Assembly (NCBI GenBank): GCA_002729725.1 | Contig: PBYS01000031.1 | Coordinates: forward strand, 1-64,000 | Direction: 5' to 3' | Source of the DNA: Puniceicoccaceae bacterium | GTDB lineage: Bacteria > Verrucomicrobiota > Verrucomicrobiia > Opitutales > Coraliomargaritaceae | Length of the DNA stretch: 64,000 nucleotides | In this document: positions 1 through 64,000 of the stretch, in pieces | Position numbering within the stretch: the first letter of the stretch is position 1 | How the letters are laid out: each line of letters opens with the position of its first letter | The notes under the pieces: generated by a model | Databases searched by the model: none | Told to the model about the DNA's origin: nothing | What the model saw: the letters and a program-made list of their open reading frames with translations, nothing else | Position numbers and translations under genes: made by a program

Positions 1-2007
1 GTCGTCCAGTAGGCTTTGCGGATACTTGGCATAGTTGTCGATGATCCGCGCAAAATTACCCGCATACTTCGGGTAGTGCTTATTGAATCGCTCTTCGATG
101 AATACCGCATGGTCGTGGTTGCGGGCGAAGATGATCGTCTTGCCTAAGCGGTCGCCACCTTCGACCTTATGGCCGTGTTGCATCAGGTGCTTCAACACAT
201 GATCGACGGTAGGCTTATTAAAGAGCCAGTTATTGATCGCCGCTGCATTCACCTTGCTCGGGATTCTGTCGCCGTCTTGGTCGTCGCCCCAGTCGATACT
301 TTCCCATTCCTCTTTTTCAGCTTCGCTGAGGTCGTCGTAGTCGATGCCGTCACGGGGGAATTTCAAGTCCACTTGCTCTACCTTCGGCGGCACTAAGAAT
401 TCATCATGCACCGCCTTTTCCAACTCATACGCATCGGTGGGCACGCCGGGTTCTAAATCGAAGAGGTCGTAGGTGTTGCGATCTACTTGCTCGCGTGGCG
501 TGGCGGTGAGGCCAACCAGCAGGGAGTCGAAGTAGCGGAAGATTTCACTATACTTTTGGTAAACGGAGCGGTGCGCTTCATCAATGATGATCAGATCGAA
601 GTGTCCGACGCCGAAGCGGGCGGCGCCGCCCTTTGTCTCGTTGATTAGCCCCATCATCGTAGGGTAGGTGCTTACATAGACGCGTCCCTCGGTGTCCTTT
701 TCAGTGACGAGGTTGACCGGACTGGAATCGGGGAGGTGCTTTTTGAACGCATTCGCAGCTTGATTGACCAGGGAGACTCTGTCAGCGAGGAAGAGCACAC
801 GCTTCGCCCAGTTCGCCCGCTGTAACACATCGACCAGTGCGATGGCGGTGCGGGTCTTGCCTGTGCCGGTTGCCATGACCAGTAAGCCTTTGCGTTGTCG
901 CTCTGTGAAATTCGTGCAGATGCTGCCGATGACGCGTGTCTGATAGTAGCGACCTGCGATGTCTGTGTTGATTGCAATGGCATCAAGCGACTTCGCGGTG
1001 CTTCGGCGAAGGATGAGGCGCGTGAGTTCGTCCTTCTTATAAAAGCCCGCGACTCGGCGGGGTGGATACGTTACATTGTCCCAGATCCACGTTTCATAGC
1101 CGTTGGTGTAAAAGATGATCGGGCGCTGGCCATGCATCGCTTCAAGGCAGTCCGCGTAAAGCTTGGCTTGCTGCTGGCCGACTTTCGGATCGACGGTGGT
1201 GCGCTTGGCTTCGACCACTGCCAGCGGTTTACCATCATCGCCCCAGAGCACGTAGTCCACGTAGCCGACGCCTTTATTGTTCGGCATCCCGGTGACTTCG
1301 TATTCGCGATCACGCTTTTGATCGAGCGGCCAACCTGCCCGTTGTAGATCCACGTCGATCAAATAGCTGCGTGTCTCGGTCTCCGAATAATCGTGGGTGT
1401 CGGGGATCGCCTCTTTCGCTGCGCGGGCTTCGGCCAACTGCTGTTTCAGTATCTTGAAATCGTCATCCAGTGCGTCCAGCTCCTGTTGGCGCTCAAGTTC
1501 TTTGCGCTTGCTGGCCTCTAGCTCCTTTTCGAGTCGTTCCAGTTCGGGTTGTGCGACGGGGGCGGGCGTAATCTCGGGTTGTGGCACTTTCTTGCCATCC
1601 CACTCGACCGTGCCCATGGGGGCCGCTCCCGGGCGCGTGTAGGTGCGTGCCAACCAGTAGAGCACATGTTGCAGTTCTTTGACCAGTTGCAGCGCATCGA
1701 ACTGACGGATCGGCTTCTGGCTGTGCACCGCCTGATTGCCTACCTTTTGAATGGTGCGTGCCTTTTGGAAGATCGCCTCGGGCACCCGTTGCTGAAAGCT
1801 GGGAGCATGGAGCAGAGCGCCCAAGCTTTGATCGTAGGGCATTTCAAGCTCTTGGTCGTGTCGATAGAGCCAGTGCACTGCGGCCTCCAGCGCAAACCTC
1901 GCATGGAAGCAGGCTCCCCGGGCATCGCTGAAGACATGTGACTCCGCCGTCTGGGCGGCTTCGGCTAATGTGCGGAATTCGGTGGGGAGGAATGCGAAGT
2001 TACTCAT
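1..2007 (-). CDS. hsdR: Type I restriction enzyme R subunit HsdR (3' part outside window)
   Basis: Motor and nuclease subunit of a type I restriction-modification complex; it translocates DNA with ATP and cleaves unmodified DNA. Read directly from the minus strand, the frame is open from ATG at 2007 to the window edge (669 codons), so the C-terminus is missing. Residues about 15-135 look like a DUF4145 domain, followed by a coiled segment (about 165-215). A PD-(D/E)xK-type nuclease core follows with VDYVLWGDDG...VVEAKR (about 248-267). The helicase part has Walker A ATGTGKT (about 379), the DEAH box IIIDEAHRS (about 475) and LTATPRE. The gene starts 5 nt after the MNT gene and is the last visible gene of a minus-strand run beginning with hsdM at 10,921. 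Very sure of the family. Confidence 0.95.
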   Translation of the reverse strand, partial: MSNFAFLPTEFRTLAEAAQTAESHVFSDARGACFHARFALEAAVHWLYRHDQELEMPYDQSLGALLHAPSFQQRVPEAIFQKARTIQKVGNQAVHSQKPIRQFDALQLVKELQHVLYWLARTYTRPGAAPMGTVEWDGKKVPQPEITPAPVAQPELERLEKELEASKRKELERQQELDALDDDFKILKQQLAEARAAKEAIPDTHDYSETETRSYLIDVDLQRAGWPLDQKRDREYEVTGMPNNKGVGYVDYVLWGDDGKPLAVVEAKRTTVDPKVGQQQAKLYADCLEAMHGQRPIIFYTNGYETWIWDNVTYPPRRVAGFYKKDELTRLILRRSTAKSLDAIAINTDIAGRYYQTRVIGSICTNFTERQRKGLLVMATGTGKTRTAIALVDVLQRANWAKRVLFLADRVSLVNQAANAFKKHLPDSSPVNLVTEKDTEGRVYVSTYPTMMGLINETKGGAARFGVGHFDLIIIDEAHRSVYQKYSEIFRYFDSLLVGLTATPREQVDRNTYDLFDLEPGVPTDAYELEKAVHDEFLVPPKVEQVDLKFPRDGIDYDDLSEAEKEEWESIDWGDDQDGDRIPSKVNAAAINNWLFNKPTVDHVLKHLMQHGHKVEGGDRLGKTIIFARNHDHAVFIEERFNKHYPKYAGNFARIIDNYAKYPQSLLDD

Positions 2008-2012
2008 TAGAG

Positions 2013-2312
2013 TTATGCGGCATAAATCAGTTTCTTTTCCTCTTCGACTGCTTGCTGGAAGTAGGGATTGCGGAAGCGCTTTGCAGTGACCAAATCGACT
2101 GGGCGATTCAGTATGATTTCCATACGCTCCTTGAAGCCCATGAATTGCTCAAATGCGCCTTCAAATCCATCTCGCTCGAACTCGACAAGTAGGTCTACAT
2201 CACTTTGTGGTGTTGCTTTTCCCGTCGCGATTGAACCAAAAGCATAGAGTTGCCGGACGGAGAACTCGCGGCAGGCTGACTCGATCTGTTGTTCTGTTAG
2301 AGGGGGTAGCAT
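2013..2312 (-). CDS. MNT-type nucleotidyltransferase domain protein
   Basis: Small minimal nucleotidyltransferase of the MntA/COG1669 kind. The sequence shows the family signature GSX10DXD: FGSIATGKATPQSDVDLLVEF at about residues 22-42. Such proteins usually act as antitoxins that AMPylate or otherwise modify a HEPN toxin encoded next door. Here no short HepT-like gene is adjacent; the nearest HEPN candidate is the RNxxxH protein at 5,848-7,182 in the same run. ATG at 2312 is taken as the start (99 aa); a TTG three codons upstream (2321) is possible. It ends 5 nt before hsdR, so it is probably co-transcribed with it. The family is clear, the role is inferred. Confidence 0.8.
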   Translation of the reverse strand: MLPPLTEQQIESACREFSVRQLYAFGSIATGKATPQSDVDLLVEFERDGFEGAFEQFMGFKERMEIILNRPVDLVTAKRFRNPYFQQAVEEEKKLIYAA

Positions 2313-2321
2313 CGCCTTCAA

Positions 2322-2548
2322 GCGTTTGTTTTTTTTGAAGGTGCGTCAATGCTGAATGCCGAGAGCTTTTCTGCCGGTTCTAACCGTAGGCTTAGGTAAA
2401 CGTCTGGGGACTCCATCAAACGCTCGGTTAAATGAATTCTTCGCTCTTGCGATTACAGTCTTCCTCCTCGCATTGTGGCATTTCACTTATTTGGTATCTA
2501 GCCGAGCCGATCGACTATCAATTCTGCGAATCGCGACAGCCAACGCGC
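2322..2548. other. Unassigned gap inside the defence operon
   Basis: About 227 bases between the HigA-like stub and the MNT gene. No convincing reading frame, hairpin terminator or repeat was recognised. It is the longest gap in the run from hsdM to hsdR, and may be the remnant of a lost gene, such as the helix-turn-helix part of the HigA-like protein or a toxin. Confidence 0.4.
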
Positions 2549-2824
2549 TCAACCCGTGTAGTTGGCACTATCCAATCCTGCGGCGTTCACCTTGTCGGCG
2601 AGTGCGTCTAGGTGGCTATTTCGGGGTGTGTCAGCTGTCGAGTTGCTATATGGCTTCGCAATAGGGAAATGAATTGCTTCGTATTGCTCGATCACTTTAG
2701 CGAGTTTCACCATTTCCTCGTCTTCTGGACGAGCAATCGTCTCGTCTCGACTCATCCATACGCTCAATTTTTCAATCGCGGCTGCATGTTCGGCATGGCT
2801 CTGGATTTTTATCGTGTTAATCAT
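2549..2824 (-). CDS. HigA-like antitoxin N-terminal stub, 91 aa
   Basis: The first 55 residues resemble the N-terminal helical part of COG5499/HigA-type antitoxins: an initial IKIQSHAEHAAAIEKL segment, then an acidic stretch and KVIEQYEAIHFPI, the element that normally precedes the helix-turn-helix DNA-binding domain. Here the match stops at HFPIAKP. The remaining 35 residues do not look like a helix-turn-helix, and the frame stops at 2549. It begins 6 nt after the ATPase stop codon, so it is placed as the next gene of the operon. No HigB toxin is visible. It is either a decayed antitoxin or a short family member with another role. Confidence 0.5.
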   Translation of the reverse strand: MINTIKIQSHAEHAAAIEKLSVWMSRDETIARPEDEEMVKLAKVIEQYEAIHFPIAKPYSNSTADTPRNSHLDALADKVNAAGLDSANYTG

Positions 2825-2830
2825 AATGAG

Positions 2831-4585
2831 TTAATGCGAAGCTTTCCTAGTTTCCTGATAACGGAACCCTAGAAACGGATTTGCTTTGGTGAAACTTGCG
2901 CGACAGTGATCTTGCACATCGAGTTGAATGAGTTTTGCCCGCTCTTCGACTTCTATTTTCTCTCGGTTCAGTGTGAGGATATATTGAAAGTCTTCTCCCG
3001 AGTCGTCTTGTTCCTGCAAGTAATTTAAGCACTGAACCAAGGTATCTTGATCGACATCGAAGATATTATCATGCAGCAAAAATCCAGGATGACGCCCCTG
3101 TGTGCATTCGGCGAACATCAGCGCACAGTCATAGATAAACACTTTTGTGCGATCAATACTGTGGCTGCCATCATCGAGGATTCGAAGGTCAAGGTTTAAG
3201 GGCTGTTTGACAGTGGTCTTCGTGTTCACAGTCAGTGTAAACGATGCGTCGCTATTCCCCATGATACGGTCGTGTATTGCGGCGACTTGGTTGTTCATCG
3301 TTTCCTCAACTGCGGCATTCTCACTGAGCTCTTTACGTAGGTGATCGATCGCTTGTCGGCGTTCGCCCTGTAGGTCTTCTTTTTGTTGATCTGCGTCTTT
3401 GTATTCTTGAAAAAGCGCTGCCCTGCGGTGGTAGTTCTGCTGTTGATGCACTGCCATCTTTAAGCCGGAACTGAGTTCTCTTAGAGTGCCCTTGCGGTCG
3501 ATCCGGCTCACGATTTCCGAATGTTGTTGCGATAGACTTCGAATCTTGAGGTTCAGTTCACGCTGTTGCCGTTCCAAGATTGTGAGTTCATCATTCAGTA
3601 GAGAGCGCTGAAAGGATTCGATTTCCTCTTTAAATGCTCGGGCTTGTTCGAGTGATTTTTGCACAAGTTTGCCGAGTCCTGCACGTGCCCTTTCAAAAAC
3701 GATTTCGAGGTCCACCTCATCGATTGCTTCGGGCTGTGGGAGCGCGCGAATTTGGTCGATTTTAAAGTTCACACCTTTGCGGGTCGCACGTAATGCTCCG
3801 AGCTTCGCTTCGATTTCATTGAGATCTTTTTCGACTTCCGTAAATGCGGGTTCCGCACGAAGGTCGGCAAGGCCTGCTTCGATACGAGCCACCTGTGTTT
3901 TCTCTGCGTTCAGTTCCGCCGGAATGTCTTTCAGGTTGATCTCATTGCCGCGGGTTAGATCAGATTTTATTTTGGATACTAGCTTCGTTTGCCGGTCGAT
4001 TTCTTTGATCGTTTGCAAGAGTCCGCGATAGTGCACCACGTCAAGGCCCAGTAGGTAGAGGTGCGGGAGTCGGTCGGGGGGGGCATTCTTTTTCACCGGC
4101 ATCGTTCGGAGGATGTCTGAGAATTCAGATTCCTCATCTCGCATTAAGAGACTGATCAAACTTCGGAAGCTGGAGAACCCGCTTTTTTCGCCTACAAATA
4201 GTAAATCGCCGAGGAAGCGCGTTGCTTCTGCCAGCGTTGCAAAGGTCACGGATTGGCCATTACGAATAATGGTAGGCTGTTCGGGGTGTTGCAGCGAACG
4301 TCTGATTTGCAGTGAGTCCTTGCCGATCGATAGGTCCAAAATAATTGTAAGATCGTCGGGACACTTCTCGGTCGGTATTTTAGATACTCGGGTGTCTTTG
4401 AAATCACGTAAGAGCGCGAAATGGATGAATTCCACGCTCATACTTTTACCGACACCGTTCACTTTCTTCGCCTGTGTTTGGGCAGTCTCTGATTTTTCGC
4501 CCAAAATCAAATTGATGCCTGATTGGAACGCTATCGGTTCAAAGAATTGAGGCTCTGAATACAGTCGCTGGAGTCGTAGCTTCAT
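2831..4585 (-). CDS. SMC-like ATPase, DUF2326 family (ABC-3C system ATPase)
   Basis: 584-aa P-loop ATPase of the SMC/Rad50-like kind. Visible parts: N-terminal strand and Walker A NGVGKSMSVEFIHFALL (about 43-59); a long charged coiled-coil middle (about 190-420) rich in Glu, Lys, Arg and Gln; and a C-terminal ATPase half with GFLLHDNIFDVDQDTL (about 505-520), which matches the DUF2326 Walker-B region. DUF2326 ATPases are one of the ATPase types of the ABC-three-component conflict systems. The ATG at 4585 overlaps the stop of the 79-aa upstream gene (ATGA), indicating translational coupling. By family knowledge it would sense or bind invading nucleic acid and license the effector; this is inferred. 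Confidence 0.85.
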   Translation of the reverse strand: MKLRLQRLYSEPQFFEPIAFQSGINLILGEKSETAQTQAKKVNGVGKSMSVEFIHFALLRDFKDTRVSKIPTEKCPDDLTIILDLSIGKDSLQIRRSLQHPEQPTIIRNGQSVTFATLAEATRFLGDLLFVGEKSGFSSFRSLISLLMRDEESEFSDILRTMPVKKNAPPDRLPHLYLLGLDVVHYRGLLQTIKEIDRQTKLVSKIKSDLTRGNEINLKDIPAELNAEKTQVARIEAGLADLRAEPAFTEVEKDLNEIEAKLGALRATRKGVNFKIDQIRALPQPEAIDEVDLEIVFERARAGLGKLVQKSLEQARAFKEEIESFQRSLLNDELTILERQQRELNLKIRSLSQQHSEIVSRIDRKGTLRELSSGLKMAVHQQQNYHRRAALFQEYKDADQQKEDLQGERRQAIDHLRKELSENAAVEETMNNQVAAIHDRIMGNSDASFTLTVNTKTTVKQPLNLDLRILDDGSHSIDRTKVFIYDCALMFAECTQGRHPGFLLHDNIFDVDQDTLVQCLNYLQEQDDSGEDFQYILTLNREKIEVEERAKLIQLDVQDHCRASFTKANPFLGFRYQETRKASH

Positions 4586-4821
4586 TCGGTCACTTTGTAA
4601 ATGTAGGGAGCCGTGAAATCGATGACGCCTGCGGTGTGCAGAAAGATGAGCGCAAACATCATCGGGCGAGATTGGTTGATGCCATACTTTGCCAGGTGAG
4701 CGGCCACTTCTGTCAAAGATAAGCGCGCATCACTCGATTTCTCTAATTTTTTGAGAATCAAGTAGCCCACATGCACCATGGAGGTTTTCAGGGCTTCGTC
4801 TTTGGAAACAAGTGAGTGCAT
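4582..4821 (-). CDS. Small middle component of ABC-3C system, 79 aa
   Basis: Short helical protein with a winged-helix-like look: KTSMVHVGYLILKKLEKS, then LSLTEVAAHLAKYGI and MFALIFLHTAGVIDFTAPYI. Size, position and pattern fit the middle components (MC6/MC7-like) that link the ATPase to the effector in ABC-three-component systems. It lies 11 nt after the SMEK-type effector and overlaps the ATPase start by 4 nt, so all three are probably made from one transcript in fixed ratio. The function is inferred from this context and from family pattern; the exact middle-component class cannot be fixed by eye. Confidence 0.75.
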   Translation of the reverse strand: MHSLVSKDEALKTSMVHVGYLILKKLEKSSDARLSLTEVAAHLAKYGINQSRPMMFALIFLHTAGVIDFTAPYIYKVTE

Positions 4822-4832
4822 ACGGTTAAATT

Positions 4833-5786
4833 CTATTCGGGATTTGGGAAGACATTACAGCGACCAAATTCATCGGCCAGAAAATACCGCACTACGGGCT
4901 GATCGCAATCACAACCAGCTGTATGCAGTTTCTCTTGAAAATAGTCGACCAAGCCATCGAAAGCGGCGCGCGCATCCCCATTGTGTTGATCGAGAAACGC
5001 GAGACTGCGCTCCTTGAGCCAGGCCGCGCAACGCACGGAGCGCACCGGATCGGCACCCACCGCGTCGCGGGCTGCTGCGACCGCTTGAAAGCAATCGACG
5101 TGCAGTGTAAATTGTCGCTTCAGGTAGGCCGCGTGCTCGGCGAAACGTTTCAATTTCTTCTGAGCATTCGGTCCCATTTCCGGCTTGCGAGTCGGCACGC
5201 CCGATGAAATGTGCTCGATGATGTGGATGATTGCTTCGACATTTTGATCCACGCCCATGCGTAGCGCGGCACCGAGTGGCTTCAGCTCTTGGCGCAATAG
5301 AGTGAGCGCGTTCGCTTGTTGGCCGATTTCCAAATCCTGCAGCTTTTGCAGTAGATTGTTTAAGTCTAAGCGGTCTCGCTTGGGTTCGAAATCAAAGCCT
5401 TCCAGAGTCGAAGTTAAATCACCACCACTGCCTTTTTTACTTAAAAAGGGATAGATGAAGATCACGCGGTCGTAATCGGCACGATGTTTGGGCAGAAAGG
5501 TCTTAAAGGTGTCACGGATCTTCTTCGGAGTCATCGTGCTGGTGACTTGCACTGCGATCCGACTGACAGAATCGTCGAGATCAAAAGAGTCTTGATTGAT
5601 CTGTTCCGTCCAGTTCGAATTTTTCAGCGACCAGCCAAAGAGCGCGTTGAGTAGATCACGAAAGAAGGGTTCAATCTCGATATTACCATCTAGATGGCGC
5701 AAGGCAGCGTTAGCGACAAACTCTTGATCGAGACGTTTCATCCATTCCTTCGCTTCCTCCAAATTCGACTGTCGCTGAAGTGCCAT
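4833..5786 (-). CDS. SMEK-domain effector of ABC-3C system, 317 aa
   Basis: The N-terminal half (about 1-150) fits the SMEK-type domain found in ABC-3C effectors: FFRDLLNALFGWSLKN, then SFDLDDSVSRIAVQVTST (about 67-84), then a Lys-rich helix (TPKKIRDTFKTFL) and the strand YDRVIFIYPF. The D...IAVQVTS core resembles the central strands of restriction-endonuclease-fold domains, with Q where many have E. The rest is helical and ends CDCDQPVVRYFLADEFGRC, probably the ABC-3C-type C-terminal domain that binds the middle component. The ATG at 5786 is 61 nt downstream of the HEPN-like gene. Effector activity (nuclease or otherwise) is inference. Confidence 0.75.
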   Translation of the reverse strand: MALQRQSNLEEAKEWMKRLDQEFVANAALRHLDGNIEIEPFFRDLLNALFGWSLKNSNWTEQINQDSFDLDDSVSRIAVQVTSTMTPKKIRDTFKTFLPKHRADYDRVIFIYPFLSKKGSGGDLTSTLEGFDFEPKRDRLDLNNLLQKLQDLEIGQQANALTLLRQELKPLGAALRMGVDQNVEAIIHIIEHISSGVPTRKPEMGPNAQKKLKRFAEHAAYLKRQFTLHVDCFQAVAAARDAVGADPVRSVRCAAWLKERSLAFLDQHNGDARAAFDGLVDYFQEKLHTAGCDCDQPVVRYFLADEFGRCNVFPNPE

Positions 5787-5847
5787 GCTTTTAGTGAATA
5801 TTCGAGCACGCGATTGCGCAAGCTACAATTCCCCGTTGATGGCGCGT

Positions 5848-7182
5848 TTACTCTTTGTTGATGCCTCTGCTTTTCATTAGGTCTTTCATCTCGATGGCTT
5901 GATAATTCTCGTCGCTGATCGGTCCTTCGTAACCGCAGAGTTTCGCGAAGATGATTGAAAAGGCATTTCCCAGTTTGGGGTAGTCGTTGAAATACGCGGT
6001 GCTCTCCACTTCCTGCATGTGCCATAGGCGACCATGGGCGAGTTCGTTGCGGTGTTCAGGTCGTAGGTTGTAGATTTCCTGAATCCAGCCATTCCAATCG
6101 AAGCCGAGTTTCTTGCTGGCAGTTTTCCATACCTTGTCGGTTCCACCATCGTCTTCCATTTCGGCCGCGATTCGCATGAGGCCATCCAGAGCGGAGCACA
6201 GCATTAGCATTTGCGTCGAGTCGGGGAGTTGTCCTGTGCTGATTTCATTCACATTCCAGAGGAGGAACATTAAACGCTTACGGCTCTTCTCAGGTAGCAG
6301 AGCCAATCCTTCGGCGACTCTAGGAGTCAGGTTATATAAGGGAGAGTCTTTTTCGTTTATGACGTTGAGCCATAGTCGCTTATTTTGGGGTCTGAAATTC
6401 GATTGCTTTAGTTTTAAGTGAGATCGTATCCAGCGCGTGCCTCCCGTTTGAGCATTCCAGAAATAGTAGTAGAGCGGCCAAGGCTTGAACCCATTCGTGA
6501 AACCGACGGCGTTCATCACATTCTGAAAGAAAGCTTCCGAATGTTCTGGGCTATTGATGCTCTTGTCCTTGGATCTGGCGTGTAAGTGCAATTCACCTTT
6601 TTGTTCGATGATCGCAGCCTCCCATGTGTCACCCTCGAAGGTTTGTGTGTCCATGGATGAAGAATAGAGTTCGTTTAGGAAATCATTCCTTTTAGTGGTT
6701 TTAGTCCCCGAGTTCGGCACTTGTAGTTTCGGGCCGTGGAAGATGGCGTGCGCGTGAAACTCAAACGACTCTTTGTCTTCCGATGGTTCGATATAGTTAG
6801 GTGCCGGTAATTGAAGTGTCCGTGACGACAATTTGATGGAGTTGATGCCAGGAGTGGTTGTCTGTCCGAAGTTTGCGGGAGTCACATCATCACACTCAAA
6901 ATAAGTGCTCCCATTCAGATAGCCTCTGACAGAAACCACATTATCTTTCGTTAGAATCAAAGCACCGCTTGTTCGTTCTCCAAGTCCGAATATTTTGTCC
7001 ACGGCTCCGTGGGAGAAATAGTTATCAAATACTTGAAAAGTGAAATTGCTTCCTTTGGCTGTCAGTTCGGCGGGCGCTTTGATTGTCTTTCCATTGGCTA
7101 TGATTTCAAAATTGGGAATGATCAGTTTCAAGCGCCCCTGCGATAGTGGCTTAATAATCAACTCTCGAATTTTGTCATCCAT
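5848..7182 (-). CDS. Putative HEPN-domain defence protein, 444 aa, RNxxxH motif
   Basis: I do not recognise the full-length family. The N-terminal two-thirds is mainly beta-like and resembles the N-terminal sensory region of ApeA-type or other large HEPN defence proteins (low certainty). The C-terminal third is helical and contains EHRNELAHGRL (about residues 376-386), an exact RNxxxH motif as used by HEPN ribonucleases. The stretch before it (TQMLMLCSALDGLMRIAAEM and onwards) fits the first HEPN helix. The start is taken as ATG at 7182; a TTG three codons upstream is less likely. It sits between the 303-aa gene and the ABC-3C trio on the same strand. By family knowledge a HEPN ribonuclease would cut RNA to abort infection; this is inference. 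Confidence 0.6.
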   Translation of the reverse strand: MDDKIRELIIKPLSQGRLKLIIPNFEIIANGKTIKAPAELTAKGSNFTFQVFDNYFSHGAVDKIFGLGERTSGALILTKDNVVSVRGYLNGSTYFECDDVTPANFGQTTTPGINSIKLSSRTLQLPAPNYIEPSEDKESFEFHAHAIFHGPKLQVPNSGTKTTKRNDFLNELYSSSMDTQTFEGDTWEAAIIEQKGELHLHARSKDKSINSPEHSEAFFQNVMNAVGFTNGFKPWPLYYYFWNAQTGGTRWIRSHLKLKQSNFRPQNKRLWLNVINEKDSPLYNLTPRVAEGLALLPEKSRKRLMFLLWNVNEISTGQLPDSTQMLMLCSALDGLMRIAAEMEDDGGTDKVWKTASKKLGFDWNGWIQEIYNLRPEHRNELAHGRLWHMQEVESTAYFNDYPKLGNAFSIIFAKLCGYEGPISDENYQAIEMKDLMKSRGINKE

Positions 7183-7255
7183 GGCATACAATTCTTCGGT
7201 GAAGGTGGTTTGTTAATAGGCGAGGGAAAAGGCCAGCTTGGCTAGGTGACGATTA

Positions 7256-8167
7256 TCAAGATCCACGATACGTGGCATCCAAGTCTATCCTATCTGTGAG
7301 ATACGGTAAGAAGCCAACGAGTAGAATTGTAACGCCAAGCATGTCACGCATGTCAACCGGGCGTATAGCATTACTAGGAGTTCCTGCGTGGCGAATGCCC
7401 GGATAGTTACAGGTGAAGTTGTATAGTTTTTTCATGGCGTCCTTCAAGCTGTTATGCGGCCAAGTGCTCAGGTCGTTACATATTGAGCCGATAGTATTAT
7501 TGTTCGTATCTGAGTGAAGAGTGGCTAGTGCTTCCAGTAAGTTAATTTGCTTCACCATGCACGTTTTGATCTTTCTGGCGCTGCTATCGCTGTTCAGGTC
7601 TGAAACTGATTCCTCAAAGTCAGTCATTAATTCGTCTAAGTGTGGATCGTTCGCAGTAGTTTGCTTTAAGGAGCTAATAAGAGAGGTAAAGATTCCCGGC
7701 AGTGTCGGGCATAATTCGCAAGAGGATCTTAGTTCGTATCGGAGGCTGTATCTTTGTATTATGGTGCGCAGTAGAGATGAGTAACGTATGGCTAGGATCT
7801 CATCATATTCCTCAAAGACTGCGTAGGCTTCTTGCATGAAGCCTACGAGTGCTGCTTCTGAGGCAAAGTAGTCGGCATTGATGGATTTGAATTCATCAAC
7901 TGCGCGTGCTGGATCGCTGACAATCGTCGCCAACTCGATTGGACGAGTAAGGATCGTGTCTGTCTCCGTGTCGTATGTGACGAATTTGAGTTCGTCTTTG
8001 AACGCATTATAAACCGCCCTGTATAGATCAGGCATGAGATCTTCGGATACCTCGAAGTCTTCACCAAAGGCGCACTCTGGATCTGTAAATTCAAATTCCA
8101 AGTCTTGAACTGGGTACCAAAGCGAAGCCCATAATTCATCCCAAATAGCTAAAAATGTGCCTTTCAT
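7256..8167 (-). CDS. Conserved unknown with Abi/HEPN-like C-terminus, 303 aa
   Basis: Helical, acidic protein with no sure family name. The C-terminal segment YNFTCNYPGIRHAGTP...DMRDMLGVTILLVGFLPYL resembles the end of abortive-infection proteins with degenerate HEPN domains, where a GIRHA-type motif precedes a hydrophobic helix. The ATG at 8167 is preferred because it begins one base after the hsdS stop codon (8169-8171). The frame stays open to an upstream in-frame ATG at 8227, inside hsdS. Position directly behind hsdS suggests co-expression with the modification genes. It may be a phage-sensing or abortive component; this is inference. Confidence 0.55.
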   Translation of the reverse strand: MKGTFLAIWDELWASLWYPVQDLEFEFTDPECAFGEDFEVSEDLMPDLYRAVYNAFKDELKFVTYDTETDTILTRPIELATIVSDPARAVDEFKSINADYFASEAALVGFMQEAYAVFEEYDEILAIRYSSLLRTIIQRYSLRYELRSSCELCPTLPGIFTSLISSLKQTTANDPHLDELMTDFEESVSDLNSDSSARKIKTCMVKQINLLEALATLHSDTNNNTIGSICNDLSTWPHNSLKDAMKKLYNFTCNYPGIRHAGTPSNAIRPVDMRDMLGVTILLVGFLPYLTDRIDLDATYRGS

Positions 8168-8168
8168 A

Positions 8169-9341
8169 CTAAAGTTTCCCGTTGAAGGCTCGTTGTTGGA
8201 GGGCGGCGTAGAGGGTGTCGAGTTCATCGAGTTGGCGGCGCATGCGTGCCTTCTGGGCTTCCACTTTTTCGACGATGGCCGCGAAGTGTTGTTGGAGTTC
8301 GTGGGGAGGAAAGAATACAGGGGCAGTTTTTATTAACGCAATATTTAGCGTGGGTTGGCTAACTGTTCGTGTTTCTTTTAAGAAATAACGTTGAACACTT
8401 GGTGCTCGTAAGCAGTGCATCATAAATTCTCGGCTAATTTCCTCCTTGAGGGGAATGCGTGCTACTGCCCTCGCAATATTATAGCCTTTCGCAGATTTCG
8501 GGACACGACAAATGGTTCCGACCGAACCGACGCAACTAACAAGAAGTTCACGACCATTGAGGCGCGAGCGGCTATATTTTTTCTCAATTTCAGGCGATAT
8601 ACATTTTACTTTAGTTGTATTAAGTTCTCCTGATACAAAATCACCAACGCGAATCAGCGGTTTACCGGTCGGATCATCGTCGCCGGGTTGAACGACTCCA
8701 TAGTTGATTTTGTCATCGCCTTCAATCAACGAAGACAGTTCTTGCTGCTCCCAGCCCTTTGGGTTGGTGACGGGGTCGCCGAAGAGGTCGAGGAAGGTGG
8801 ATTGGAGGAGGGTGTCGAGCTGGGCGAGGGCCTCGCGGCGCTTCGCCCGCAAGCTGTCCGCCGCATCCAAGATGCCCGCGATCCGCTTTTGCTCCGATAA
8901 CGGGGGGAGCGGGATTTTGAGGGATTTGATGATTGTTTGGCTAATATTCGGTTGGCCTCCGCCGACTCTTTGAGAGAGTAAATGATCCTTCGCTGACTTG
9001 AGCACCCAGTAAAGATAATCGAGGTCGCAAATATTTGTATCGGGATAAATATTGCAGATCGCTTGATTTGTAGCCGCTGTGATTCCGAGCTTTGAAACTT
9101 GGCCAACTGTTGCGCCATACATTGCAATTAAGATTGCACCGGGTTGGAGTAACTTGGCCGATGATCCTTTAAGGCCAGCTTCTGTTATGTATTCGCTTGC
9201 GGTGTCTACAATACTTCGAGCTAACTCACCTGATTTGACCCAAGGGATTGTGCCGTTGACGTAATACTCCTGCTGCTTTGATCGACTGGGAGTTCCTCCG
9301 CTGCCAGTTCTACAAAAGTCTTTTATTTGTAGTAGCTGCAT
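8169..9341 (-). CDS. hsdS: Type I restriction enzyme specificity subunit HsdS
   Basis: 390-aa DNA-recognition subunit with two target-recognition domains (about 1-160 and 200-350), each followed by a conserved helical spacer. The central spacer is PLPPLSEQKRIAGILDAADS with QLDTLLQSTFLDLFGDPV; the distal one is PHELQQHFAAIVEKVEAQKAR with LDTLYAALQQRAFNG. These are hallmarks of HsdS. The start codon shares one base with the hsdM stop (TAATG at 9339-9343), so translation is coupled. The target sequence cannot be read from the protein. HsdS defines the specificity of both methylation and restriction. Confidence 0.97.
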   Translation of the reverse strand: MQLLQIKDFCRTGSGGTPSRSKQQEYYVNGTIPWVKSGELARSIVDTASEYITEAGLKGSSAKLLQPGAILIAMYGATVGQVSKLGITAATNQAICNIYPDTNICDLDYLYWVLKSAKDHLLSQRVGGGQPNISQTIIKSLKIPLPPLSEQKRIAGILDAADSLRAKRREALAQLDTLLQSTFLDLFGDPVTNPKGWEQQELSSLIEGDDKINYGVVQPGDDDPTGKPLIRVGDFVSGELNTTKVKCISPEIEKKYSRSRLNGRELLVSCVGSVGTICRVPKSAKGYNIARAVARIPLKEEISREFMMHCLRAPSVQRYFLKETRTVSQPTLNIALIKTAPVFFPPHELQQHFAAIVEKVEAQKARMRRQLDELDTLYAALQQRAFNGKL

Positions 9342-10921
9342 TACAGCATTCCCTCCAATTCCTTGCGGCCTGCTTCAATCTCGGCGTCGAGTTGGGCGAT
9401 GGTGGCGAGGATCTCTTTGGGGGCGGCATATTCGACCGCTTCGTATTCCACTTCCTTGTAGCGATTGATCGAGAGGTCGTAGTCGTTGGCGGCGATTTCG
9501 GCCTTGGGGACTAGGAAGCTGCGCTCCGTTCGCTTGCGGGTCGCTTCGCTCGAAGTTTGAAGTTTGAGGGGTGAAGTTTGAAGGGATTGCCAGCGCTGGA
9601 GAATATCGGGCAGGTTGTCCTTCTCGATGTATTCGGGGAGGTTTGCGCCGTCGTTCTTGGCTTGGAACTCCTCATTCTTAATTCGTAATTCCTCATTCAC
9701 CGCAGGTGTCCGCTTGTCGTCGAGCGTGTAGCCGTCGGCTTGCATGTCGTAGAACCAGACATTGTCGGTGCCGCCGGAGTTGGTCTTGGTAAAGAACAGG
9801 ATGGCGGTGGAGACGCCCGCGTAGGGTTTGAAGACGCCGCTCGGCATCGAAATAATGCCGTCGAGCTTTTGTTTTTCGACCAGGATTTTGCGCAATTCCT
9901 TGTGTGCCTTGGAAGAGCCGAAGAGCACGCCGTCGGGCACGATCACCGCTGCGCGTCCGCCTGTGGTGAGCAGGCGCAGGAAGAGGGCGAGGAATAGTAG
10001 CTCGGTCTTCTTGGTTTTGACGATTTGCAGTAGGTCCTTGGCGGTGCTCTCGTAGTCGAGACTGCCTGCGAAGGGTGGATTGGCTAGAATCAGGGAGTAG
10101 GCTTCGGCGTCGCCCGCGTGGGCTTCTTCCAGTGAGTCCTTGTAGCGAATGTCAGGATTCTCAACGCCGTGGACCAGCATGTTCATCGAACCGATGCGCA
10201 GCATGGTGCTGTCAAAGTCGTAGCCGTGAAAGGTGCCCTCGTTGAAACGCTTGCGACTGGTGGCGTCTTTATAAATCGCGTCGCCGTGGTGGTCGGTCAG
10301 ATATTCCGAGGCGGCGATGAGGAAGCCTGCCGTGCCACATGCTGGATCGCAAATGGTGTCCTTCGGGGTGGGAGCCATCATATCCACCATCAATTTGATG
10401 ATGTGGCGGGGCGTGCGGAATTGGCCGTTTTGCCCCGCAGAGGCGATCTTGCCCAGCATGTATTCGTAGAGGTCGCCCTTGGTGTCGCGGTCGGCCATGT
10501 CGATACTGTCGAGTTGATCCACCACCGAGGCCAGCACACGGGGGGAGGGCATCATGAAAGTGGCGTCCTTCATGTGCTGGGTGTAGGTGCTATCGGCCTC
10601 GCCGTCGCCTTGATCCGATTTGCCGAGTTCCTTCATGAACTTGAACACATCGTCGCGCACGGTCTTGAACATGTCCTCTGGCGCGAAGTCCTTAAAGCGC
10701 GACCAGCGCAGATTGTCTTGCTCGCCAGTGAAGATCGGCTCCTCGATGGGCTGCTTTAAGCGGTTGGCCTTGCTCTCTTTGAGCATGTGCAATTCGTCGA
10801 GCCGCTTGATGAAGAGCAGGTAAGTGAGTTGCTCTATGACGGAGAGCGGGTTGGAGATGCCACCGGACCACATCGTGTCCCAGATTCTGTCTACTTTGGA
10901 TTTAAGTTCGCCTGTAATCAT
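9341..10921 (-). CDS. hsdM: Type I restriction-modification DNA methyltransferase HsdM
   Basis: 526-aa N6-adenine methyltransferase subunit. The N-terminal HsdM_N helical domain is at about 5-150. SAM-binding motif I DPACGTAGFLIAA is near 190 and catalytic motif IV NPPF near 282. Near residues 407-421 and 445-459 the C-terminal part carries low-complexity peptides (LRIKNEEFQAKND and TSPLKLQTSSEAT). Their DNA looks like the AATTCTTAATTC-type and GAAGTTTGAAG-type repeats found between genes in many genomes. These lie before the conserved AANDYDLSINRYKE end. It is the first gene of the defence operon. Functional despite the insertions, as far as motifs show. Confidence 0.97.
   Translation of the reverse strand: MITGELKSKVDRIWDTMWSGGISNPLSVIEQLTYLLFIKRLDELHMLKESKANRLKQPIEEPIFTGEQDNLRWSRFKDFAPEDMFKTVRDDVFKFMKELGKSDQGDGEADSTYTQHMKDATFMMPSPRVLASVVDQLDSIDMADRDTKGDLYEYMLGKIASAGQNGQFRTPRHIIKLMVDMMAPTPKDTICDPACGTAGFLIAASEYLTDHHGDAIYKDATSRKRFNEGTFHGYDFDSTMLRIGSMNMLVHGVENPDIRYKDSLEEAHAGDAEAYSLILANPPFAGSLDYESTAKDLLQIVKTKKTELLFLALFLRLLTTGGRAAVIVPDGVLFGSSKAHKELRKILVEKQKLDGIISMPSGVFKPYAGVSTAILFFTKTNSGGTDNVWFYDMQADGYTLDDKRTPAVNEELRIKNEEFQAKNDGANLPEYIEKDNLPDILQRWQSLQTSPLKLQTSSEATRKRTERSFLVPKAEIAANDYDLSINRYKEVEYEAVEYAAPKEILATIAQLDAEIEAGRKELEGML
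9544..9699. repeat. Short repeats inserted in frame in hsdM
   Basis: Two simple-repeat stretches are visible: 9544-9586, built from gaagtttgaag-type units, and 9659-9699, built from attcttaattcgtaattc-type units. Both are translated in hsdM without breaking the frame. They sit in a variable linker of the methyltransferase C-terminal part. Confidence 0.6.
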
Positions 10922-10923
10922 GT

Positions 10924-10960
10924 GTGAACAGGTATAGGCGGTTTCGGTTCACGGATGCAA
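10924..10960 (-). promoter_or_regulatory. Putative near-leaderless promoter of hsdM
   Basis: On the minus strand TTGCAT (10955-10960) and TATACC (10931-10936) are spaced 18 bp and would place the transcript start within a few bases of the hsdM ATG. A GTGAAC/GTTCAC inverted repeat (10924-10929 and 10947-10952) overlaps the -10 region and could be an operator. Pattern match only. Confidence 0.4.
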
Positions 10961-11145
10961 ACGTTCTATCGAGTGTTCAGCCGATTCTTTTGTGCCGCGC
11001 TGCACGTTGTTCTGGTGTCGACATTATGTCTAATTGTGCTTTTTCCTTTCGTGAGTGATGAAATTGATCCTCGGGGGGCGGGGGCGGGGGCGGTGTCTTT
11101 GATCCCCTGCTGATCGTGAATCAGGAGGTTGGTGCTGGGAACACT

Positions 11146-11810
11146 TTAGTAGGGGTGGAACACTTTCGTACTATTATATAGAGCGGAAGTTAAGATCCTA
11201 GTGACTGGTGAATGCTTGTAGGTCGTGAACTCTAAGGACTCGCGTAGCATCGAATGAACCTCCGTTGCGGTCTTTCCTGCTGCTAAATCCACCCCGTGCA
11301 TAATCGCGGCAGTGTCCTTTTCGCCTTCGACGATATAGAGGCTTTGTTGCTTGGGGGAAATGTTGCCGAGGCCGTTGGGAGTCTTGAGCCATGACTTCGG
11401 ATTGACTGATTTGCTTCTGCTGATGGTGTCGCCGTCGTTGCGGCGTGCTGTGCTCCCGAGTGTGTGCGCGTCTGCCAGAACCCAGACCTTTTCGACCTTA
11501 AAGGTGTTCTGGTGCGCTGCGACGAAGCAATCTCCAACATGAAGCATCCCTCTCTGAGCGAGGCGCGATGGTCCTTCGATGCCACATAACTCGATGCTCT
11601 CCGCAATTCGATACAGGGTGTATTCGTTCAGTCGTCGCGAATGTATGCTAGGTAGCTTTGGCTCTGATGCCGGTGATGGACTTGTGCGACGTGTGTGCGG
11701 ACGCTCCATAGGTTTAAGCCGAGTTCTTTGTCAATCAGTTGAGCCGCCTCTTCATTGCTGCCCCCTTTCCCCGTCGCGCTGATTTGTGAGGTTGTATTCT
11801 CGCGTCGCAC
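11146..11810 (-). pseudogene. Broken primase/TOPRIM-like gene
   Basis: Two minus-strand frames appear to belong to one former gene. The first (about 11,700-11,810) reads GKGGSNEEAAQLIDKELGLNL, like the zinc-finger end of phage or plasmid primases. The second (11,146 to about 11,709) continues with RRLNEYTLYRIAESIE, WVLADAHTLGSTARRNDG, SWLKTPNGLGNISPKQQ and the TOPRIM-like strand LYIVEGEKDTAAIM. This order matches primase-like proteins of mobile elements. A frameshift near 11,700 separates the pieces, and the product ends soon after the TOPRIM start, so it is broken at both ends. It lies just upstream of hsdM and suggests that the defence island arrived with, or inserted into, a mobile element. 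Confidence 0.55.
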
Positions 11811-11888
11811 TCTTCATGACTCGCGGCGTTGCTTTCTGTTCGTCTGAACGGAGGCATTTAATGTGAAACATAGCTTATTGATAGTAGC

Positions 11889-12311
11889 ATGCTTAAATAC
11901 GCGATTTGTGAGTCAGAGGAATTAGTCGTCGTCGAATACAGTGGAGAACTGGATTTTGATACGATGGTTCGCTATATGCATGTTATTTGGGCCGAACCTG
12001 TCTTGCGTAGCCACTTTGCTTGTATTTGTGATCTGAGTCTGGCGCAGCTTCAGATGAGTTCGCAGGATATGGAACGACTGTTCTTTTATATCATGTCGGA
12101 CGAACGAAGTCTGCGTGGACCTTGCGGTCTGGTAATCGCGACGCCAATGGAAACGGCACTCGGCTTCTTATTTCAGAATATCACGCAAAAAGAAACTACC
12201 GACGGTGAGGCGGCTGTTGCGCTTCAAATTTTTAGTGAATGGGAGAATGCCTGTAAATTTGTAAACTGTGCCATTGATCGAGATGCTCTGGTCTGGCGCA
12301 TCGTGGAGTGA
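11889..12311 (+). CDS. Unknown 140-aa protein, SpoIIAA/STAS-like fold possible
   Basis: Starts [25 protein letters not shown]..., a pattern of short strands and amphipathic helices ([31 protein letters not shown]) seen in SpoIIAA/STAS-like single-domain proteins. No signal peptide or membrane segment. Its last 144 bases overlap the 3' end of the convergent permease gene. No function can be assigned. The frame is coherent and protein-like, so it is probably real. Confidence 0.6.
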
Positions 12312-13637
12312 ACACTCCATGATGTAAAATAGCAAAAAGATCGCGCCGATGGCATAGGTCATCCAATGTAGTTGTTTGGCCTTGCCGCTGGTGACGCGTA
12401 GGAAAATGTAGAGCAGGAAGCCAATGGCGATGCCGTGGGTGACGCTGAAAAATAGGGGGATGGTGATCGCGGTTAAGATCGCGGTGACGCGTTCAGTATA
12501 CTCTTCGTAGGGCACATGTCTGAGCCCTTCACCCATGAGTAAGCCGACGAATATGAGTGCGGGCGCGGTCGCCAGCGATGGAATGGCGGCGATTAGGGGG
12601 TAGAAAAAGAGGGCGATCAAAAAGCAAACTCCTACCACAACACTGGTAAATCCTGTGCGCCCACCTGCTTCGATGCCGGCTGCGGACTCTACATAGGAGG
12701 TGGTGGTGGAGGTGCCGAGCATCGCGCCGCAGATGGTGGCGAAGGCGTCAGCGCTTAATGCGCGGTTGGCACGTGGCAGTTCATCGTTTGCATCTAAGAG
12801 ATTGGCGCGGCGGGAGAGCCCGATGATGGTACCGACAGAGTCAAATAGATCTAGAATCAGCAGGACGAAGAGTACTTGCAGTGATTCGAGGTTGGTGAAG
12901 GGGTAGAACCAATCGAGTTGTAAGAATGTTTCGCCGAGTCCGGAGGGGAGGGCAAAAAAGTTCTCGGGTAGCGTGGTTAACATCTGTGAGCTGCCTTCGG
13001 GGCTGGCAGGGTTGAGCACAAATAGACCCCCGATGGCGAGGGCTAGCATGCTGATGATGATGGCCCCGGGAATGCGCCAAACTGTTAGGGCGCAAATGGC
13101 AAAAAGCCCGCCTAGGCCGAGCAGTACGATTGGGTCTGTGAAATCGCCATGAGTGATAATGGTGGCTGGGCTGGCTTCTACCAGGCCCGCTGCTTTCAGA
13201 CCTAATAGTGCGATGAAAAAGCCGATGCCAGCCTGGATCCCGACTTGCAGCCCTTTCGGCACCGCGTTGATAATCTGTTTGCGAAGCCCCGAAGCGGATA
13301 GCGCGACGAAGATCAGGCCATTCCAAAAGGTGAGGCTCAATGCGCCCTGCCAGGGGATGCCCATGCCTAAGACGATGATAAAGGCGAAGTAGGCATTGGT
13401 CCCCATGCCGGGGGCGAGGGCGATCGGATAGTTTGCCATGAAGGCCATCAAGAAGCAGCCCACTGCTGCGGCGATGGCGGTCGCCATCATCACTGCTTGA
13501 GGGTCCATGCCTGCATTGCCGAGCAGCATTGGGTTGACCACGAGTATGTAGGACATCGCGGCAAAGGTGGTGAAGCCTGCGATGAGTTCCGTTTTCAGGT
13601 TGGTCTTGTGCTCTGCGAATTTAAAGAATTTTAGCAT
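12168..13637 (-). CDS. NCS2/AzgA-type purine permease
   Basis: Inner-membrane nucleobase:cation symporter of the AzgA branch (adenine/guanine/hypoxanthine). Many hydrophobic segments. AzgA-type signatures are [10 protein letters not shown] (about 78-87) and the TM10 region [20 protein letters not shown] with [22 protein letters not shown]. At 489 aa it is longer than the usual 430-450. The extra C-terminal residues after [12 protein letters not shown] are encoded in antisense to the 140-aa gene and look unlike a transporter tail. It starts 39 nt after the Tsx-like channel gene, suggesting an uptake operon: nucleosides/bases through the outer membrane, bases through the inner membrane. Exact substrate unknown. 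Confidence 0.9.
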
Positions 13638-13676
13638 GGTTGACGAGTTCGTGATGAATGCGAGGCGCGGTAAAGT

Positions 13677-14483
13677 TTAGAAGTGGTATTTGAGCAAGAA
13701 GCTACACGCGCTTTGATCGGTGCGGAAGGGGAGATCTTTTAAGCCGTATTTGTTGCTCCAGTAATCGTATTCAACACCTACGTAGAGGCGTTGCGACTCA
13801 TCCCATAGTAGTTTGCCTAGGTTGTATTTTATCTGTGGGTTGATGTGTAAGTTTTCTTCGTAGCCGGAGTTCTCGGATGCGAACACATAGTCAATATAGC
13901 CGTCGATAATGAATTCTGATTGGCCAAATGGGAGGGTGTAGCCGAAGCAAGGTGTCAATTGCCAGCCGCGTGAAACATTATTCTGCGGATCACGGTAATA
14001 GAGGTTCAGGTGGAAGTAGTCAAAGCCCGGTAGATCGAGGTCGATGCCGATGCCGTAGAGCAAGCTCTCTACGTCGCCTTCGCCGAATTCATAAGTGGTG
14101 GCGACTAAGACGTCCTGCACTGGCCCAAGGCTCCATTCGCGATCTGTGATTTTTCCGAAGCTGAAGCGTGGGGAGAATTCCCCGTAGAAGGCGGACTCTT
14201 CGCCATCTGTGTCCAGATAATCGAGGTAGTCGATAAATGTGAAGCTGTCGCCAAAGCTCCAGGCACTGACATGCTCGAAGGTGACGGTTTGCTGATCCTC
14301 CGCATCGACGCGGTATTTGCCGCCATAGAGGTAGCTCAAGCTGAAGTCTTGCCACTGGATCCATTGCGGTGCCCAGCTACCAGAGTCTTCCTGAAGGGGA
14401 GCCTCTTCCGCCTGCAAATTGGGCGTAAGCGTGAGCATGCTAACTAGTGTGGATGTTTGAATGAGTCTCTGTAGGGTTTTCAT
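13677..14483 (-). CDS. Tsx-like nucleoside-specific outer-membrane channel
   Basis: 268-aa beta-barrel protein of the Channel_Tsx family. It has an N-terminal signal peptide ([19 protein letters not shown], cleavage near QAEEA), [20 protein letters not shown], a Tsx-like [20 protein letters not shown] segment, [11 protein letters not shown], alternating aromatic strands, and a terminal phenylalanine (LLKYHF) as in outer-membrane barrels. ATG at 14483 gives a clean signal peptide; an in-frame ATG at 14498 is possible. The adjacent purine permease and the divergent uracil permease support a role in nucleoside or base uptake. Confidence 0.88.
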
Positions 14484-14664
14484 GGACAGGCAAAGCATCG
14501 AAATCGGGGAGCGAGTCCAATGCTATTTCTGCATGTCCTAGAAGTAGTTGAAATGTGAGTGTGATCTATTAGTAGCACGAATCATGCGACAAAACGTGCT
14601 TCTCGTTACTTGTTTCGGTTTTTTTAACTCGCGCGCAGCCATGTGGCACAAATGATTCCGCCCC

Positions 14665-15915
14665 ATGGCAGCAACCGACTATAAATTTCGCCTGAAAGAT
14701 AGCATCATTGGCTTACAGTTTCTTTTTGTGGCCTTTGGCGCGCTGGTGCTAGTGCCCATACTGACTGGCTTAGACCCCAACGTGGCCTTGTTTACGGCAG
14801 GCATCGGAACGCTCGCTTTTCAATGTATCAATCGCAAGAAGGTGCCGCCCATCTTCCTGGCATCGTCTTTTGCCTTTATTGCACCTATTATGTATGGTGT
14901 GCAAACCTGGGGGCTGCCGGGTACATTGTCGGGTCTGATCGCAGCGGGTTTGTTTTATGTTTTAATTAGCTTCTTAGTGCGACTGCGACGTGCGGACTGG
15001 TTGCACTATATTCTGCCGCCCGTGGTGGTGGGCCCCGTGATTATCACCATCGGTCTGATTCTCGCGCCAGTTGCGGTGAATATGGCGATGGGGAAGACGG
15101 GGGATGGCGCCGTTGAGTTGGTGCCTTTGCGGCAGGCGATGTCGATTTCTTTACTTTCACTGATGGTCACGATCGTGGTGATCTTAAAAGGGCGGGGCAT
15201 GTTCAAGCTACTGCCTGTGCTGTGCGGCATCGTGGCCGGTTACACGCTTTCGGTTGTGCTGGGAGTGGTGGATTTTGCGGCGGTATCGAATGCGCCCTTA
15301 TTTGCGCTGCCTGCATTTACGGCGCCTGAGTTTAATTTAGAAGCGATCCTGTATATGTTACCGATTGCAATTGCACCTGCGGTCGAGCACCTCGGCGACA
15401 TTCTCGCGATCAGCAGCGCGACTAAGGAAAACTATCTGGAAAAGCCAGGCCTAAAGAATACACTTTTGGGCGATGGTGTGGCCACCTGCCTGGCGGCGTC
15501 GATGGGCGGCCCACCCAATACGACTTATTCCGAAGTCACCGGGGCGGTTAAAATCACGCAAGCCTTCAATCCAGCCATCATGACTTGGGCGGCACTCTTC
15601 GCCATTTTATTGGCATTTGTCGCAAAGCTGGGCGGTTTATTGGCGACTATCCCTGTGCCCGTGATTGGAGGTGTGTTGATCTTATTGTTCGGAATTATCG
15701 CCAGTATCGGCATTCAAACCATTGCGGATCATAAGGTCGACTATAACGATTCGCGTAATCTCATCATAAGCTCCGTGATTTTGGTCAGTGCGATTGGTGG
15801 GATGAGCTTGGACCTAGGCTTTGTCTCACTGAGTGGGATCGGGCTCGGTGCGCTCTGTGGCATTGCTTTGAATTTGGTGCTGCCGCGCACCCAGCCGAAA
15901 AAAGACGAGGCCTAA
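14665..15915 (+). CDS. uraA: Uracil permease, NCS2 family (UraA-type)
   Basis: 416-aa inner-membrane uracil-xanthine permease. N-terminal [20 protein letters not shown] and the later [31 protein letters not shown] region carry the NCS2 signature; [20 protein letters not shown] holds the substrate-site Glu/Asn pattern of UraA. About 12-14 hydrophobic segments. It is divergent from the Tsx/AzgA pair and convergent with mfd, whose stop codon overlaps its own (15,912-15,915). It would import uracil for salvage. Strong family match. Confidence 0.92.
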
Positions 15916-18900
15916 GCTGGTGCCTTGGGGTGCTTACGTAGCCAGCGTTGGATTTCGTTGAGTCGCTTGATGGGGTCTTTGGTTTGGAGCCGCGGGAAAC
16001 GGCTGCCGGACTTTAGGAATTCACCCGATTTACCCGGCATGGCGAGCTTGCAGATCAGGCGATCGCCTTCGCTCTCGACGCGGCGCACACCGGCGAGCTC
16101 AGCGAGGATGCGCACTTGGCTGACGGCGATCAGTGCTTCGGTGGGTAGGGGACGCTTGCCAAAGCGATCGGCCAACTCTTCGGCGATGTTGAGCACGTCT
16201 TCTAGCTTTTCAGCTAAGGCCAGGCGGCGGTAGAAGTCGATGCGCAAGCGGGGCTCGGCGATGTATTCGCTGGGCAAGGAGGCCTCAATTAGCTCGCCTT
16301 TGCGGTTGCCATACTCAGCGTCCTTAATCGCGGCAAAGCTAAAGGAGCCGCTGGTGCTGCGGGCACGGCTGCCGCCCACGCCGGGGGTGATGAAGTCGAG
16401 TTTTACTTCCGCTCGTATGCGGTCGGCTCCTGGCTCGCCTTTGAGACGAGCCACGCTCTGTTTGAGTAGTTGGCAATACAGTTCAAAGCCGATACCGGCG
16501 ATGTGTCCGCTCTGCTGTGAGCCGAGCAGGTTGCCGGCCCCGCGTAATTCCAAGTCGCGCATGGCGATGCGAAAACCGGCCCCTAACTGGTTGTGTTGTT
16601 TGAGCGCGTTTAAGCGCTTTTGCGCTTGTTCCACAACCGCGGCGTGACGGTGCAATAATAAGTAGGCGTAGGCTTGCCGTTTAAAGCGGCCCACTCGGCC
16701 GCGGATTTGATACAGCTGCGCGAGTCCGAAACGGTCGGCTCCTTCGATGATCAATGTATTGCAATTGGGAATATCGATGCCGGATTCGATGATGGTCGTG
16801 CAGACTAACACGTCGAATTTGTGTGCTACGAATTTCGTCATGATTTTTTCCAGCGCGCCCTCAGTCATCTGTCCGTGGCCCACGGCGACTTTGAGCTTGG
16901 GGTGCATGGCTTCGATCTTAGCGGCGACGCCTAGAATGCTGTCGACTCGGTTGTGTAGGTAAAATACTTGTCCACCGCGATCGGTCTCGGCTTGGATCGC
17001 GGATTTGATTAGTTTTTCATCGTAGCTTTTTACAATGGTTTCGATGGGGCGGCGGTCCACTGGTGGGGTCTCGATCACACTCATAGCCCGTGCGCCTGCC
17101 ATGGCGAGGTAGAGTGTGCGCGGGATCGGTGTGGCACTGAGTGTCAGGATGTCCACATTGCTGCGAAGTTGCTTAATACGCTCTTTTTGTTTCACACCGA
17201 AGCGTTGCTCCTCGTCGACGATTAAAAGGCCGAGATCTTGAAAGATAACGTCTTGGCTAAGCAAGCGATGGGTGCCGATGACGATATCGACCTTACCGGC
17301 TGCGAGGTGTGCGATGCTTTCTTTATTTTGTTTCGTGCTACGAAACCGGCTGATCATGTCGACAATGATCGGGTATTGAGCCATGCGCTCGCAAAAGGTG
17401 TTAAAGTGCTGTTGGCAGAGCACTGTGGTGGGCACTAGCATGGCGACTTGTTTGCCCGCGAGCACCGCTTTGAGGGCCGCGCGAATGGCGACCTCTGTCT
17501 TGCCAAAGCCCACGTCGCCGCAAATCAAGCGATCCATGGCTTCTTCTTTTTCCATGTCTTGCTTGGTGGCTTCGATCGCCGCGAGCTGGTCGGGCGTTTC
17601 TTTAAACGGAAAGGCGGCTTCAAAGTCTTTTTGCCAAGGGTGATCGGGTGGAAATGCAAAGCCGCCCGCTTGGCTGCGACGGGCGTGAAGTTGCAGCATT
17701 TCTGCTGCGTAGTCCAGCGTGGCCAACTCAGCGGCGGCACGAGTCTTGTCCCAGGCGGCGCCACCCACTTTGGCGAGCTTGGGGCTGGACTTGGTGAGGC
17801 CGACGTAGCGGGTGAGTAGGTGCGATTCTTGCAGGGGCACATGCACCGTCATTTGCTCCGCAAACTCGACGGAGATCACCTCTTTGGAGCCACCTTGTAT
17901 TTCTAGCTGTGTGAGTCCGCGAAAGAGGCAAACGCCGTGTTGCAAATGCACCAGTGGGTCGCCGTCTGCTAGCTCGGTAAAGTCGAGCAATTGATCCACT
18001 TGAGAAATGGTGGGGCGCGCGCGCGCTTCGTTGCGGTCGACTTTACGGCTGCGTCGTCCGAAATACTCGGTGTCGGTGATGCATACGAATCCCGATCTTG
18101 CATTCGTTTGAAAGGGGAGGTGGAGCTTTGCCGACGAGTTGCTTGGTCGGAAAATGAAGCCACCTGAGATCGTGCCTTGCACGAACTGGCAGCTAAGCTT
18201 TGCGGTTTTCGTATTTTCTGTGAGTAGTTCTTGGATGCGTTGGGCTTCGCTCTTGCCCGCGGTCGCGAAGACGATGTGAAGCCCCTCTTGCGCCCAGTCT
18301 GCGATTTGGTTCTCAAATTTGTGGCGCGCCTCTTGTTCAGACTCGAAACGATCATAGCCGATCTGTGCGTGAGCGGTCTGAAAGCAATAGTCGCTGGTCG
18401 CTTCAGAGCGAATCTCCACTCGCTGGGCGGAGCGGAAGAGTGCGGGATCTGTATCCAATTCGCAAATACCAGTGAGCGCGTCACGTTGATTGCGTTGGGC
18501 GAGTACTTGGTAGAATGAACGTAGAGACGTCACTCCACCTTCGCTCTTTGAGCTTCGGCGGACAAGTGGCGTGACGTCGCTACGTGAGTCTGTGTTTTGT
18601 AGCGATGCCGCGCTAGCGGCGTCTTGCGTGGTGCTGGGAGACGTCACTGGCGTGACGTCGCTACGTGAGTCTGTGTTTTGTAGCGATGCCGCGCTAGCGG
18701 CGTCTTGCGTGGTGCTGGAAGACGTCACTAGCGTGACGTCGCTACGGGGAATCGGCAGCTTTTCAAATCGATAAGGGTGCTCACGCACGAGTGAGGCGGG
18801 GTCTTCGAACGCCCATTGGACCGCTGCTGTGGGCAGGTAGCCGAGTAGTGCACCTTCGGCGCTTGCTGCGGAGTTTTTTGAGTCGCTTTGGTCCGAGACG

Positions 18901-19559
18901 GCGGCAGCGATGTGAATGGAGGGGACGTCGTCTTGGGTGCGTTGACTGGTGGGGTCGAAGCTGCGAATGCTCTCGATCTCGTCGCCGAAAAAATCGATGC
19001 GGTAGGGGCACTGGGCATCGTAGGGATAGATGTCGATCAGGCCGCCACGGGTGGCGATTTGCCCGGGTTGTTCGCAGAGTGCTTCCGAGTCGTAGTCGAA
19101 CACGGTGCTGAGCTGGTCGATCAACTCGCGGAAGGGCTGGCTTTGACCGACTTCGAGTGTCAGGCGCCGTTGAGCAAAGTCGGCTTTGGCGGGGCATGCT
19201 CCCAGCAGAGCTTCGGGGGTAGCTATCAGTAGTCGTCGGTCGGGCGCGGTTTCTAGTAAGGCACTGAGCACCGAAAGACGGTCGCATATGCGGTCGGCGC
19301 GGCGTTGGGCGTCGATGTCGGGTGGAGGATCTTCGGGGAAGCAGAGGATCTGCAGGGCGGGGCTCGTGGTCGACCATGTGGCAAAACGCTCCACTTCGGC
19401 AGCCAGTTCTTGTGCGCGGCGCGGGTCGGCGACCAAGGCGAGGGTGAGGGAGGCGGGGGATGCGCTTGCGAGTGAGTGCAGCAGCGGTGCACGCGCCTGC
19501 GCGCAAACGCCGTGGTAGAGCGTAGGTGTTGGCGTGGCTGCTTTACTTTGTGAGGGCAC
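15912..19559 (-). CDS. mfd: Transcription-repair coupling factor Mfd
   Basis: 1,215-aa ATP-dependent translocase that removes stalled RNA polymerase and recruits UvrA. Domains in order: UvrB-like N-terminal region (about 1-250), a disordered insert (about 270-346), RNA-polymerase-interacting CarD-like domain ([13 protein letters not shown], about 530), and the RecG-like helicase with Walker [12 protein letters not shown] (about 680), [19 protein letters not shown] (about 780), [11 protein letters not shown] and [15 protein letters not shown]. The insert has two exact-length 27-aa repeats (RSDV...NTDS) encoded by 81-bp REP-like DNA units. It starts 12 nt after rnc and is likely co-transcribed. 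Confidence 0.97.
18521..18750. repeat. Tandem 81-bp REP-like units inside mfd
   Basis: Two near-identical copies containing gtgacgtcgctacgtgagtc and tgtagcgatgccgcgctagc, plus flanking partial copies. The unit shares the tgtagcgatg...cg core with the REP units around the RAYT gene. Its length, 81 bp, is a multiple of three and leaves the mfd frame intact. Confidence 0.85.
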
Positions 19560-19571
19560 CTGGGACTTCGC

Positions 19572-20249
19572 TTATTTTAAATGTTCGAGAGCCACGGCGG
19601 CGGCTTTAGCTTCGGCGGCTTTTTTAGAGCTGCCTGTGCCACGGCCGAGTTCTTTGCCTCCCAGAAAGACGGCGGCGCTATAGTGACGGTCGTGATCGGG
19701 CCCTACGGCGGGCAATTCTTGATAACGGGGCACTTCGCCGGCGTGATGCTTTTGCGACCACTCTTGCAGTTTGCCCTTGGGGTTTTGGTTGCCCGCGCTG
19801 AGCTCGATCGCGTCGATTTGATCGCCGAAGAGGTGGAGGATCGTTTGGCGTGCGGGGGCGAGGCCGGCGTCGAGGTAGACGGCGCCGATGAGTGCTTCGA
19901 GCGCATCTTCCAACATCGCTTTACTGGGCTCGGCCTGGTGTTGGCGATGGGCGTCGCTAACTTCGAGGTATTTGCCCAGCTCCTTGGATTGTGCCACGCG
20001 GGCAAGTGATTTGCCATTCACGATGCTGGCGCGGCAGCGATCGAGTGCGCCCTCGTCGGCCTGTGGAAACTTGTTGTAGAGCACTTCCGCGACCACTAAG
20101 TCGAGTACCGCATCGCCGAGAAATTCCAGCCGTTGGTTATCGCCGCTGGCGCGATCGCAGCTCGAGTGCGTGAGCGCGAGTTGCAGCAAGGTCTCATCCT
20201 GAAAGCTGTGTTGAGAGATCGGTTCGAAGAGTCGGTCGGGCGTGTGCAT
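19572..20249 (-). CDS. rnc: Ribonuclease III
   Basis: 225-aa double-strand-specific endoribonuclease for rRNA and mRNA processing. The catalytic domain signature NQRLEFLGDAVLDLVVAEVLY is at about 38-58, with the second acidic cluster DALEALIGAVYLDAGL at about 115-130. The C-terminal double-stranded RNA-binding domain (about 155-223) runs from NPKGKLQEWSQKHHAG to GSSKKAAEAKAAAVALEHL. Full length for the family. First gene of an rnc-mfd pair. Confidence 0.96.
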   Translation of the reverse strand: MHTPDRLFEPISQHSFQDETLLQLALTHSSCDRASGDNQRLEFLGDAVLDLVVAEVLYNKFPQADEGALDRCRASIVNGKSLARVAQSKELGKYLEVSDAHRQHQAEPSKAMLEDALEALIGAVYLDAGLAPARQTILHLFGDQIDAIELSAGNQNPKGKLQEWSQKHHAGEVPRYQELPAVGPDHDRHYSAAVFLGGKELGRGTGSSKKAAEAKAAAVALEHLK

Positions 20250-20382
20250 CTTATGTGAAAAATTTGGAGCTTGTGGGTTTACCGCTTGCGCTGGAGAGGT
20301 CTCTCATGCAGCTTACACCTAGTTCATTTCGGTCCGGCTGCAAATACTGGAATCGCATTTCGCTCTCATTTATACAAATACC

Positions 20383-21936
20383 TTGTCGAAAGAAAAATCG
20401 CTCTCGTCTGTGTCTAAGGCCAAGATCTTTGTCCTAGATACCAATGTTCTCCTGCACGATCCGCAGTGCCTCCATAAGTTTGAGGATAATACGATCGCCA
20501 TACCAGTCGAAGTGCTGGAAGAGTTAGATGGCAAGAAATCGGCGCCTGGGGAGCTTGGCTTCTCCGCGCGTAAAATCCACCGTGATTTGCGTGCGCTCTT
20601 TGATGAAGGCTTGGAGACGCCGCCGGAACTCAATGGTCAGGGTAGCTCCGCGCTGAGCCGCAAACTCCCCAATGGTGGGCGCCTGGTGGTGGTGATTAAC
20701 GACTATATGGTTGCGGGAGAGAGCGAGAGCGAAGTGCTGAATCGTCTCAAGGCCACCTTGGTCAATTTGGAGAAAATGGATAGCCGGATTTTGGCGTCCG
20801 TCTTTTTTCTGAAGGAGGTCTGCCCCGATAGTCGAGTGATTTTAGTCACCAAAGATGCCAATATGGCACTCAAGGGCATCGCCTTGGGCTTAGAGGTTCA
20901 GGATTACATGAATGACAAGGTGACCACTGCCAAACTGGGTGGTGGTTGTAAGACGATCGTAGTGGAGGATGCGGACTATGAGCGTTTTCTGGAAGAGCAG
21001 GGGGTGGATCTCTCGCCTGAGCTGACCAGTCACTTGTATTTGAATGAGTATATTTACATCAGCAATGGTGAGTTTAGTGAGCCTGCACGCTACCGTGGGG
21101 ATGGGCAGTTGGATGCCTTGATTCTGGGCACTGATGTCGGGGTGAAAATTCCGAAAGGTATACGCATTTACCCGCTCAATTCGGAGCAGCGAATGCTGAT
21201 GGATGCGTTGCTGGATGAAGACATTAAGCTCGTGACCTGCAGCGGTAAGGCGGGCACGGGTAAGACTCTGGTCTCGATTGCGATGGCACTGTTTCAAACC
21301 ATTGGAGAGGACAACTTGTATGAGCGTGTCTTTATTACGCGTCCCCTGGTGCATATTGGTAAAGATACCGGCGCCTTGCCTGGGACGCTGGAAGAAAAAA
21401 TGGCACCCTATATCGCGCCGTTTTTTGATAATTTAGAGGTGCTCTTTAGTAATCGCAAGGTGGTGAAGCAGGAAGAGCCTGCCAATGAGGATGCGCACAT
21501 CAATCGGATCACCTCGACGCGTAAGCGTAAGAAGGCGATGGCGAAACTGGCCAAGCAGCCTTCAAAGCAAGAGAGTGCCGAAGAGGATAATAAGCCGCGC
21601 AAGCCCTTTCAGTTCCTGTTTGATTACGGCATGGTTGAGGTCGAAGCGATGACCTTTATTCGCGGCCGTTCGCTCTCGAATACGATTTTTATCATCGATG
21701 AGGCGCAGAATCTAACACCGCATGAGGCCAAGACAGTTGTTAGCCGCATGGCTGAGGGCTCGAAGGTGATCCTGCTCGGGGATCCGTATCAAGTGGATAG
21801 TATGTTCTTGGATGCGTGGTCCAATGGTCTGGTGCACACCGCACAGCGCCTCAAGGGCACGGAGATCACCGCCCACTTAGAGCTGAGCACAGGAGTGCGC
21901 TCCGAGTTGGCAGACCTGGCGGCAGATCTGTTGTAG
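20383..21936 (+). CDS. PIN-PhoH fusion ATPase (PhoH2/YlaK-type)
   Basis: 517 aa. The N-terminal PIN ribonuclease-like domain ([14 protein letters not shown]..., about 14-150) with acidic residues is followed by a PhoH ATPase domain (about 265-517): Walker [19 protein letters not shown], Walker [16 protein letters not shown], and [11 protein letters not shown]-PhoH proteins are RNA helicase/ribonucleases. The start is uncertain: TTG at 20383 or GTG at 20410, both without a clear ribosome-binding site. The stop codon TAG lies in ttgtagcgatg, the first bases of a REP-type sequence, so the native end may have been replaced by repeat DNA. Confidence 0.93.
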
Positions 21937-22021
21937 CGATGTTGTAGTGATGTGACGCCAGTCACGTCCGTAGGGTCCTGGAATGCAACATTGGACGTTG
22001 AGCGTTGGACGTTCAACGTTT
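21932..22021. repeat. REP remnant plus GTTGGACGTT-type repeat after phoH
   Basis: Contains tgtagtgatgtgacgccagtcacgtc (a diverged REP core with inverted halves), then acattggacgttgagcgttg and gacgttcaacgttt, the second repeat family of this window. It lies between convergent phoH and glyA. Confidence 0.75.
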
Positions 22022-22032
22022 CCAAGTTACAT

Positions 22033-22070
22033 AAAAAAGGCGGACTTGCTTTCGCAGGTCCGCCTTGGAT
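22033..22070 (-). terminator. Intrinsic terminator of glyA
   Basis: 13-bp stem with one G-U type mismatch (22037-22049 with 22054-22066), loop TTTC, followed on the minus strand by a T-run (complement of the A-run at 22033-22038). It sits 22 nt after the glyA stop. Confidence 0.85.
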
Positions 22071-22091
22071 TTTTAAATTATACGCGCTGCC

Positions 22092-23375
22092 TTAGTAAGG
22101 CAGTGGATATTTCGCGGCAAGCTCAGCGACGCGTGCTTTGACGTCTTCGAGTGCTGCGTCCAGACCGTCGGTGTCGATGGCTTTCAGCACGGTGTCGATG
22201 CAGTCGGCGATGGTGACCATGTCGGCTTCAACGAAGCCGCGGCTGGTGACCGCCGGTGTGCCGAGGCGAATGCCGGATGCTTTGAAAGGAGAGCGTGTCT
22301 CGAAGGGCACGGTGTTCTTGTTGCAAGTGATGTGTGCGCGATCGAGCGTCTCTTGCGCGACCTTGGCTGTGAGGTCAGGCAGGTTTGCGCGTAAGTCGAC
22401 CAAGAAGAGGTGATTGTCGGAACCCCCGGAGATGAGCTTGTAGCCACGTTCCATCATGGCTGCCGCGAGTGCTTGCGAGTTTTTGACGATTTGAGCGGCG
22501 TAGTCCTTGAAGCTGGGCTTGAGGGCTTCACCGAAGCAGACTGCTTTGGCTGCGATGACGTGCATGAGCGGGCCGCCTTGACCACCTGGGAACATTGCAG
22601 AGTCGATGATTTTGGCGTGCTCGGCTTTGCAAAGAATCAGGCCGCCACGTGGGCCGCGTAGGGTCTTGTGCGTGGTGGTGGTGACGAAGTCGGCGTGTGG
22701 CACAGGAGAAGGATGAACGCCTGCGGCGACTAAGCCTGCGATGTGAGCAATGTCGGCGAAGAGATAGGCGCCGACGGAGCGAGCGATTTCGCCCATACGT
22801 TCGAAGTCGATGATGCGTGAATAGGCGGATGCGCCTACAGTGATCATTTTGGGCTTTTCCTTTTCGGCCACTGCAGCGAGTTCGTCGTAGTTAATCAGGC
22901 CGGTGTCTTCGCCGACGCCGTATTGCACGAATTCGTAGAGTTTGCCCGAGAAATTGACGGGGCTGCCGTGTGTGAGGTGTCCGCCGTGGGCGAGGTTCAT
23001 GCCCAGCACCTTGTCGCCTGGTTGGAGCACGGAGGTGTAGACAGCGAAATTAGCTTGTGAGCCGGAGTGGGGCTGCACGTTTGCGTGATCCGCGCCGAAG
23101 AGTTCTTTAGCGCGCTCGATGGCGAGGCGCTCGACGACATCGACGTGCTCGCAACCACCGTACCAGCGTTTGCCGGGATAGCCTTCAGCGTATTTGTTGG
23201 TCAGGATGCTGCCTTGAGCTTCCATGACGGCTGGGTAAGTGAAATTTTCTGACGCGATGAGCTCGATATGGCTTTCTTGGCGTTGACGCTCCGCAGCGAT
23301 GGCGGCGGCGATTTCAGGATCGATTGCGGCGATCGGGTTGGCGTTGAGGGCGGGATTGGATGTTGCTGTGCTCAT
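22092..23375 (-). CDS. glyA: Serine hydroxymethyltransferase
   Basis: 427-aa PLP enzyme converting serine and tetrahydrofolate to glycine and methylene-THF. Visible signatures: [50 protein letters not shown], the PLP lysine in [15 protein letters not shown] (about 236) and [12 protein letters not shown]. Full length. It is the last gene of a minus-strand run (thioesterase, surE, secreted protein, glyA) with gaps of 15-39 nt, and is followed by a terminator. Confidence 0.98.
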
Positions 23376-23414
23376 TGTTTGAGTGGTTTGAAAATAGTGC
23401 TTGGGCGAGGTTGT

Positions 23415-24938
23415 TTAGAAGGGCCAGATCCATTCGCGGGCGGAGGATTTTTTCGCAGCGGGAGCTTCTGGCTCGGCTGTTGGGATCGCGGCGTCGGGAC
23501 TTGGAGCAGGTGTTGTTGCGGCAGTTGTGGTCGTGTTGTCGTCTGTGGAGTCGTCGGCGGAGTCGGCTTCGCTTGTTGCGGGGGCGGTTTTTTCGCTCCA
23601 GAAGGGCCACCACCATGGATCCGTCTCGCGGGCTTCTTCGTATTCCTCGGCCAGCATCGCGTCGGGGGAGGGCGCGGCTTCGTTTTCGCCAAAGGGCCAT
23701 GCCCAGCGTGCAAAGGTGCGTCCCCAGCCGCTGTTTTGTTGCTGAGCGGGGTCGATGCCAGCGGCCTCGGCCAGTGTAATCATTTGCTGCGCTACGTCGG
23801 CACGCCCTTTCAGGTGCTCCGCAAGTTTACTGCTGTCAGTGGGGGCGGCGGCGCGAGTGCGTGTGGGCACGCCGTCCAGTGGGCGGCCTGGCTTATATTC
23901 GTAGATGACAAAGCCGCGTCCGATGGGGCTTAGGATTTTGCGCATACCATTGTCCCAGCGCATGAAAATGTCCTGTCCTTGCATCCTCCAGTCGCCCTCT
24001 AGCTTGCGATCCAGTGAAGTGTTGAGGTTCCCGAAACGCGCGATTTCGACGCGCTCAAAGGAGTTGTCTGAGAGCTTGATGAGCCAGTTGCCGCGATAGA
24101 ACGCCAGTGCGTTTTTACGACTGGAAAAGGCAATGCCACCGGTGTGAATCTCGCGTTCTGACTGGTAGTTGGCCATCCACGCGCTCGGAACTTTGTTCTC
24201 GATGGTGCGAGCCGCTGGACGCACTTCGCTTTCGTCGTCTTCAATGATTTTTCCGGCCTCGATCATCTTGTAGGCGAACTCACGCTTGTTTGGGCGGAGG
24301 ATGGAGTATTGTCCGCTGTCCCATGCGATATGCAGTTCGCTGCCTTGTTTGGCCCAGGAGCCGCGTAGGCCGTCTTGACCGCCTGCGGTGGTGGCTGCGG
24401 AGCGATCAGGCTCGATGAGCACATACTCCGCTTCGGCATCAGATTGGCCGATCTTCCAGATGCCGAAGTAGCCTTTTGCTTTGTCACGGTCGGAGCTTAG
24501 TTGGCTCTCCTTTGTGGGCGTTTTGGCCCATTGGCCTAGTACCTCGGAGGGGACCTGTTGGGCCTTTACGGTGTAGCGTTCATTGCCACTGTTGTCGAAG
24601 TGGGTGATGGCGAAACCTAGCTTGTCGCGTAGAATGCGGTGTTGGCTACCGTCGGACCACTGTAGAGTGGCGCTCTCCGCGGTGCTAGTCCAGCTGCCTT
24701 GGTAAACGCTGCGGTCGCTGTTGTCGCCCCAGAAATATGAGGCGCGCCCTTGGCTTTTGACTAATAGGACCAGTGCCCCTTGGTTGGGAGTCTCGATCTG
24801 CCAAGTGCCACGAAAGAGGTCGTTACTGCTTTGTGCGTGAGTGCTTTGGCTAAGTAAGCTGAAGATCGCCAGACCGCAGAAAAGGACGGCGAGGGATCGA
24901 AAAAACTGTGTGCATCTCTGCGCGGGGAATAAAATCAT
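23415..24938 (-). CDS. Secreted protein with three internal repeats, unknown function
   Basis: 507 aa. Signal peptide (hydrophobic LAVLFCGLAIFSLLSQSTHA, cleavage near AQS). Three repeats of about 75 residues begin FRGTWQIE (about 42), YFGIWKIG (about 157) and YRGNWLIK (about 285). Each continues with a G-W strand, then W-x-(D/N)-G and an I-L pair (WSDGSQHRIL, WDSGQYSIL, WDNGMRKIL). They look like small beta-barrel or lipocalin-like units. The C-terminus is a Pro/Ala/Thr/Asp-rich tail with Trp-Pro-Phe clusters (WPFGENEAA, WWWPFWSE, and the end EWIWPF). No known family recognised. It lies 38 nt after surE and 39 nt before glyA. Confidence 0.75.
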   Translation of the reverse strand: MILFPAQRCTQFFRSLAVLFCGLAIFSLLSQSTHAQSSNDLFRGTWQIETPNQGALVLLVKSQGRASYFWGDNSDRSVYQGSWTSTAESATLQWSDGSQHRILRDKLGFAITHFDNSGNERYTVKAQQVPSEVLGQWAKTPTKESQLSSDRDKAKGYFGIWKIGQSDAEAEYVLIEPDRSAATTAGGQDGLRGSWAKQGSELHIAWDSGQYSILRPNKREFAYKMIEAGKIIEDDESEVRPAARTIENKVPSAWMANYQSEREIHTGGIAFSSRKNALAFYRGNWLIKLSDNSFERVEIARFGNLNTSLDRKLEGDWRMQGQDIFMRWDNGMRKILSPIGRGFVIYEYKPGRPLDGVPTRTRAAAPTDSSKLAEHLKGRADVAQQMITLAEAAGIDPAQQQNSGWGRTFARWAWPFGENEAAPSPDAMLAEEYEEARETDPWWWPFWSEKTAPATSEADSADDSTDDNTTTTAATTPAPSPDAAIPTAEPEAPAAKKSSAREWIWPF

Positions 24939-24976
24939 AACTAGTGCCTATTTTTCACAGTTGCAACAGGCAAGAA

Positions 24977-25762
24977 TTATTCCTGAGGCCTGCCGATTCT
25001 GGAGAAGTTTAAGAGGCTACGGCTAATGCGCCCGCTGTCGAGCACTGCGCGGTCAGATTCGGGGTGCGGTTCGACCACCGTGCCGTCAGAATACCGGAAA
25101 CTGTATTTACCTGGACTCGTTTCGATGAAGAGGCTGCCGAGCTGTAGCTTAGCTGGGAAGGTCTCGACTACGGGAGTATCTGCTGCCGTCTCTAGGGGGA
25201 AGTTGATATTGACGACGCTGCCGATGTAGGCGGATTTGTTTTTGAGCGTGTCGAGTGCCATTTGTGCGGCATGGGTGGCGGCTTCTTTGAGTGATGCATT
25301 GAATGCTTTGTTGCCTATGCCATTGGCATCCCGGATAGAGTCAAATAGGTGCGTGGGCACACTCTGGCTAAAGGCAATCGCGGGCAAATCCCATAATACG
25401 CCTTCGATCGCACCAGCGACGGTGCCCGAGCTGAGAATTAAAGTTTCGGTGGTATTGAATCCAATATTGATACCCGATAATACAATGTCTGGCTTTTCGG
25501 GGAGTAAGTTACCCAGCGCGATATTGACGCAGTCTGAGGGAGTTCCGCTAATGGCCCAAGCTTGCACGCCAGCTGCGAAATAGGATGGGCTGTCGATGAC
25601 TTCAATCTCGCCGTGGCGAGTCATGCAACGGCCGGTCCAGCTTTGCTCAAAGGCAGGCGCAGCGACCGAAACACGAAAATGCGGTATCAGCGCCTCGACG
25701 AGGCGGTGGAGAAAGGCGGACTGAATGCCGTCGTCGTTAGTGACGAGTGCGTGTGGTTTCAT
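24977..25762 (-). CDS. surE: 5'-nucleotidase SurE
   Basis: 261-aa metal-dependent nucleoside monophosphatase. N-terminal [12 protein letters not shown] holds the metal-binding DD pair; [14 protein letters not shown] and the [27 protein letters not shown] segment are family signatures. Length is usual. It follows the thioesterase gene by 15 nt. In many bacteria surE is linked with repair or stationary-phase genes; here it is with glyA. Confidence 0.95.
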
Positions 25763-25777
25763 AGGTTTATATTGGGC

Positions 25778-26239
25778 TTAAACCCCCTTAGGTCGTTGGA
25801 GCACTTCGGCCGGTGCTTTAGTTATGCGTGCGCGCAAGTCGTCGGGTAACTCGACAGATTTGAGTGCGCCGTCTTCGCACAGTTGCGCTAAGATCGTTGT
25901 CATGTGCCCTTTACCAGCCTGTGTGCGGGAGCCATCTTCATTATGGCGGAAGATGCGGAACTGGTAATCGATCGCTCGATCTTTAACCGATTTGACTGCG
26001 AGATGGATGTCGATGGTATCGCCGAAGCGCAGCGGGGAGGAGAACTTGCATTCCGCTCGGGCACGTGGCCAGCCGACCAGTTCGCCTGGCTTTGTGCGAA
26101 TGAGGTCTACGCCCGCGGCTTCGAAAAAGTCGCGTTCGGCCGTTTCCATATACTTAAAAAAATTAGAGAAATGGACCAGTCCCGCCATGTCGGTTTCCGA
26201 AAACTCGATACGGCGGGTGGAAGTGTGTTCGTAAGGCAT
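25778..26239 (-). CDS. Acyl-CoA thioesterase, YbgC/4HBT hot-dog family
   Basis: 153-aa hot-dog-fold thioesterase. [31 protein letters not shown] shows the 4HBT catalytic pattern (Asp in TDMAGLVHF), and [20 protein letters not shown] is typical of the second strand region. ATG at 26239 chosen; a TTG 12 codons upstream is in frame but adds a non-conserved peptide. First gene of the operon with surE and glyA. Substrate unknown; a short- to medium-chain acyl-CoA is likely. Confidence 0.9.
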
Positions 26240-26295
26240 GCGTGGCAGTGATGCCGTTGCTGACGCGAAAGGCAATCATAGGAGTTATTTTTGTC

Positions 26296-26662
26296 TGTAG
26301 CGATGCGACGCCAGTCGCGTCTGCGTGGTCCAGGCATACCATATTGGGCGTTGAGTGTTCGACCTTCCTGGAGACCTCGCTAGCGCGAGTTCGCTACGGT
26401 GCGTTTTTTTGTAGCGATGCGACGCCAGTCGCGTCTGCGCGGTCCAGGCATACCATATTGGGCGTTGAGCGTTCGAGCTTCCCGGAGACCTCGCTAGCGC
26501 GAGTTCGCTACGGTGCGTTTTTTTGTAGCGATGCGACGCCAGTCGCGTCTTCGTGGTCCAAGCATACCATATTGGGCGTTGAGTGTTCGAGCTTCCCGGA
26601 GACCTCGCTGGCGCGAGTTCGCTACGGTGCGTTCTTTGTAGCGATGCGACGCCAGTCGCGTC
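26296..26662. repeat. REP array of 114-bp units upstream of RAYT
   Basis: Three full units starting at 26296, 26410 and 26524, and a partial fourth at about 26637. Each begins tgtagcgatgcgacgccagt with the self-complementary cgacgccagtcg core, contains ccaggcataccatattgggc, and ends with cgctagcgcgagttcgctac. Period 114 bp. The middle holds a gttgagtgttcgac-type segment shared with the second repeat family. Confidence 0.92.
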
Positions 26663-26718
26663 GCTTATCGTTGTTCGTTTAGCCTTGAGTTATTATCGAG
26701 TTTAATGAGTCTATTAAT

Positions 26719-27261
26719 ATGGACGAGCCAGAATATAAAGGTGGCTTGAGGCGTTTGGATTCTAGCTATTACGAGGGCATTAGTTTTGTCCATTGGACGA
26801 TGTGTTTGAAGGACCAAGCGGCGGGTTGGCTAGATCCAGCTCATCATGCCGCTTTGCGTGAGATTTGCCTGCACGCATTTGCTCGTGAGTTTTTATGTTG
26901 CCCGGCTTACTGCCTGATGCCGGATCATGGTCACTTTCTGTTGCTTGGATATGATGTTCGAGCTCAACAACGGGCAGCTATTCGTTGGATGCGACGAGAG
27001 TGGAATCTGTTGCTGTCGCCTTTAAAACTGCAGCACCAAGCCTATGAGAGTGTGTTGCGTGAGTCCGATCGTTCTCGCGAAGCATTTGCATCTGTGGCTG
27101 TTTATATTCTGCGTAACGCCGAGCGGGCTGGACTGGTTGAAGACTGGCGGGGATGGCCTTATGCGGGTGCACTCTTCCCCGGATATCCTAAGTTGGACCC
27201 GAGGAAGGTGCACTTTTGGGAAGATTTTTGGAAGGCGTACCAGAAGCATTTGAGCACCTAA
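26719..27261 (+). mobile_element. REP-associated tyrosine transposase (RAYT, Y1 HUH)
   Basis: 180-aa TnpA_REP-type protein. The HUH metal-binding motif is HGH at residues 70-72 in CLMPDHGHFLLLG, and the candidate catalytic tyrosine is Tyr129 in VAVYILRNAERAGLVEDW, the conserved C-terminal RAYT segment. It has REP units on both sides: the array ending 56 bp upstream and two units starting 17 bp downstream. RAYTs are thought to move REP sequences by single-strand nicking. Full length and intact by eye, so it may be the source of the REP copies seen elsewhere in the window. Confidence 0.92.
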
Positions 27262-27278
27262 ATGTCGGCATGTCATAG

Positions 27279-27485
27279 GTAGCGATGCGACGCCAGTCGC
27301 GTCTGCGCGGTCCAGGCATACCATATTGAACGTTGAGCGTTCGAGCTTCCCGGAGACCTCGCTAGCGCGAGTTCGCTACGGTGCGTTCTTTATAGCGATG
27401 CGACGCCAGTCGCGTCTGCGTGGTCCAGGCATACCATATTGGTCGTTGAGTGTTGGATGTTCGACGTTCCCCGAGACCTCGTTAC
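27279..27485. repeat. REP units downstream of RAYT
   Basis: Full unit from 27279 and a second from 27391 that runs into the tal stop codon. The second has a longer gttgagtgttggatgttcga segment in place of the standard middle. Same orientation as the upstream array. Confidence 0.88.
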
Positions 27486-28438
27486 AGTTTATTCGCTACG
27501 ATTTCGCGCACCTTGACCATATCTTGCCCAAATACGCGAATGCCTTGCGAGAGCTTTTCGGTCGCCATGGCGTCTTCGTTCATGAGCCAGCGGAAGGATT
27601 TCTCACTGACGTCTAAGCGCTCGATGTCGGCACTCTTGGCGCTTTGAGCGTCTAGTTTGCGTTCGACGGCTTCGTCCATGCCTTGTAGCTCTTCAAGTAG
27701 ATTAGGGCTGATGGTTAGCAGGTCGCAACCAGCCAGCTCGAGAATTTCGCCGAGGTTGCGGAAGCTGGCCCCCATGACCTCAGTGTCGTGTCCAAATTTC
27801 TTATAGTAGGTGTAGATTTCCTTCACGCTGAGGATGCCTGGGTCGTTGGAGCGGTCGTAGCTGGTGTCTGTGTTTGCCTTGAACCAGTCGAGAATACGCC
27901 CGACGAAAGGGGATATGAGTTGTGCGCCCGCTTCGGCGCAAGCGACAGCTTGTGCCAGCGAGAACAGTAGTGTCATGTTGCAGCGAATGCCTTCTTTCTG
28001 CAGCACCTCGGCGGCGCGAATGCCCTCCCAGGTCGAGGCGATTTTAATCAATACACGTTCACGCTGGATCCCGGCGGCTTCGTATAGTGCGATTAATTCG
28101 CGTGCCTTGACTATGGTGGCTTCCGTGTCGAATGACAAGCGGGCATCCACTTCTGTGGAGACCCGACCTGGCACGATTTCCAAAATCTTCAGACCGAAAC
28201 CTACTAATAGGTGATCAATCACCAGATCGATTCGTTCTTCGCCCGTTGTGGCGGATTCTGCAGTCGATTGGAGCGCGTCGTCCAAGACGCTGGCGTATTC
28301 CGCCTTTTGTAGCGCCTTTAGTATTAAAGACGGATTGGTGGTCGCGTCCTGTGGCGTGTAGGCGGCGAGCGTTTCAAAGTCGCCCGTGTCAGCGACTACC
28401 GTGGTTAGCTTTTTGAGGGAATCGAGTGTGTTTGACAT
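27482..28438 (-). CDS. tal: Transaldolase
   Basis: 318-aa pentose-phosphate enzyme that transfers dihydroxyacetone units. Signatures: [12 protein letters not shown] near the N-terminus, the Schiff-base lysine in [13 protein letters not shown], and [20 protein letters not shown] and [12 protein letters not shown]. TalA/B-type length. ATG at 28438 matches the family start [10 protein letters not shown]. Its 3' end touches a REP unit. Confidence 0.97.
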
Positions 28439-28524
28439 AGGCGTTCCACATTGCATGTGAAACGGTTTGGAGCAAATTTGTTTTTAGGGTTTTGCATGAC
28501 TTTAACACATGCTTTTCGCAAATT

Positions 28525-28905
28525 TTATTCATTCCGCATCTTGAGTGCCGCGATGATGCAGGCGCTCCAGCCAACGATGAATAGTAGGCCGCCCAGCGGT
28601 GTGATGGGCCCCAGCCAGCGAGGGCCATCGAGCGCTAGCCAGTAGAGTGAGCCTGAAAACAGTGGGATGCCTAAGCAAAAACAGCCCAGCGAGATGCGAT
28701 AGGCACGCCCAGCGAATTTGTAATTCGCCAGAATGAGTAAGGCGAGCGCGTGCCACATCTGGTAGTCGACCGCAGTCTTCCAAACTGCGCGTGTTCCGTT
28801 GGCGTCTAAGCGGCTCTCCAGTGCGTGTGCCCCGAATGCGCCCAGTAGGACGGCAGTGAGGGCAAGTAAACCTCCAATGACTATAAATTTCCGCTGATGA
28901 CTCAT
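28525..28905 (-). CDS. DUF423 membrane protein
   Basis: 126 aa with four hydrophobic segments. The family pattern GGLLALTAVLLGAFGAHALES is at the N-terminus, then TAVDYQMWHALALL and GIPLFSGSLYWLAL, and GPITPLGGLLFIVGW. Function of DUF423 is unknown. ATG at 28905 chosen over an upstream in-frame start. Confidence 0.92.
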   Translation of the reverse strand: MSHQRKFIVIGGLLALTAVLLGAFGAHALESRLDANGTRAVWKTAVDYQMWHALALLILANYKFAGRAYRISLGCFCLGIPLFSGSLYWLALDGPRWLGPITPLGGLLFIVGWSACIIAALKMRNE

Positions 28906-29035
28906 AAGTGAGGGCAGTCTTATCTGCAAATGACTAACGGGTCAATTGATTCTATAAGACTTGCACACCATTCTCTTAAATAAAGCATTTTTTACTTGCG
29001 TTAATTGCGGTACTAACTATGCAGGTGAGTCAAAT

Positions 29036-29599
29036 ATGCGTATTAGTTTATTCAATATATCTGTGCTTGCTGCATCGGCTGTGGCCATGACTCTGCCCCT
29101 GCAATCAACTTTTGCCGAAACGGATGCAGATTCGGAACGAGTTGCGCGCCTAGAGCAGCGGCTTGCTCAACTGGAGCAACGACTTGCAGAGACGGAGCAA
29201 ACGACCAAAGAAGTTAAGGTTTTGGCGACGAATTCTGTAGCGTCAGGGGGCAGTGCCAATTCTTCGATTTTGGGAAATGGCGCGACTTTTGACATTCTTG
29301 CCGGTAGTGCGTGGCGCAACCTTCGCTGGACTCAAGAAGAGCAGTGGGCAGGGGTAAAGCGTGGTGTGACTGAGGAGAAAGTCATTGAGTTGCTCGGTTA
29401 TCCGCCTCGCTCAGTGGATTCGCTTAAGCCACGTGTGGACAAGGTCTATTGGTATGAAACTAGCATCCGTGATACGAGCACTGGGATGCACGGTAAAGTG
29501 TCCTTTAAGAGAGGGCGAGTCGTTGCGGTTGACCTGCCTAACTTTAGTGCTGTTCCCGCTGTTGACAAAAGCGCTGTCACGCGCGAGCGCCTGCCTTAG
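29036..29599 (+). CDS. Secreted coiled-coil protein with BamE/SmpA-like domain
   Basis: 187 aa. Signal peptide ending STFA-ET, then a heptad coiled coil (RVARLEQRLAQLEQRLAETEQ, about 36-56), a Ser/Gly linker, and a C-terminal domain with WAGVKRGVTEEKVIELLGYP and VDKVYWYE, the pattern of SmpA/OmlA (BamE) folds. The start is fixed by a good ribosome-binding site (AGGTGAG, 29023-29029) before ATG 29036. Periplasmic; role unknown. No lipobox cysteine is visible. Confidence 0.8.
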   Translation: MRISLFNISVLAASAVAMTLPLQSTFAETDADSERVARLEQRLAQLEQRLAETEQTTKEVKVLATNSVASGGSANSSILGNGATFDILAGSAWRNLRWTQEEQWAGVKRGVTEEKVIELLGYPPRSVDSLKPRVDKVYWYETSIRDTSTGMHGKVSFKRGRVVAVDLPNFSAVPAVDKSAVTRERLP

Positions 29600-29649
29600 T
29601 TCTTTCTCGCCAGCAATAATTCGCCATTGATTGAAATGAGCTTATTTCT

Positions 29650-29679
29650 TTGCTGAATTACTTTTAACCTTAGTTGTAT
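29650..29679 (+). promoter_or_regulatory. Putative porin promoter
   Basis: TTGCTG (29650-29655) and TTGTAT (29674-29679) separated by 18 bp, about 65 bp ahead of the porin ATG. The leader between is A-rich and has no clear ribosome-binding site. Pattern only. Confidence 0.3.
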
Positions 29680-29745
29680 GAGCATTTCAGTTCGTGCGAT
29701 TGGGGTTGGACAAACAAACAAAACACAAAAAAACAAACACACAAT

Positions 29746-30846
29746 ATGAAAAACAAAATTGCTATCGCATCTGCATTTATTGCAGCTTCTAGCTTTTCGA
29801 CTGCGGAAATCGTTGTTAACGATTTTCTTTCTTTCGAAGGCTTCGTCGACATGTCCTACGCCCATGTGGGTGGCGATGACGAAGTCGGCTTCTATGGTAA
29901 TCCAGCAGATGGAAAATCTTACTCAGATAATAACTTTGCTGTCGACCAAGTCGAAATCAGCTGGTTGTTCGATTTTGACGCTGTAACGGCTCAAATCGAC
30001 CTTAACTATCTCGGTGACCAAGGAACTAACGCCGCGAATAGTGACGTAGAGCAAGCTTTCGCAACTTATCACATGGAAAATGGCTCTGCGATTACCGCTG
30101 GTCGTTATGCATCCATGCTTGGTTTCGAAGCTTTCGAGCCTACTGGCCTGTACCAATACTCGACTGCTTATGATGTTAATACTTTAGTGGGCCCTCGTTA
30201 TGGCCAAGGTGTTAAGTATACTCTTGAGGGTGACAATACCTTCTTCGGTATCTCTGTGCAAGATACAGTGACTGGCCTTTACTCAGGTCGTCTTGGTGGT
30301 AATAATAATGGAAACGTTTTCCAGGATGATGGTGGTTTTGGTGTTGAAGTTGCTTATGCTAGCTACATGGATAACGGCCTCTCTTTCTTCCTTGGCGGTG
30401 CTGTTGAAGATGGTGATAATGGTGATTCTTATGTTATCAATACCTACGTTACTTACGAAACAGGTGCTTGGATCTTCGCTGCTGAAGTGAATTATGGTGA
30501 AACAGAGAATGACCCTTATGGTCTTGCTCCTTTTGGCGCTATTCATGACGACACAGAGATCTTCAGCGCTCTGCTGATGGCTAACTTCGCATACAGCGAT
30601 GTTGCTTCGATCACAGGTCGTGTTAGCTATATCGACGCGACACAATCATTCAAGAATGCTGGTGCTTCTGATGTTGATGGTGACTTGATCAAGTACACAC
30701 TTGCTCATAGCTATGCTTTCACTGATAATCTTCTTCTCGTAAATGAAATCAGCTTTGCTGATGGCAGTGTTGATGATAGCAATGGTTTCGCTGACGGCGA
30801 TTTCGACCAGCTTACTGCAGCAGTTGAGCTTATCTTCTCTTTCTAA
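29746..30846 (+). CDS. Outer-membrane porin-like beta-barrel protein
   Basis: 366 aa. Signal peptide MKNKIAIASAFIAASSFSTA, then alternating hydrophobic/aromatic strands (VDQVEISWLFDF, QIDLNYLGDQ, AITAGRYASMLGFEAFEP), acidic loops rich in Asp/Gly/Asn, and a C-terminal Phe (AVELIFSF). The pattern GRYASMLGFEAFEPTGLYQYS is typical of putative beta-barrel porins of Verrucomicrobiota and Planctomycetota (porin_OmpL1/BBP2-like). ATG 29746 gives the signal peptide. It is followed by a strong terminator. Codon use (GCT, GGT, ATC) looks like that of a highly expressed gene. Confidence 0.85.
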   Translation: MKNKIAIASAFIAASSFSTAEIVVNDFLSFEGFVDMSYAHVGGDDEVGFYGNPADGKSYSDNNFAVDQVEISWLFDFDAVTAQIDLNYLGDQGTNAANSDVEQAFATYHMENGSAITAGRYASMLGFEAFEPTGLYQYSTAYDVNTLVGPRYGQGVKYTLEGDNTFFGISVQDTVTGLYSGRLGGNNNGNVFQDDGGFGVEVAYASYMDNGLSFFLGGAVEDGDNGDSYVINTYVTYETGAWIFAAEVNYGETENDPYGLAPFGAIHDDTEIFSALLMANFAYSDVASITGRVSYIDATQSFKNAGASDVDGDLIKYTLAHSYAFTDNLLLVNEISFADGSVDDSNGFADGDFDQLTAAVELIFSF

Positions 30847-30888
30847 TTGGGCCTAGCCTGATTAGAACGTAAAGAAATATTATTTCTA

Positions 30889-30917
30889 AAGCCCTCCGGT
30901 TATCCGGAGGGCTTTTT
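30889..30917 (+). terminator. Terminator after porin
   Basis: aagccctccgg / ccggagggctt stem with TTAT loop and a following T-run (gcttttttg). About 45 nt downstream of the porin stop. Confidence 0.9.
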
Positions 30918-30982
30918 TGTGTGTGGGTTTCTGGCTTGGTGAACAGTCGCAGGCTTCGCTCTTCGAGCTTCGGCGGACTAAG

Positions 30983-31123
30983 TAAGCGCGAGTTCGCTAC
31001 ACGAGCCTGTTGGAGTTGTAGCGATGCGACGCTAGTCGCGTCTTTGCGGTGTGCTTGTAGAGATGCCGGAGACCTCGCCATTCGACAGGCTCATGGACTG
31101 TGTCTAGCGCGAGTTCGCTACGG
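30983..31123. repeat. Diverged REP cluster
   Basis: Contains gcgcgagttcgctac twice and tgtagcgatgcgacgctagtcgcgtct once, the same elements as the RAYT-linked units, with a ccattcgacaggctcatgga insert. It lies in the 519-base gap between the porin and the RluA-type gene. Confidence 0.8.
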
Positions 31124-31177
31124 GAGTCAGGTCAGGCAATGAATCAAAAAACGAAAGCTAGTAGGGCGTGTTTTTTA

Positions 31178-31270
31178 ACCACTAATCCACACTGATCTTC
31201 ACTCATTTAAAGCACCAACGGGAATGGCAGAATACTCATAATTAGTGTTGAATGAGTGAACATTAGTGGT
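31178..31270. repeat. Palindromic element with 9-bp inverted ends
   Basis: Begins accactaat and ends attagtggt (exact inverted ends), with inner inverted 8-mers cactcatt (31200-31207) and aatgagtg (31251-31258). It is about 93 bp, non-coding, and resembles small palindromic elements or MITEs. Confidence 0.6.
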
Positions 31271-31365
31271 CCCCAGCTTCCGGCTCCATTTCATTACTCC
31301 GTGACGAGTTGTCTTGTGCTGAATGAGCTTGCTTGAACGGGGCAGACTTGGCGCACTATGCATTG

Positions 31366-32367
31366 ATGATAGAAGACTCCAATCAAACCGAAAAGACGCT
31401 CCTCGACTGGGCGGCGCGCCTATGTCCCGATTCCCCGCGCAAGCGACTGAAGGAGTGGATCGCGTCAGGTCGATTCTGCCTCGATGGGTGCGTGGTGACG
31501 AAGGCTGGCCTGCGGCTCGCAGATCCGGGGGATACTTTGACACTGGGTACGCCAGAAAAATCGGCCGCGGCTTTGGGGCATCGCAAACGGATTCACCCGA
31601 AGCTAGTATTGGTTTATCTGGATAGCGATTTAGCGATCGTCGATAAGGAGTCGGGGTTGCTCTCTGTGCCGACTGAGAAACAGGGTAAGATTTCTGCAAT
31701 TGAAGTGTTGTCCAATTATTTGAACGATTCGCGCGGTGAGGCGACCCGACGCAGTTTCTTTGGCTCGCCTGATGCGGTCAAACCGCTGCCCGTGCATCGC
31801 TTGGATCAATATACCAGTGGTCTGTTGTGCATCGCGCTCAACGACAGTTCTCGGCAGAATCTGATCAAGCAGCTCCGGAGTCATGATTTTTTGAGAGAGT
31901 ATATTGCCTATGGGGATGGGGATGCGCTGGAGTCTGAGGGCACTTGGACTAACTATTTACAGCTCGATGAGCGCGGGTATAATCAACAATTACTAGAAGA
32001 GCCAGTCGAAGGGGCGACAACGGCGATCACTCATTATCAGACCGAGGAAGTCTTTGAGCGGCATCATGTCACTAAGCTGCGTATTCGTCTGGAAACAGGT
32101 TTGAAGCACCAGATTCGTATTCAGGCAGCTGCGAACGGACTGCCTCTTGTTGGTGATCGCATTTATCACCCAAGCACCCAGAAGGCAGTTGCTAAAAAAG
32201 GCGCGAAGCTTCCCTATGGCTTCCAGCGGCAAGCGCTACACGCCGCCATGATCGGCATTATTCACCCGACCAGTGGTAAAAAGGTGAAGTTTCAGTCCAA
32301 AATTCCCGGCGACATGCAGATGCTCGAAGAGCGCTTGCGTACGGCCAAAGTGAAGGGTGAGGCGTGA
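31366..32367 (+). CDS. RluA-family pseudouridine synthase
   Basis: 333 aa. N-terminal S4-like RNA-binding domain (SPRKRLKEWIASGRFCLDG and onward, about 20-70), then the catalytic domain with LAIVDKESGLLSVPT and the catalytic-Asp motif PVHRLDQYTSGLL (about 143-155), and LETGLKHQIRIQAAANGLPLVGD. It isomerises uridine in rRNA or tRNA; the site cannot be told. ATG 31366 chosen over an upstream TTG (31333). Confidence 0.93.
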   Translation: MIEDSNQTEKTLLDWAARLCPDSPRKRLKEWIASGRFCLDGCVVTKAGLRLADPGDTLTLGTPEKSAAALGHRKRIHPKLVLVYLDSDLAIVDKESGLLSVPTEKQGKISAIEVLSNYLNDSRGEATRRSFFGSPDAVKPLPVHRLDQYTSGLLCIALNDSSRQNLIKQLRSHDFLREYIAYGDGDALESEGTWTNYLQLDERGYNQQLLEEPVEGATTAITHYQTEEVFERHHVTKLRIRLETGLKHQIRIQAAANGLPLVGDRIYHPSTQKAVAKKGAKLPYGFQRQALHAAMIGIIHPTSGKKVKFQSKIPGDMQMLEERLRTAKVKGEA

Positions 32368-32383
32368 TTTATTCACCATTTAC

Positions 32384-32412
32384 CATTGGACGTTCGATGT
32401 TCGACGTTCAAT
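32384..32412. repeat. GTTCGATGTTCGACGTT-type repeat
   Basis: cattggacgttcgatgttcg followed by acgttca, in the gap before secG. Same family as the stretches in uvrA. Confidence 0.75.
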
Positions 32413-32487
32413 TCTTCCTTTTCGCTTGAACTCAGGTAAAGGCTAGGCATTTTACCCTGCTTTTCTCATTATCAACGGATTTCCATT

Positions 32488-33024
32488 ATGAGCACATTAC
32501 TCATCAGTCTTTTAACTCTCGTCCTTTTGCTGATTTCGGCATTCGTCATTTTAATCGTGCTGATGCAGCGCACCAGTCAGAATGGTGGTATGGGGGCTGC
32601 GCTTGGCGGTGGGGCGGCTGAGTCTGCATTCGGTTCAGAGACTAATAACATCCTGACTAAGGGGACTGTCTATGGTATTATTGCCTTCTTCTTGGTAGCC
32701 TTGGGACTCTACCTGCTGTACCAAGCGCAGGCTGCAAATGCGGTGGCTGATGTTGATATGAGCACTTTGATTTCGTCTAAGGACGAGGAGTCGGTCGCAG
32801 AAACAATCACGCAGGTGGTTGAATCTGCAGACGTATCTGCTGTATCTGCTGTATCTGCTGATGCGAATGCCGATGTGGCTGCAGTTACTGATGCTGTCGA
32901 GGGAACTTCTGCTGCGGTAGTCGAGTCTGTAGAAGCAGGTGCTGCAGAAGTTGAAGCTCAGGTCCAAGAGGCTGTCGAATCCATCGATGCCGCTGCGAGT
33001 GATCTGCAGCCCGCCACGAATTAA
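32488..33024 (+). CDS. secG: Preprotein translocase subunit SecG
   Basis: 178 aa; the first 80 residues are SecG: TM1 ([22 protein letters not shown]), the conserved [21 protein letters not shown] with the [13 protein letters not shown] loop, and TM2. The remaining 95 residues are an Ala/Val/Asp/Glu-rich tail (repeats of [21 protein letters not shown]) not present in short SecG proteins, but such tails occur in related phyla. Part of the SecYEG channel. Confidence 0.95.
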
Positions 33025-33953
33025 TGCGATTTCAGAAAACGGTTTTTCTATCACTTTTTAAAAGGTCAGCTGTTTACGGTTTATCCGCGGCTGGCCTTTT
33101 TTGTGCCTGTGTGTCATTGAGTGCGCAACGAGCTGGCGGAGATCGCGATAGTCGTCCTTCGCGCTTCATGGAGCGTATCGATGCTGAAGAGGGGGCGCAG
33201 CGTCTTGAGGCGTTTCGTCGACAGCGGCTCGATGGCGATTTCTGTTTTGAGTTTGAGTTAGAGCATAAGCCTCGCCGAGCGCGCACAGTTCGCTATCAGG
33301 GCATGATGTGGGGCTCGTGGAATGAGCTGGGGCCGATCACTCGCTTTAGGGTGGAGCCTGCTAGTGCGACGGTCGATGGGCAGTCGCATGAGCAGCAAGC
33401 TGTCGAACTGATTATACAAAATGGTGTTTCGCCTCAGGTGTGGATTCGTCGTTCCGATAGTGAGCCTTTTCAGTTGGTGCAGGGGCAGGCACTTTTTGAT
33501 CCGATCCTGCCGGACTTGCTTTACTCGCCTTTTGACCTGCAGATGCCATTTGTGTATTGGGATCAGTTTACCTATGAGGGGCCTACTCTAGTAGGAGCGA
33601 CTCGGGTTGCGCAGCAGTTTCTGATGCAGCCTCCCGCCGGCTCGGCGAGTGCGGCGCGTGGCATCTCGGGGGTGCGCGTGGGGCTCGACGATACCTATAA
33701 TGCATTGTGGCGTATTGAGGTCGTGGATACCGCGGGGGAGGTCGTCTCGCGCTTTGCTGTCGAGAGCTTTCAGAAGGTGCAGGAGCAATACATTGTTAAG
33801 CGTATTACGTTGACGGACTATCCTAGCAAGGATCGGACTACCTTTGATGTGAAGTCTGCAACGGTTGGAATATCTCTAGACCGTGAGATCTTTTCTCCAG
33901 TGTCTATGCGAGCTGCGGGTGATTTTGAAGCCTACATATTGGAAAATTTGTAA
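33024..33953 (+). CDS. Secreted LolA/RseB-like protein, unknown function
   Basis: 309 aa. Signal sequence (about 12-35, cleavage near SLSAQ). The body has LDGDFCFEFELEHKPRRAR, QVWIRRSDSEPFQLV and LLYSPFDLQMPFVYWDQ segments and paired strands, as in outer-membrane lipoprotein-sorting (LolA-like) folds. The ATG shares one base with the secG stop (TAATG, 33022-33026). A terminator-like hairpin lies inside its signal-peptide codons (33060-33102). Function not known. Confidence 0.7.
   Translation: MRFQKTVFLSLFKRSAVYGLSAAGLFCACVSLSAQRAGGDRDSRPSRFMERIDAEEGAQRLEAFRRQRLDGDFCFEFELEHKPRRARTVRYQGMMWGSWNELGPITRFRVEPASATVDGQSHEQQAVELIIQNGVSPQVWIRRSDSEPFQLVQGQALFDPILPDLLYSPFDLQMPFVYWDQFTYEGPTLVGATRVAQQFLMQPPAGSASAARGISGVRVGLDDTYNALWRIEVVDTAGEVVSRFAVESFQKVQEQYIVKRITLTDYPSKDRTTFDVKSATVGISLDREIFSPVSMRAAGDFEAYILENL
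33060..33102 (+). terminator. Terminator-like hairpin within a coding start
   Basis: aaaaggtcagc (33060-33070) pairs with gctggcctttt (33090-33100) with one G-U pair and is followed by Ts. It would terminate secG transcription, yet it lies 36 bases inside the next reading frame. Confidence 0.6.
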
Positions 33954-34076
33954 GATTTATTCGGCGTTACTGCTTAGTAGGGTTATCACCTTATTGAAGC
34001 ATTGTCACGTTTGGTGAAATTATGTTGACTTGTGCATTCTTCGAAACAGCGTTTATGCAAACGTAACACATTGATT

Positions 34077-34895
34077 ATGAGCAGCAAAACTACTACACCG
34101 CTAACTTTTGACATTAGGCAGGACCTACTGGTTAAGCTTAAGGAACTTCAAGTTAAAACTGGAGCCCGTTCCCTAAGTGAGGTGGTTCGTTATGCGGTTA
34201 GTCATTTGAAGGCTTCAGAATTGAAGTTCGCAAATGCAGCGCACCGGCAAATTTCGGTGCGTTTGTCAGATGAGTTGCGCCAAGGCTTGGTTAAGATGAG
34301 CCAGCGCAAGAAGGTAAGCGTAGGCGAATTGTTGCGGGCTGCTTTGGATTCTCTGCCAGATGATCTTCCTGATTTTGAACCGGCCAGCAAGGTCGTTAAA
34401 AAGAAAGTAGCTAAAAAGAAGCAAGCTCGCAAAGTTACTAGCAAGAAGAAGGCAACGAAGAAAGCGGCCAAGAAGACTGTGAAGAAAGTAGCAAAGAAGA
34501 AAGTAGCAAAGAAGAAAGTAGCCTCCAAGAAGGCGGTGAAAAAGAAGGTCGCTAAGAAAACTGCTGTGAAGAAAACTGTCGCTAAGAAAGCTGCAAAAAA
34601 GGCGGTGAAGACGGTGGCGAAGAAGGCTGTCAAAAAGAAAGCTGTTAAGAAAACTGCTATTAAGAAAAAAGCAGCGAAGAAGGCCGTGAAAAAGAAGGTC
34701 GCTAAGAAAACTGCCGCGAAGAAAACAGCGAAGAAGGTCGTTAAGAAAATAGCGAAGGCGGCTGTGAAGAAAACAGCGAAGAAGGTGGCTAAAAAGTCTG
34801 TGAAGGCTCCATCGACTCGCAAGCTTGCGGCTAAGAAAACGGCCAAAAGGTCCGTCAAGAAGAAGGCCGCGAAGCGTAAGACTTCGAAGAAGTAG
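34077..34895 (+). CDS. Tandem RHH protein with histone H1-like Lys/Ala tail
   Basis: 272 aa. Two ribbon-helix-helix-like units: LTFDIRQDLLVKLKELQVKTGARSLSEVVRYAVSHL (about 9-44) and ISVRLSDELRQGLVKMSQRK with SVGELLRAALDSL (about 60-95). From about residue 105 to the end it is a tail of KKVAKK, KKAVKK and AAKKT repeats like eukaryotic H1 and bacterial AlgP/Hc1 tails. The first part would bind specific or semi-specific DNA; the tail binds DNA or RNA by charge. A nucleoid protein is inferred. ATG 34077 is used; an upstream GTG at 34032 is in frame. It is followed by a terminator. Confidence 0.85.
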   Translation: MSSKTTTPLTFDIRQDLLVKLKELQVKTGARSLSEVVRYAVSHLKASELKFANAAHRQISVRLSDELRQGLVKMSQRKKVSVGELLRAALDSLPDDLPDFEPASKVVKKKVAKKKQARKVTSKKKATKKAAKKTVKKVAKKKVAKKKVASKKAVKKKVAKKTAVKKTVAKKAAKKAVKTVAKKAVKKKAVKKTAIKKKAAKKAVKKKVAKKTAAKKTAKKVVKKIAKAAVKKTAKKVAKKSVKAPSTRKLAAKKTAKRSVKKKAAKRKTSKK

Positions 34896-34959
34896 TGCCA
34901 CTTTTTATACGAATCTTAGGCAAGGCTTGCTTTTAGCCACGCAAAAGTTTTGATTCTGC

Positions 34960-35004
34960 GCTCTCGTAGCACTGTTTATATCGGTGCTACCAGAGCGTTT
35001 TTTT
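34960..35004 (+). terminator. Terminator after histone-like gene
   Basis: gctctcgtagcac (34960-34972) pairs with gtgctaccagagc (34984-34996) with one mismatch and is followed by a T-run. It separates the histone-like gene from the aminotransferase. Confidence 0.88.
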
Positions 35005-35017
35005 ATTTATTCTACCT

Positions 35018-38469
<3,452 letters not shown>

Positions 38470-38492
38470 GAGGTTAAACGCTAATTTTTACC

Positions 38493-38524
38493 ATGAGGCC
38501 GTCCCGCTTGGGGCGGCCTCATTT
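38493..38524 (+). terminator. Terminator after icd
   Basis: atgaggccg (38493-38501) pairs with cggcctcat (38514-38522). It is followed by TTTG and lies between convergent icd and the CrtI-like gene, so it may serve both. Confidence 0.75.
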
Positions 38525-38527
38525 GTT

Positions 38528-39955
38528 TCAGGCTCCCTGCAATACGTGCAAGTTGGCCATCGAAATGCCGCTCAGCATGGCGCCGACGATGCCGAGGAAG
38601 CCTTGATCGGTGCCGGCTAAATAGAGGTTATTTAAGTGGGTGCGGCCGTCTTTGATCTTGTTGGGGGCGCCATAGATTGCGCCGTTTAGGTGGCCGGTGT
38701 ATTTACGCACTGTGCGTGGGGTAAACATGTCGCTGGCGATGCGGTGGGCGTTTAAATCGAGTTTGCTGGCGGGCAGTAAGCCCAGCGTGACTTTTTGCAG
38801 CTCCTCATACCAGTAGGCTTTTTGTGCGAGGTAGTCGTCCTCTGAGAGGGCGCACCACTTGTCGTGATTGGCCATGGCGGTCACGCGCAGGTAGCCTTCG
38901 TCCAATTGACGGCCCTCGCCGTATTGATAATTATTGGGAAAGCAAATGACGCCGCTCGTCGGGTCGACGAGTTCGTCTTCGACGCGCGCGTAGCGGAAGC
39001 GCTCGGCGGTGTTGAAAAAGATGATGGTGTCGTCCCAGCCGAAATCGGAGGGCTGTTGATCCAGCACGGTGATGGTCTCGGTAAAGCTGAGCTGGCCAAT
39101 ATTGTCACTGGCGGCGTCAGCTGGCTGATCTTCGCACAGGCGGGCGGTTTCGACCGCACCGGCGGTCGAGATGATCTTGTCGGCGGTGAGGACGGCACCG
39201 CTGTCCAGTTCGATGGCGGAGGCGTTGTTGCCGCTGGTATGGATCTTTTGAATGCCACACTTCATCTTGCGCGCGCCGCCCAGCGAGCGGTATTTGTCCT
39301 GCAAGAGCTTTATGATCACGCGCACGCCGTCCAGCGGGCGGGCGAAGCCCTCGAAAAAGAGCGAACGAAACATGATGGCGAACTGGCCGTAGTCCATGTC
39401 GTGCTCCTGCGCGCTGCCGTAATACATGACCGGGCAGAAGAGCATATCTTCCAGTAGAGGGTCCGAAATGTGACGCTGCACCGCCTCGCGGGCGGAGCTG
39501 GGCATGGAGCCGAGATTAAAAGCGTCGAGCGTGCGGACCTCTTCCGCTAGCGCGCGGAAACCGTCGATCTGTTGCGGGAAGGCGCGTGCGACTTCCGATT
39601 CGAAAAAGGCGAAGTCGTTGTTAAAGCCTAGCTCGCAGCCGGGGAAGGCGACTTTGGAGCCATTTTGCGGGCAGAGATCCAGTGCGTCGTAGGGGATGCG
39701 CAACTGACGCAGAAGCTTGGTCAGCGGTGTGCCCTTGGTGCCTTTGGGCACGTAATTGGTCATGGCGTGCAGGCCTACGTCGAATTTACGCCCCCCCTGA
39801 CTGTAAAAGGAGTTGAGCCCGCCAGAGGCATTGTGACGCTCTAGTATGATGACGTTCTTACCCGCCAGCGCGAGACGAATACCGGCGGCCAGTCCAGCCA
39901 TGCCGGCACCGATGATGACGACTTCGTAGTGTTGTTGGTCGAGGGAGGGAGGCAT
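38528..39955 (-). CDS. CrtI/phytoene-desaturase-like FAD oxidoreductase
   Basis: 475 aa. The N-terminal dinucleotide-binding motif VVIIGAGMAGLAAGIRLALAG (about 11-31) is followed by ILERHNASGGLNSFYSQGGRKFDVG, and the C-terminal LYLAGTDQGFLGIVGAMLSG motif binds FAD. This places it in the phytoene desaturase/carotenoid isomerase/retinol saturase group. Substrate unknown. Its ATG shares a base with the PIN toxin stop (TAATG at 39953-39957), so it is translationally coupled to a toxin gene. The ACP and KAS genes upstream suggest a fatty-acyl or polyene-like substrate; this is inference. Confidence 0.85.
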   Translation of the reverse strand: MPPSLDQQHYEVVIIGAGMAGLAAGIRLALAGKNVIILERHNASGGLNSFYSQGGRKFDVGLHAMTNYVPKGTKGTPLTKLLRQLRIPYDALDLCPQNGSKVAFPGCELGFNNDFAFFESEVARAFPQQIDGFRALAEEVRTLDAFNLGSMPSSAREAVQRHISDPLLEDMLFCPVMYYGSAQEHDMDYGQFAIMFRSLFFEGFARPLDGVRVIIKLLQDKYRSLGGARKMKCGIQKIHTSGNNASAIELDSGAVLTADKIISTAGAVETARLCEDQPADAASDNIGQLSFTETITVLDQQPSDFGWDDTIIFFNTAERFRYARVEDELVDPTSGVICFPNNYQYGEGRQLDEGYLRVTAMANHDKWCALSEDDYLAQKAYWYEELQKVTLGLLPASKLDLNAHRIASDMFTPRTVRKYTGHLNGAIYGAPNKIKDGRTHLNNLYLAGTDQGFLGIVGAMLSGISMANLHVLQGA

Positions 39956-40362
39956 TATTTAGAGAGGTGTTGTTCGGCGAATGCGGAAAGAGTCAAAATG
40001 TGGGTCTGTCGAAAGGGATGGAGCACGAGCAGATCGTCGTCGCCCGTGATAAGGAAGTCTGCCCTGGATGCCGCGGCGAGTTCGAGGAATTTATTGTCCT
40101 TCGGATCGCGGCAGTCGTGGATGGTCTCGGTCGGGGTGAACCATTTGGCTTTTGCTGCGATTTTATTTAATACGGATTTGCGTTTTTCGTATGAAAAATA
40201 CTTGTTGAATTTGGGCCGCATCATGACGTCGTTAAGCTCTGAAAAGCTCATCTCTGACATCGCGTAGGATTCGATTTCGATCAATTCATCGACAAGTGTT
40301 GCTACTCGACTATTGGGAATCATCGAGTAGCTGACCCAGATGTTTGTGTCGAATATGAGCAC
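39955..40362 (-). CDS. PIN-domain toxin (COG1569 type)
   Basis: 135-aa PIN ribonuclease. The first strand MLIFDTNIWVSYSM carries the first catalytic Asp; Glu in FSELNDVMMRPKF and the Asp cluster CRDPKDNKFLELA and LITGDDDLLVL supply the other acidic residues. It begins with GTG at 40362, sharing one base with the antitoxin stop (TAGTG). PIN toxins cut tRNA, rRNA or mRNA; the target is unknown. Confidence 0.92.
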   Translation of the reverse strand: MLIFDTNIWVSYSMIPNSRVATLVDELIEIESYAMSEMSFSELNDVMMRPKFNKYFSYEKRKSVLNKIAAKAKWFTPTETIHDCRDPKDNKFLELAAASRADFLITGDDDLLVLHPFRQTHILTLSAFAEQHLSK

Positions 40363-40610
40363 TAGGAGGGGTTTACCTCTTCAAGTATATCTTTCAGGAT
40401 TTCTTCCGTCATGCCATTTTTACGGCCTTCTTCGGACAGCTCTGCGGTCGCTTCGCGCAGCTCACGTAGCCTCAAGCGATGGATCGCCTTCAAGTCTTCC
40501 ATTGGCACAAAGGCGCCAACTTCGCGGTTCTGGCGTTTGACGATGACAGGTTCGCGACTGCCTTTGTCGAGAAAGGCGCCGAAATTTGCCCGGGCTTCAG
40601 TGGAGGACAT
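40362..40610 (-). CDS. Phd/YefM-type antitoxin
   Basis: 82 aa. The N-terminal Phd-like DNA-binding part (STEARANFGAFLDKGSREPVIVKR, then VGAFVPMEDL) is followed by a charged C-terminus that would wrap the toxin. ATG 40610 is preferred because AAGGA lies 8 nt ahead; an ATG three codons upstream overlaps that site. The upstream DNA has direct repeats likely to be its operator. Confidence 0.92.
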   Translation of the reverse strand: MSSTEARANFGAFLDKGSREPVIVKRQNREVGAFVPMEDLKAIHRLRLRELREATAELSEEGRKNGMTEEILKDILEEVNPS

Positions 40611-40626
40611 GGTGATCATCCTTATG

Positions 40627-40677
40627 AAAATGTACGAAACCGCTGTTTTGTCAATTTTGTACGTTTTGTACGAAACC
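40627..40677 (-). promoter_or_regulatory. Promoter and operator of the Phd/PIN pair
   Basis: The 11-mer tgtacgaaacc occurs at 40631-40641 and 40667-40677, and a gtac-N5-gtac pair lies between 40659 and 40671. A minus-strand TTGACA (-35) is at 40649-40654; a weak -10 lies near 40627-40632. Autorepression by the antitoxin is expected from the family. Confidence 0.55.
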
Positions 40678-40694
40678 TATGGACGCAGAAACAA

Positions 40695-40724
40695 CAAAGC
40701 ACAGGCTGGGAGGCCTGTGCTTTG
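40695..40724 (-). terminator. Hairpin after the ACP gene
   Basis: caaagcacaggc (40695-40706) pairs exactly with gcctgtgctttg (40713-40724). It separates the KAS-ACP unit from the toxin-antitoxin unit. T-run weak (TTGTTGTTT). Confidence 0.65.
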
Positions 40725-40752
40725 TGAATGGAGCGAGCGTGGTCGCTGGAAA

Positions 40753-41004
<252 letters not shown>

Positions 41005-41050
41005 GGTATTAAATAGCAGATGAATAATGATTTATGACAGAGCGAATCGC

Positions 41051-42289
<1,239 letters not shown>

Positions 42290-42432
42290 AGATAGCGGTA
42301 AGGGATACCACGAGTAGAGGTGGAACTGTCAATAGTGGAAAATTTTTGCTTTGGCGCAAATATGATTATGGATTTTCTGGAAGAGCGGTTTTTTAGTTTG
42401 GAAAAACATGCGAGGCTGTCTATCTGGTACGC

Positions 42433-43422
42433 ATGAACGTATTAGTTGTCGGAGGAGCGGGCTACATTGGTAGCCATTGTGTGCGTCAATTGCAGGCTGC
42501 AGGGCATCGTCCTGTAGTGCTAGATAATTTGGTCTTTGGCCACCGTTCGGCGGTGGGCGAAGGGGTGCCTTTTTATAACTGTGATCTGGGCGACCCCGAG
42601 GCGGTGGCTCCGATCCTGCGGGATGAGAAAATCGAGCTAGTGATGCACTTTGCGGCCTTCGCTTTTGTGGGGGAGTCTGTGACGGAGCCGCGCAAGTATT
42701 ATGAAAATAATTTTGTCGCGACCCTGCGTTTGCTGGAAACGATGTTGGATAATGGAGTTAAAAAATTCGTTTTCTCCTCCACTTGCGCGACTTATGGTGA
42801 GCCGGAGTCGTTGCCGATTGTAGAAACCTTGCCGCAAGCTCCGATCAATCCTTATGGTCAGACTAAATTGGATGTGGAAAACTGCCTGAAGGCCTTCGCG
42901 CATGCGTATGGGCTGAGTTTTGCGGCTTTCCGCTATTTTAACGCCGCGGGCGCTGCCGAGGACGGTCGCATTGGTGAGGACCATCAGCCGGAAACGCACC
43001 TGATTCCGCTAGTGATCGATGCGGCTACCGGGCGCCGGGAGAATATTAAGATTTTCGGCACCGATTATGATACCCCAGATGGCACTTGCTTGCGAGATTA
43101 TGTGCATGTCGACGATCTATCGCGTGCGCATATCGCAGTGTTTGAGAAGCTGGAAACACCCGGGGCGGGCCATTTCTACAACCTTGGCACTGGGCGTCCG
43201 AACTCTGTGCGCGAAATTATTGACGCGGTTGAAGCGGTGACAGGGCTTAAAGTGCCCGTGGTGGAAGACGAGCGCCGGGCGGGTGATCCGCCTGCGCTGT
43301 ATGCAGATTCCAGTAAGGCGCAAAATGAGCTCGGCTGGGAGATCAAATTTACCGAAGTGAAGGACATCATCGAAACCGCGTGGCGTTGGCATCAGGCCAA
43401 TCCTGAGGGCTTTGAGGACTAG
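42433..43422 (+). CDS. galE: UDP-glucose 4-epimerase
   Basis: 329-aa short-chain dehydrogenase-type epimerase. The NAD-binding VVGGAGYIGSHCVRQL is at the N-terminus; the catalytic site is SSTCATYGEPESLPI and NPYGQTKLDVE with the YxxxK pair; CLRDYVHVDDLSRAH and GTGRPNSVREII are family marks. Makes UDP-galactose for surface polysaccharides. Confidence 0.95.
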   Translation: MNVLVVGGAGYIGSHCVRQLQAAGHRPVVLDNLVFGHRSAVGEGVPFYNCDLGDPEAVAPILRDEKIELVMHFAAFAFVGESVTEPRKYYENNFVATLRLLETMLDNGVKKFVFSSTCATYGEPESLPIVETLPQAPINPYGQTKLDVENCLKAFAHAYGLSFAAFRYFNAAGAAEDGRIGEDHQPETHLIPLVIDAATGRRENIKIFGTDYDTPDGTCLRDYVHVDDLSRAHIAVFEKLETPGAGHFYNLGTGRPNSVREIIDAVEAVTGLKVPVVEDERRAGDPPALYADSSKAQNELGWEIKFTEVKDIIETAWRWHQANPEGFED

Positions 43423-43520
43423 GGCGCTGCGGCCTCTGGAGCTCGCTGCGGCCTTCGGTGCCGATTGCCGCCTCGGCCAGGCAGCTTCGAGATGCGCTCT
43501 CGGAGCTGTCGACGCAGGTT

Positions 43521-43676
43521 CTAGAAGCCTGGTATGTAGTTCAGCGGGTTGAGGCCGCTGCCGTTTTCTTCGATGGTGACTCCATTTTCCGTGCGAGTGG
43601 AGCCGCAGCCAGAGAGCCCTAGTAGGGCGCTGGCGCAGCAAAGACTAAGGGCGATTTTGAAGAGACTTGATTTCAT
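43521..43676 (-). CDS. Small lipoprotein, 51 aa
   Basis: Read directly: MKSSLFKIALSLCCASALL, then GLSGC with a lipobox LSGC (lipidated Cys at 24) and a short tail GSTRTENGVTIEENGSG ending NYIPGF. Entericidin-like in size but not in sequence. Signal peptidase II cleavage is expected, with transport to a membrane. Function unknown. It lies between galE and the ABC ATPase gene, on the opposite strand. Confidence 0.7.
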   Translation of the reverse strand: MKSSLFKIALSLCCASALLGLSGCGSTRTENGVTIEENGSGLNPLNYIPGF

Positions 43677-43876
43677 TCGATTCCTTGGGTTGAGAGAGCT
43701 GTGGCTTGTGCGACATCGATGGCCGCGTCGCCTGCAGACTTTGTCCAGCGTGCCGTGGGTGTAAAGCTCTAGTTCGTTTGCAATGTGCTTCCTCGTGCGA
43801 TGCAGACTTTTTTATTACAATTAGTGCACTTTTACTGTGCTCGGTATTGCACGCGGCACAGTATGTCCTATAACGC

Positions 43877-44689
43877 ATGCATATGTCCGAAATCTTGACT
43901 AACGAAACTTTGCTCTCTGTTCGTGATTTGAAAGTGCATTTCCCTGTCAAGGGAGGCTTGCTGCAGCGCACGGTGGATGTGGTCAAGGCGGTGGATGGTG
44001 TCAGTTTTGATGTCCCCCGAGGTAAGACGGTCGGCCTGGTCGGTGAAAGTGGCAGCGGTAAGACGACGACCGGGCGGGCGATTGCTCGACTCGTGCCGAT
44101 TGTTGCGGGGGCGGTGGAGTATGATGGCCGAGATCTCGCCAGCTTATCTCGCAGTGAGTTTTGTGGCTACCGTAAGAAGATACAGGTCATCTTTCAGGAT
44201 CCCTTTGGTTCGCTCAATCCACGGATGACAATCTACAGCATCATTGCGGAGCCACTGGATATACATTTCAAGGCCTGGTCGAAAGCTCAAAAGCAAGCTC
44301 GTGTGGCCGACCTGCTGGAAAAGGTCGGGCTCTCAGCTGATTGGATGCAGCGCTACCCGCACCAGTTTAGCGGTGGTCAGCGTCAACGTATCGGGATCGC
44401 ACGTGCTTTGGCGGTGGAGCCTGAGTTTATAGTTTGTGACGAGCCTGTGAGTGCGTTGGATGTCTCGGTGCAGGCGCAAATCGTGAATTTGCTCCAGGAT
44501 TTACAAGCAGAGCTAGGGCTCACGTATCTCTTCATTGCGCATGACCTCGCAGTAGTGGAGCACATTAGCGACGAGGTGTTGGTCATGACCGAGGGCAAGA
44601 TTGTCGAGCAAGCCAGTGCCGACGAAATTTACAACAATCCACAGCATCCATACACCATTAAGCTGCTTGAGGCGGTGCCGCAGCTGTAA
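43877..44689 (+). CDS. Oligopeptide/dipeptide ABC transporter ATPase (OppF/DppF-like)
   Basis: 270 aa. [21 protein letters not shown] is the OppF-type start; Walker [15 protein letters not shown] (about 57-70), Q-loop [14 protein letters not shown], signature [15 protein letters not shown] (about 165), Walker [13 protein letters not shown] and the C-terminal [16 protein letters not shown] peptide-transporter tail. Permease and binding-protein genes are not in view. The second M (43883) is also a possible start. Confidence 0.93.
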
Positions 44690-44705
44690 TGGCGGGTATT
44701 TTTCT

Positions 44706-45230
44706 ATGCGTAAGATGGCATCGACTGGATCAAATTACATACAGCCTACTTTGTTTGATGAAGGGGCGCCGGCGCCCACGACTGAGGAGATCACGGCGCA
44801 AGAGCTCTCACAATTTCTACGGAAGAAGTCGGCTCGGCGTCAATTGAGTGAGGATGCGACGGCTAAGGTCGCCCCACGTATTTATTGGCATTTTGGCAGT
44901 GAGACCTCTTTTTTTGAGCGTGTGCCGCACCGCTTATCGGTCAGCCCTACCTTGTCGGCGCGCACCAGCGTTTTTGATTATGAGCGTCCACAGCACGCGG
45001 GGCAGGCCTTGGTTGAGTGGACTTTTGTGGGGGATGCCATGCCCTCGATCGGGGCTCGTTTTCGGGTGTTTGATTTAAAGGCGGCGAAGTGGATCGGTTC
45101 CGGGCGCATCGAAGAAGATCGCGACGAGGTCTTTGCCTTTCTAGTGGCAGGCCTGTGGGCCGATTTTTATCGTTTTGAACAGGATTGTAGTGGCTTGGTC
45201 GTCGTTATTTTTGATCGTAAGAAAGCTTAG
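44706..45230 (+). CDS. Unknown 174-aa protein
   Basis: No family recognised. The N-terminal third is polar (GSNYIQPTLFDEGAPAPTTEE, QFLRKKSARRQL), and the rest has the strand pattern IYWHFGSETSFFERV, ALVEWTFVGDAMPSI, FRVFDLKAAKWIGSG and LVVVIFDRK, a compact beta-rich domain. No signal peptide. ATG 44706 lies 16 nt after the ABC ATPase stop, so it may share its transcript. Confidence 0.65.
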   Translation: MRKMASTGSNYIQPTLFDEGAPAPTTEEITAQELSQFLRKKSARRQLSEDATAKVAPRIYWHFGSETSFFERVPHRLSVSPTLSARTSVFDYERPQHAGQALVEWTFVGDAMPSIGARFRVFDLKAAKWIGSGRIEEDRDEVFAFLVAGLWADFYRFEQDCSGLVVVIFDRKKA

Positions 45231-45314
45231 TTTTTTGTGCTTCCTCTATTTTCGGCATCGTCATCGGTAATTTCTGTGCTTGACTGATCCTGTATCGAGT
45301 GAGGAATCAAATAT

Positions 45315-46328
45315 ATGTTTTACCGTCGCGATATTGAAGATAAGAAAAGGCCTAAGCCCATGCGGTCATTTTCTCCCGACGTTGTAGTTGGTTTTGAGCC
45401 TGCTAAGCATTCTAAAAAGGGAAATACGCTTTGGTTTGTGGCGGCAGTTTTTTTGATGATCACGGTGATAGCTGCGCTAATCGTTATTTTGCAGCTCTAT
45501 TTCTCCCATGAGCGTAAAAACGTCGTGAGTTCCGAAGGAATCGGGAATGCCGAACAATTGGAGCGCCGCCTTGCGGAGCAGATGGAGGCCGCTCGCGCGG
45601 CAGAGGACTCGCGTGCCAGTCGTGCGCCCGATGCATATGAGCTATTATCGGAACCGAAGCTGTTGCAGGCTTATCTAAGTGCAAATGGTGGTCGAGAGGA
45701 GCTTTTTTCACTGGAGACTATGCAATTGGAGGGGCAAGTCACTTGGGCGGGGCAGCGGCAGGCATTTGAATTGTTTAAGCTCAACTCAAATTTGATGCGA
45801 TTGACATTAAATGATGGCGAAAGGACGACCGCCTTTGGCTTTGATGGTCAGTCATTTTGGCAGTCCACTGAAGATGAATCCATGGCTGGCGGCGTCAGTT
45901 ACAGTTTGCTGAGCCTAGCTGAGCAGGAGCGTTTCTTTGCTTGTCGCCGCTTTTTTGATCCTTTGATGGCTTATGCATTGCGTGGCCAAGGGACCTTACA
46001 AGTCATTGAGTTTGGAGAATGGCAGGGGAAAACTGCGATTCGTGTGCAACTACGTGGTGCTAGTTCAAATAGAATTGATGTGTTTGTGAGTCCGAAGACT
46101 TTGCGAGTGATCGGGCTGGTTGAAAGAGTTCGAGCCACCGGTGTGGAACGTTCCGTCGCATATAGTGATTTTCAGAATGTGGATGGCTACTATATCCCAT
46201 TTCGCCGTGAAGCAATGCTTGCTGGTGAAATTGTTTATGACATGAAGGTCACTTCATGTCGTCCGAATGCAGATGTGCCCTCGGCGCTTTTCATGCTCCC
46301 AGACCAATTGGCCAACTCGGCGCGCTAG
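45315..46328 (+). CDS. Membrane-anchored LolA-like protein, paralogue 1
   Basis: 337 aa. One N-terminal membrane segment (about 38-60), a charged helical linker, then a domain beginning LLQAYLSANGGREELFSLETMQ and containing RFFDPLMAYALRGQG, LRVIGLVERV and the motif YSDFQNVDGYYIPFR. This AYL-ANGG ... DF-VDGY-PF pattern is like outer-membrane lipoprotein-sorting (LolA-like) folds. GAGG lies 9 nt before the ATG. Two related genes follow. Confidence 0.7.
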   Translation: MFYRRDIEDKKRPKPMRSFSPDVVVGFEPAKHSKKGNTLWFVAAVFLMITVIAALIVILQLYFSHERKNVVSSEGIGNAEQLERRLAEQMEAARAAEDSRASRAPDAYELLSEPKLLQAYLSANGGREELFSLETMQLEGQVTWAGQRQAFELFKLNSNLMRLTLNDGERTTAFGFDGQSFWQSTEDESMAGGVSYSLLSLAEQERFFACRRFFDPLMAYALRGQGTLQVIEFGEWQGKTAIRVQLRGASSNRIDVFVSPKTLRVIGLVERVRATGVERSVAYSDFQNVDGYYIPFRREAMLAGEIVYDMKVTSCRPNADVPSALFMLPDQLANSAR

Positions 46329-46406
46329 CTTGAGAGGTTCCATTCGACAAGCTGCCTATTTGGGTACTATAGTATTAGGAAATATACGAATAAACCCAAA
46401 TTAAGT

Positions 46407-47303
46407 ATGGAAGTGAATCAACCTAGACGAATGTTTAGCCTGCGATGGCTAGTAGCGGTCTCTATTTTCTTTCTCGCGCTACTCAGTGTGGCGATTTGGT
46501 TTATGTGGCCACGTGGTACAGTTGAAGTAGATCCATACGTTCGAGATTATGGAACTTTGGAGCAATTGACACGGTTCTCGAACTTTCGCTTGGCCTATTT
46601 GCGAGCGAATGGGGGGGAGGCTTCGTTGGACAGTTTACAGAGTGTGAGGGTGACAGGTGTTTTTGAGAGTGGAGGGCAGAGTTTGCCTTTTTTTTCGCTT
46701 AAGCGTCGCCCGAGTCAGAGCATCACTACGATCACATTTCCTAATTACGAGCTCACTTATGTTGTGAATGGCGATCTTATTTGGCAGCGCTTACTCGTTC
46801 CTGGGGCGGCTCCGCTCTATGAAGTGAAGACGGGGGATGAAGCGGCAGCGCTCGCTCGCATGGGTGATTTTTTCGATCCGATTATGCGAGTTTTGCTTTT
46901 TGATGAAGGCACTATAGAACGCCTGTCTCCGAGTAGTTGGATGGGGACTCCTGCTGTGAAGGTTGAATTCATTACAAAGGATGGAGATATGCGTGCCTAC
47001 GCGTATGTGGAAATTGAGAACATGCGGCCACTGGTCAGAGTGGAAGAACTTGCAGGTGGGCAAGAGCGGAAAGTTCTCTATAGTGATTACCGGTCCGTGA
47101 GTGGAATGCAGGAGCCTTTCTTAGTCGAGACCTTCCTGAATGATGTGCTTGAGAGTCGAGTGATTTTAGAAAAGAGTGGCGTCAATGTTGGAGCGGTTGC
47201 CTCTTTGTTTCAGCCGCCTCAGGACTTGGTGCTCCTGCAAATCGAGGAAATGTCACCTGCGTCGGTGAACTCAGCAGCCGAGGCGCCAACGACGTCAGAA
47301 TGA
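46407..47303 (+). CDS. Membrane-anchored LolA-like protein, paralogue 2
   Basis: 298 aa, N-terminal membrane segment (about 14-34). Shares with paralogue 3 the stretches LTRFSNFRLAYLRANGGEASL, LPFFSLKRRPSQSITT, YELTYVVNGDLIWQR, MGDFFDPIMRVLLF and the hallmark SDYRSVSGMQEPFLVET. Periplasmic domain, probably LolA-like. Function unknown. Confidence 0.7.
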   Translation: MEVNQPRRMFSLRWLVAVSIFFLALLSVAIWFMWPRGTVEVDPYVRDYGTLEQLTRFSNFRLAYLRANGGEASLDSLQSVRVTGVFESGGQSLPFFSLKRRPSQSITTITFPNYELTYVVNGDLIWQRLLVPGAAPLYEVKTGDEAAALARMGDFFDPIMRVLLFDEGTIERLSPSSWMGTPAVKVEFITKDGDMRAYAYVEIENMRPLVRVEELAGGQERKVLYSDYRSVSGMQEPFLVETFLNDVLESRVILEKSGVNVGAVASLFQPPQDLVLLQIEEMSPASVNSAAEAPTTSE

Positions 47304-47340
47304 TTTTTCTAAATTTAAAAGTCTCATCTCTTACTATCCC

Positions 47341-48231
47341 TTAGTGCGTCTGTTGTGGCAGTTTGTAGTTAACATTGATTTCAGCTTCTTGTGTCGAGTC
47401 TGCAAGTTGCTCTGGATAATCGAATAGCGATAGAATTGCACCAATATTAGCTTCGCACTTTTCGATGATAATTTGATTTTGCAATACTTCGTCTATGTAG
47501 GTTTCGACCTTAAAGGGTTCCTGCATGCCGGCTACGTCGCGATAGTCGTTATATAGAGTCTTGCGTATGCGCCCGTCTGGCAGTTGCTCGATTCGAGCCA
47601 GTTGATGCATGGTGCGGATATCGAAATAGGACGTCGCTTGCCGGTTAAATTCATCGGGGGCAAAGTTCACCTTCAATGTCTCGGTGCCTTGCCATTGGCT
47701 CGGAGATAAGTGCTCAATTTTGCCTTGATTGAGGAGTAATACGCTCATGGTCGAATCGAAGAATTTTCCCATTTGAGCTAGTGATTGACCTTCTGGGCCT
47801 GTTTTTAGTTCGTATTTAGGTGTTTCTCCTTCTTTTTTTACTCGTTGCCAGACAACCGGCCCATTCACACCGAATGTTAACTCGTATTCACGCATTTTAA
47901 ATGTGGTTAAGCTCTTGTCCGGCTGCCGCTTAATCGAGAAAAAAGGCATTTCTTTGCCTTTGCTTATCATCACACCCGCATTGCGAATACTCAATATTTC
48001 TCGAATACTGGCTTCGCCTCCATTTGCTTTGAGGTAAGCTGAACGGAAATTGCTTAGCTGCGTTAACTCCTCCATGGTGCCGTAGGTGTTAGAACTGATC
48101 TCAGCATGTTCGAAAGTGGGCGTGCTAGGCCAAGAAAAATAAATGACGCCAGCGAGTAAGCTACATAGGAATGCAACGCCTGCGTAGGGCCACCACCATT
48201 GATATCGATCATTAATCCACTCTATTAGCAT
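47341..48231 (-). CDS. Membrane-anchored LolA-like protein, paralogue 3
   Basis: 296 aa, convergent to paralogue 2. N-terminal membrane segment (about 15-33). Matches paralogue 2 over most of its length: LTQLSNFRSAYLKANGGEAS, MPFFSIKRQPDKSLTT, YELTFGVNGPVVWQR and NDYRDVAGMQEPFKVET. The inverted placement suggests duplication followed by inversion, or insertion. Function unknown. Confidence 0.7.
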   Translation of the reverse strand: MLIEWINDRYQWWWPYAGVAFLCSLLAGVIYFSWPSTPTFEHAEISSNTYGTMEELTQLSNFRSAYLKANGGEASIREILSIRNAGVMISKGKEMPFFSIKRQPDKSLTTFKMREYELTFGVNGPVVWQRVKKEGETPKYELKTGPEGQSLAQMGKFFDSTMSVLLLNQGKIEHLSPSQWQGTETLKVNFAPDEFNRQATSYFDIRTMHQLARIEQLPDGRIRKTLYNDYRDVAGMQEPFKVETYIDEVLQNQIIIEKCEANIGAILSLFDYPEQLADSTQEAEINVNYKLPQQTH

Positions 48232-48487
48232 GTTCCCAGCAATGCGAATCCGCCGCTTTTTAACAAGTTAAAGATGAAAAAAGGCGTTATGTGTTCTATT
48301 TTTGCGCCATTGCGACCTTGTGTGGTAGGATGCCTAAGGGCCGTATTAGATCTGATCGAAAGTAGTCATGCCGCTACTATCTTAGCTGACGAGTATTTGA
48401 GACTGCGTGGATATCAGTAGTGTTTTGAATAGCATCGCCACCGAGGAGCGCTTGCACTTCTTATGAGTGTATGTGTTATCTCTCGCA
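48232..48487. other. Intergenic gap, possible 48-aa small frame
   Basis: Divergent spacing between paralogue 3 and the haem-binding protein. A + strand frame 48274-48420 (start MKKGVMCSIFAPLRP) exists, but no ribosome-binding site or family supports it. Otherwise nothing recognised. Confidence 0.3.
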
Positions 48488-48991
48488 ATGAATGGACCTA
48501 TATATCGATTCTTGTTTTTGGCCCTATTGGGCCTAGAGGCGATTACCCTGGCTCCTCTAGCCTTCGGTGAACAATCGTCTGCGTTGCCAGCACTTGCTAT
48601 GATTGAGCCGCCAGCTGCGGAATTGGCGGAGCATATGACTCAACTGCAAGTCTATACCCACAAACTATCGCTCTCACTGGCGGCTAATAATCGCCCCTTG
48701 GCTCGATTCTATTTGCATGAGTCGGTGGCCAAGCTCAAGCAGATGCAGGAAATCTTTCCAGAATATGAGGGGCAGCCGATTGCACTCTTGATTGATCGCT
48801 TGGCGCTCGAGTCTTATCGGCCACTGGATACCTTACTACGGCAGGCGGACACAGCTACCAGCAGCCAGGGGTTTGATCATGCGCTTGAAGTTATAGTGAA
48901 AGCCTGTAATGCCTGCCATCTTTCCTGCGAGGCTCCGATTCGAATTCAACGTAATCACAGCAACCCGTTTATGCAGGATTTTAATCCATAA
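48488..48991 (+). CDS. Secreted cytochrome c'-like haem protein
   Basis: 167 aa. Signal peptide (MNGPIYRFLFLALLGLEAI, cleavage near AFG-EQ), a four-helix-like body, and one c-type haem motif CNACH in VIVKACNACHLSCEAPIRI near the C-terminus, ending NPFMQDFNP. This layout is that of cytochrome c'-type or small c-type electron-transfer proteins. ATG 48488 is chosen over GTG 48467. It is 21 nt upstream of the HtrA-like gene. Confidence 0.75.
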   Translation: MNGPIYRFLFLALLGLEAITLAPLAFGEQSSALPALAMIEPPAAELAEHMTQLQVYTHKLSLSLAANNRPLARFYLHESVAKLKQMQEIFPEYEGQPIALLIDRLALESYRPLDTLLRQADTATSSQGFDHALEVIVKACNACHLSCEAPIRIQRNHSNPFMQDFNP

Positions 48992-49012
48992 GTGGCGGTG
49001 GCCTTTTTTATC

Positions 49013-50053
49013 ATGCAAAAGCTGCAATTTATCATTCTACTGCTTTGTTTGTGGGGCCGTGTGTGCTGTGCAGCTGAGGCTGTGGTGCCGGTCATTCCCA
49101 CTATGGTTACTGTGCGCGCGCGCACTGGGGCGGACGTAGCAGAGGACTCGACTGTGCTACGTCGAAGCTTGGGATTTATCGTAGAGCAAGAGGGCTTTTT
49201 GCTGACCACGTATGAGAGTTTAACCGTTCCGGAAACTGGCACACTTTTGCCTCGAATCGAGGTGCAGTTGAGCTCCGGCGCGGCGCAACAAGCCTACCGC
49301 GCACGAGTGATCGGGGTGGAGCCGACCCTAAATTTCGCAGTTTTGAAGATTGAGAGCGATGCCAGTTTTGAGGTGTCGACGATTTTGGGGGATCGCGAGT
49401 TACTTCCCGGCGAGCCGATCTTCGCACTCACTCAAGCGGATCGACCCGAGCTGCATTTAGTAAGTGGGCGTTTGCAGTCTTTAAATAGTAAAGAGTGCTA
49501 TCAACAAGACCTGACTGCCACCATGTTAGCGGCTGAGATTGAGATCCCGCCTTCAGGTATCGGTGGCCCGGTCTTTGATGGCACTGGCGCGGTGATCGGA
49601 ATGTATACTGGTTATCATCCGCCCGAGGATGAAGACGAACACCTGGATGAGGAGGCGGAACTGACTCACATCTTACCTATCTTTCTGGCATTCAATATTT
49701 ACGATAGCATCAAGCAACGCCAAAGCTTGGCCTCGCCTTGGACTGGATTCTCCGTGCGTCCCCTAAATGCCATGGAGCAGCAGCAGTTCCCTATTGCTCA
49801 GGGCAAGTTTACTGGCGGTATTGCGCTGGAATATATTTGGGAGAATAGTCCCGCCCAAGCGATGGGCTTAAAGGTCGACGACATCTTACTCCGTTTCGCC
49901 TATTATCCGATTCATTCTCCTGCTGATTTCCAAAAGTGGCTCTACCTGTATGGGGTCGGGCGCACGGTAAAGTTTTTTATACTTCGTGAGGGAGAGATTT
50001 TGCTGCAGGAATATACCATCGAGGAACGGCCTGCTTGGGCGATCCCGCAGTAG
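49013..50053 (+). CDS. HtrA/DegP-like protein, catalytically degenerate
   Basis: 346 aa. Signal peptide (MQKLQFIILLLCLWGRVCC, cleavage near AEA), a trypsin-like domain (about 25-235) and a PDZ domain (about 240-340, GIALEYIWENSPAQAMGLKVDDILL). The catalytic sites are lost: the usual GNSGGP is PPSGIGGPVFD (Ser replaced by Ile), the His motif region reads GFLLTTYESL, and the Asp motif reads NFAVLKIE. It is probably a binding or scaffold protein rather than a protease. ATG 49013 is preferred; GTG 48992 directly follows the upstream stop. Confidence 0.8.
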   Translation: MQKLQFIILLLCLWGRVCCAAEAVVPVIPTMVTVRARTGADVAEDSTVLRRSLGFIVEQEGFLLTTYESLTVPETGTLLPRIEVQLSSGAAQQAYRARVIGVEPTLNFAVLKIESDASFEVSTILGDRELLPGEPIFALTQADRPELHLVSGRLQSLNSKECYQQDLTATMLAAEIEIPPSGIGGPVFDGTGAVIGMYTGYHPPEDEDEHLDEEAELTHILPIFLAFNIYDSIKQRQSLASPWTGFSVRPLNAMEQQQFPIAQGKFTGGIALEYIWENSPAQAMGLKVDDILLRFAYYPIHSPADFQKWLYLYGVGRTVKFFILREGEILLQEYTIEERPAWAIPQ

Positions 50054-50071
50054 TTTTGGCGCGGCAGGCAC

Positions 50072-50103
50072 AAAAAAACGCGCTCTCGTTATGAGAGCGC
50101 GTT
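50072..50103 (-). terminator. Terminator of csp
   Basis: 11-bp stem aacgcgctctc (50077-50087) with gagagcgcgtt (50093-50103), followed on the minus strand by a T-run (complement of the A-run at 50072-50078). Confidence 0.9.
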
Positions 50104-50128
50104 AGGCATTAAAATGCGTGGGGTGCGG

Positions 50129-50332
50129 TTATGCAGGTGTGACTTCTGTCGCACATGGTCCCTTTGGACCGCTGCCGATTTCGAAAGATACTTGTTGACC
50201 GTCTTCGAGGGAGGCATAGCCGTCCATTTTGATTTCAGAGTGGTGGACAAAGAGATCTTTGCCGCCATCTTCTGGTGTGATGAATCCGTAGCCTTTTTCA
50301 GCGTCGAACCATTTTACGTTTCCTGTGCTCAT
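50129..50332 (-). CDS. Cold-shock protein (CspA family)
   Basis: 67-aa single OB-fold RNA chaperone. RNP1 is KGYGFI in [20 protein letters not shown]2 is LFVHHS. Ends [19 protein letters not shown]. Followed by a strong terminator. Confidence 0.97.
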
Positions 50333-50639
50333 ATACTTGTGTTTCTTATTTTAATCACAGATTCTCGCCGTTTGCGAGCATCTGCGCGGCAGTTTGTATC
50401 GGATGGATTGAGCTTTGTCGCTAATAATCGTAGCCTTGTTTTTATTTGATGAATGACGACGTCAAATTAGCTGGTTTTGAAATGAAATCACCCGTTTGAA
50501 GCGCTTGTGGCTTACTCATTCGGGGCGTTTCATTTCTCGGGGCGACTAGCTGTTTAGCTCTTTAACTGCGTGGTCTGGTGACGATCTGATTAAATCTTTT
50601 GCTAAAACAAGCTTGTTGTCGCAATGGTTCGCTGTCCTC
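50333..50639. other. Divergent intergenic region before csp and the 289-aa gene
   Basis: About 307 bases, AT-rich, with no reading frame or repeat recognised. The csp transcript probably starts here with a long leader, as is common for cold-shock genes; no specific element was identified. Confidence 0.4.
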
Positions 50640-50669
50640 TTGACCTGCAATCAAATATATAGATATAAC
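50640..50669 (+). promoter_or_regulatory. Putative near-leaderless promoter
   Basis: TTGACC (50640-50645) and an ATATAA/TATAAC -10 (50663-50669) spaced 17-18 bp put the transcript start about 8 bases before the GTG start at 50683. Confidence 0.45.
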
Positions 50670-50682
50670 TTATCTTATTATT

Positions 50683-51552
50683 GTGAAAAAAAGAAATAAA
50701 GCGCAACGTGTGGCCCTGTTGGGGACATTGGGGGTCTTGCTATTCCTCGTGGGGAGCTGCGTCCTTGTATTATTCTGGGCTGCCAAATCGGAAGATTCCG
50801 AAATCGCGGAATCGATTCGCAAGACGATCGGTATTCCGGAGCCGGAAGCTGCGCAGCCTGCGTCCGTTGTGCCAGCGCAGCAACCCGTAATTGCGGACCC
50901 TCAACAGAATGAGTCGGCTATTGTGGCCGAAGCAGCTGCGTTGCCTGAAATTACTTTTAAGGAGATTGCCGCGCAGCGGCATTTGTGGCCGAAAGAACTG
51001 ACTCTGAAACTGGCGGTGCGTGTGCCGATTCGTTACAATGGAAAAGATTATGGTTTTATGGAGTTTTCCAAGGGGCTGCCGATCTTAGTCGATAGTTTAT
51101 CGGCTGGGGGCGAGATTTTTTGCCGTATCGATGGCAACTATCTCAGTCTCTCTGTCTATGAGACCGACTTTTATGGTTGGTTTAAGCAGAAGTATGGCGA
51201 TCGTTACGATGTGCAGCCAGTCGTGGTCGACATGGGGACTAAGGCCACTTCGCGCTATCGACTCGGGACTGAAAAGGGAGAGGCTGCATTTTGGGCGGAA
51301 ATGCGCATTTGGTGTCATCAAAACTATGAGGCAGTCACTCTAATCGTTGCAGAGGACGGCTTAGTCTTTATGTGGCTGCCCAAAGAAGATGCGCCGATCG
51401 ATTTTGCGCTCGAAGCGCGGGAGGTCGCCCGGCAGTTTTTACTCAAGCGCGCAAAATATGGAGGCCGCGAAAACTATGCCGCTTGCGAAATTCGTAACCC
51501 TGTTACAAATGAGTTGCTAGGAGAATCCTCTATTTTCATACCACGCCTATAG
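50683..51552 (+). CDS. Membrane-anchored unknown protein, 289 aa
   Basis: One N-terminal membrane segment (GTLGVLLFLVGSCVLVLFW, about 14-32), a Pro/Ala/Gln-rich linker (about 52-85), then a soluble domain with WPKELTLKLAVRVPIRYNGK, GEIFCRIDGNYLSLSVYETDF and AFWAEMRIWCHQNYEAVTL. No family recognised. GTG start at 50683, fixed by the promoter and the lysine-rich start KKRNK. Confidence 0.65.
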   Translation: MKKRNKAQRVALLGTLGVLLFLVGSCVLVLFWAAKSEDSEIAESIRKTIGIPEPEAAQPASVVPAQQPVIADPQQNESAIVAEAAALPEITFKEIAAQRHLWPKELTLKLAVRVPIRYNGKDYGFMEFSKGLPILVDSLSAGGEIFCRIDGNYLSLSVYETDFYGWFKQKYGDRYDVQPVVVDMGTKATSRYRLGTEKGEAAFWAEMRIWCHQNYEAVTLIVAEDGLVFMWLPKEDAPIDFALEAREVARQFLLKRAKYGGRENYAACEIRNPVTNELLGESSIFIPRL

Positions 51553-51669
51553 CGGGCCGCGCTTCGCATAGACACGAGGGGTGCGACTTGTTGCGTTTCG
51601 ACGGCTGTTGGGAATGCGGCCTGCATTTTTTAATCGCGGTTTTGTTGTGAGGTCCACTAGTTTGCCAAG

Positions 51670-52677
51670 ATGGAATTTACGATTCAATCGCCCATCGATA
51701 TGCACTTGCACCTGCGTGAAGGCGCCATGCTGGAGCGCGTCACCCCGCTGACAGCGGAGCACTTTTCGGCGGCCATTATCATGCCCAACTTGGTGCCGCC
51801 AGTTGATAATCTGGAACGCCTGCTTCAGTATCGGAAAGAGATCGAAGCCGCTCGGGGCGATCGTGCTGGGGAGGTCTTTGATCCGCTAATGATGCTTTTC
51901 TTTCGTCAATATTCCGAAGCCGAGCTGATTGCAGCCCGCGAGCACATCTTTGGCATCAAGCTCTACCCTGCGGGCGCCACCACAAATAGTGAGGCGGGCG
52001 TGAAGGCGCTGGATGAGGTGGAGGAGACCTTCGCCTTGATGGAGAAAATGGGCATTCCATTGATGATTCATGGGGAAACACATGGCTTCGTGATGGATCG
52101 GGAAAAAGAGTTCCTTCCCGTCTACGCGAACTTGGCTGAGAAGTTTCCAAAGTTGAAAATCACGATGGAGCATATCACCACCCGCGACGCAGTCGAACTG
52201 TTAGACCGCTATGAAAATCTGTACGCAACGGTCACACTGCATCACCTTGTTATCACGCTCAATGATGTGGCCGGCGGCTTACTGAATCCGCACCTCTTTT
52301 GTAAGCCCATCGCTAAGCGCCCCGAAGATCGCGAGGCATTGCTACAAGCCGCACTCGCCGCTCATCCTAAGTTGATGTTTGGTAGCGATTCCGCCCCGCA
52401 CCCGATCTCTAAGAAAGAGTGCTGTGGTTGTGCTGCGGGGCTCTTTACGGCCCCGGTTTGTTTGCCGATTCTGGTCGAACTCTTCGAAAAGCACAATGCC
52501 CTCGATAATCTGCAAGCCTTCGTCAGCGGCAATGCTCAACGCATTCACGGATTCACCGCGCCTAGCAAGACTGTGAAACTGGAAAAGTGCGGCATGCAAG
52601 TGCCTGAGCGGTATGGCGACGTCGTGCCTTATCGTGCGGGGGAGACGCTGCCATGGGCGGTTACAGATATTTCCTGA
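51670..52677 (+). CDS. pyrC: Dihydroorotase, class II (PyrC)
   Basis: 335 aa. Zinc ligands in [14 protein letters not shown]; the carbamylated Lys in [18 protein letters not shown]; further ligands in MIHGETHG and [23 protein letters not shown] near the end. It closes the pyrimidine ring in de novo UMP synthesis. Confidence 0.96.
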
Positions 52678-52692
52678 GAGAGCTCATTGCGT

Positions 52693-52947
52693 ATGGAAGA
52701 AAAGAACGTTTACATTCAAGCCCTCGAGGCCGAGCAAGCGGGCGATTGGGCGAAAGCGCATGCATTGGTGCAGGATATGGTGACCGCGGAAGCGGCGTGG
52801 GTGCATGCTTATTTGCACCGTGTCGAGGGCGACGAAGCGAATGCGGCTTATTGGTATAATCGGGCGGTGCAGCCTGTTTGCACGACGAGTCTCAATGCCG
52901 AATGGCGAGCGCTATATGATGAATTGTTTGCAATCGGGCGTAAATAG
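52693..52947 (+). CDS. Conserved small protein, 84 aa
   Basis: Acidic helical protein with ALEAEQAGDWAKAHALVQDM and WVHAYLHRVEGDEANAAYWY, a conserved short family seen in many bacteria (TPR-like helix pair). ATG 52693 is taken. It lies 15 nt after pyrC. Function unknown. Confidence 0.75.
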   Translation: MEEKNVYIQALEAEQAGDWAKAHALVQDMVTAEAAWVHAYLHRVEGDEANAAYWYNRAVQPVCTTSLNAEWRALYDELFAIGRK

Positions 52948-53066
52948 TACACTGCGTGTTCTCGTGAAATCTTCACTCTTCGACCTGATGTTCATGTGCT
53001 CTTGAGCTCTGAAGCGCTCACTTGTTTTTATTGTCATCTAGGATGATCTGCTAATTCTTCTGTTAT

Positions 53067-53954
53067 ATGAACGCATTCCAGTCTAATTCACGTAAAGTTC
53101 GAATCGCCCTGATCCAAGGACGGGAGCAAGGGAGTGCGCAAGCCGATCTGGACTACACGATTGATCGCATTCGCGAGGCCGCGAATGCGGGCGCGCAGAT
53201 AATTTGCACACAGGAGTTGTTTAATACTCCTTATTTTTGCCGCACTCAAGATCCTGACTTGTTCGACTTAGCGGAACCCATTCCCGGGGCGACGACACAG
53301 GCGCTCGAAGTTGTGGCGGCGGAGCTGGGGGTCGTCATTGTCGCATCGCTCTTTGAGCGTCGCGCGGCGGGCGTGTATCATAATACGGCCGCGGTGATCG
53401 ATGCCGATGGTCGCTATCTTGGTAAATACCGTAAGATGCACATTCCTCAAGATCCCGGTTTTGAGGAGAAGTTTTATTTCACGCCGGGCGACCTCGGCTA
53501 TAAGGTCTGGGATACTAAGTTTGGAAAAATCTCCGTATTGATCTGCTGGGATCAATGGTATCCTGAAGCGGCGCGGATGGCAGCACTTGCCGGGGCGGAA
53601 ATTATCTTTTATCCGACCGCAATTGGTTGGTTGCCTGAGGAGAAAGCTGAGCTTGGAGTCGCTCAGCATACTGCCTGGGAAATGGTGCAGCGAGGCCATG
53701 CAGTGGCGAATGGTTGCTATGTTGCTGCGGTTAATCGCACTGGAGTTGAGGGAGATACCGAGTTCTGGGGCCAAAGTTTTGTCGCCGATTTCTATGGGCA
53801 AATTGTCGAACGCGCGCCGGTCGAGAACGAGTATATTTTGATGGCCGATTGTGATTTAAAAGCACTGGAGGATATGCGTCGTATCTGGCCCTTCTTCCGC
53901 GATCGTCGTATCGATAGTTATGCCAACGTTACGAAGCGAATGATCGACGAGTAG
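53067..53954 (+). CDS. aguB: N-carbamoylputrescine amidohydrolase
   Basis: 295-aa nitrilase-fold enzyme that makes putrescine from N-carbamoylputrescine. The catalytic triad is visible: Glu in ICTQELFNTPYFC, Lys in GKYRKMHIPQDPGFEEKFYF, Cys in VLICWDQWYPEAARM. The set ELFNTPYFCRTQD with YFTPGD is typical of AguB. The next gene, aguA, supplies its substrate. Confidence 0.94.
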   Translation: MNAFQSNSRKVRIALIQGREQGSAQADLDYTIDRIREAANAGAQIICTQELFNTPYFCRTQDPDLFDLAEPIPGATTQALEVVAAELGVVIVASLFERRAAGVYHNTAAVIDADGRYLGKYRKMHIPQDPGFEEKFYFTPGDLGYKVWDTKFGKISVLICWDQWYPEAARMAALAGAEIIFYPTAIGWLPEEKAELGVAQHTAWEMVQRGHAVANGCYVAAVNRTGVEGDTEFWGQSFVADFYGQIVERAPVENEYILMADCDLKALEDMRRIWPFFRDRRIDSYANVTKRMIDE

Positions 53955-53974
53955 CACCTAGCGCAAAGAAGAGA

Positions 53975-53994
53975 GCGTTGAACGTTCAATGTTT
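53975..53994. repeat. Short GTTGAACGTTCAATG-type remnant
   Basis: A self-complementary gttgaacgttcaa core between aguB and aguA, belonging to the second repeat family. Confidence 0.5.
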
Positions 53995-54014
53995 GCGATT
54001 CATTTATTTTTTTA

Positions 54015-55058
54015 ATGTCTACATTCGAAACACCTAAAGAACTGGCTTACCGTTTCCCTGCCGAATGGGAGCCACAATCTGCTATCTGGTTTGCCTGGCC
54101 TGTGCGCCGTTCTCTTTGGCCTGATTGTTTCGATCGGGTTCGTGAGCAACTGGCTGCCCTTTACATGTTGGCCGCGCGCTATCAAGCCGTAAGTGTGCTA
54201 TGCGCCGCTGCCGAACAGCCCTACCTGCTCGAATTGATGTCGGCTCACGGCGACACCGCCAAGGTAGAGCTTTATGATTACCAGAGCGATGACGTGTGGA
54301 TTCGCGATTTTGGACCTCTCTTTCTCATTCATGATCAGCGGCGCGAGCTCTGCATCGCGGACTGGCGTTACAATGCCTGGGGGAATAAATTTCCCGACCA
54401 GCAAAAGGACGATCGTGCTTCCGAATGGATCGCCGATCAGTTGGGCATTCGTCGTTTTGCCTTCGATCAAGTGCTTGAAGGTGGCGCCGTTGAGAGTAAT
54501 GGTGCAGGACACATTCTAACGACTGAAGTGGTGGTGCTGAATCCCACACGTAATGGTGACACGACTCCGGCTCAGGTCGAACGCGAGCTCACCAGTGGTC
54601 TGGGGGCGAATCATGTGCTCTGGCTGCACGACGGTTTGGTCGGGGATGATACCGATGGTCACATTGATAATCTCGCACGTTTTTTTAAAGCCGATGGCAT
54701 ATTGATCGCTCACGTGGCCGAGTCCACCGATGCGAATTATCCCGCGCTGACTGAAAACCTGCGACGGGCGCAAGATTTTCGCACGTCGGCAGGCGCCCCC
54801 TTCACTTGTGTGAAATTGCCGCTGCCGACACCGATCACTCATGCGGGCGAGCCACTTGCTGCCAGTTATTTAAATTTTGTCGTTCTGAATGGGGCGGTGC
54901 TCGTGCCTACCTACAATCAGCCAGAAAACGATGCCGCCGCGATACGGATTATTGGAGATTGTTTCCCCGGGCGTGAGATTGTTGGTGTGGATTGCACGGA
55001 CATCATCAAAGAGGGCGGCGCACTTCACTGTATGAGTCAGCATCAGCCTGCGGTTTAA
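54015..55058 (+). CDS. aguA: Agmatine deiminase
   Basis: 347 aa. FPAEWEPQSAIWFAWP near the start, the DDVWIRDFGPLFLI active-site strand, EGGAVESNGAGHILTTE, GDDTDGHIDNLARF and the catalytic Cys in EGGALHCMSQHQPA (about 339). It converts agmatine to N-carbamoylputrescine. With aguB it forms the agmatine route to putrescine. Confidence 0.96.
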   Translation: MSTFETPKELAYRFPAEWEPQSAIWFAWPVRRSLWPDCFDRVREQLAALYMLAARYQAVSVLCAAAEQPYLLELMSAHGDTAKVELYDYQSDDVWIRDFGPLFLIHDQRRELCIADWRYNAWGNKFPDQQKDDRASEWIADQLGIRRFAFDQVLEGGAVESNGAGHILTTEVVVLNPTRNGDTTPAQVERELTSGLGANHVLWLHDGLVGDDTDGHIDNLARFFKADGILIAHVAESTDANYPALTENLRRAQDFRTSAGAPFTCVKLPLPTPITHAGEPLAASYLNFVVLNGAVLVPTYNQPENDAAAIRIIGDCFPGREIVGVDCTDIIKEGGALHCMSQHQPAV

Positions 55059-55166
55059 AATTTCGCTAGGAAGATCAGCCTGGCTCTTTGTTTGGCATGA
55101 GTGGACCTTGTCGGCCGGGGGCCTTTGCGGAAGGCAGTCCGTAGTGCTGCCTTCCAGCTATGTAAA

Positions 55167-60938
<5,772 letters not shown>

Positions 60939-61018
60939 GGATAGTGGAACTTTGAGCATTATTTTGCAGAGGTCGAATCCCAGATGAATTTATTTGAATA
61001 TTTTTGTCGGGACGGGGT

Positions 61019-61240
61019 GAACGTCCAACGCTGAACGTCCAACGTCCAATTTTGAATCAGGAGACGGGTGCGCCTATTTTATCCGGAGGTCGGAGGTCAG
61101 TGGACAGAGGTCGGAAGCTAATCGCTGCGAATCAGTTAGTTCTGGAAGTCACGGTATGTGCCATTTTTGCGAGGCGGGAAGTGTTATCACTTAATAATAT
61201 TCAACATTGGACGTTGGACGTTGGATGTTCGACGTTCCCC
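61019..61240. repeat. Inverted GTCCAACG/CGTTGGAC repeat pair upstream of speE-like gene
   Basis: Left arm 61019-61058 (gaacgtccaacgctgaacgt...) and right arm 61199-61240 (attggacgttggacgttgga...) are inverted. Between them is a ggaggtcggaggtcag-type stretch. Fills most of the 371-base gap between uvrA and the next gene; no gene seen in it. Confidence 0.75.
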
Positions 61241-61309
61241 CCCCGTCGTTCCCCCCCCCTCCTCGCTTTACAGTTGCCAGTTCGCCTTTTTAAGCACGCT
61301 CTCTGCACT

Positions 61310-61981
61310 ATGAAGCCACGTATTTTAATCGCTGAGTCGACCACGCCTGATGGGGCACCCATGTCGCTGTATGAACACGATGGTGCGTATTCCATTAGTT
61401 TCCGAGGTCAGGAACTCATGCACTCGAAGGCTTCGGCCTCCGAATTGTTGCTGGGTAAGATGGGGATCGAGACGATTATTAAAGCGCCTCAGCCGAAGGT
61501 GATGATCGGTGGCTTGGGACTGGGCTTTACTCTGCGCACCGTCCTTGCTGGCTTGGGGCCCGAGGCGCAAGTCGACGTGGTGGAGCTGGTGCCTAAGGTG
61601 GTGGAGTGGAATCGGGAATACCTTAAAGACTTGAACGGCGCCCTTTTGGATGATCCACGAGTAAATGTGATCGAGGCCGATGTGGTCGCTCGCATTCGGG
61701 AAGGTGAGGCGCAAAGTTATGACGCCATGATTCTGGATGTGGATAATGGGCCAACGGGCATGGTGAAGGAGAGTAATAATTCGCTCTATTCGCACAAGGG
61801 ACTGCGGGCAGTGCGTAAGCACTTAAAACCCAGTGGGAGGGCTGCCTTCTGGTCGGCGGGCGATGATCCACACTTTAAAGCACGCATGGAAAAAGTCGGC
61901 TTCCGTGTCGGTCATATCCGAGCTAAAGTCCACGAACGCTCTAAGCGCGCGGCTTATGTGATCTATGTGGCGGACAAGTAG
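61310..61981 (+). CDS. Spermidine-synthase-like methyltransferase-fold protein
   Basis: 223 aa. The SAM-binding strand KVMIGGLGLGFTLRTVLAGLG and the following VDVVELVPKVVEWNREYL are typical of spermidine synthase-like (SpeE/YfiA-type) proteins; YDAMILDVDNGPTG gives the acidic catalytic-site pattern. It lacks the full N-terminal domain of true spermidine synthase. Given aguA/aguB nearby a polyamine role is possible but unproven. Start ATG 61310; the frame upstream is repeat DNA. Confidence 0.75.
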   Translation: MKPRILIAESTTPDGAPMSLYEHDGAYSISFRGQELMHSKASASELLLGKMGIETIIKAPQPKVMIGGLGLGFTLRTVLAGLGPEAQVDVVELVPKVVEWNREYLKDLNGALLDDPRVNVIEADVVARIREGEAQSYDAMILDVDNGPTGMVKESNNSLYSHKGLRAVRKHLKPSGRAAFWSAGDDPHFKARMEKVGFRVGHIRAKVHERSKRAAYVIYVADK

Positions 61982-62242
61982 GCGAGCCCTTGCTCTCGCG
62001 CTTTCGTCAGCTTACTTAAGCGCTTTGCGGCTCTATTTGCAGCTGGTTCAGCCTGAGTTGCAATCAACATTACACAGGAGCCTGTAGCACTGAATTTGGT
62101 TGGCACTCTAAATGGATCTGCCAACTTTTGTTCATGGGCTGTGGATCTTTCTCTCCAGTAGTGGAAAGATGGGACAGCCCTGGCAGATAATTCTACCAGG
62201 GCTGGAAATTGAGAGCCTTTCCAGGCTAGTGGCTGGTATTAT
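61982..62242. other. Intergenic with hairpin
   Basis: A 9-bp hairpin (62175-62183 with 62196-62204) lies 39 nt after the stop of the beta-helix protein; no clear T-run. No gene seen. Confidence 0.5.
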
Positions 62243-63963
62243 CTACTTTTCGATAATTTGGAAGGCGTTGATCCCAGTGCGGCGGCCGCAGGTGCCTCGC
62301 AGCTTGAATGAACTGGCTGTCTGGTTGCGGAAGACGACAAACTCTTCGCCGTCGATCGCTGTGCCCGGGCTGGTGGCGGTGGATTCTTCATAGCTGCCGT
62401 CCCATTCATGGTCGGTGTCGAGCATGTAGCGGGTTTCTTGAGTGACCCAGCTGCTGCCGTCGTGCGTCTGCAGTGCGATAGACATTTCGGCTGGAACGCT
62501 TTGCCCAGAGCTGTGACCACCCCAGTAAACATACACGTCGTATTTCTCGTAAGGGATTTCGTAGAAGGTGGCTGCGGTCGAGCTGCCGTTGCTGATGGCA
62601 CGCGTGCCAGTCATCATCTTGGCATCGTCGTCGAGCGGAGCTGATTGGGCGGGCGTGGCGTTAGCGTAGTAAAACGCGGTGTTGCTGAAGTCGACATCCG
62701 CTGTTGTGGCGGCACCGATGTCGTCGCTAAGGTTAGTCAACGACTCGTTGTTGACGGTTGTGTTGTTCCAATTGGCGACTGGCAGGACGCCGACTACATC
62801 CGTAGCAGATAGGATCGTGTTGACACTGTCGGAGAGATTGACGCTGATCACGCCAGCAGTCGCTGGCGGCGTAGCCGAGTCGGCGTAGTAGCCCTTGGTG
62901 TCGGTGTAGGTCTGGCTGTTCATGTCATCGCCAATGCCGTTCCAGCTGCTGCTTGGATTCACAAAATTGGGATCCGTTCCGCTACCTGGCTTAAAGGTTA
63001 TGGTGCCCGTGCCCAAAGTGACTGTTCCGTTTTTAAAGCCACCTCCGCCGCTTGCGACATCGATTGCTAAGATGCTATTTGTTGCAGTGACACTGCCACC
63101 ACTGCTCGTGCGGATATTGTATTCTGAGCCACTGCTATTGAGAAAGCTGCAAAAGTCTATGGCGACTGAAGCAGATATGACGCGCAAGCCGTTGATGTCG
63201 TTATTGGTGCTATTATTGCTGCGGCGGCGAGGAAAGGTGGCTACACAATTATCTAGGTAGACATCCCCATACCAGACTTTAAAATTATTAGAATTTCCGA
63301 TCGCGACACAGTCTTGGAAGGTCCCAGCCAACTGCTGTCGCCAGCGCTCATGTCGGCCAGGCAATTGATGAAGGTGACGTTGTCGCATCCGCGGTCGAGA
63401 CGATAGCCTTGCTTCGTGTATTCCTGTACCGTGAGGTTCTCGAAGGTCGCATTGTCCACGTTACTGAGGTAAACACCATGGCGCACATTGTGAATATTGA
63501 TGTTGCGGAAAGTGACATAGTTGGCGCTGTCGGTAGTGTCGTTTTTGATGCCGTAGCGCGCATGGCTGAGCTCTAAGTTTTCGACGACCCAGTAGTCGGC
63601 TTGGACTTTGATAATCTGCCATTTTCCACTGTTCGGATTTGTACGAGTCCAAGCAGGGTCACCGCTAAAGTAGGGCAGACCAGCGCCTGTATCGACCCCA
63701 ATAATTGATTTGGGCAAACCGGCAGAGCCGTTGCTGGTGAGGCTGAAGGACGAAGATCCGTAGTCGCCGGATCCTAGGTGGAGAGTGTCGCCGGGGCCCA
63801 TTGTAGTGTTGAGAGTGGTCGCGAGTTGGGTTTTGGGTAGGGCATTGGCCCAGTCGGAGCCGTCTTGGCTACTGGCGCCGCTTGGCGTCATGTAGTAGTC
63901 AGCTGAATACAACTGCGTAAGCGCGGCGAAAGACAGTGCTGCGGTAAGGAGTCTATTTTTCAT
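62243..63963 (-). pseudogene. Secreted right-handed beta-helix protein, frameshifted
   Basis: Two overlapping frames form one protein. The first (63253-63963) has a signal peptide (MKNRLLTAALSFAALTQLYS), then PSGASSQDGSDWANALP and beta-helix rungs (VENLELSHARYGIKND, FRNINIHNVRHGVYLSNVDN, FENLTVQEYTKQGYRLD). The second, in another frame, continues with TFQDCVAIGNSNNFKVWYG, more beta-helix rungs and a C-terminal domain (YDVYVYWGGHSSGQ...GINAFQIIEK). Adding one base at the CCC run 63323-63325 joins them into about 573 aa. Likely a polysaccharide lyase-like or cell-surface protein. It is either a pseudogene or a sequencing error. Confidence 0.8.
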
Positions 63964-64000
63964 AAGAATATGCGATCACTCAGCACGTCCCTACACGCGT

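Follow-up and report, generated by a model that had tools for sequence, protein, structure and literature searches.

Gene organization of the locus

The window (the whole stretch of DNA analysed, 64,000 nucleotides) carries a type I restriction-modification (R-M) operon on its minus strand. The genes hsdM, hsdS and hsdR occur together, in the order hsdM, hsdS, cargo genes and hsdR (Table 1), and one of the cargo genes encodes a two-part protein with a predicted C-terminal HEPN domain. Its ORF starts with an ATG at 7182 and ends with the stop codon at 5848–5850. An in-frame TTG lies upstream at 7191, and its use as the start would add three amino acids. Over the same interval the plus strand contains many stop codons. 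The sequence-only reading of this DNA had given the coordinates and length of the ORF correctly; it had missed the minus strand, and the position of the gene between hsdS and hsdR was absent from its account. A scan of the operon for promoters and terminators found sites no more numerous than in shuffles, and the operon structure is therefore drawn from gene order and spacing only.

Table 1. Features of the window and STAS/HATPase genes at the loci of other genomes
Feature	Positions	Strand	Basis or remark
hsdM, type I methyltransferase	9341..10921	minus	HsdM_N/N6_Mtase matches
hsdS, type I specificity subunit	8169..9341	minus	Methylase_S match
303-aa protein directly after hsdS	7256..8166	minus	PADLOC candidate PDC-S32; extendable to 8227 (323 aa)
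Two-part protein gene (N-terminal region and C-terminal HEPN), 444 aa	5848..7182	minus	ORF, relatives, structure models
N-terminal region, residues 1–280	6343..7182	minus	Family-wide conservation; no occurrence apart from the family
HEPN domain, residues 294–420 (span matched by HEPN structures)	5923..6303	minus	C-terminal model and full-length model
Predicted RNase motif RNELAH, residues 378–383	6034..6051	minus	R378 and H383 invariant
SMEK-domain protein, next gene downstream of the HEPN gene	4833..5786	minus	Gap of 61 nt
79-aa ORF between the SMEK and DUF2326 genes	4582..4821	minus	Probably a small partner
DUF2326 ATPase-like protein	2831..4585	minus	PADLOC PDC-M68B
91-aa protein	2549..2824	minus	Weak PD-Lambda-2_B match (PADLOC)
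MntA-like nucleotidyltransferase	2013..2321	minus	PDC-S09
hsdR, N-terminal 669 aa	1..2007	minus	Runs off the contig end
STAS/HATPase gene, locus L026	8436-9721	minus	
STAS/HATPase gene, locus L025	10077-11045	plus	
STAS/HATPase gene, locus L082	4174-5417		Reverse-complement coordinates

Conservation of the RNELAH motif

The RNELAH motif that the earlier reading had placed near residue 380 is indeed present in the helical C-terminus, at residues 378–383. Taken by itself, an RNxxxH motif is at chance level and is not evidence, as the non-overlapping ORFs of the window (19,024 residues) contain it once against 0.82 expected from shuffles. It becomes meaningful because R378 and H383 are conserved across remote members of the family. 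In an alignment of seven members at about 20% identity, 8 of the 444 columns are invariant and these two residues are among them; the chance that two preset columns would both be invariant is 0.00028. The seven motifs read RNELAH, RNQLAH, RNNMAH, RNSLAH, RDPLAH, RNPLFH and RHKSVH. Everything between R378 and H383 is thus variable (NELA, NQLA, NNMA, NSLA, DPLA, NPLF and HKSV), with N, D or H at position 379. The R and H are also kept in three copies outside the alignment (RNPLAH, RHPLAH and RNDILH), and hence in all ten family copies that reach the motif. The conserved Rx4-6H motif of the HEPN superfamily is thus found here, invariant in seven of seven aligned members and retained in the three further copies.

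Predicted HEPN fold of the C-terminus

An AlphaFold2 model of residues 281–444, built from an input of two sequences, reached a mean pLDDT of 65.5 and a pTM of 0.66. It is a helical bundle in which R378 lies near the end of one helix and H383 just beyond. When the model was compared with the PDB by VIA-align 2, ranks 1–15 were all occupied by HEPN structures or by HEPN-bearing toxins or nucleotidyltransferase partners, with Z from 8.3 to 6.0. These matches included 2hsb (Z 8.3 over 118 residues), sacsin (3o10, 7.9), HEPN-MNT (8xeh, 7.8), HepT (6m6w, 7.4), YutE (1ylm, 7.0) and Csm6' (8pe3, 6.3), followed by AbiV (9bj7, 6.2) and HepS (9oik, 6.1). Unrelated helical proteins enter the list below this block, from Z 5.5. 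The matched part is residues 14–140 of the model, corresponding to residues 294–420 of the protein, and in the full-length model residues 294–421 match YutE (1ylm). The top Foldseek match of the C-terminal model was again a HEPN protein, but its E value was poor (0.81); a Foldseek search of PDB and viral models returned nothing below E 0.38.

For helical bundles a Z of about 8 is not decisive taken alone, and the HEPN assignment is made on the unbroken list of HEPN matches together with the independently conserved motif, not on Z alone. The all-helical HEPN bundle is present in a model of moderate confidence, and on that model the C-terminus is predicted to be a HEPN domain in which the putative RNase motif is intact. 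The earlier reading had proposed a HEPN-like helical C-terminus and had staked it on a four-helix bundle appearing in a predicted structure; both the bundle and the family-wide invariance of R and H bear it out.

The N-terminal region

Residues 1–280 are conserved as a unit together with the HEPN part across the family, which gives the protein a fixed two-part architecture, and the family alignment contains the signature GTxTTxxNxFLxEL at residues 159–172. When residues 1–280 were used as the sole query against 286 genomes, the matches recovered were all family members or broken copies of them, and at the depth searched the region appears to be family-specific. The closest relative of the N-terminus (L034, G517:C108:2119-2715; 32% identity) is truncated and lacks the HEPN part; an integrase-like gene and an hsdM-like gene lie near it.

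The view that this N-terminus cannot be named by sequence holds, as searches of Pfam, NCBIfam, PADLOC and PDB sequences gave nothing above cut-offs. The full-length model, likewise built from two sequences, has a mean pLDDT of 43, and the N-terminal region is beta-rich in it, with strands placed at low confidence in residues 20–253. In this model, residues 139–252 resemble TBP-like folds (Z 5–6.5), and the full length matches RnlA in the same domain order at Z 4.4–4.9 (6y2r, 4.9; 6y2p, 4.7). We treat the TBP-like or RnlA-like resemblance of the N-terminal region as a hint only. Given these weak hints, or the precedent of ApeA described below, the N-terminal region need not be a new fold, and a sensor role for it is something that we only infer.

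A rare family in Verrucomicrobiota

A single-sequence search of genomes within the phylum recovered three relatives, L002 (E 3e-20), L003 (2e-11) and L004 (7e-5); L002 and L006, a Coraliomargarita record, are one and the same stretch, and this kinship at genus level assigns the marine bacterium carrying the window to Coraliomargarita. A profile of four members then matched L011–L014 at E values of 1e-24 to 1e-37, plus several fragments. Family matches occur in 12 of the 384 genomes of the class (E up to 0.001), and a later seven-member profile, run against 132 genomes of the order and 387 of the phylum, added none to these. The genome of the window has one copy of the gene. No match was obtained when the 444-aa protein was searched by tblastn in plasmids and phages, when viral contigs were scanned by pattern, or when a genome-contig collection was scanned with the 444-aa protein; a scan of that collection with the four-member alignment returned only the Coraliomargarita relative. 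Some copies are broken, with an in-frame TAA in L025 and fragments in L017, L018 and L032. L005 was rejected as a relative, being a chance match to an unrelated protein. The family is rare.

Searches of the 444-aa protein and its relatives against Pfam, NCBIfam, PADLOC and PDB sequences gave nothing above cut-offs. This is a real HEPN family, previously uncatalogued as far as these four resources show. It is new to the catalogues searched, while its kind (probably a HEPN defence RNase, comparable to ApeA, RnlA or PrrC) and its kind of place are known.

Comparison with ApeA, RnlA, PrrC and HEPN-MNT systems

PrrC is an anticodon nuclease with an N-terminal ABC ATPase. The window gene resembles prrC in being a putative HEPN RNase gene nested in hsdMSR, with hsdM and hsdS upstream, hsdR downstream and all genes on the minus strand; it differs in that its product has no ATPase family match and an unrelated N-terminus. 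HepT toxins are single-domain proteins paired with an adjacent MNT gene. The fold matches 8xeh, 6m6w and 1ylm and the MntA-like gene of the same operon recall these HEPN-MNT (HepT/MntA) pairs, whereas the window protein has two parts and its gene does not adjoin an MNT gene.

In architecture, the protein recalls ApeA and RnlA. ApeA has an N-terminal region of about 300 residues, mostly beta strands, followed by a HEPN domain with Rx4H, and occurs in some R-M operons (PMC3710099). According to the title of a 2026 preprint cited in PMC13405049, ApeA is reportedly activated by deoxydinucleotides. The window protein likewise has a beta-rich N-terminal region (in a low-confidence model), then a C-terminal HEPN domain, and lies in an R-M operon, but neither it nor most of its relatives have a Pfam match. 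HEPN_Apea (PF18739) gave no match to the window protein even when E values as high as 10 were allowed, nor did Pfam detect the ApeA_NTD1 (PF18862) N-terminus in it. Among the relatives, L013 came closest: HEPN_Apea aligned at the expected place but stayed below the cut-off of 24.4 bits, scoring 13.6 bits (E 0.092). When the family profile was aligned by hhalign with 12 ApeA-like proteins, taken from loci fetched by homology and with Pfam domains verified for L023, the probability was 6.8% for the whole length, over a 77-column stretch only, and 0.4% for the HEPN parts. Membership in ApeA was rejected on both the whole and the C-terminal alignments.

The RNase LS family has N-terminal alpha/beta domains, TBP-like in some members, before its HEPN domain (PMC7180214, PMC3710099). 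The RnlA motif RHSLFH resembles RHKSVH of L014 and RHPLAH of L018, and a weak match of the full-length model to RnlA keeps the order of the domains, at an N-terminal confidence too low to rely on. By contrast, K-12 RnlA has all four RnlA Pfam domains (PF19417, PF15935, PF19034 and PF18869) and the window protein has none of them. General Pfam, NCBIfam and PADLOC searches gave no RnlB-like annotation among the neighbours in the window. Against K-12 RnlA and two homologues, hhalign gave a probability of 0.8–2%, the aligned piece being the motif region (with reversed-alignment controls), and RnlA membership was rejected by sequence. For all the likeness in the arrangement of its parts, sequence comparison places the protein in neither ApeA nor RnlA.

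The hsdS-hsdR slot and the loci of relatives

In two other operons (L025 and L026), a HEPN relative directly follows hsdS, and STAS/HATPase genes and then hsdR come after it. Between these operons and that of the window, HsdM is 74% identical and HsdR 65–69% identical (the latter measured on the window fragment), whereas the HEPN protein of the window cannot be aligned by BLASTP with those of L025 and L026, which share 44% identity with each other. The cargo either diverges at a much higher rate than the R-M genes or was gained on more than one occasion. The HsdR of L026 has ResIII, HSDR_N and EcoEI_R_C matches, and a DUF4145 domain was seen at its N-terminus.

Other relatives lie elsewhere. 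In L031 the gene is situated between HmaA/TmtA-like and HmaB genes of the Hma defence system, in L029 it adjoins a HEC-02A ATPase gene and in L028 a SIR2-like gene, while no clear defence genes were found among the neighbours in L027 and L030. Because these last two loci are without obvious defence neighbours, the R-M link of the family is recurrent and not universal. In L029, an RNTIVH motif is present in a 212-aa protein (9784-10422, minus strand) encoded beside the Coraliomargarita relative, which makes this protein a candidate for a second HEPN protein in tandem.

Seven further operons with a related hsdM (L081–L087) were compared for the contents of the slot, which were read from their ORFs, mostly without family searches. 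Most of them have other genes in or around the hsdS-hsdR interval, including AAA/AbiE-like and Fic-like genes, very large ORFs and STAS/HATPase genes without HEPN; in two of them no such genes occur. Across Verrucomicrobiota genomes, the interval between hsdS and hsdR in this type I R-M family thus serves as an exchangeable cargo bay. Links to R-M systems are known for at least 16 HEPN clades, the model case being PrrC, nested in hsdMSR (PMC3710099), and DarTG2 is a recent example of a system located between hsdS and hsdR (PMC12255303). That unrelated genes can replace one another in this bay in Verrucomicrobiota is relevant to the assembly of defence islands, and the present family adds to the RNA-level weapons of this slot a predicted HEPN RNase family that Pfam, NCBIfam and PADLOC, as searched, do not contain. 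As a side observation, the STAS/HATPase protein recurs as type I R-M cargo with or without a HEPN gene, and in L026 and L082 a DUF4325 STAS-like partner lies beside it.

Proposed role

HEPN enzymes that cut RNA are a known kind of phage-defence weapon. We consider the window protein to be probably a defence HEPN RNase that has its own regulatory N-terminal region and for which R-M and other defence loci serve as carriers. The data show the R-M slot, the two-part architecture, the conservation of the motif and, as a prediction, the HEPN fold; from this anatomy we infer RNase activity and dimerization, together with N-terminal sensing and a defence function, along the following lines. The product would be a metal-independent endoribonuclease whose HEPN domain is presumably dimeric, so that paired R378/H383 motifs would cut RNA. 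It would be held off in uninfected cells and activated by way of the N-terminal region, the proposed binding site of an infection signal or a phage product. The RNase would travel as modular defence cargo, here in the hsdS-hsdR slot, and a phage escaping DNA cleavage would then meet a second line at the RNA level, through abortive infection or cleavage of phage RNA. There is a bolder version, in which the N-terminal region is a new sensor of phage signals or nucleotides and the protein, having evolved in Verrucomicrobiota, is an immune system of a single gene that shifts among restriction, Hma and other defence loci and answers to a trigger unlike those of ApeA, RnlA and PrrC; in our estimate this version is rather doubtful. 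R378 and H383, together with the small set of natural relatives, offer a means to test the RNase and trigger questions.

Residence between hsdS and hsdR also suggests a guard of the PrrC kind, in which the HEPN RNase would be silenced by the HsdMSR of its own operon and freed when a phage anti-restriction protein disables R-M. The gene shares its setting in a type I R-M operon with prrC (PMC3710099), and relatives occupy the same slot in L025 and L026. Direct control by HsdMSR is weakened because family members also occur away from type I R-M loci, near Hma or SIR2-like genes or without defence neighbours, and because the slot takes quite different genes in related operons, so that a place in it does not by itself imply control by R-M. 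The contrast between closely similar HsdM subunits and unalignable HEPN proteins also argues against a conserved interface, and the window protein lacks the ABC ATPase domain of PrrC. We judge such a guard unlikely.

It is quite unlikely that the protein is the toxin of a toxin-antitoxin pair, with the PDC-S32-like 303/323-aa protein, the SMEK protein or the MntA-like protein as the antitoxin. HEPN toxins do pair with RnlB-type or MNT antitoxins (PMC7180214; PMC12988326), HEPN-MNT toxins are among the matches of the C-terminal model, and 3.5 kb further downstream the operon contains the MntA-like gene. This gene does not adjoin the HEPN gene, however, and an N-terminal region of about 280 residues would be unusual for an MNT-paired HepT toxin. 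Moreover, no neighbour is common to the loci: STAS/HATPase genes are found in L025 and L026, an ATPase gene and the gene of the RNTIVH protein in L029, and nothing fitting in L027 and L030. Finally, a HEPN module that binds RNA or nucleotides without RNase activity is highly improbable here, for although some HEPN domains without the motif probably only bind RNA (MtlR; PMC3710099) and position 379 varies in this family, such domains have lost the motif, whereas R and H are invariant here with everything between them variable.

Other cargo of the window operon

Returning to the probable defence HEPN RNase and its neighbours, the SMEK gene, the 79-aa ORF, the DUF2326 gene and the 91-aa gene form a compact block (2549-5786, minus strand) that resembles a three-component ABC-type conflict system within the R-M operon. 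The MntA-like gene lies 5 nt before hsdR and has no obvious adjacent HepT partner. The PDC-S32-like protein ends in an Abi_C-like 'PGIRHAG' stretch (NYPGIRHAGTPSNAIRPVDMRDMLGVT) resembling an Abi_C/HEPN-type motif, and it is possibly a second HEPN-like effector.

Follow-up and report, generated by a model that had tools for sequence, protein, structure and literature searches.

An HtrA-like pseudoprotease family whose genes usually adjoin a gene for a CxxCH protein

What does an HtrA-like protein do when its cutting residues are gone, its PDZ domain is kept, and the gene directly upstream encodes a putative haem-binding protein? The question is raised by two genes, for proteins P0001 and P0002 (Table 1), that lie in the window, i.e., the whole analysed stretch of DNA, 64,000 nucleotides of contig PBYS01000031.1 from a Puniceicoccaceae bacterium. 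The coordinates and the distance of 21 nt given for the genes in a preliminary description of the locus are confirmed, the distance being counted from the stop of P0001 to the ATG of P0002. The two-gene unit stands alone: the upstream neighbour, at 47341–48231 on the minus strand, is divergent, and on the other side lies a terminator-like hairpin, sites of this kind numbering four, compared with 2.8 expected in shuffles. Both proteins are called secreted here in the sense of signal-like N-termini, judged by eye.

Table 1. Coordinates of the two-gene unit, its predicted sequence features and its downstream border (positions in the window)
Feature	Position	Strand	Remarks
CNACH ORF, start options	48467 (GTG) or 48488 (ATG); end 48991	+	
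Secreted CxxCH protein P0001, 167 aa	48488–48991	+	signal-like N-terminus; four predicted helices; one CNACH at end of helix 4; class-II-cytochrome-like
Met50 codon	48635–48637	+	invariant in 10/10 aligned relatives; candidate sixth haem ligand
CNACH codons (C140, C143, H144)	48905–48919	+	CxxCH kept in 10/10 aligned relatives
21-nt spacer between both genes	48992–49012	+	downstream frame open from GTG at 48992
HtrA-like ORF, start options	48992 (GTG) or 49013 (ATG); end 50053	+	
HtrA-like pseudoprotease P0002, 346 aa	49013–50053	+	signal-like N-terminus; degenerate trypsin-like domain ~50–200; single PDZ ~241–330
Glu68, place of catalytic His	49214–49216	+	by alignment
Asn107, place of catalytic Asp	49331–49333	+	by alignment
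ECYQ motif, residues 161–164	49493–49504	+	Cys162 invariant in 8/8 members
Ile183, place of nucleophile Ser	49559–49561	+	place of oxyanion Gly, two residues earlier, is Ser181
Acidic, His-bearing loop, residues ~201–219	49613–49669	+	by alignment
Invariant SPWTGFSV, residues 241–248	49733–49756	+	PDZ region
Terminator-like hairpin	50077–50103	-	behind convergent cold-shock-type ORF 50129–50332 (-); bounds the two-gene unit downstream

The upstream neighbour and the ORF at 46407–47303 (+), adjoining on opposite strands, encode proteins of ~297 aa that are similar by eye and have a hydrophobic N-terminal stretch; a third, looser relative precedes this pair at 45315–46328 (+), and a Pfam search with the three proteins gave no match below 0.2. 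Elsewhere in the window, an ORF of 1930 aa at 55167–60959 (-) resembles, by eye, two UvrA proteins fused into one chain, and the ORF at 34032–34895 (+) has a long lysine/alanine-rich tail with KK-repeats.

P0002 matches Trypsin_2 (E 4.2e-14) and PDZ_2 (E 1.2e-06) of Pfam, both above the curated cut-off; an intact PDZ domain, as had been proposed, is supported. Its AlphaFold model (mean pLDDT 80.7) matches chains of DegS, DegQ, and DegP in a Foldseek search, with the best E 2.9e-21; these belong to the HtrA/Do family, which we take to be MEROPS S1C. The preliminary description had also held that the Ser, His, and Asp of the protease are changed, and two alignments agree with it. The phmmer alignment with DegP-like PDB chains, read by eye, places Glu68, Asn107, and Ile183 at the His, Asp, and Ser positions, respectively. 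The MAFFT alignment with 62 HtrA-like loci gives the same three letters for P0002, while 57 of the 62 loci have H/D/S. These loci, found with P0002 or with the family profile (L002–L004, L006–L034, L040–L065, L081–L084), served as controls, with triads read at the fetched loci and the weak own-genome match L005 left out; they comprise 57 proteins with an intact His-Asp-Ser triad and five that form another inactive group. A triad at shifted positions is not supported by column conservation among the seven full-length relatives described below: within residues 24–218, no column has His, Ser, or Asp in at least six of the seven, and the first conserved column of this kind is H219, beyond the protease core, with Tyr in one member. 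As judged from the aligned residues, P0002 is, with near certainty, a pseudoprotease of the HtrA fold.

Seven further members came from searches of relatives and from a scan of genome contigs, in which 3 of 41 candidate stretches were confirmed. The family is rare and consists of P0002, six proteins from other verrucomicrobial genomes, and one from Teredinibacter. The source genomes are the Opitutaceae bacterium BACL24 MAG (G148, on the same contig as L074), a Verrucomicrobiales MAG (L073), four genomes from one family within the window's class (L067, L068, L069, L080), and Teredinibacter sp. ISS155 (L072). Identity to P0002 is 42–52%, and PF13365 and PF13180 are present in all eight members. 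The letters at the places of the triad are ENI, TNM, ANI, EGG, QGA, SDA, KNI, and -NI, so that catalytic Ser and His are missing throughout and Asp is retained in L069 only. At the place of the oxyanion Gly the members have, in the same order, S, S, S, G, T, A, E, and S, i.e., Gly is lost in seven of them, compared with GxSGG in 57/57 intact controls. A frameshift in the N-terminal third splits the HtrA-like gene of G148, and Lys at the His place lies, by eye, in the separate N-terminal frame; whether this frameshift (L039/L066/L074, contig C28) is a sequencing error or a real loss is indistinguishable from a single assembly.

Random decay of one gene is rejected, since the losses are shared by eight diverged members (seven open frames and one split frame) and the codon positions show a selective pattern: in all six pairs tested, differences are fewest at position 2 and most frequent at position 3, e.g., 0.40/0.32/0.68 for positions 1/2/3 between the window and L067. 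In a tree of 39 rows (eight of the family, five of the other inactive group, and 26 of the 57 intact controls), the family forms one side of a branch with support 100/100, the tree program warning of unusual make-up in four family rows and of long branches meeting between the family and the other inactive group. The Teredinibacter protein is the sole member found outside the verrucomicrobial genomes, yet it branches from within their members (99/91), and the family occurs in 1 of 144 genomes of its bacterial family at E<=1e-30; the nesting suggests that this copy was acquired by horizontal transfer. The pair as cargo of mobile elements receives no support, as none of 30 candidate stretches in viral contigs was confirmed and the plasmid search gave no match at 1e-20.

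The second inactive HtrA-like group, from the same order (L016, L017, L019, L023, L025), has the triads SNG, NNG, and TNG and forms one clade (99/98) separate from the P0002 family; a CxxCH-coding frame is seen near one of its five members (L025). Apparently, HtrA inactivation has occurred at least twice among these proteins.

Comparison of the two domains reveals an inverted distribution of constraint. Mean identity among the seven full-length members is 60% for the PDZ domain vs. 40% for the protease domain, and the PDZ value is higher in 21/21 pairs. Among the 57 intact controls, 28 of 1540 usable pairs have the higher value in the PDZ domain, as does none of the 124 control pairs with protease identity of 0.33–0.50. 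The second inactive group has a higher PDZ value in one of ten pairs, hence inactive HtrA proteins do not in general show the inversion. At the level of sequence, these comparisons show the PDZ domain of the P0002 family to be under stronger purifying selection than its protease core.

Three local features accompany this pattern. The stretch SPWTGFSV of the PDZ domain is invariant in all eight members; its place presumably is that of the carboxylate-binding (GLGF-type) loop. Glu161, Cys162, Tyr163, and Gln164 (ECYQ) are likewise invariant (8/8) and align with a stretch that we take to be the L3 sensor loop of DegP/DegS. Where intact HtrA proteins presumably have the L2 loop, the specificity loop, all eight members carry 4–9 Asp/Glu and 1–3 His within 25 aa; the 57 controls have 0–3 acidic residues (none in 45 proteins) and lack His. 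The acidic loop varies in length and make-up, with 27% mean identity and no invariant His, H219 being present in 7/8 members.

The conserved pairing of the two genes, which had been put forward as a check of the preliminary description, is borne out both by adjacency and by co-occurrence. A CxxCH gene lies directly upstream of the pseudoprotease gene in seven of the eight members, with an ATGA overlap in L067, L069, L073, and L080 and gaps of 12, 21, and 38 nt, measured to the assigned ATG, in the three other pairs; among the 62 controls, a CxxCH-coding frame of at least 80 aa is seen within the short fetched flanks of two loci. In a bacterial family of 195 genomes, where the best 5 or 10 candidates per genome were scored, the pseudoprotease profile matches strongly (E<=3.9e-135) in G318, G361, G496, and G861, and four weaker matches (E 1.7e-27 to 3.2e-26) are intact-triad HtrA proteins; the CxxCH profile is strong (E<=1.3e-74) in the same four genomes, with a weak extra match in G801 (1.1e-7). 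In the window's own family of 43 genomes, strong pseudoprotease matches (E<=4.4e-80; next best 6.2e-12) and the CxxCH protein (E<=0.01) are both confined to two genomes, G000 and G148. Given independent genomes, the chance of identical genome sets is 1.7e-8 (195 genomes) and 1.1e-3 (43 genomes), the genomes being not fully independent. The exception is Teredinibacter, with no CxxCH partner beside the gene, nor elsewhere in the genome at E<=0.01. Conversely, no HtrA-like ORF is visible in the fetched flanks (~1.5 kb) of three weaker CxxCH relatives, L036, L037, and L071. As far as gene order and profile matches go, the pairing of the pseudoprotease with the CxxCH protein is real and conserved.

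The CxxCH protein is less easily placed. P0001 is modelled as a four-helix bundle (mean pLDDT 79.6, the first ~40 residues poor), with helices predicted at residues 43–65, 69–89, 98–119, and 126–146, and C140–H144 at the end of helix 4. Similarity to class II cytochromes c (PF01322) is weak throughout: there is a sub-threshold match in one of six paired members (E 0.4) and in four of four further proteins, one paired and three unpaired (E 0.0035–0.14, all below the gathering cut-off), the best score, 18.7 bits vs. the cut-off of 26.5, coming from an unpaired relative. A profile of paired and unpaired proteins retrieves cytochrome c'-type chains as 19 of 28 PDB matches (E 0.34–1.5, below three unrelated matches), many of the 19 being variants alike in length and score, and the eight PDB matches of the paired-only profile include no cytochrome c'. 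NCBIfam gave no match for the three CxxCH proteins submitted, and Foldseek no match to the P0001 model at E<=0.001. VIA-align of the model gives Z of 12.5 and below, the level expected of unrelated helical bundles; the NaxLS entries 6r6m, 6r6o, and 6r6n (Z 12.1, 11.9, and 11.3) are the sole c-type cytochromes recognised by title among the 50 rows listed, and Z values as high are found for designed and unrelated bundles. Assignment of P0001 to a named cytochrome family is not supported, given the lack of an NCBIfam match, the sub-threshold Pfam scores, and the structural matches at background level. Still, it is likely that P0001 binds haem, in view of the CxxCH motif, the predicted helical bundle, and two matches to PF01578 (cytochrome c assembly protein) in the window's genome.

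Direct contact between the partners was considered in two forms. Docking by charge is unsupported, because net charge is negative for 7/7 cytochromes and 7/7 full-length HtrA-like proteins (the HtrA-like protein of G148 left out), that is, for all members computed. The C-terminal tail of the cytochrome, NPFxQxF in P0001, might, by its sequence, be a ligand of the PDZ domain. At aligned columns, His58 and the NP ahead of the tail are found in 7/7 paired proteins vs. 0/3 unpaired relatives. All three unpaired relatives in the alignment share the NQxFxP part of the tail, and extra C-terminal residues are present in two paired members, hence the fit of the tail into the PDZ groove is not compelling.

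What the pair does is best, if tentatively, explained by a PDZ-centred periplasmic adaptor that works with a class-II-like cytochrome, the two genes forming a compact unit for an envelope protein pair. The trypsin-like body would be a platform for structure, perhaps as a trimer, and in the periplasm a single conserved peptide would be bound as ligand by the PDZ groove. The CxxCH protein would be a mono-haem class-II-like cytochrome with His144 as the proximal and Met50 as a possible distal ligand, and the pseudoprotease may bind, position, or stabilise this co-inherited protein; additional control, dependent on metal or redox state, may come from the acidic/His loop and from Cys162, which is invariant. 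As Teredinibacter keeps the SPWTGFSV loop with no detectable CxxCH partner, the PDZ ligand may be something other than the cytochrome. The earlier suggestion of a periplasmic redox or scaffold module gains indirect support in its scaffold half, from the inverted constraint and the invariant PDZ loop, and little in its redox half, with one of the eight members having no CxxCH partner. A more elaborate version, in which redox state or NO/O2 is sensed by the cytochrome and signalled to the pseudo-HtrA, whose PDZ groove then captures or releases a conserved peptide, is doubtful; its coupling parts would be the acidic/His loop and the invariant Cys162, which lies in the former sensor loop, HtrA-style allostery being retained and catalysis dropped.

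Four other roles may be set against the adaptor. Metal handling, in which the dead protease domain binds metal through the acidic/His loop and Cys162 and the metal is oxidised or reduced by the cytochrome, has a precedent in MamO, described as an HtrA-derived pseudoprotease that binds a transition metal and acts together with MamE, a protein of HtrA type (PMC4794232), and MamE itself joins trypsin-like, PDZ, and haem domains (PMC3971196). The loop sets all eight members apart from the 57 controls, but its variability and the lack of an invariant His fit a metal site poorly. With regard to a MamO-type di-histidine, residues 24–218 contain no His column common to six of the seven full-length members. 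P0002 scores 31.6 bits with the MamO family of NCBIfam (NF040961; cut-off 800) and has a PDZ domain, whereas neither "PDZ" nor "heme" occurs in the main text of the MamO paper (PMC4794232); we regard this role as unlikely. A regulatory role, improbable in our estimate, would have the pseudoprotease hetero-oligomerise with intact HtrA/DegP proteins and tune them, with the cytochrome signalling redox state or small gases. The window's genome does encode HtrA-like proteins with intact triads (L002, L003, L004), and MamO is reported to be needed for MamE-dependent proteolysis with its own triad dispensable and the active site of MamE required (PMC4794232). However, HtrA-like matches (E<=0.001) are found in 37 of the 43 genomes of the window's family, while the pseudoprotease family is in two, so such a regulator would be accessory at best.

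The tight coupling of the genes and their co-inheritance would also suit a periplasmic chaperone dedicated to the cytochrome, a holdase for folding of the CxxCH protein or for haem insertion that would itself lack a redox role; HtrA proteins are described with both proteolytic and chaperone activities (PMC6892219). Yet CxxCH proteins of this kind occur without the pseudoprotease, as no HtrA-like ORF is visible within the fetched ~1.5 kb around L036, L037, and L071, and the Teredinibacter pseudoprotease occurs with no detectable CxxCH client, which leaves a dedicated chaperone with a low probability. Least credible is a protease with new catalysis, for which Cys162 or another residue would be the nucleophile: the invariance of all four ECYQ residues speaks for it, but residues 24–218 have no His or Asp column shared by at least six of the seven full-length members, hence no conserved Cys-His pair is seen.

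The loss of all three cutting residues, with the PDZ domain kept and a CxxCH gene usually adjoining, suggests that a protease body has been reused as a binding scaffold; we infer this molecular role of P0002 from sequence comparison and predicted fold. If it is true, a second pseudo-HtrA family, with a CxxCH partner, would mean that the HtrA fold has more than once been turned into a binding platform without catalysis, and the pair, being small and secreted, would make the role of an HtrA without protease activity directly testable. In the open-licence literature we did not find an earlier description of the pairing; the same literature yielded no HtrA-type pseudoprotease with a cytochrome partner, an absence that is weak evidence, and, by titles and abstract starts, no natural bacterial pseudo-HtrA other than MamO. 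Judged in this way, the remaining papers concern magnetosomes or magnetotactic bacteria, HtrA proteins whose normal form is active, or unrelated topics. Natural pseudo-HtrA proteins seem little described.

Among known systems, the HtrA/Do proteins (DegP, DegQ, DegS, MucD, AlgW) share with the P0002 family the secreted trypsin-like domain followed by PDZ and the same predicted fold. They differ in that the family has no catalytic His and Ser (8/8) and mostly no oxyanion Gly (7/8), with constraint shifted to the PDZ domain; accordingly, P0002 scores 65.2 bits with the HtrA/Do model TIGR02037 of NCBIfam, below the cut-off of 416.2. The P0001 model resembles class II cytochromes c (cytochrome c'; NaxLS Kusta0087/0088) in its predicted four-helix bundle with CxxCH ending helix 4, although no scanned protein of the P0001 group reaches the PF01322 cut-off. 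MamE and its magnetochrome domains resemble the pair in bringing trypsin-like, PDZ, and c-type haem parts into one system; in MamE, however, the haem domains are fused in tandem and the active site is required for proteolysis (PMC3971196; PMC4794232), whereas here the CxxCH protein and the pseudoprotease are encoded by separate genes. MamO is, like the P0002 family, a pseudo-HtrA within a system that also has haem proteins. It is described as having a degenerate triad with a non-glycine residue at position 193, in which His and Asp are kept and Thr is the predicted nucleophile (H116, D149, T225), and as carrying a TauE transporter domain (PMC4794232). The eight members of the P0002 family, by contrast, have trypsin-like and PDZ families alone in Pfam at E<=0.01, with no TauE domain, and a different partner. 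On our best reading, MamO is the closest known analogue of P0002, yet the P0002 family is separate from it.
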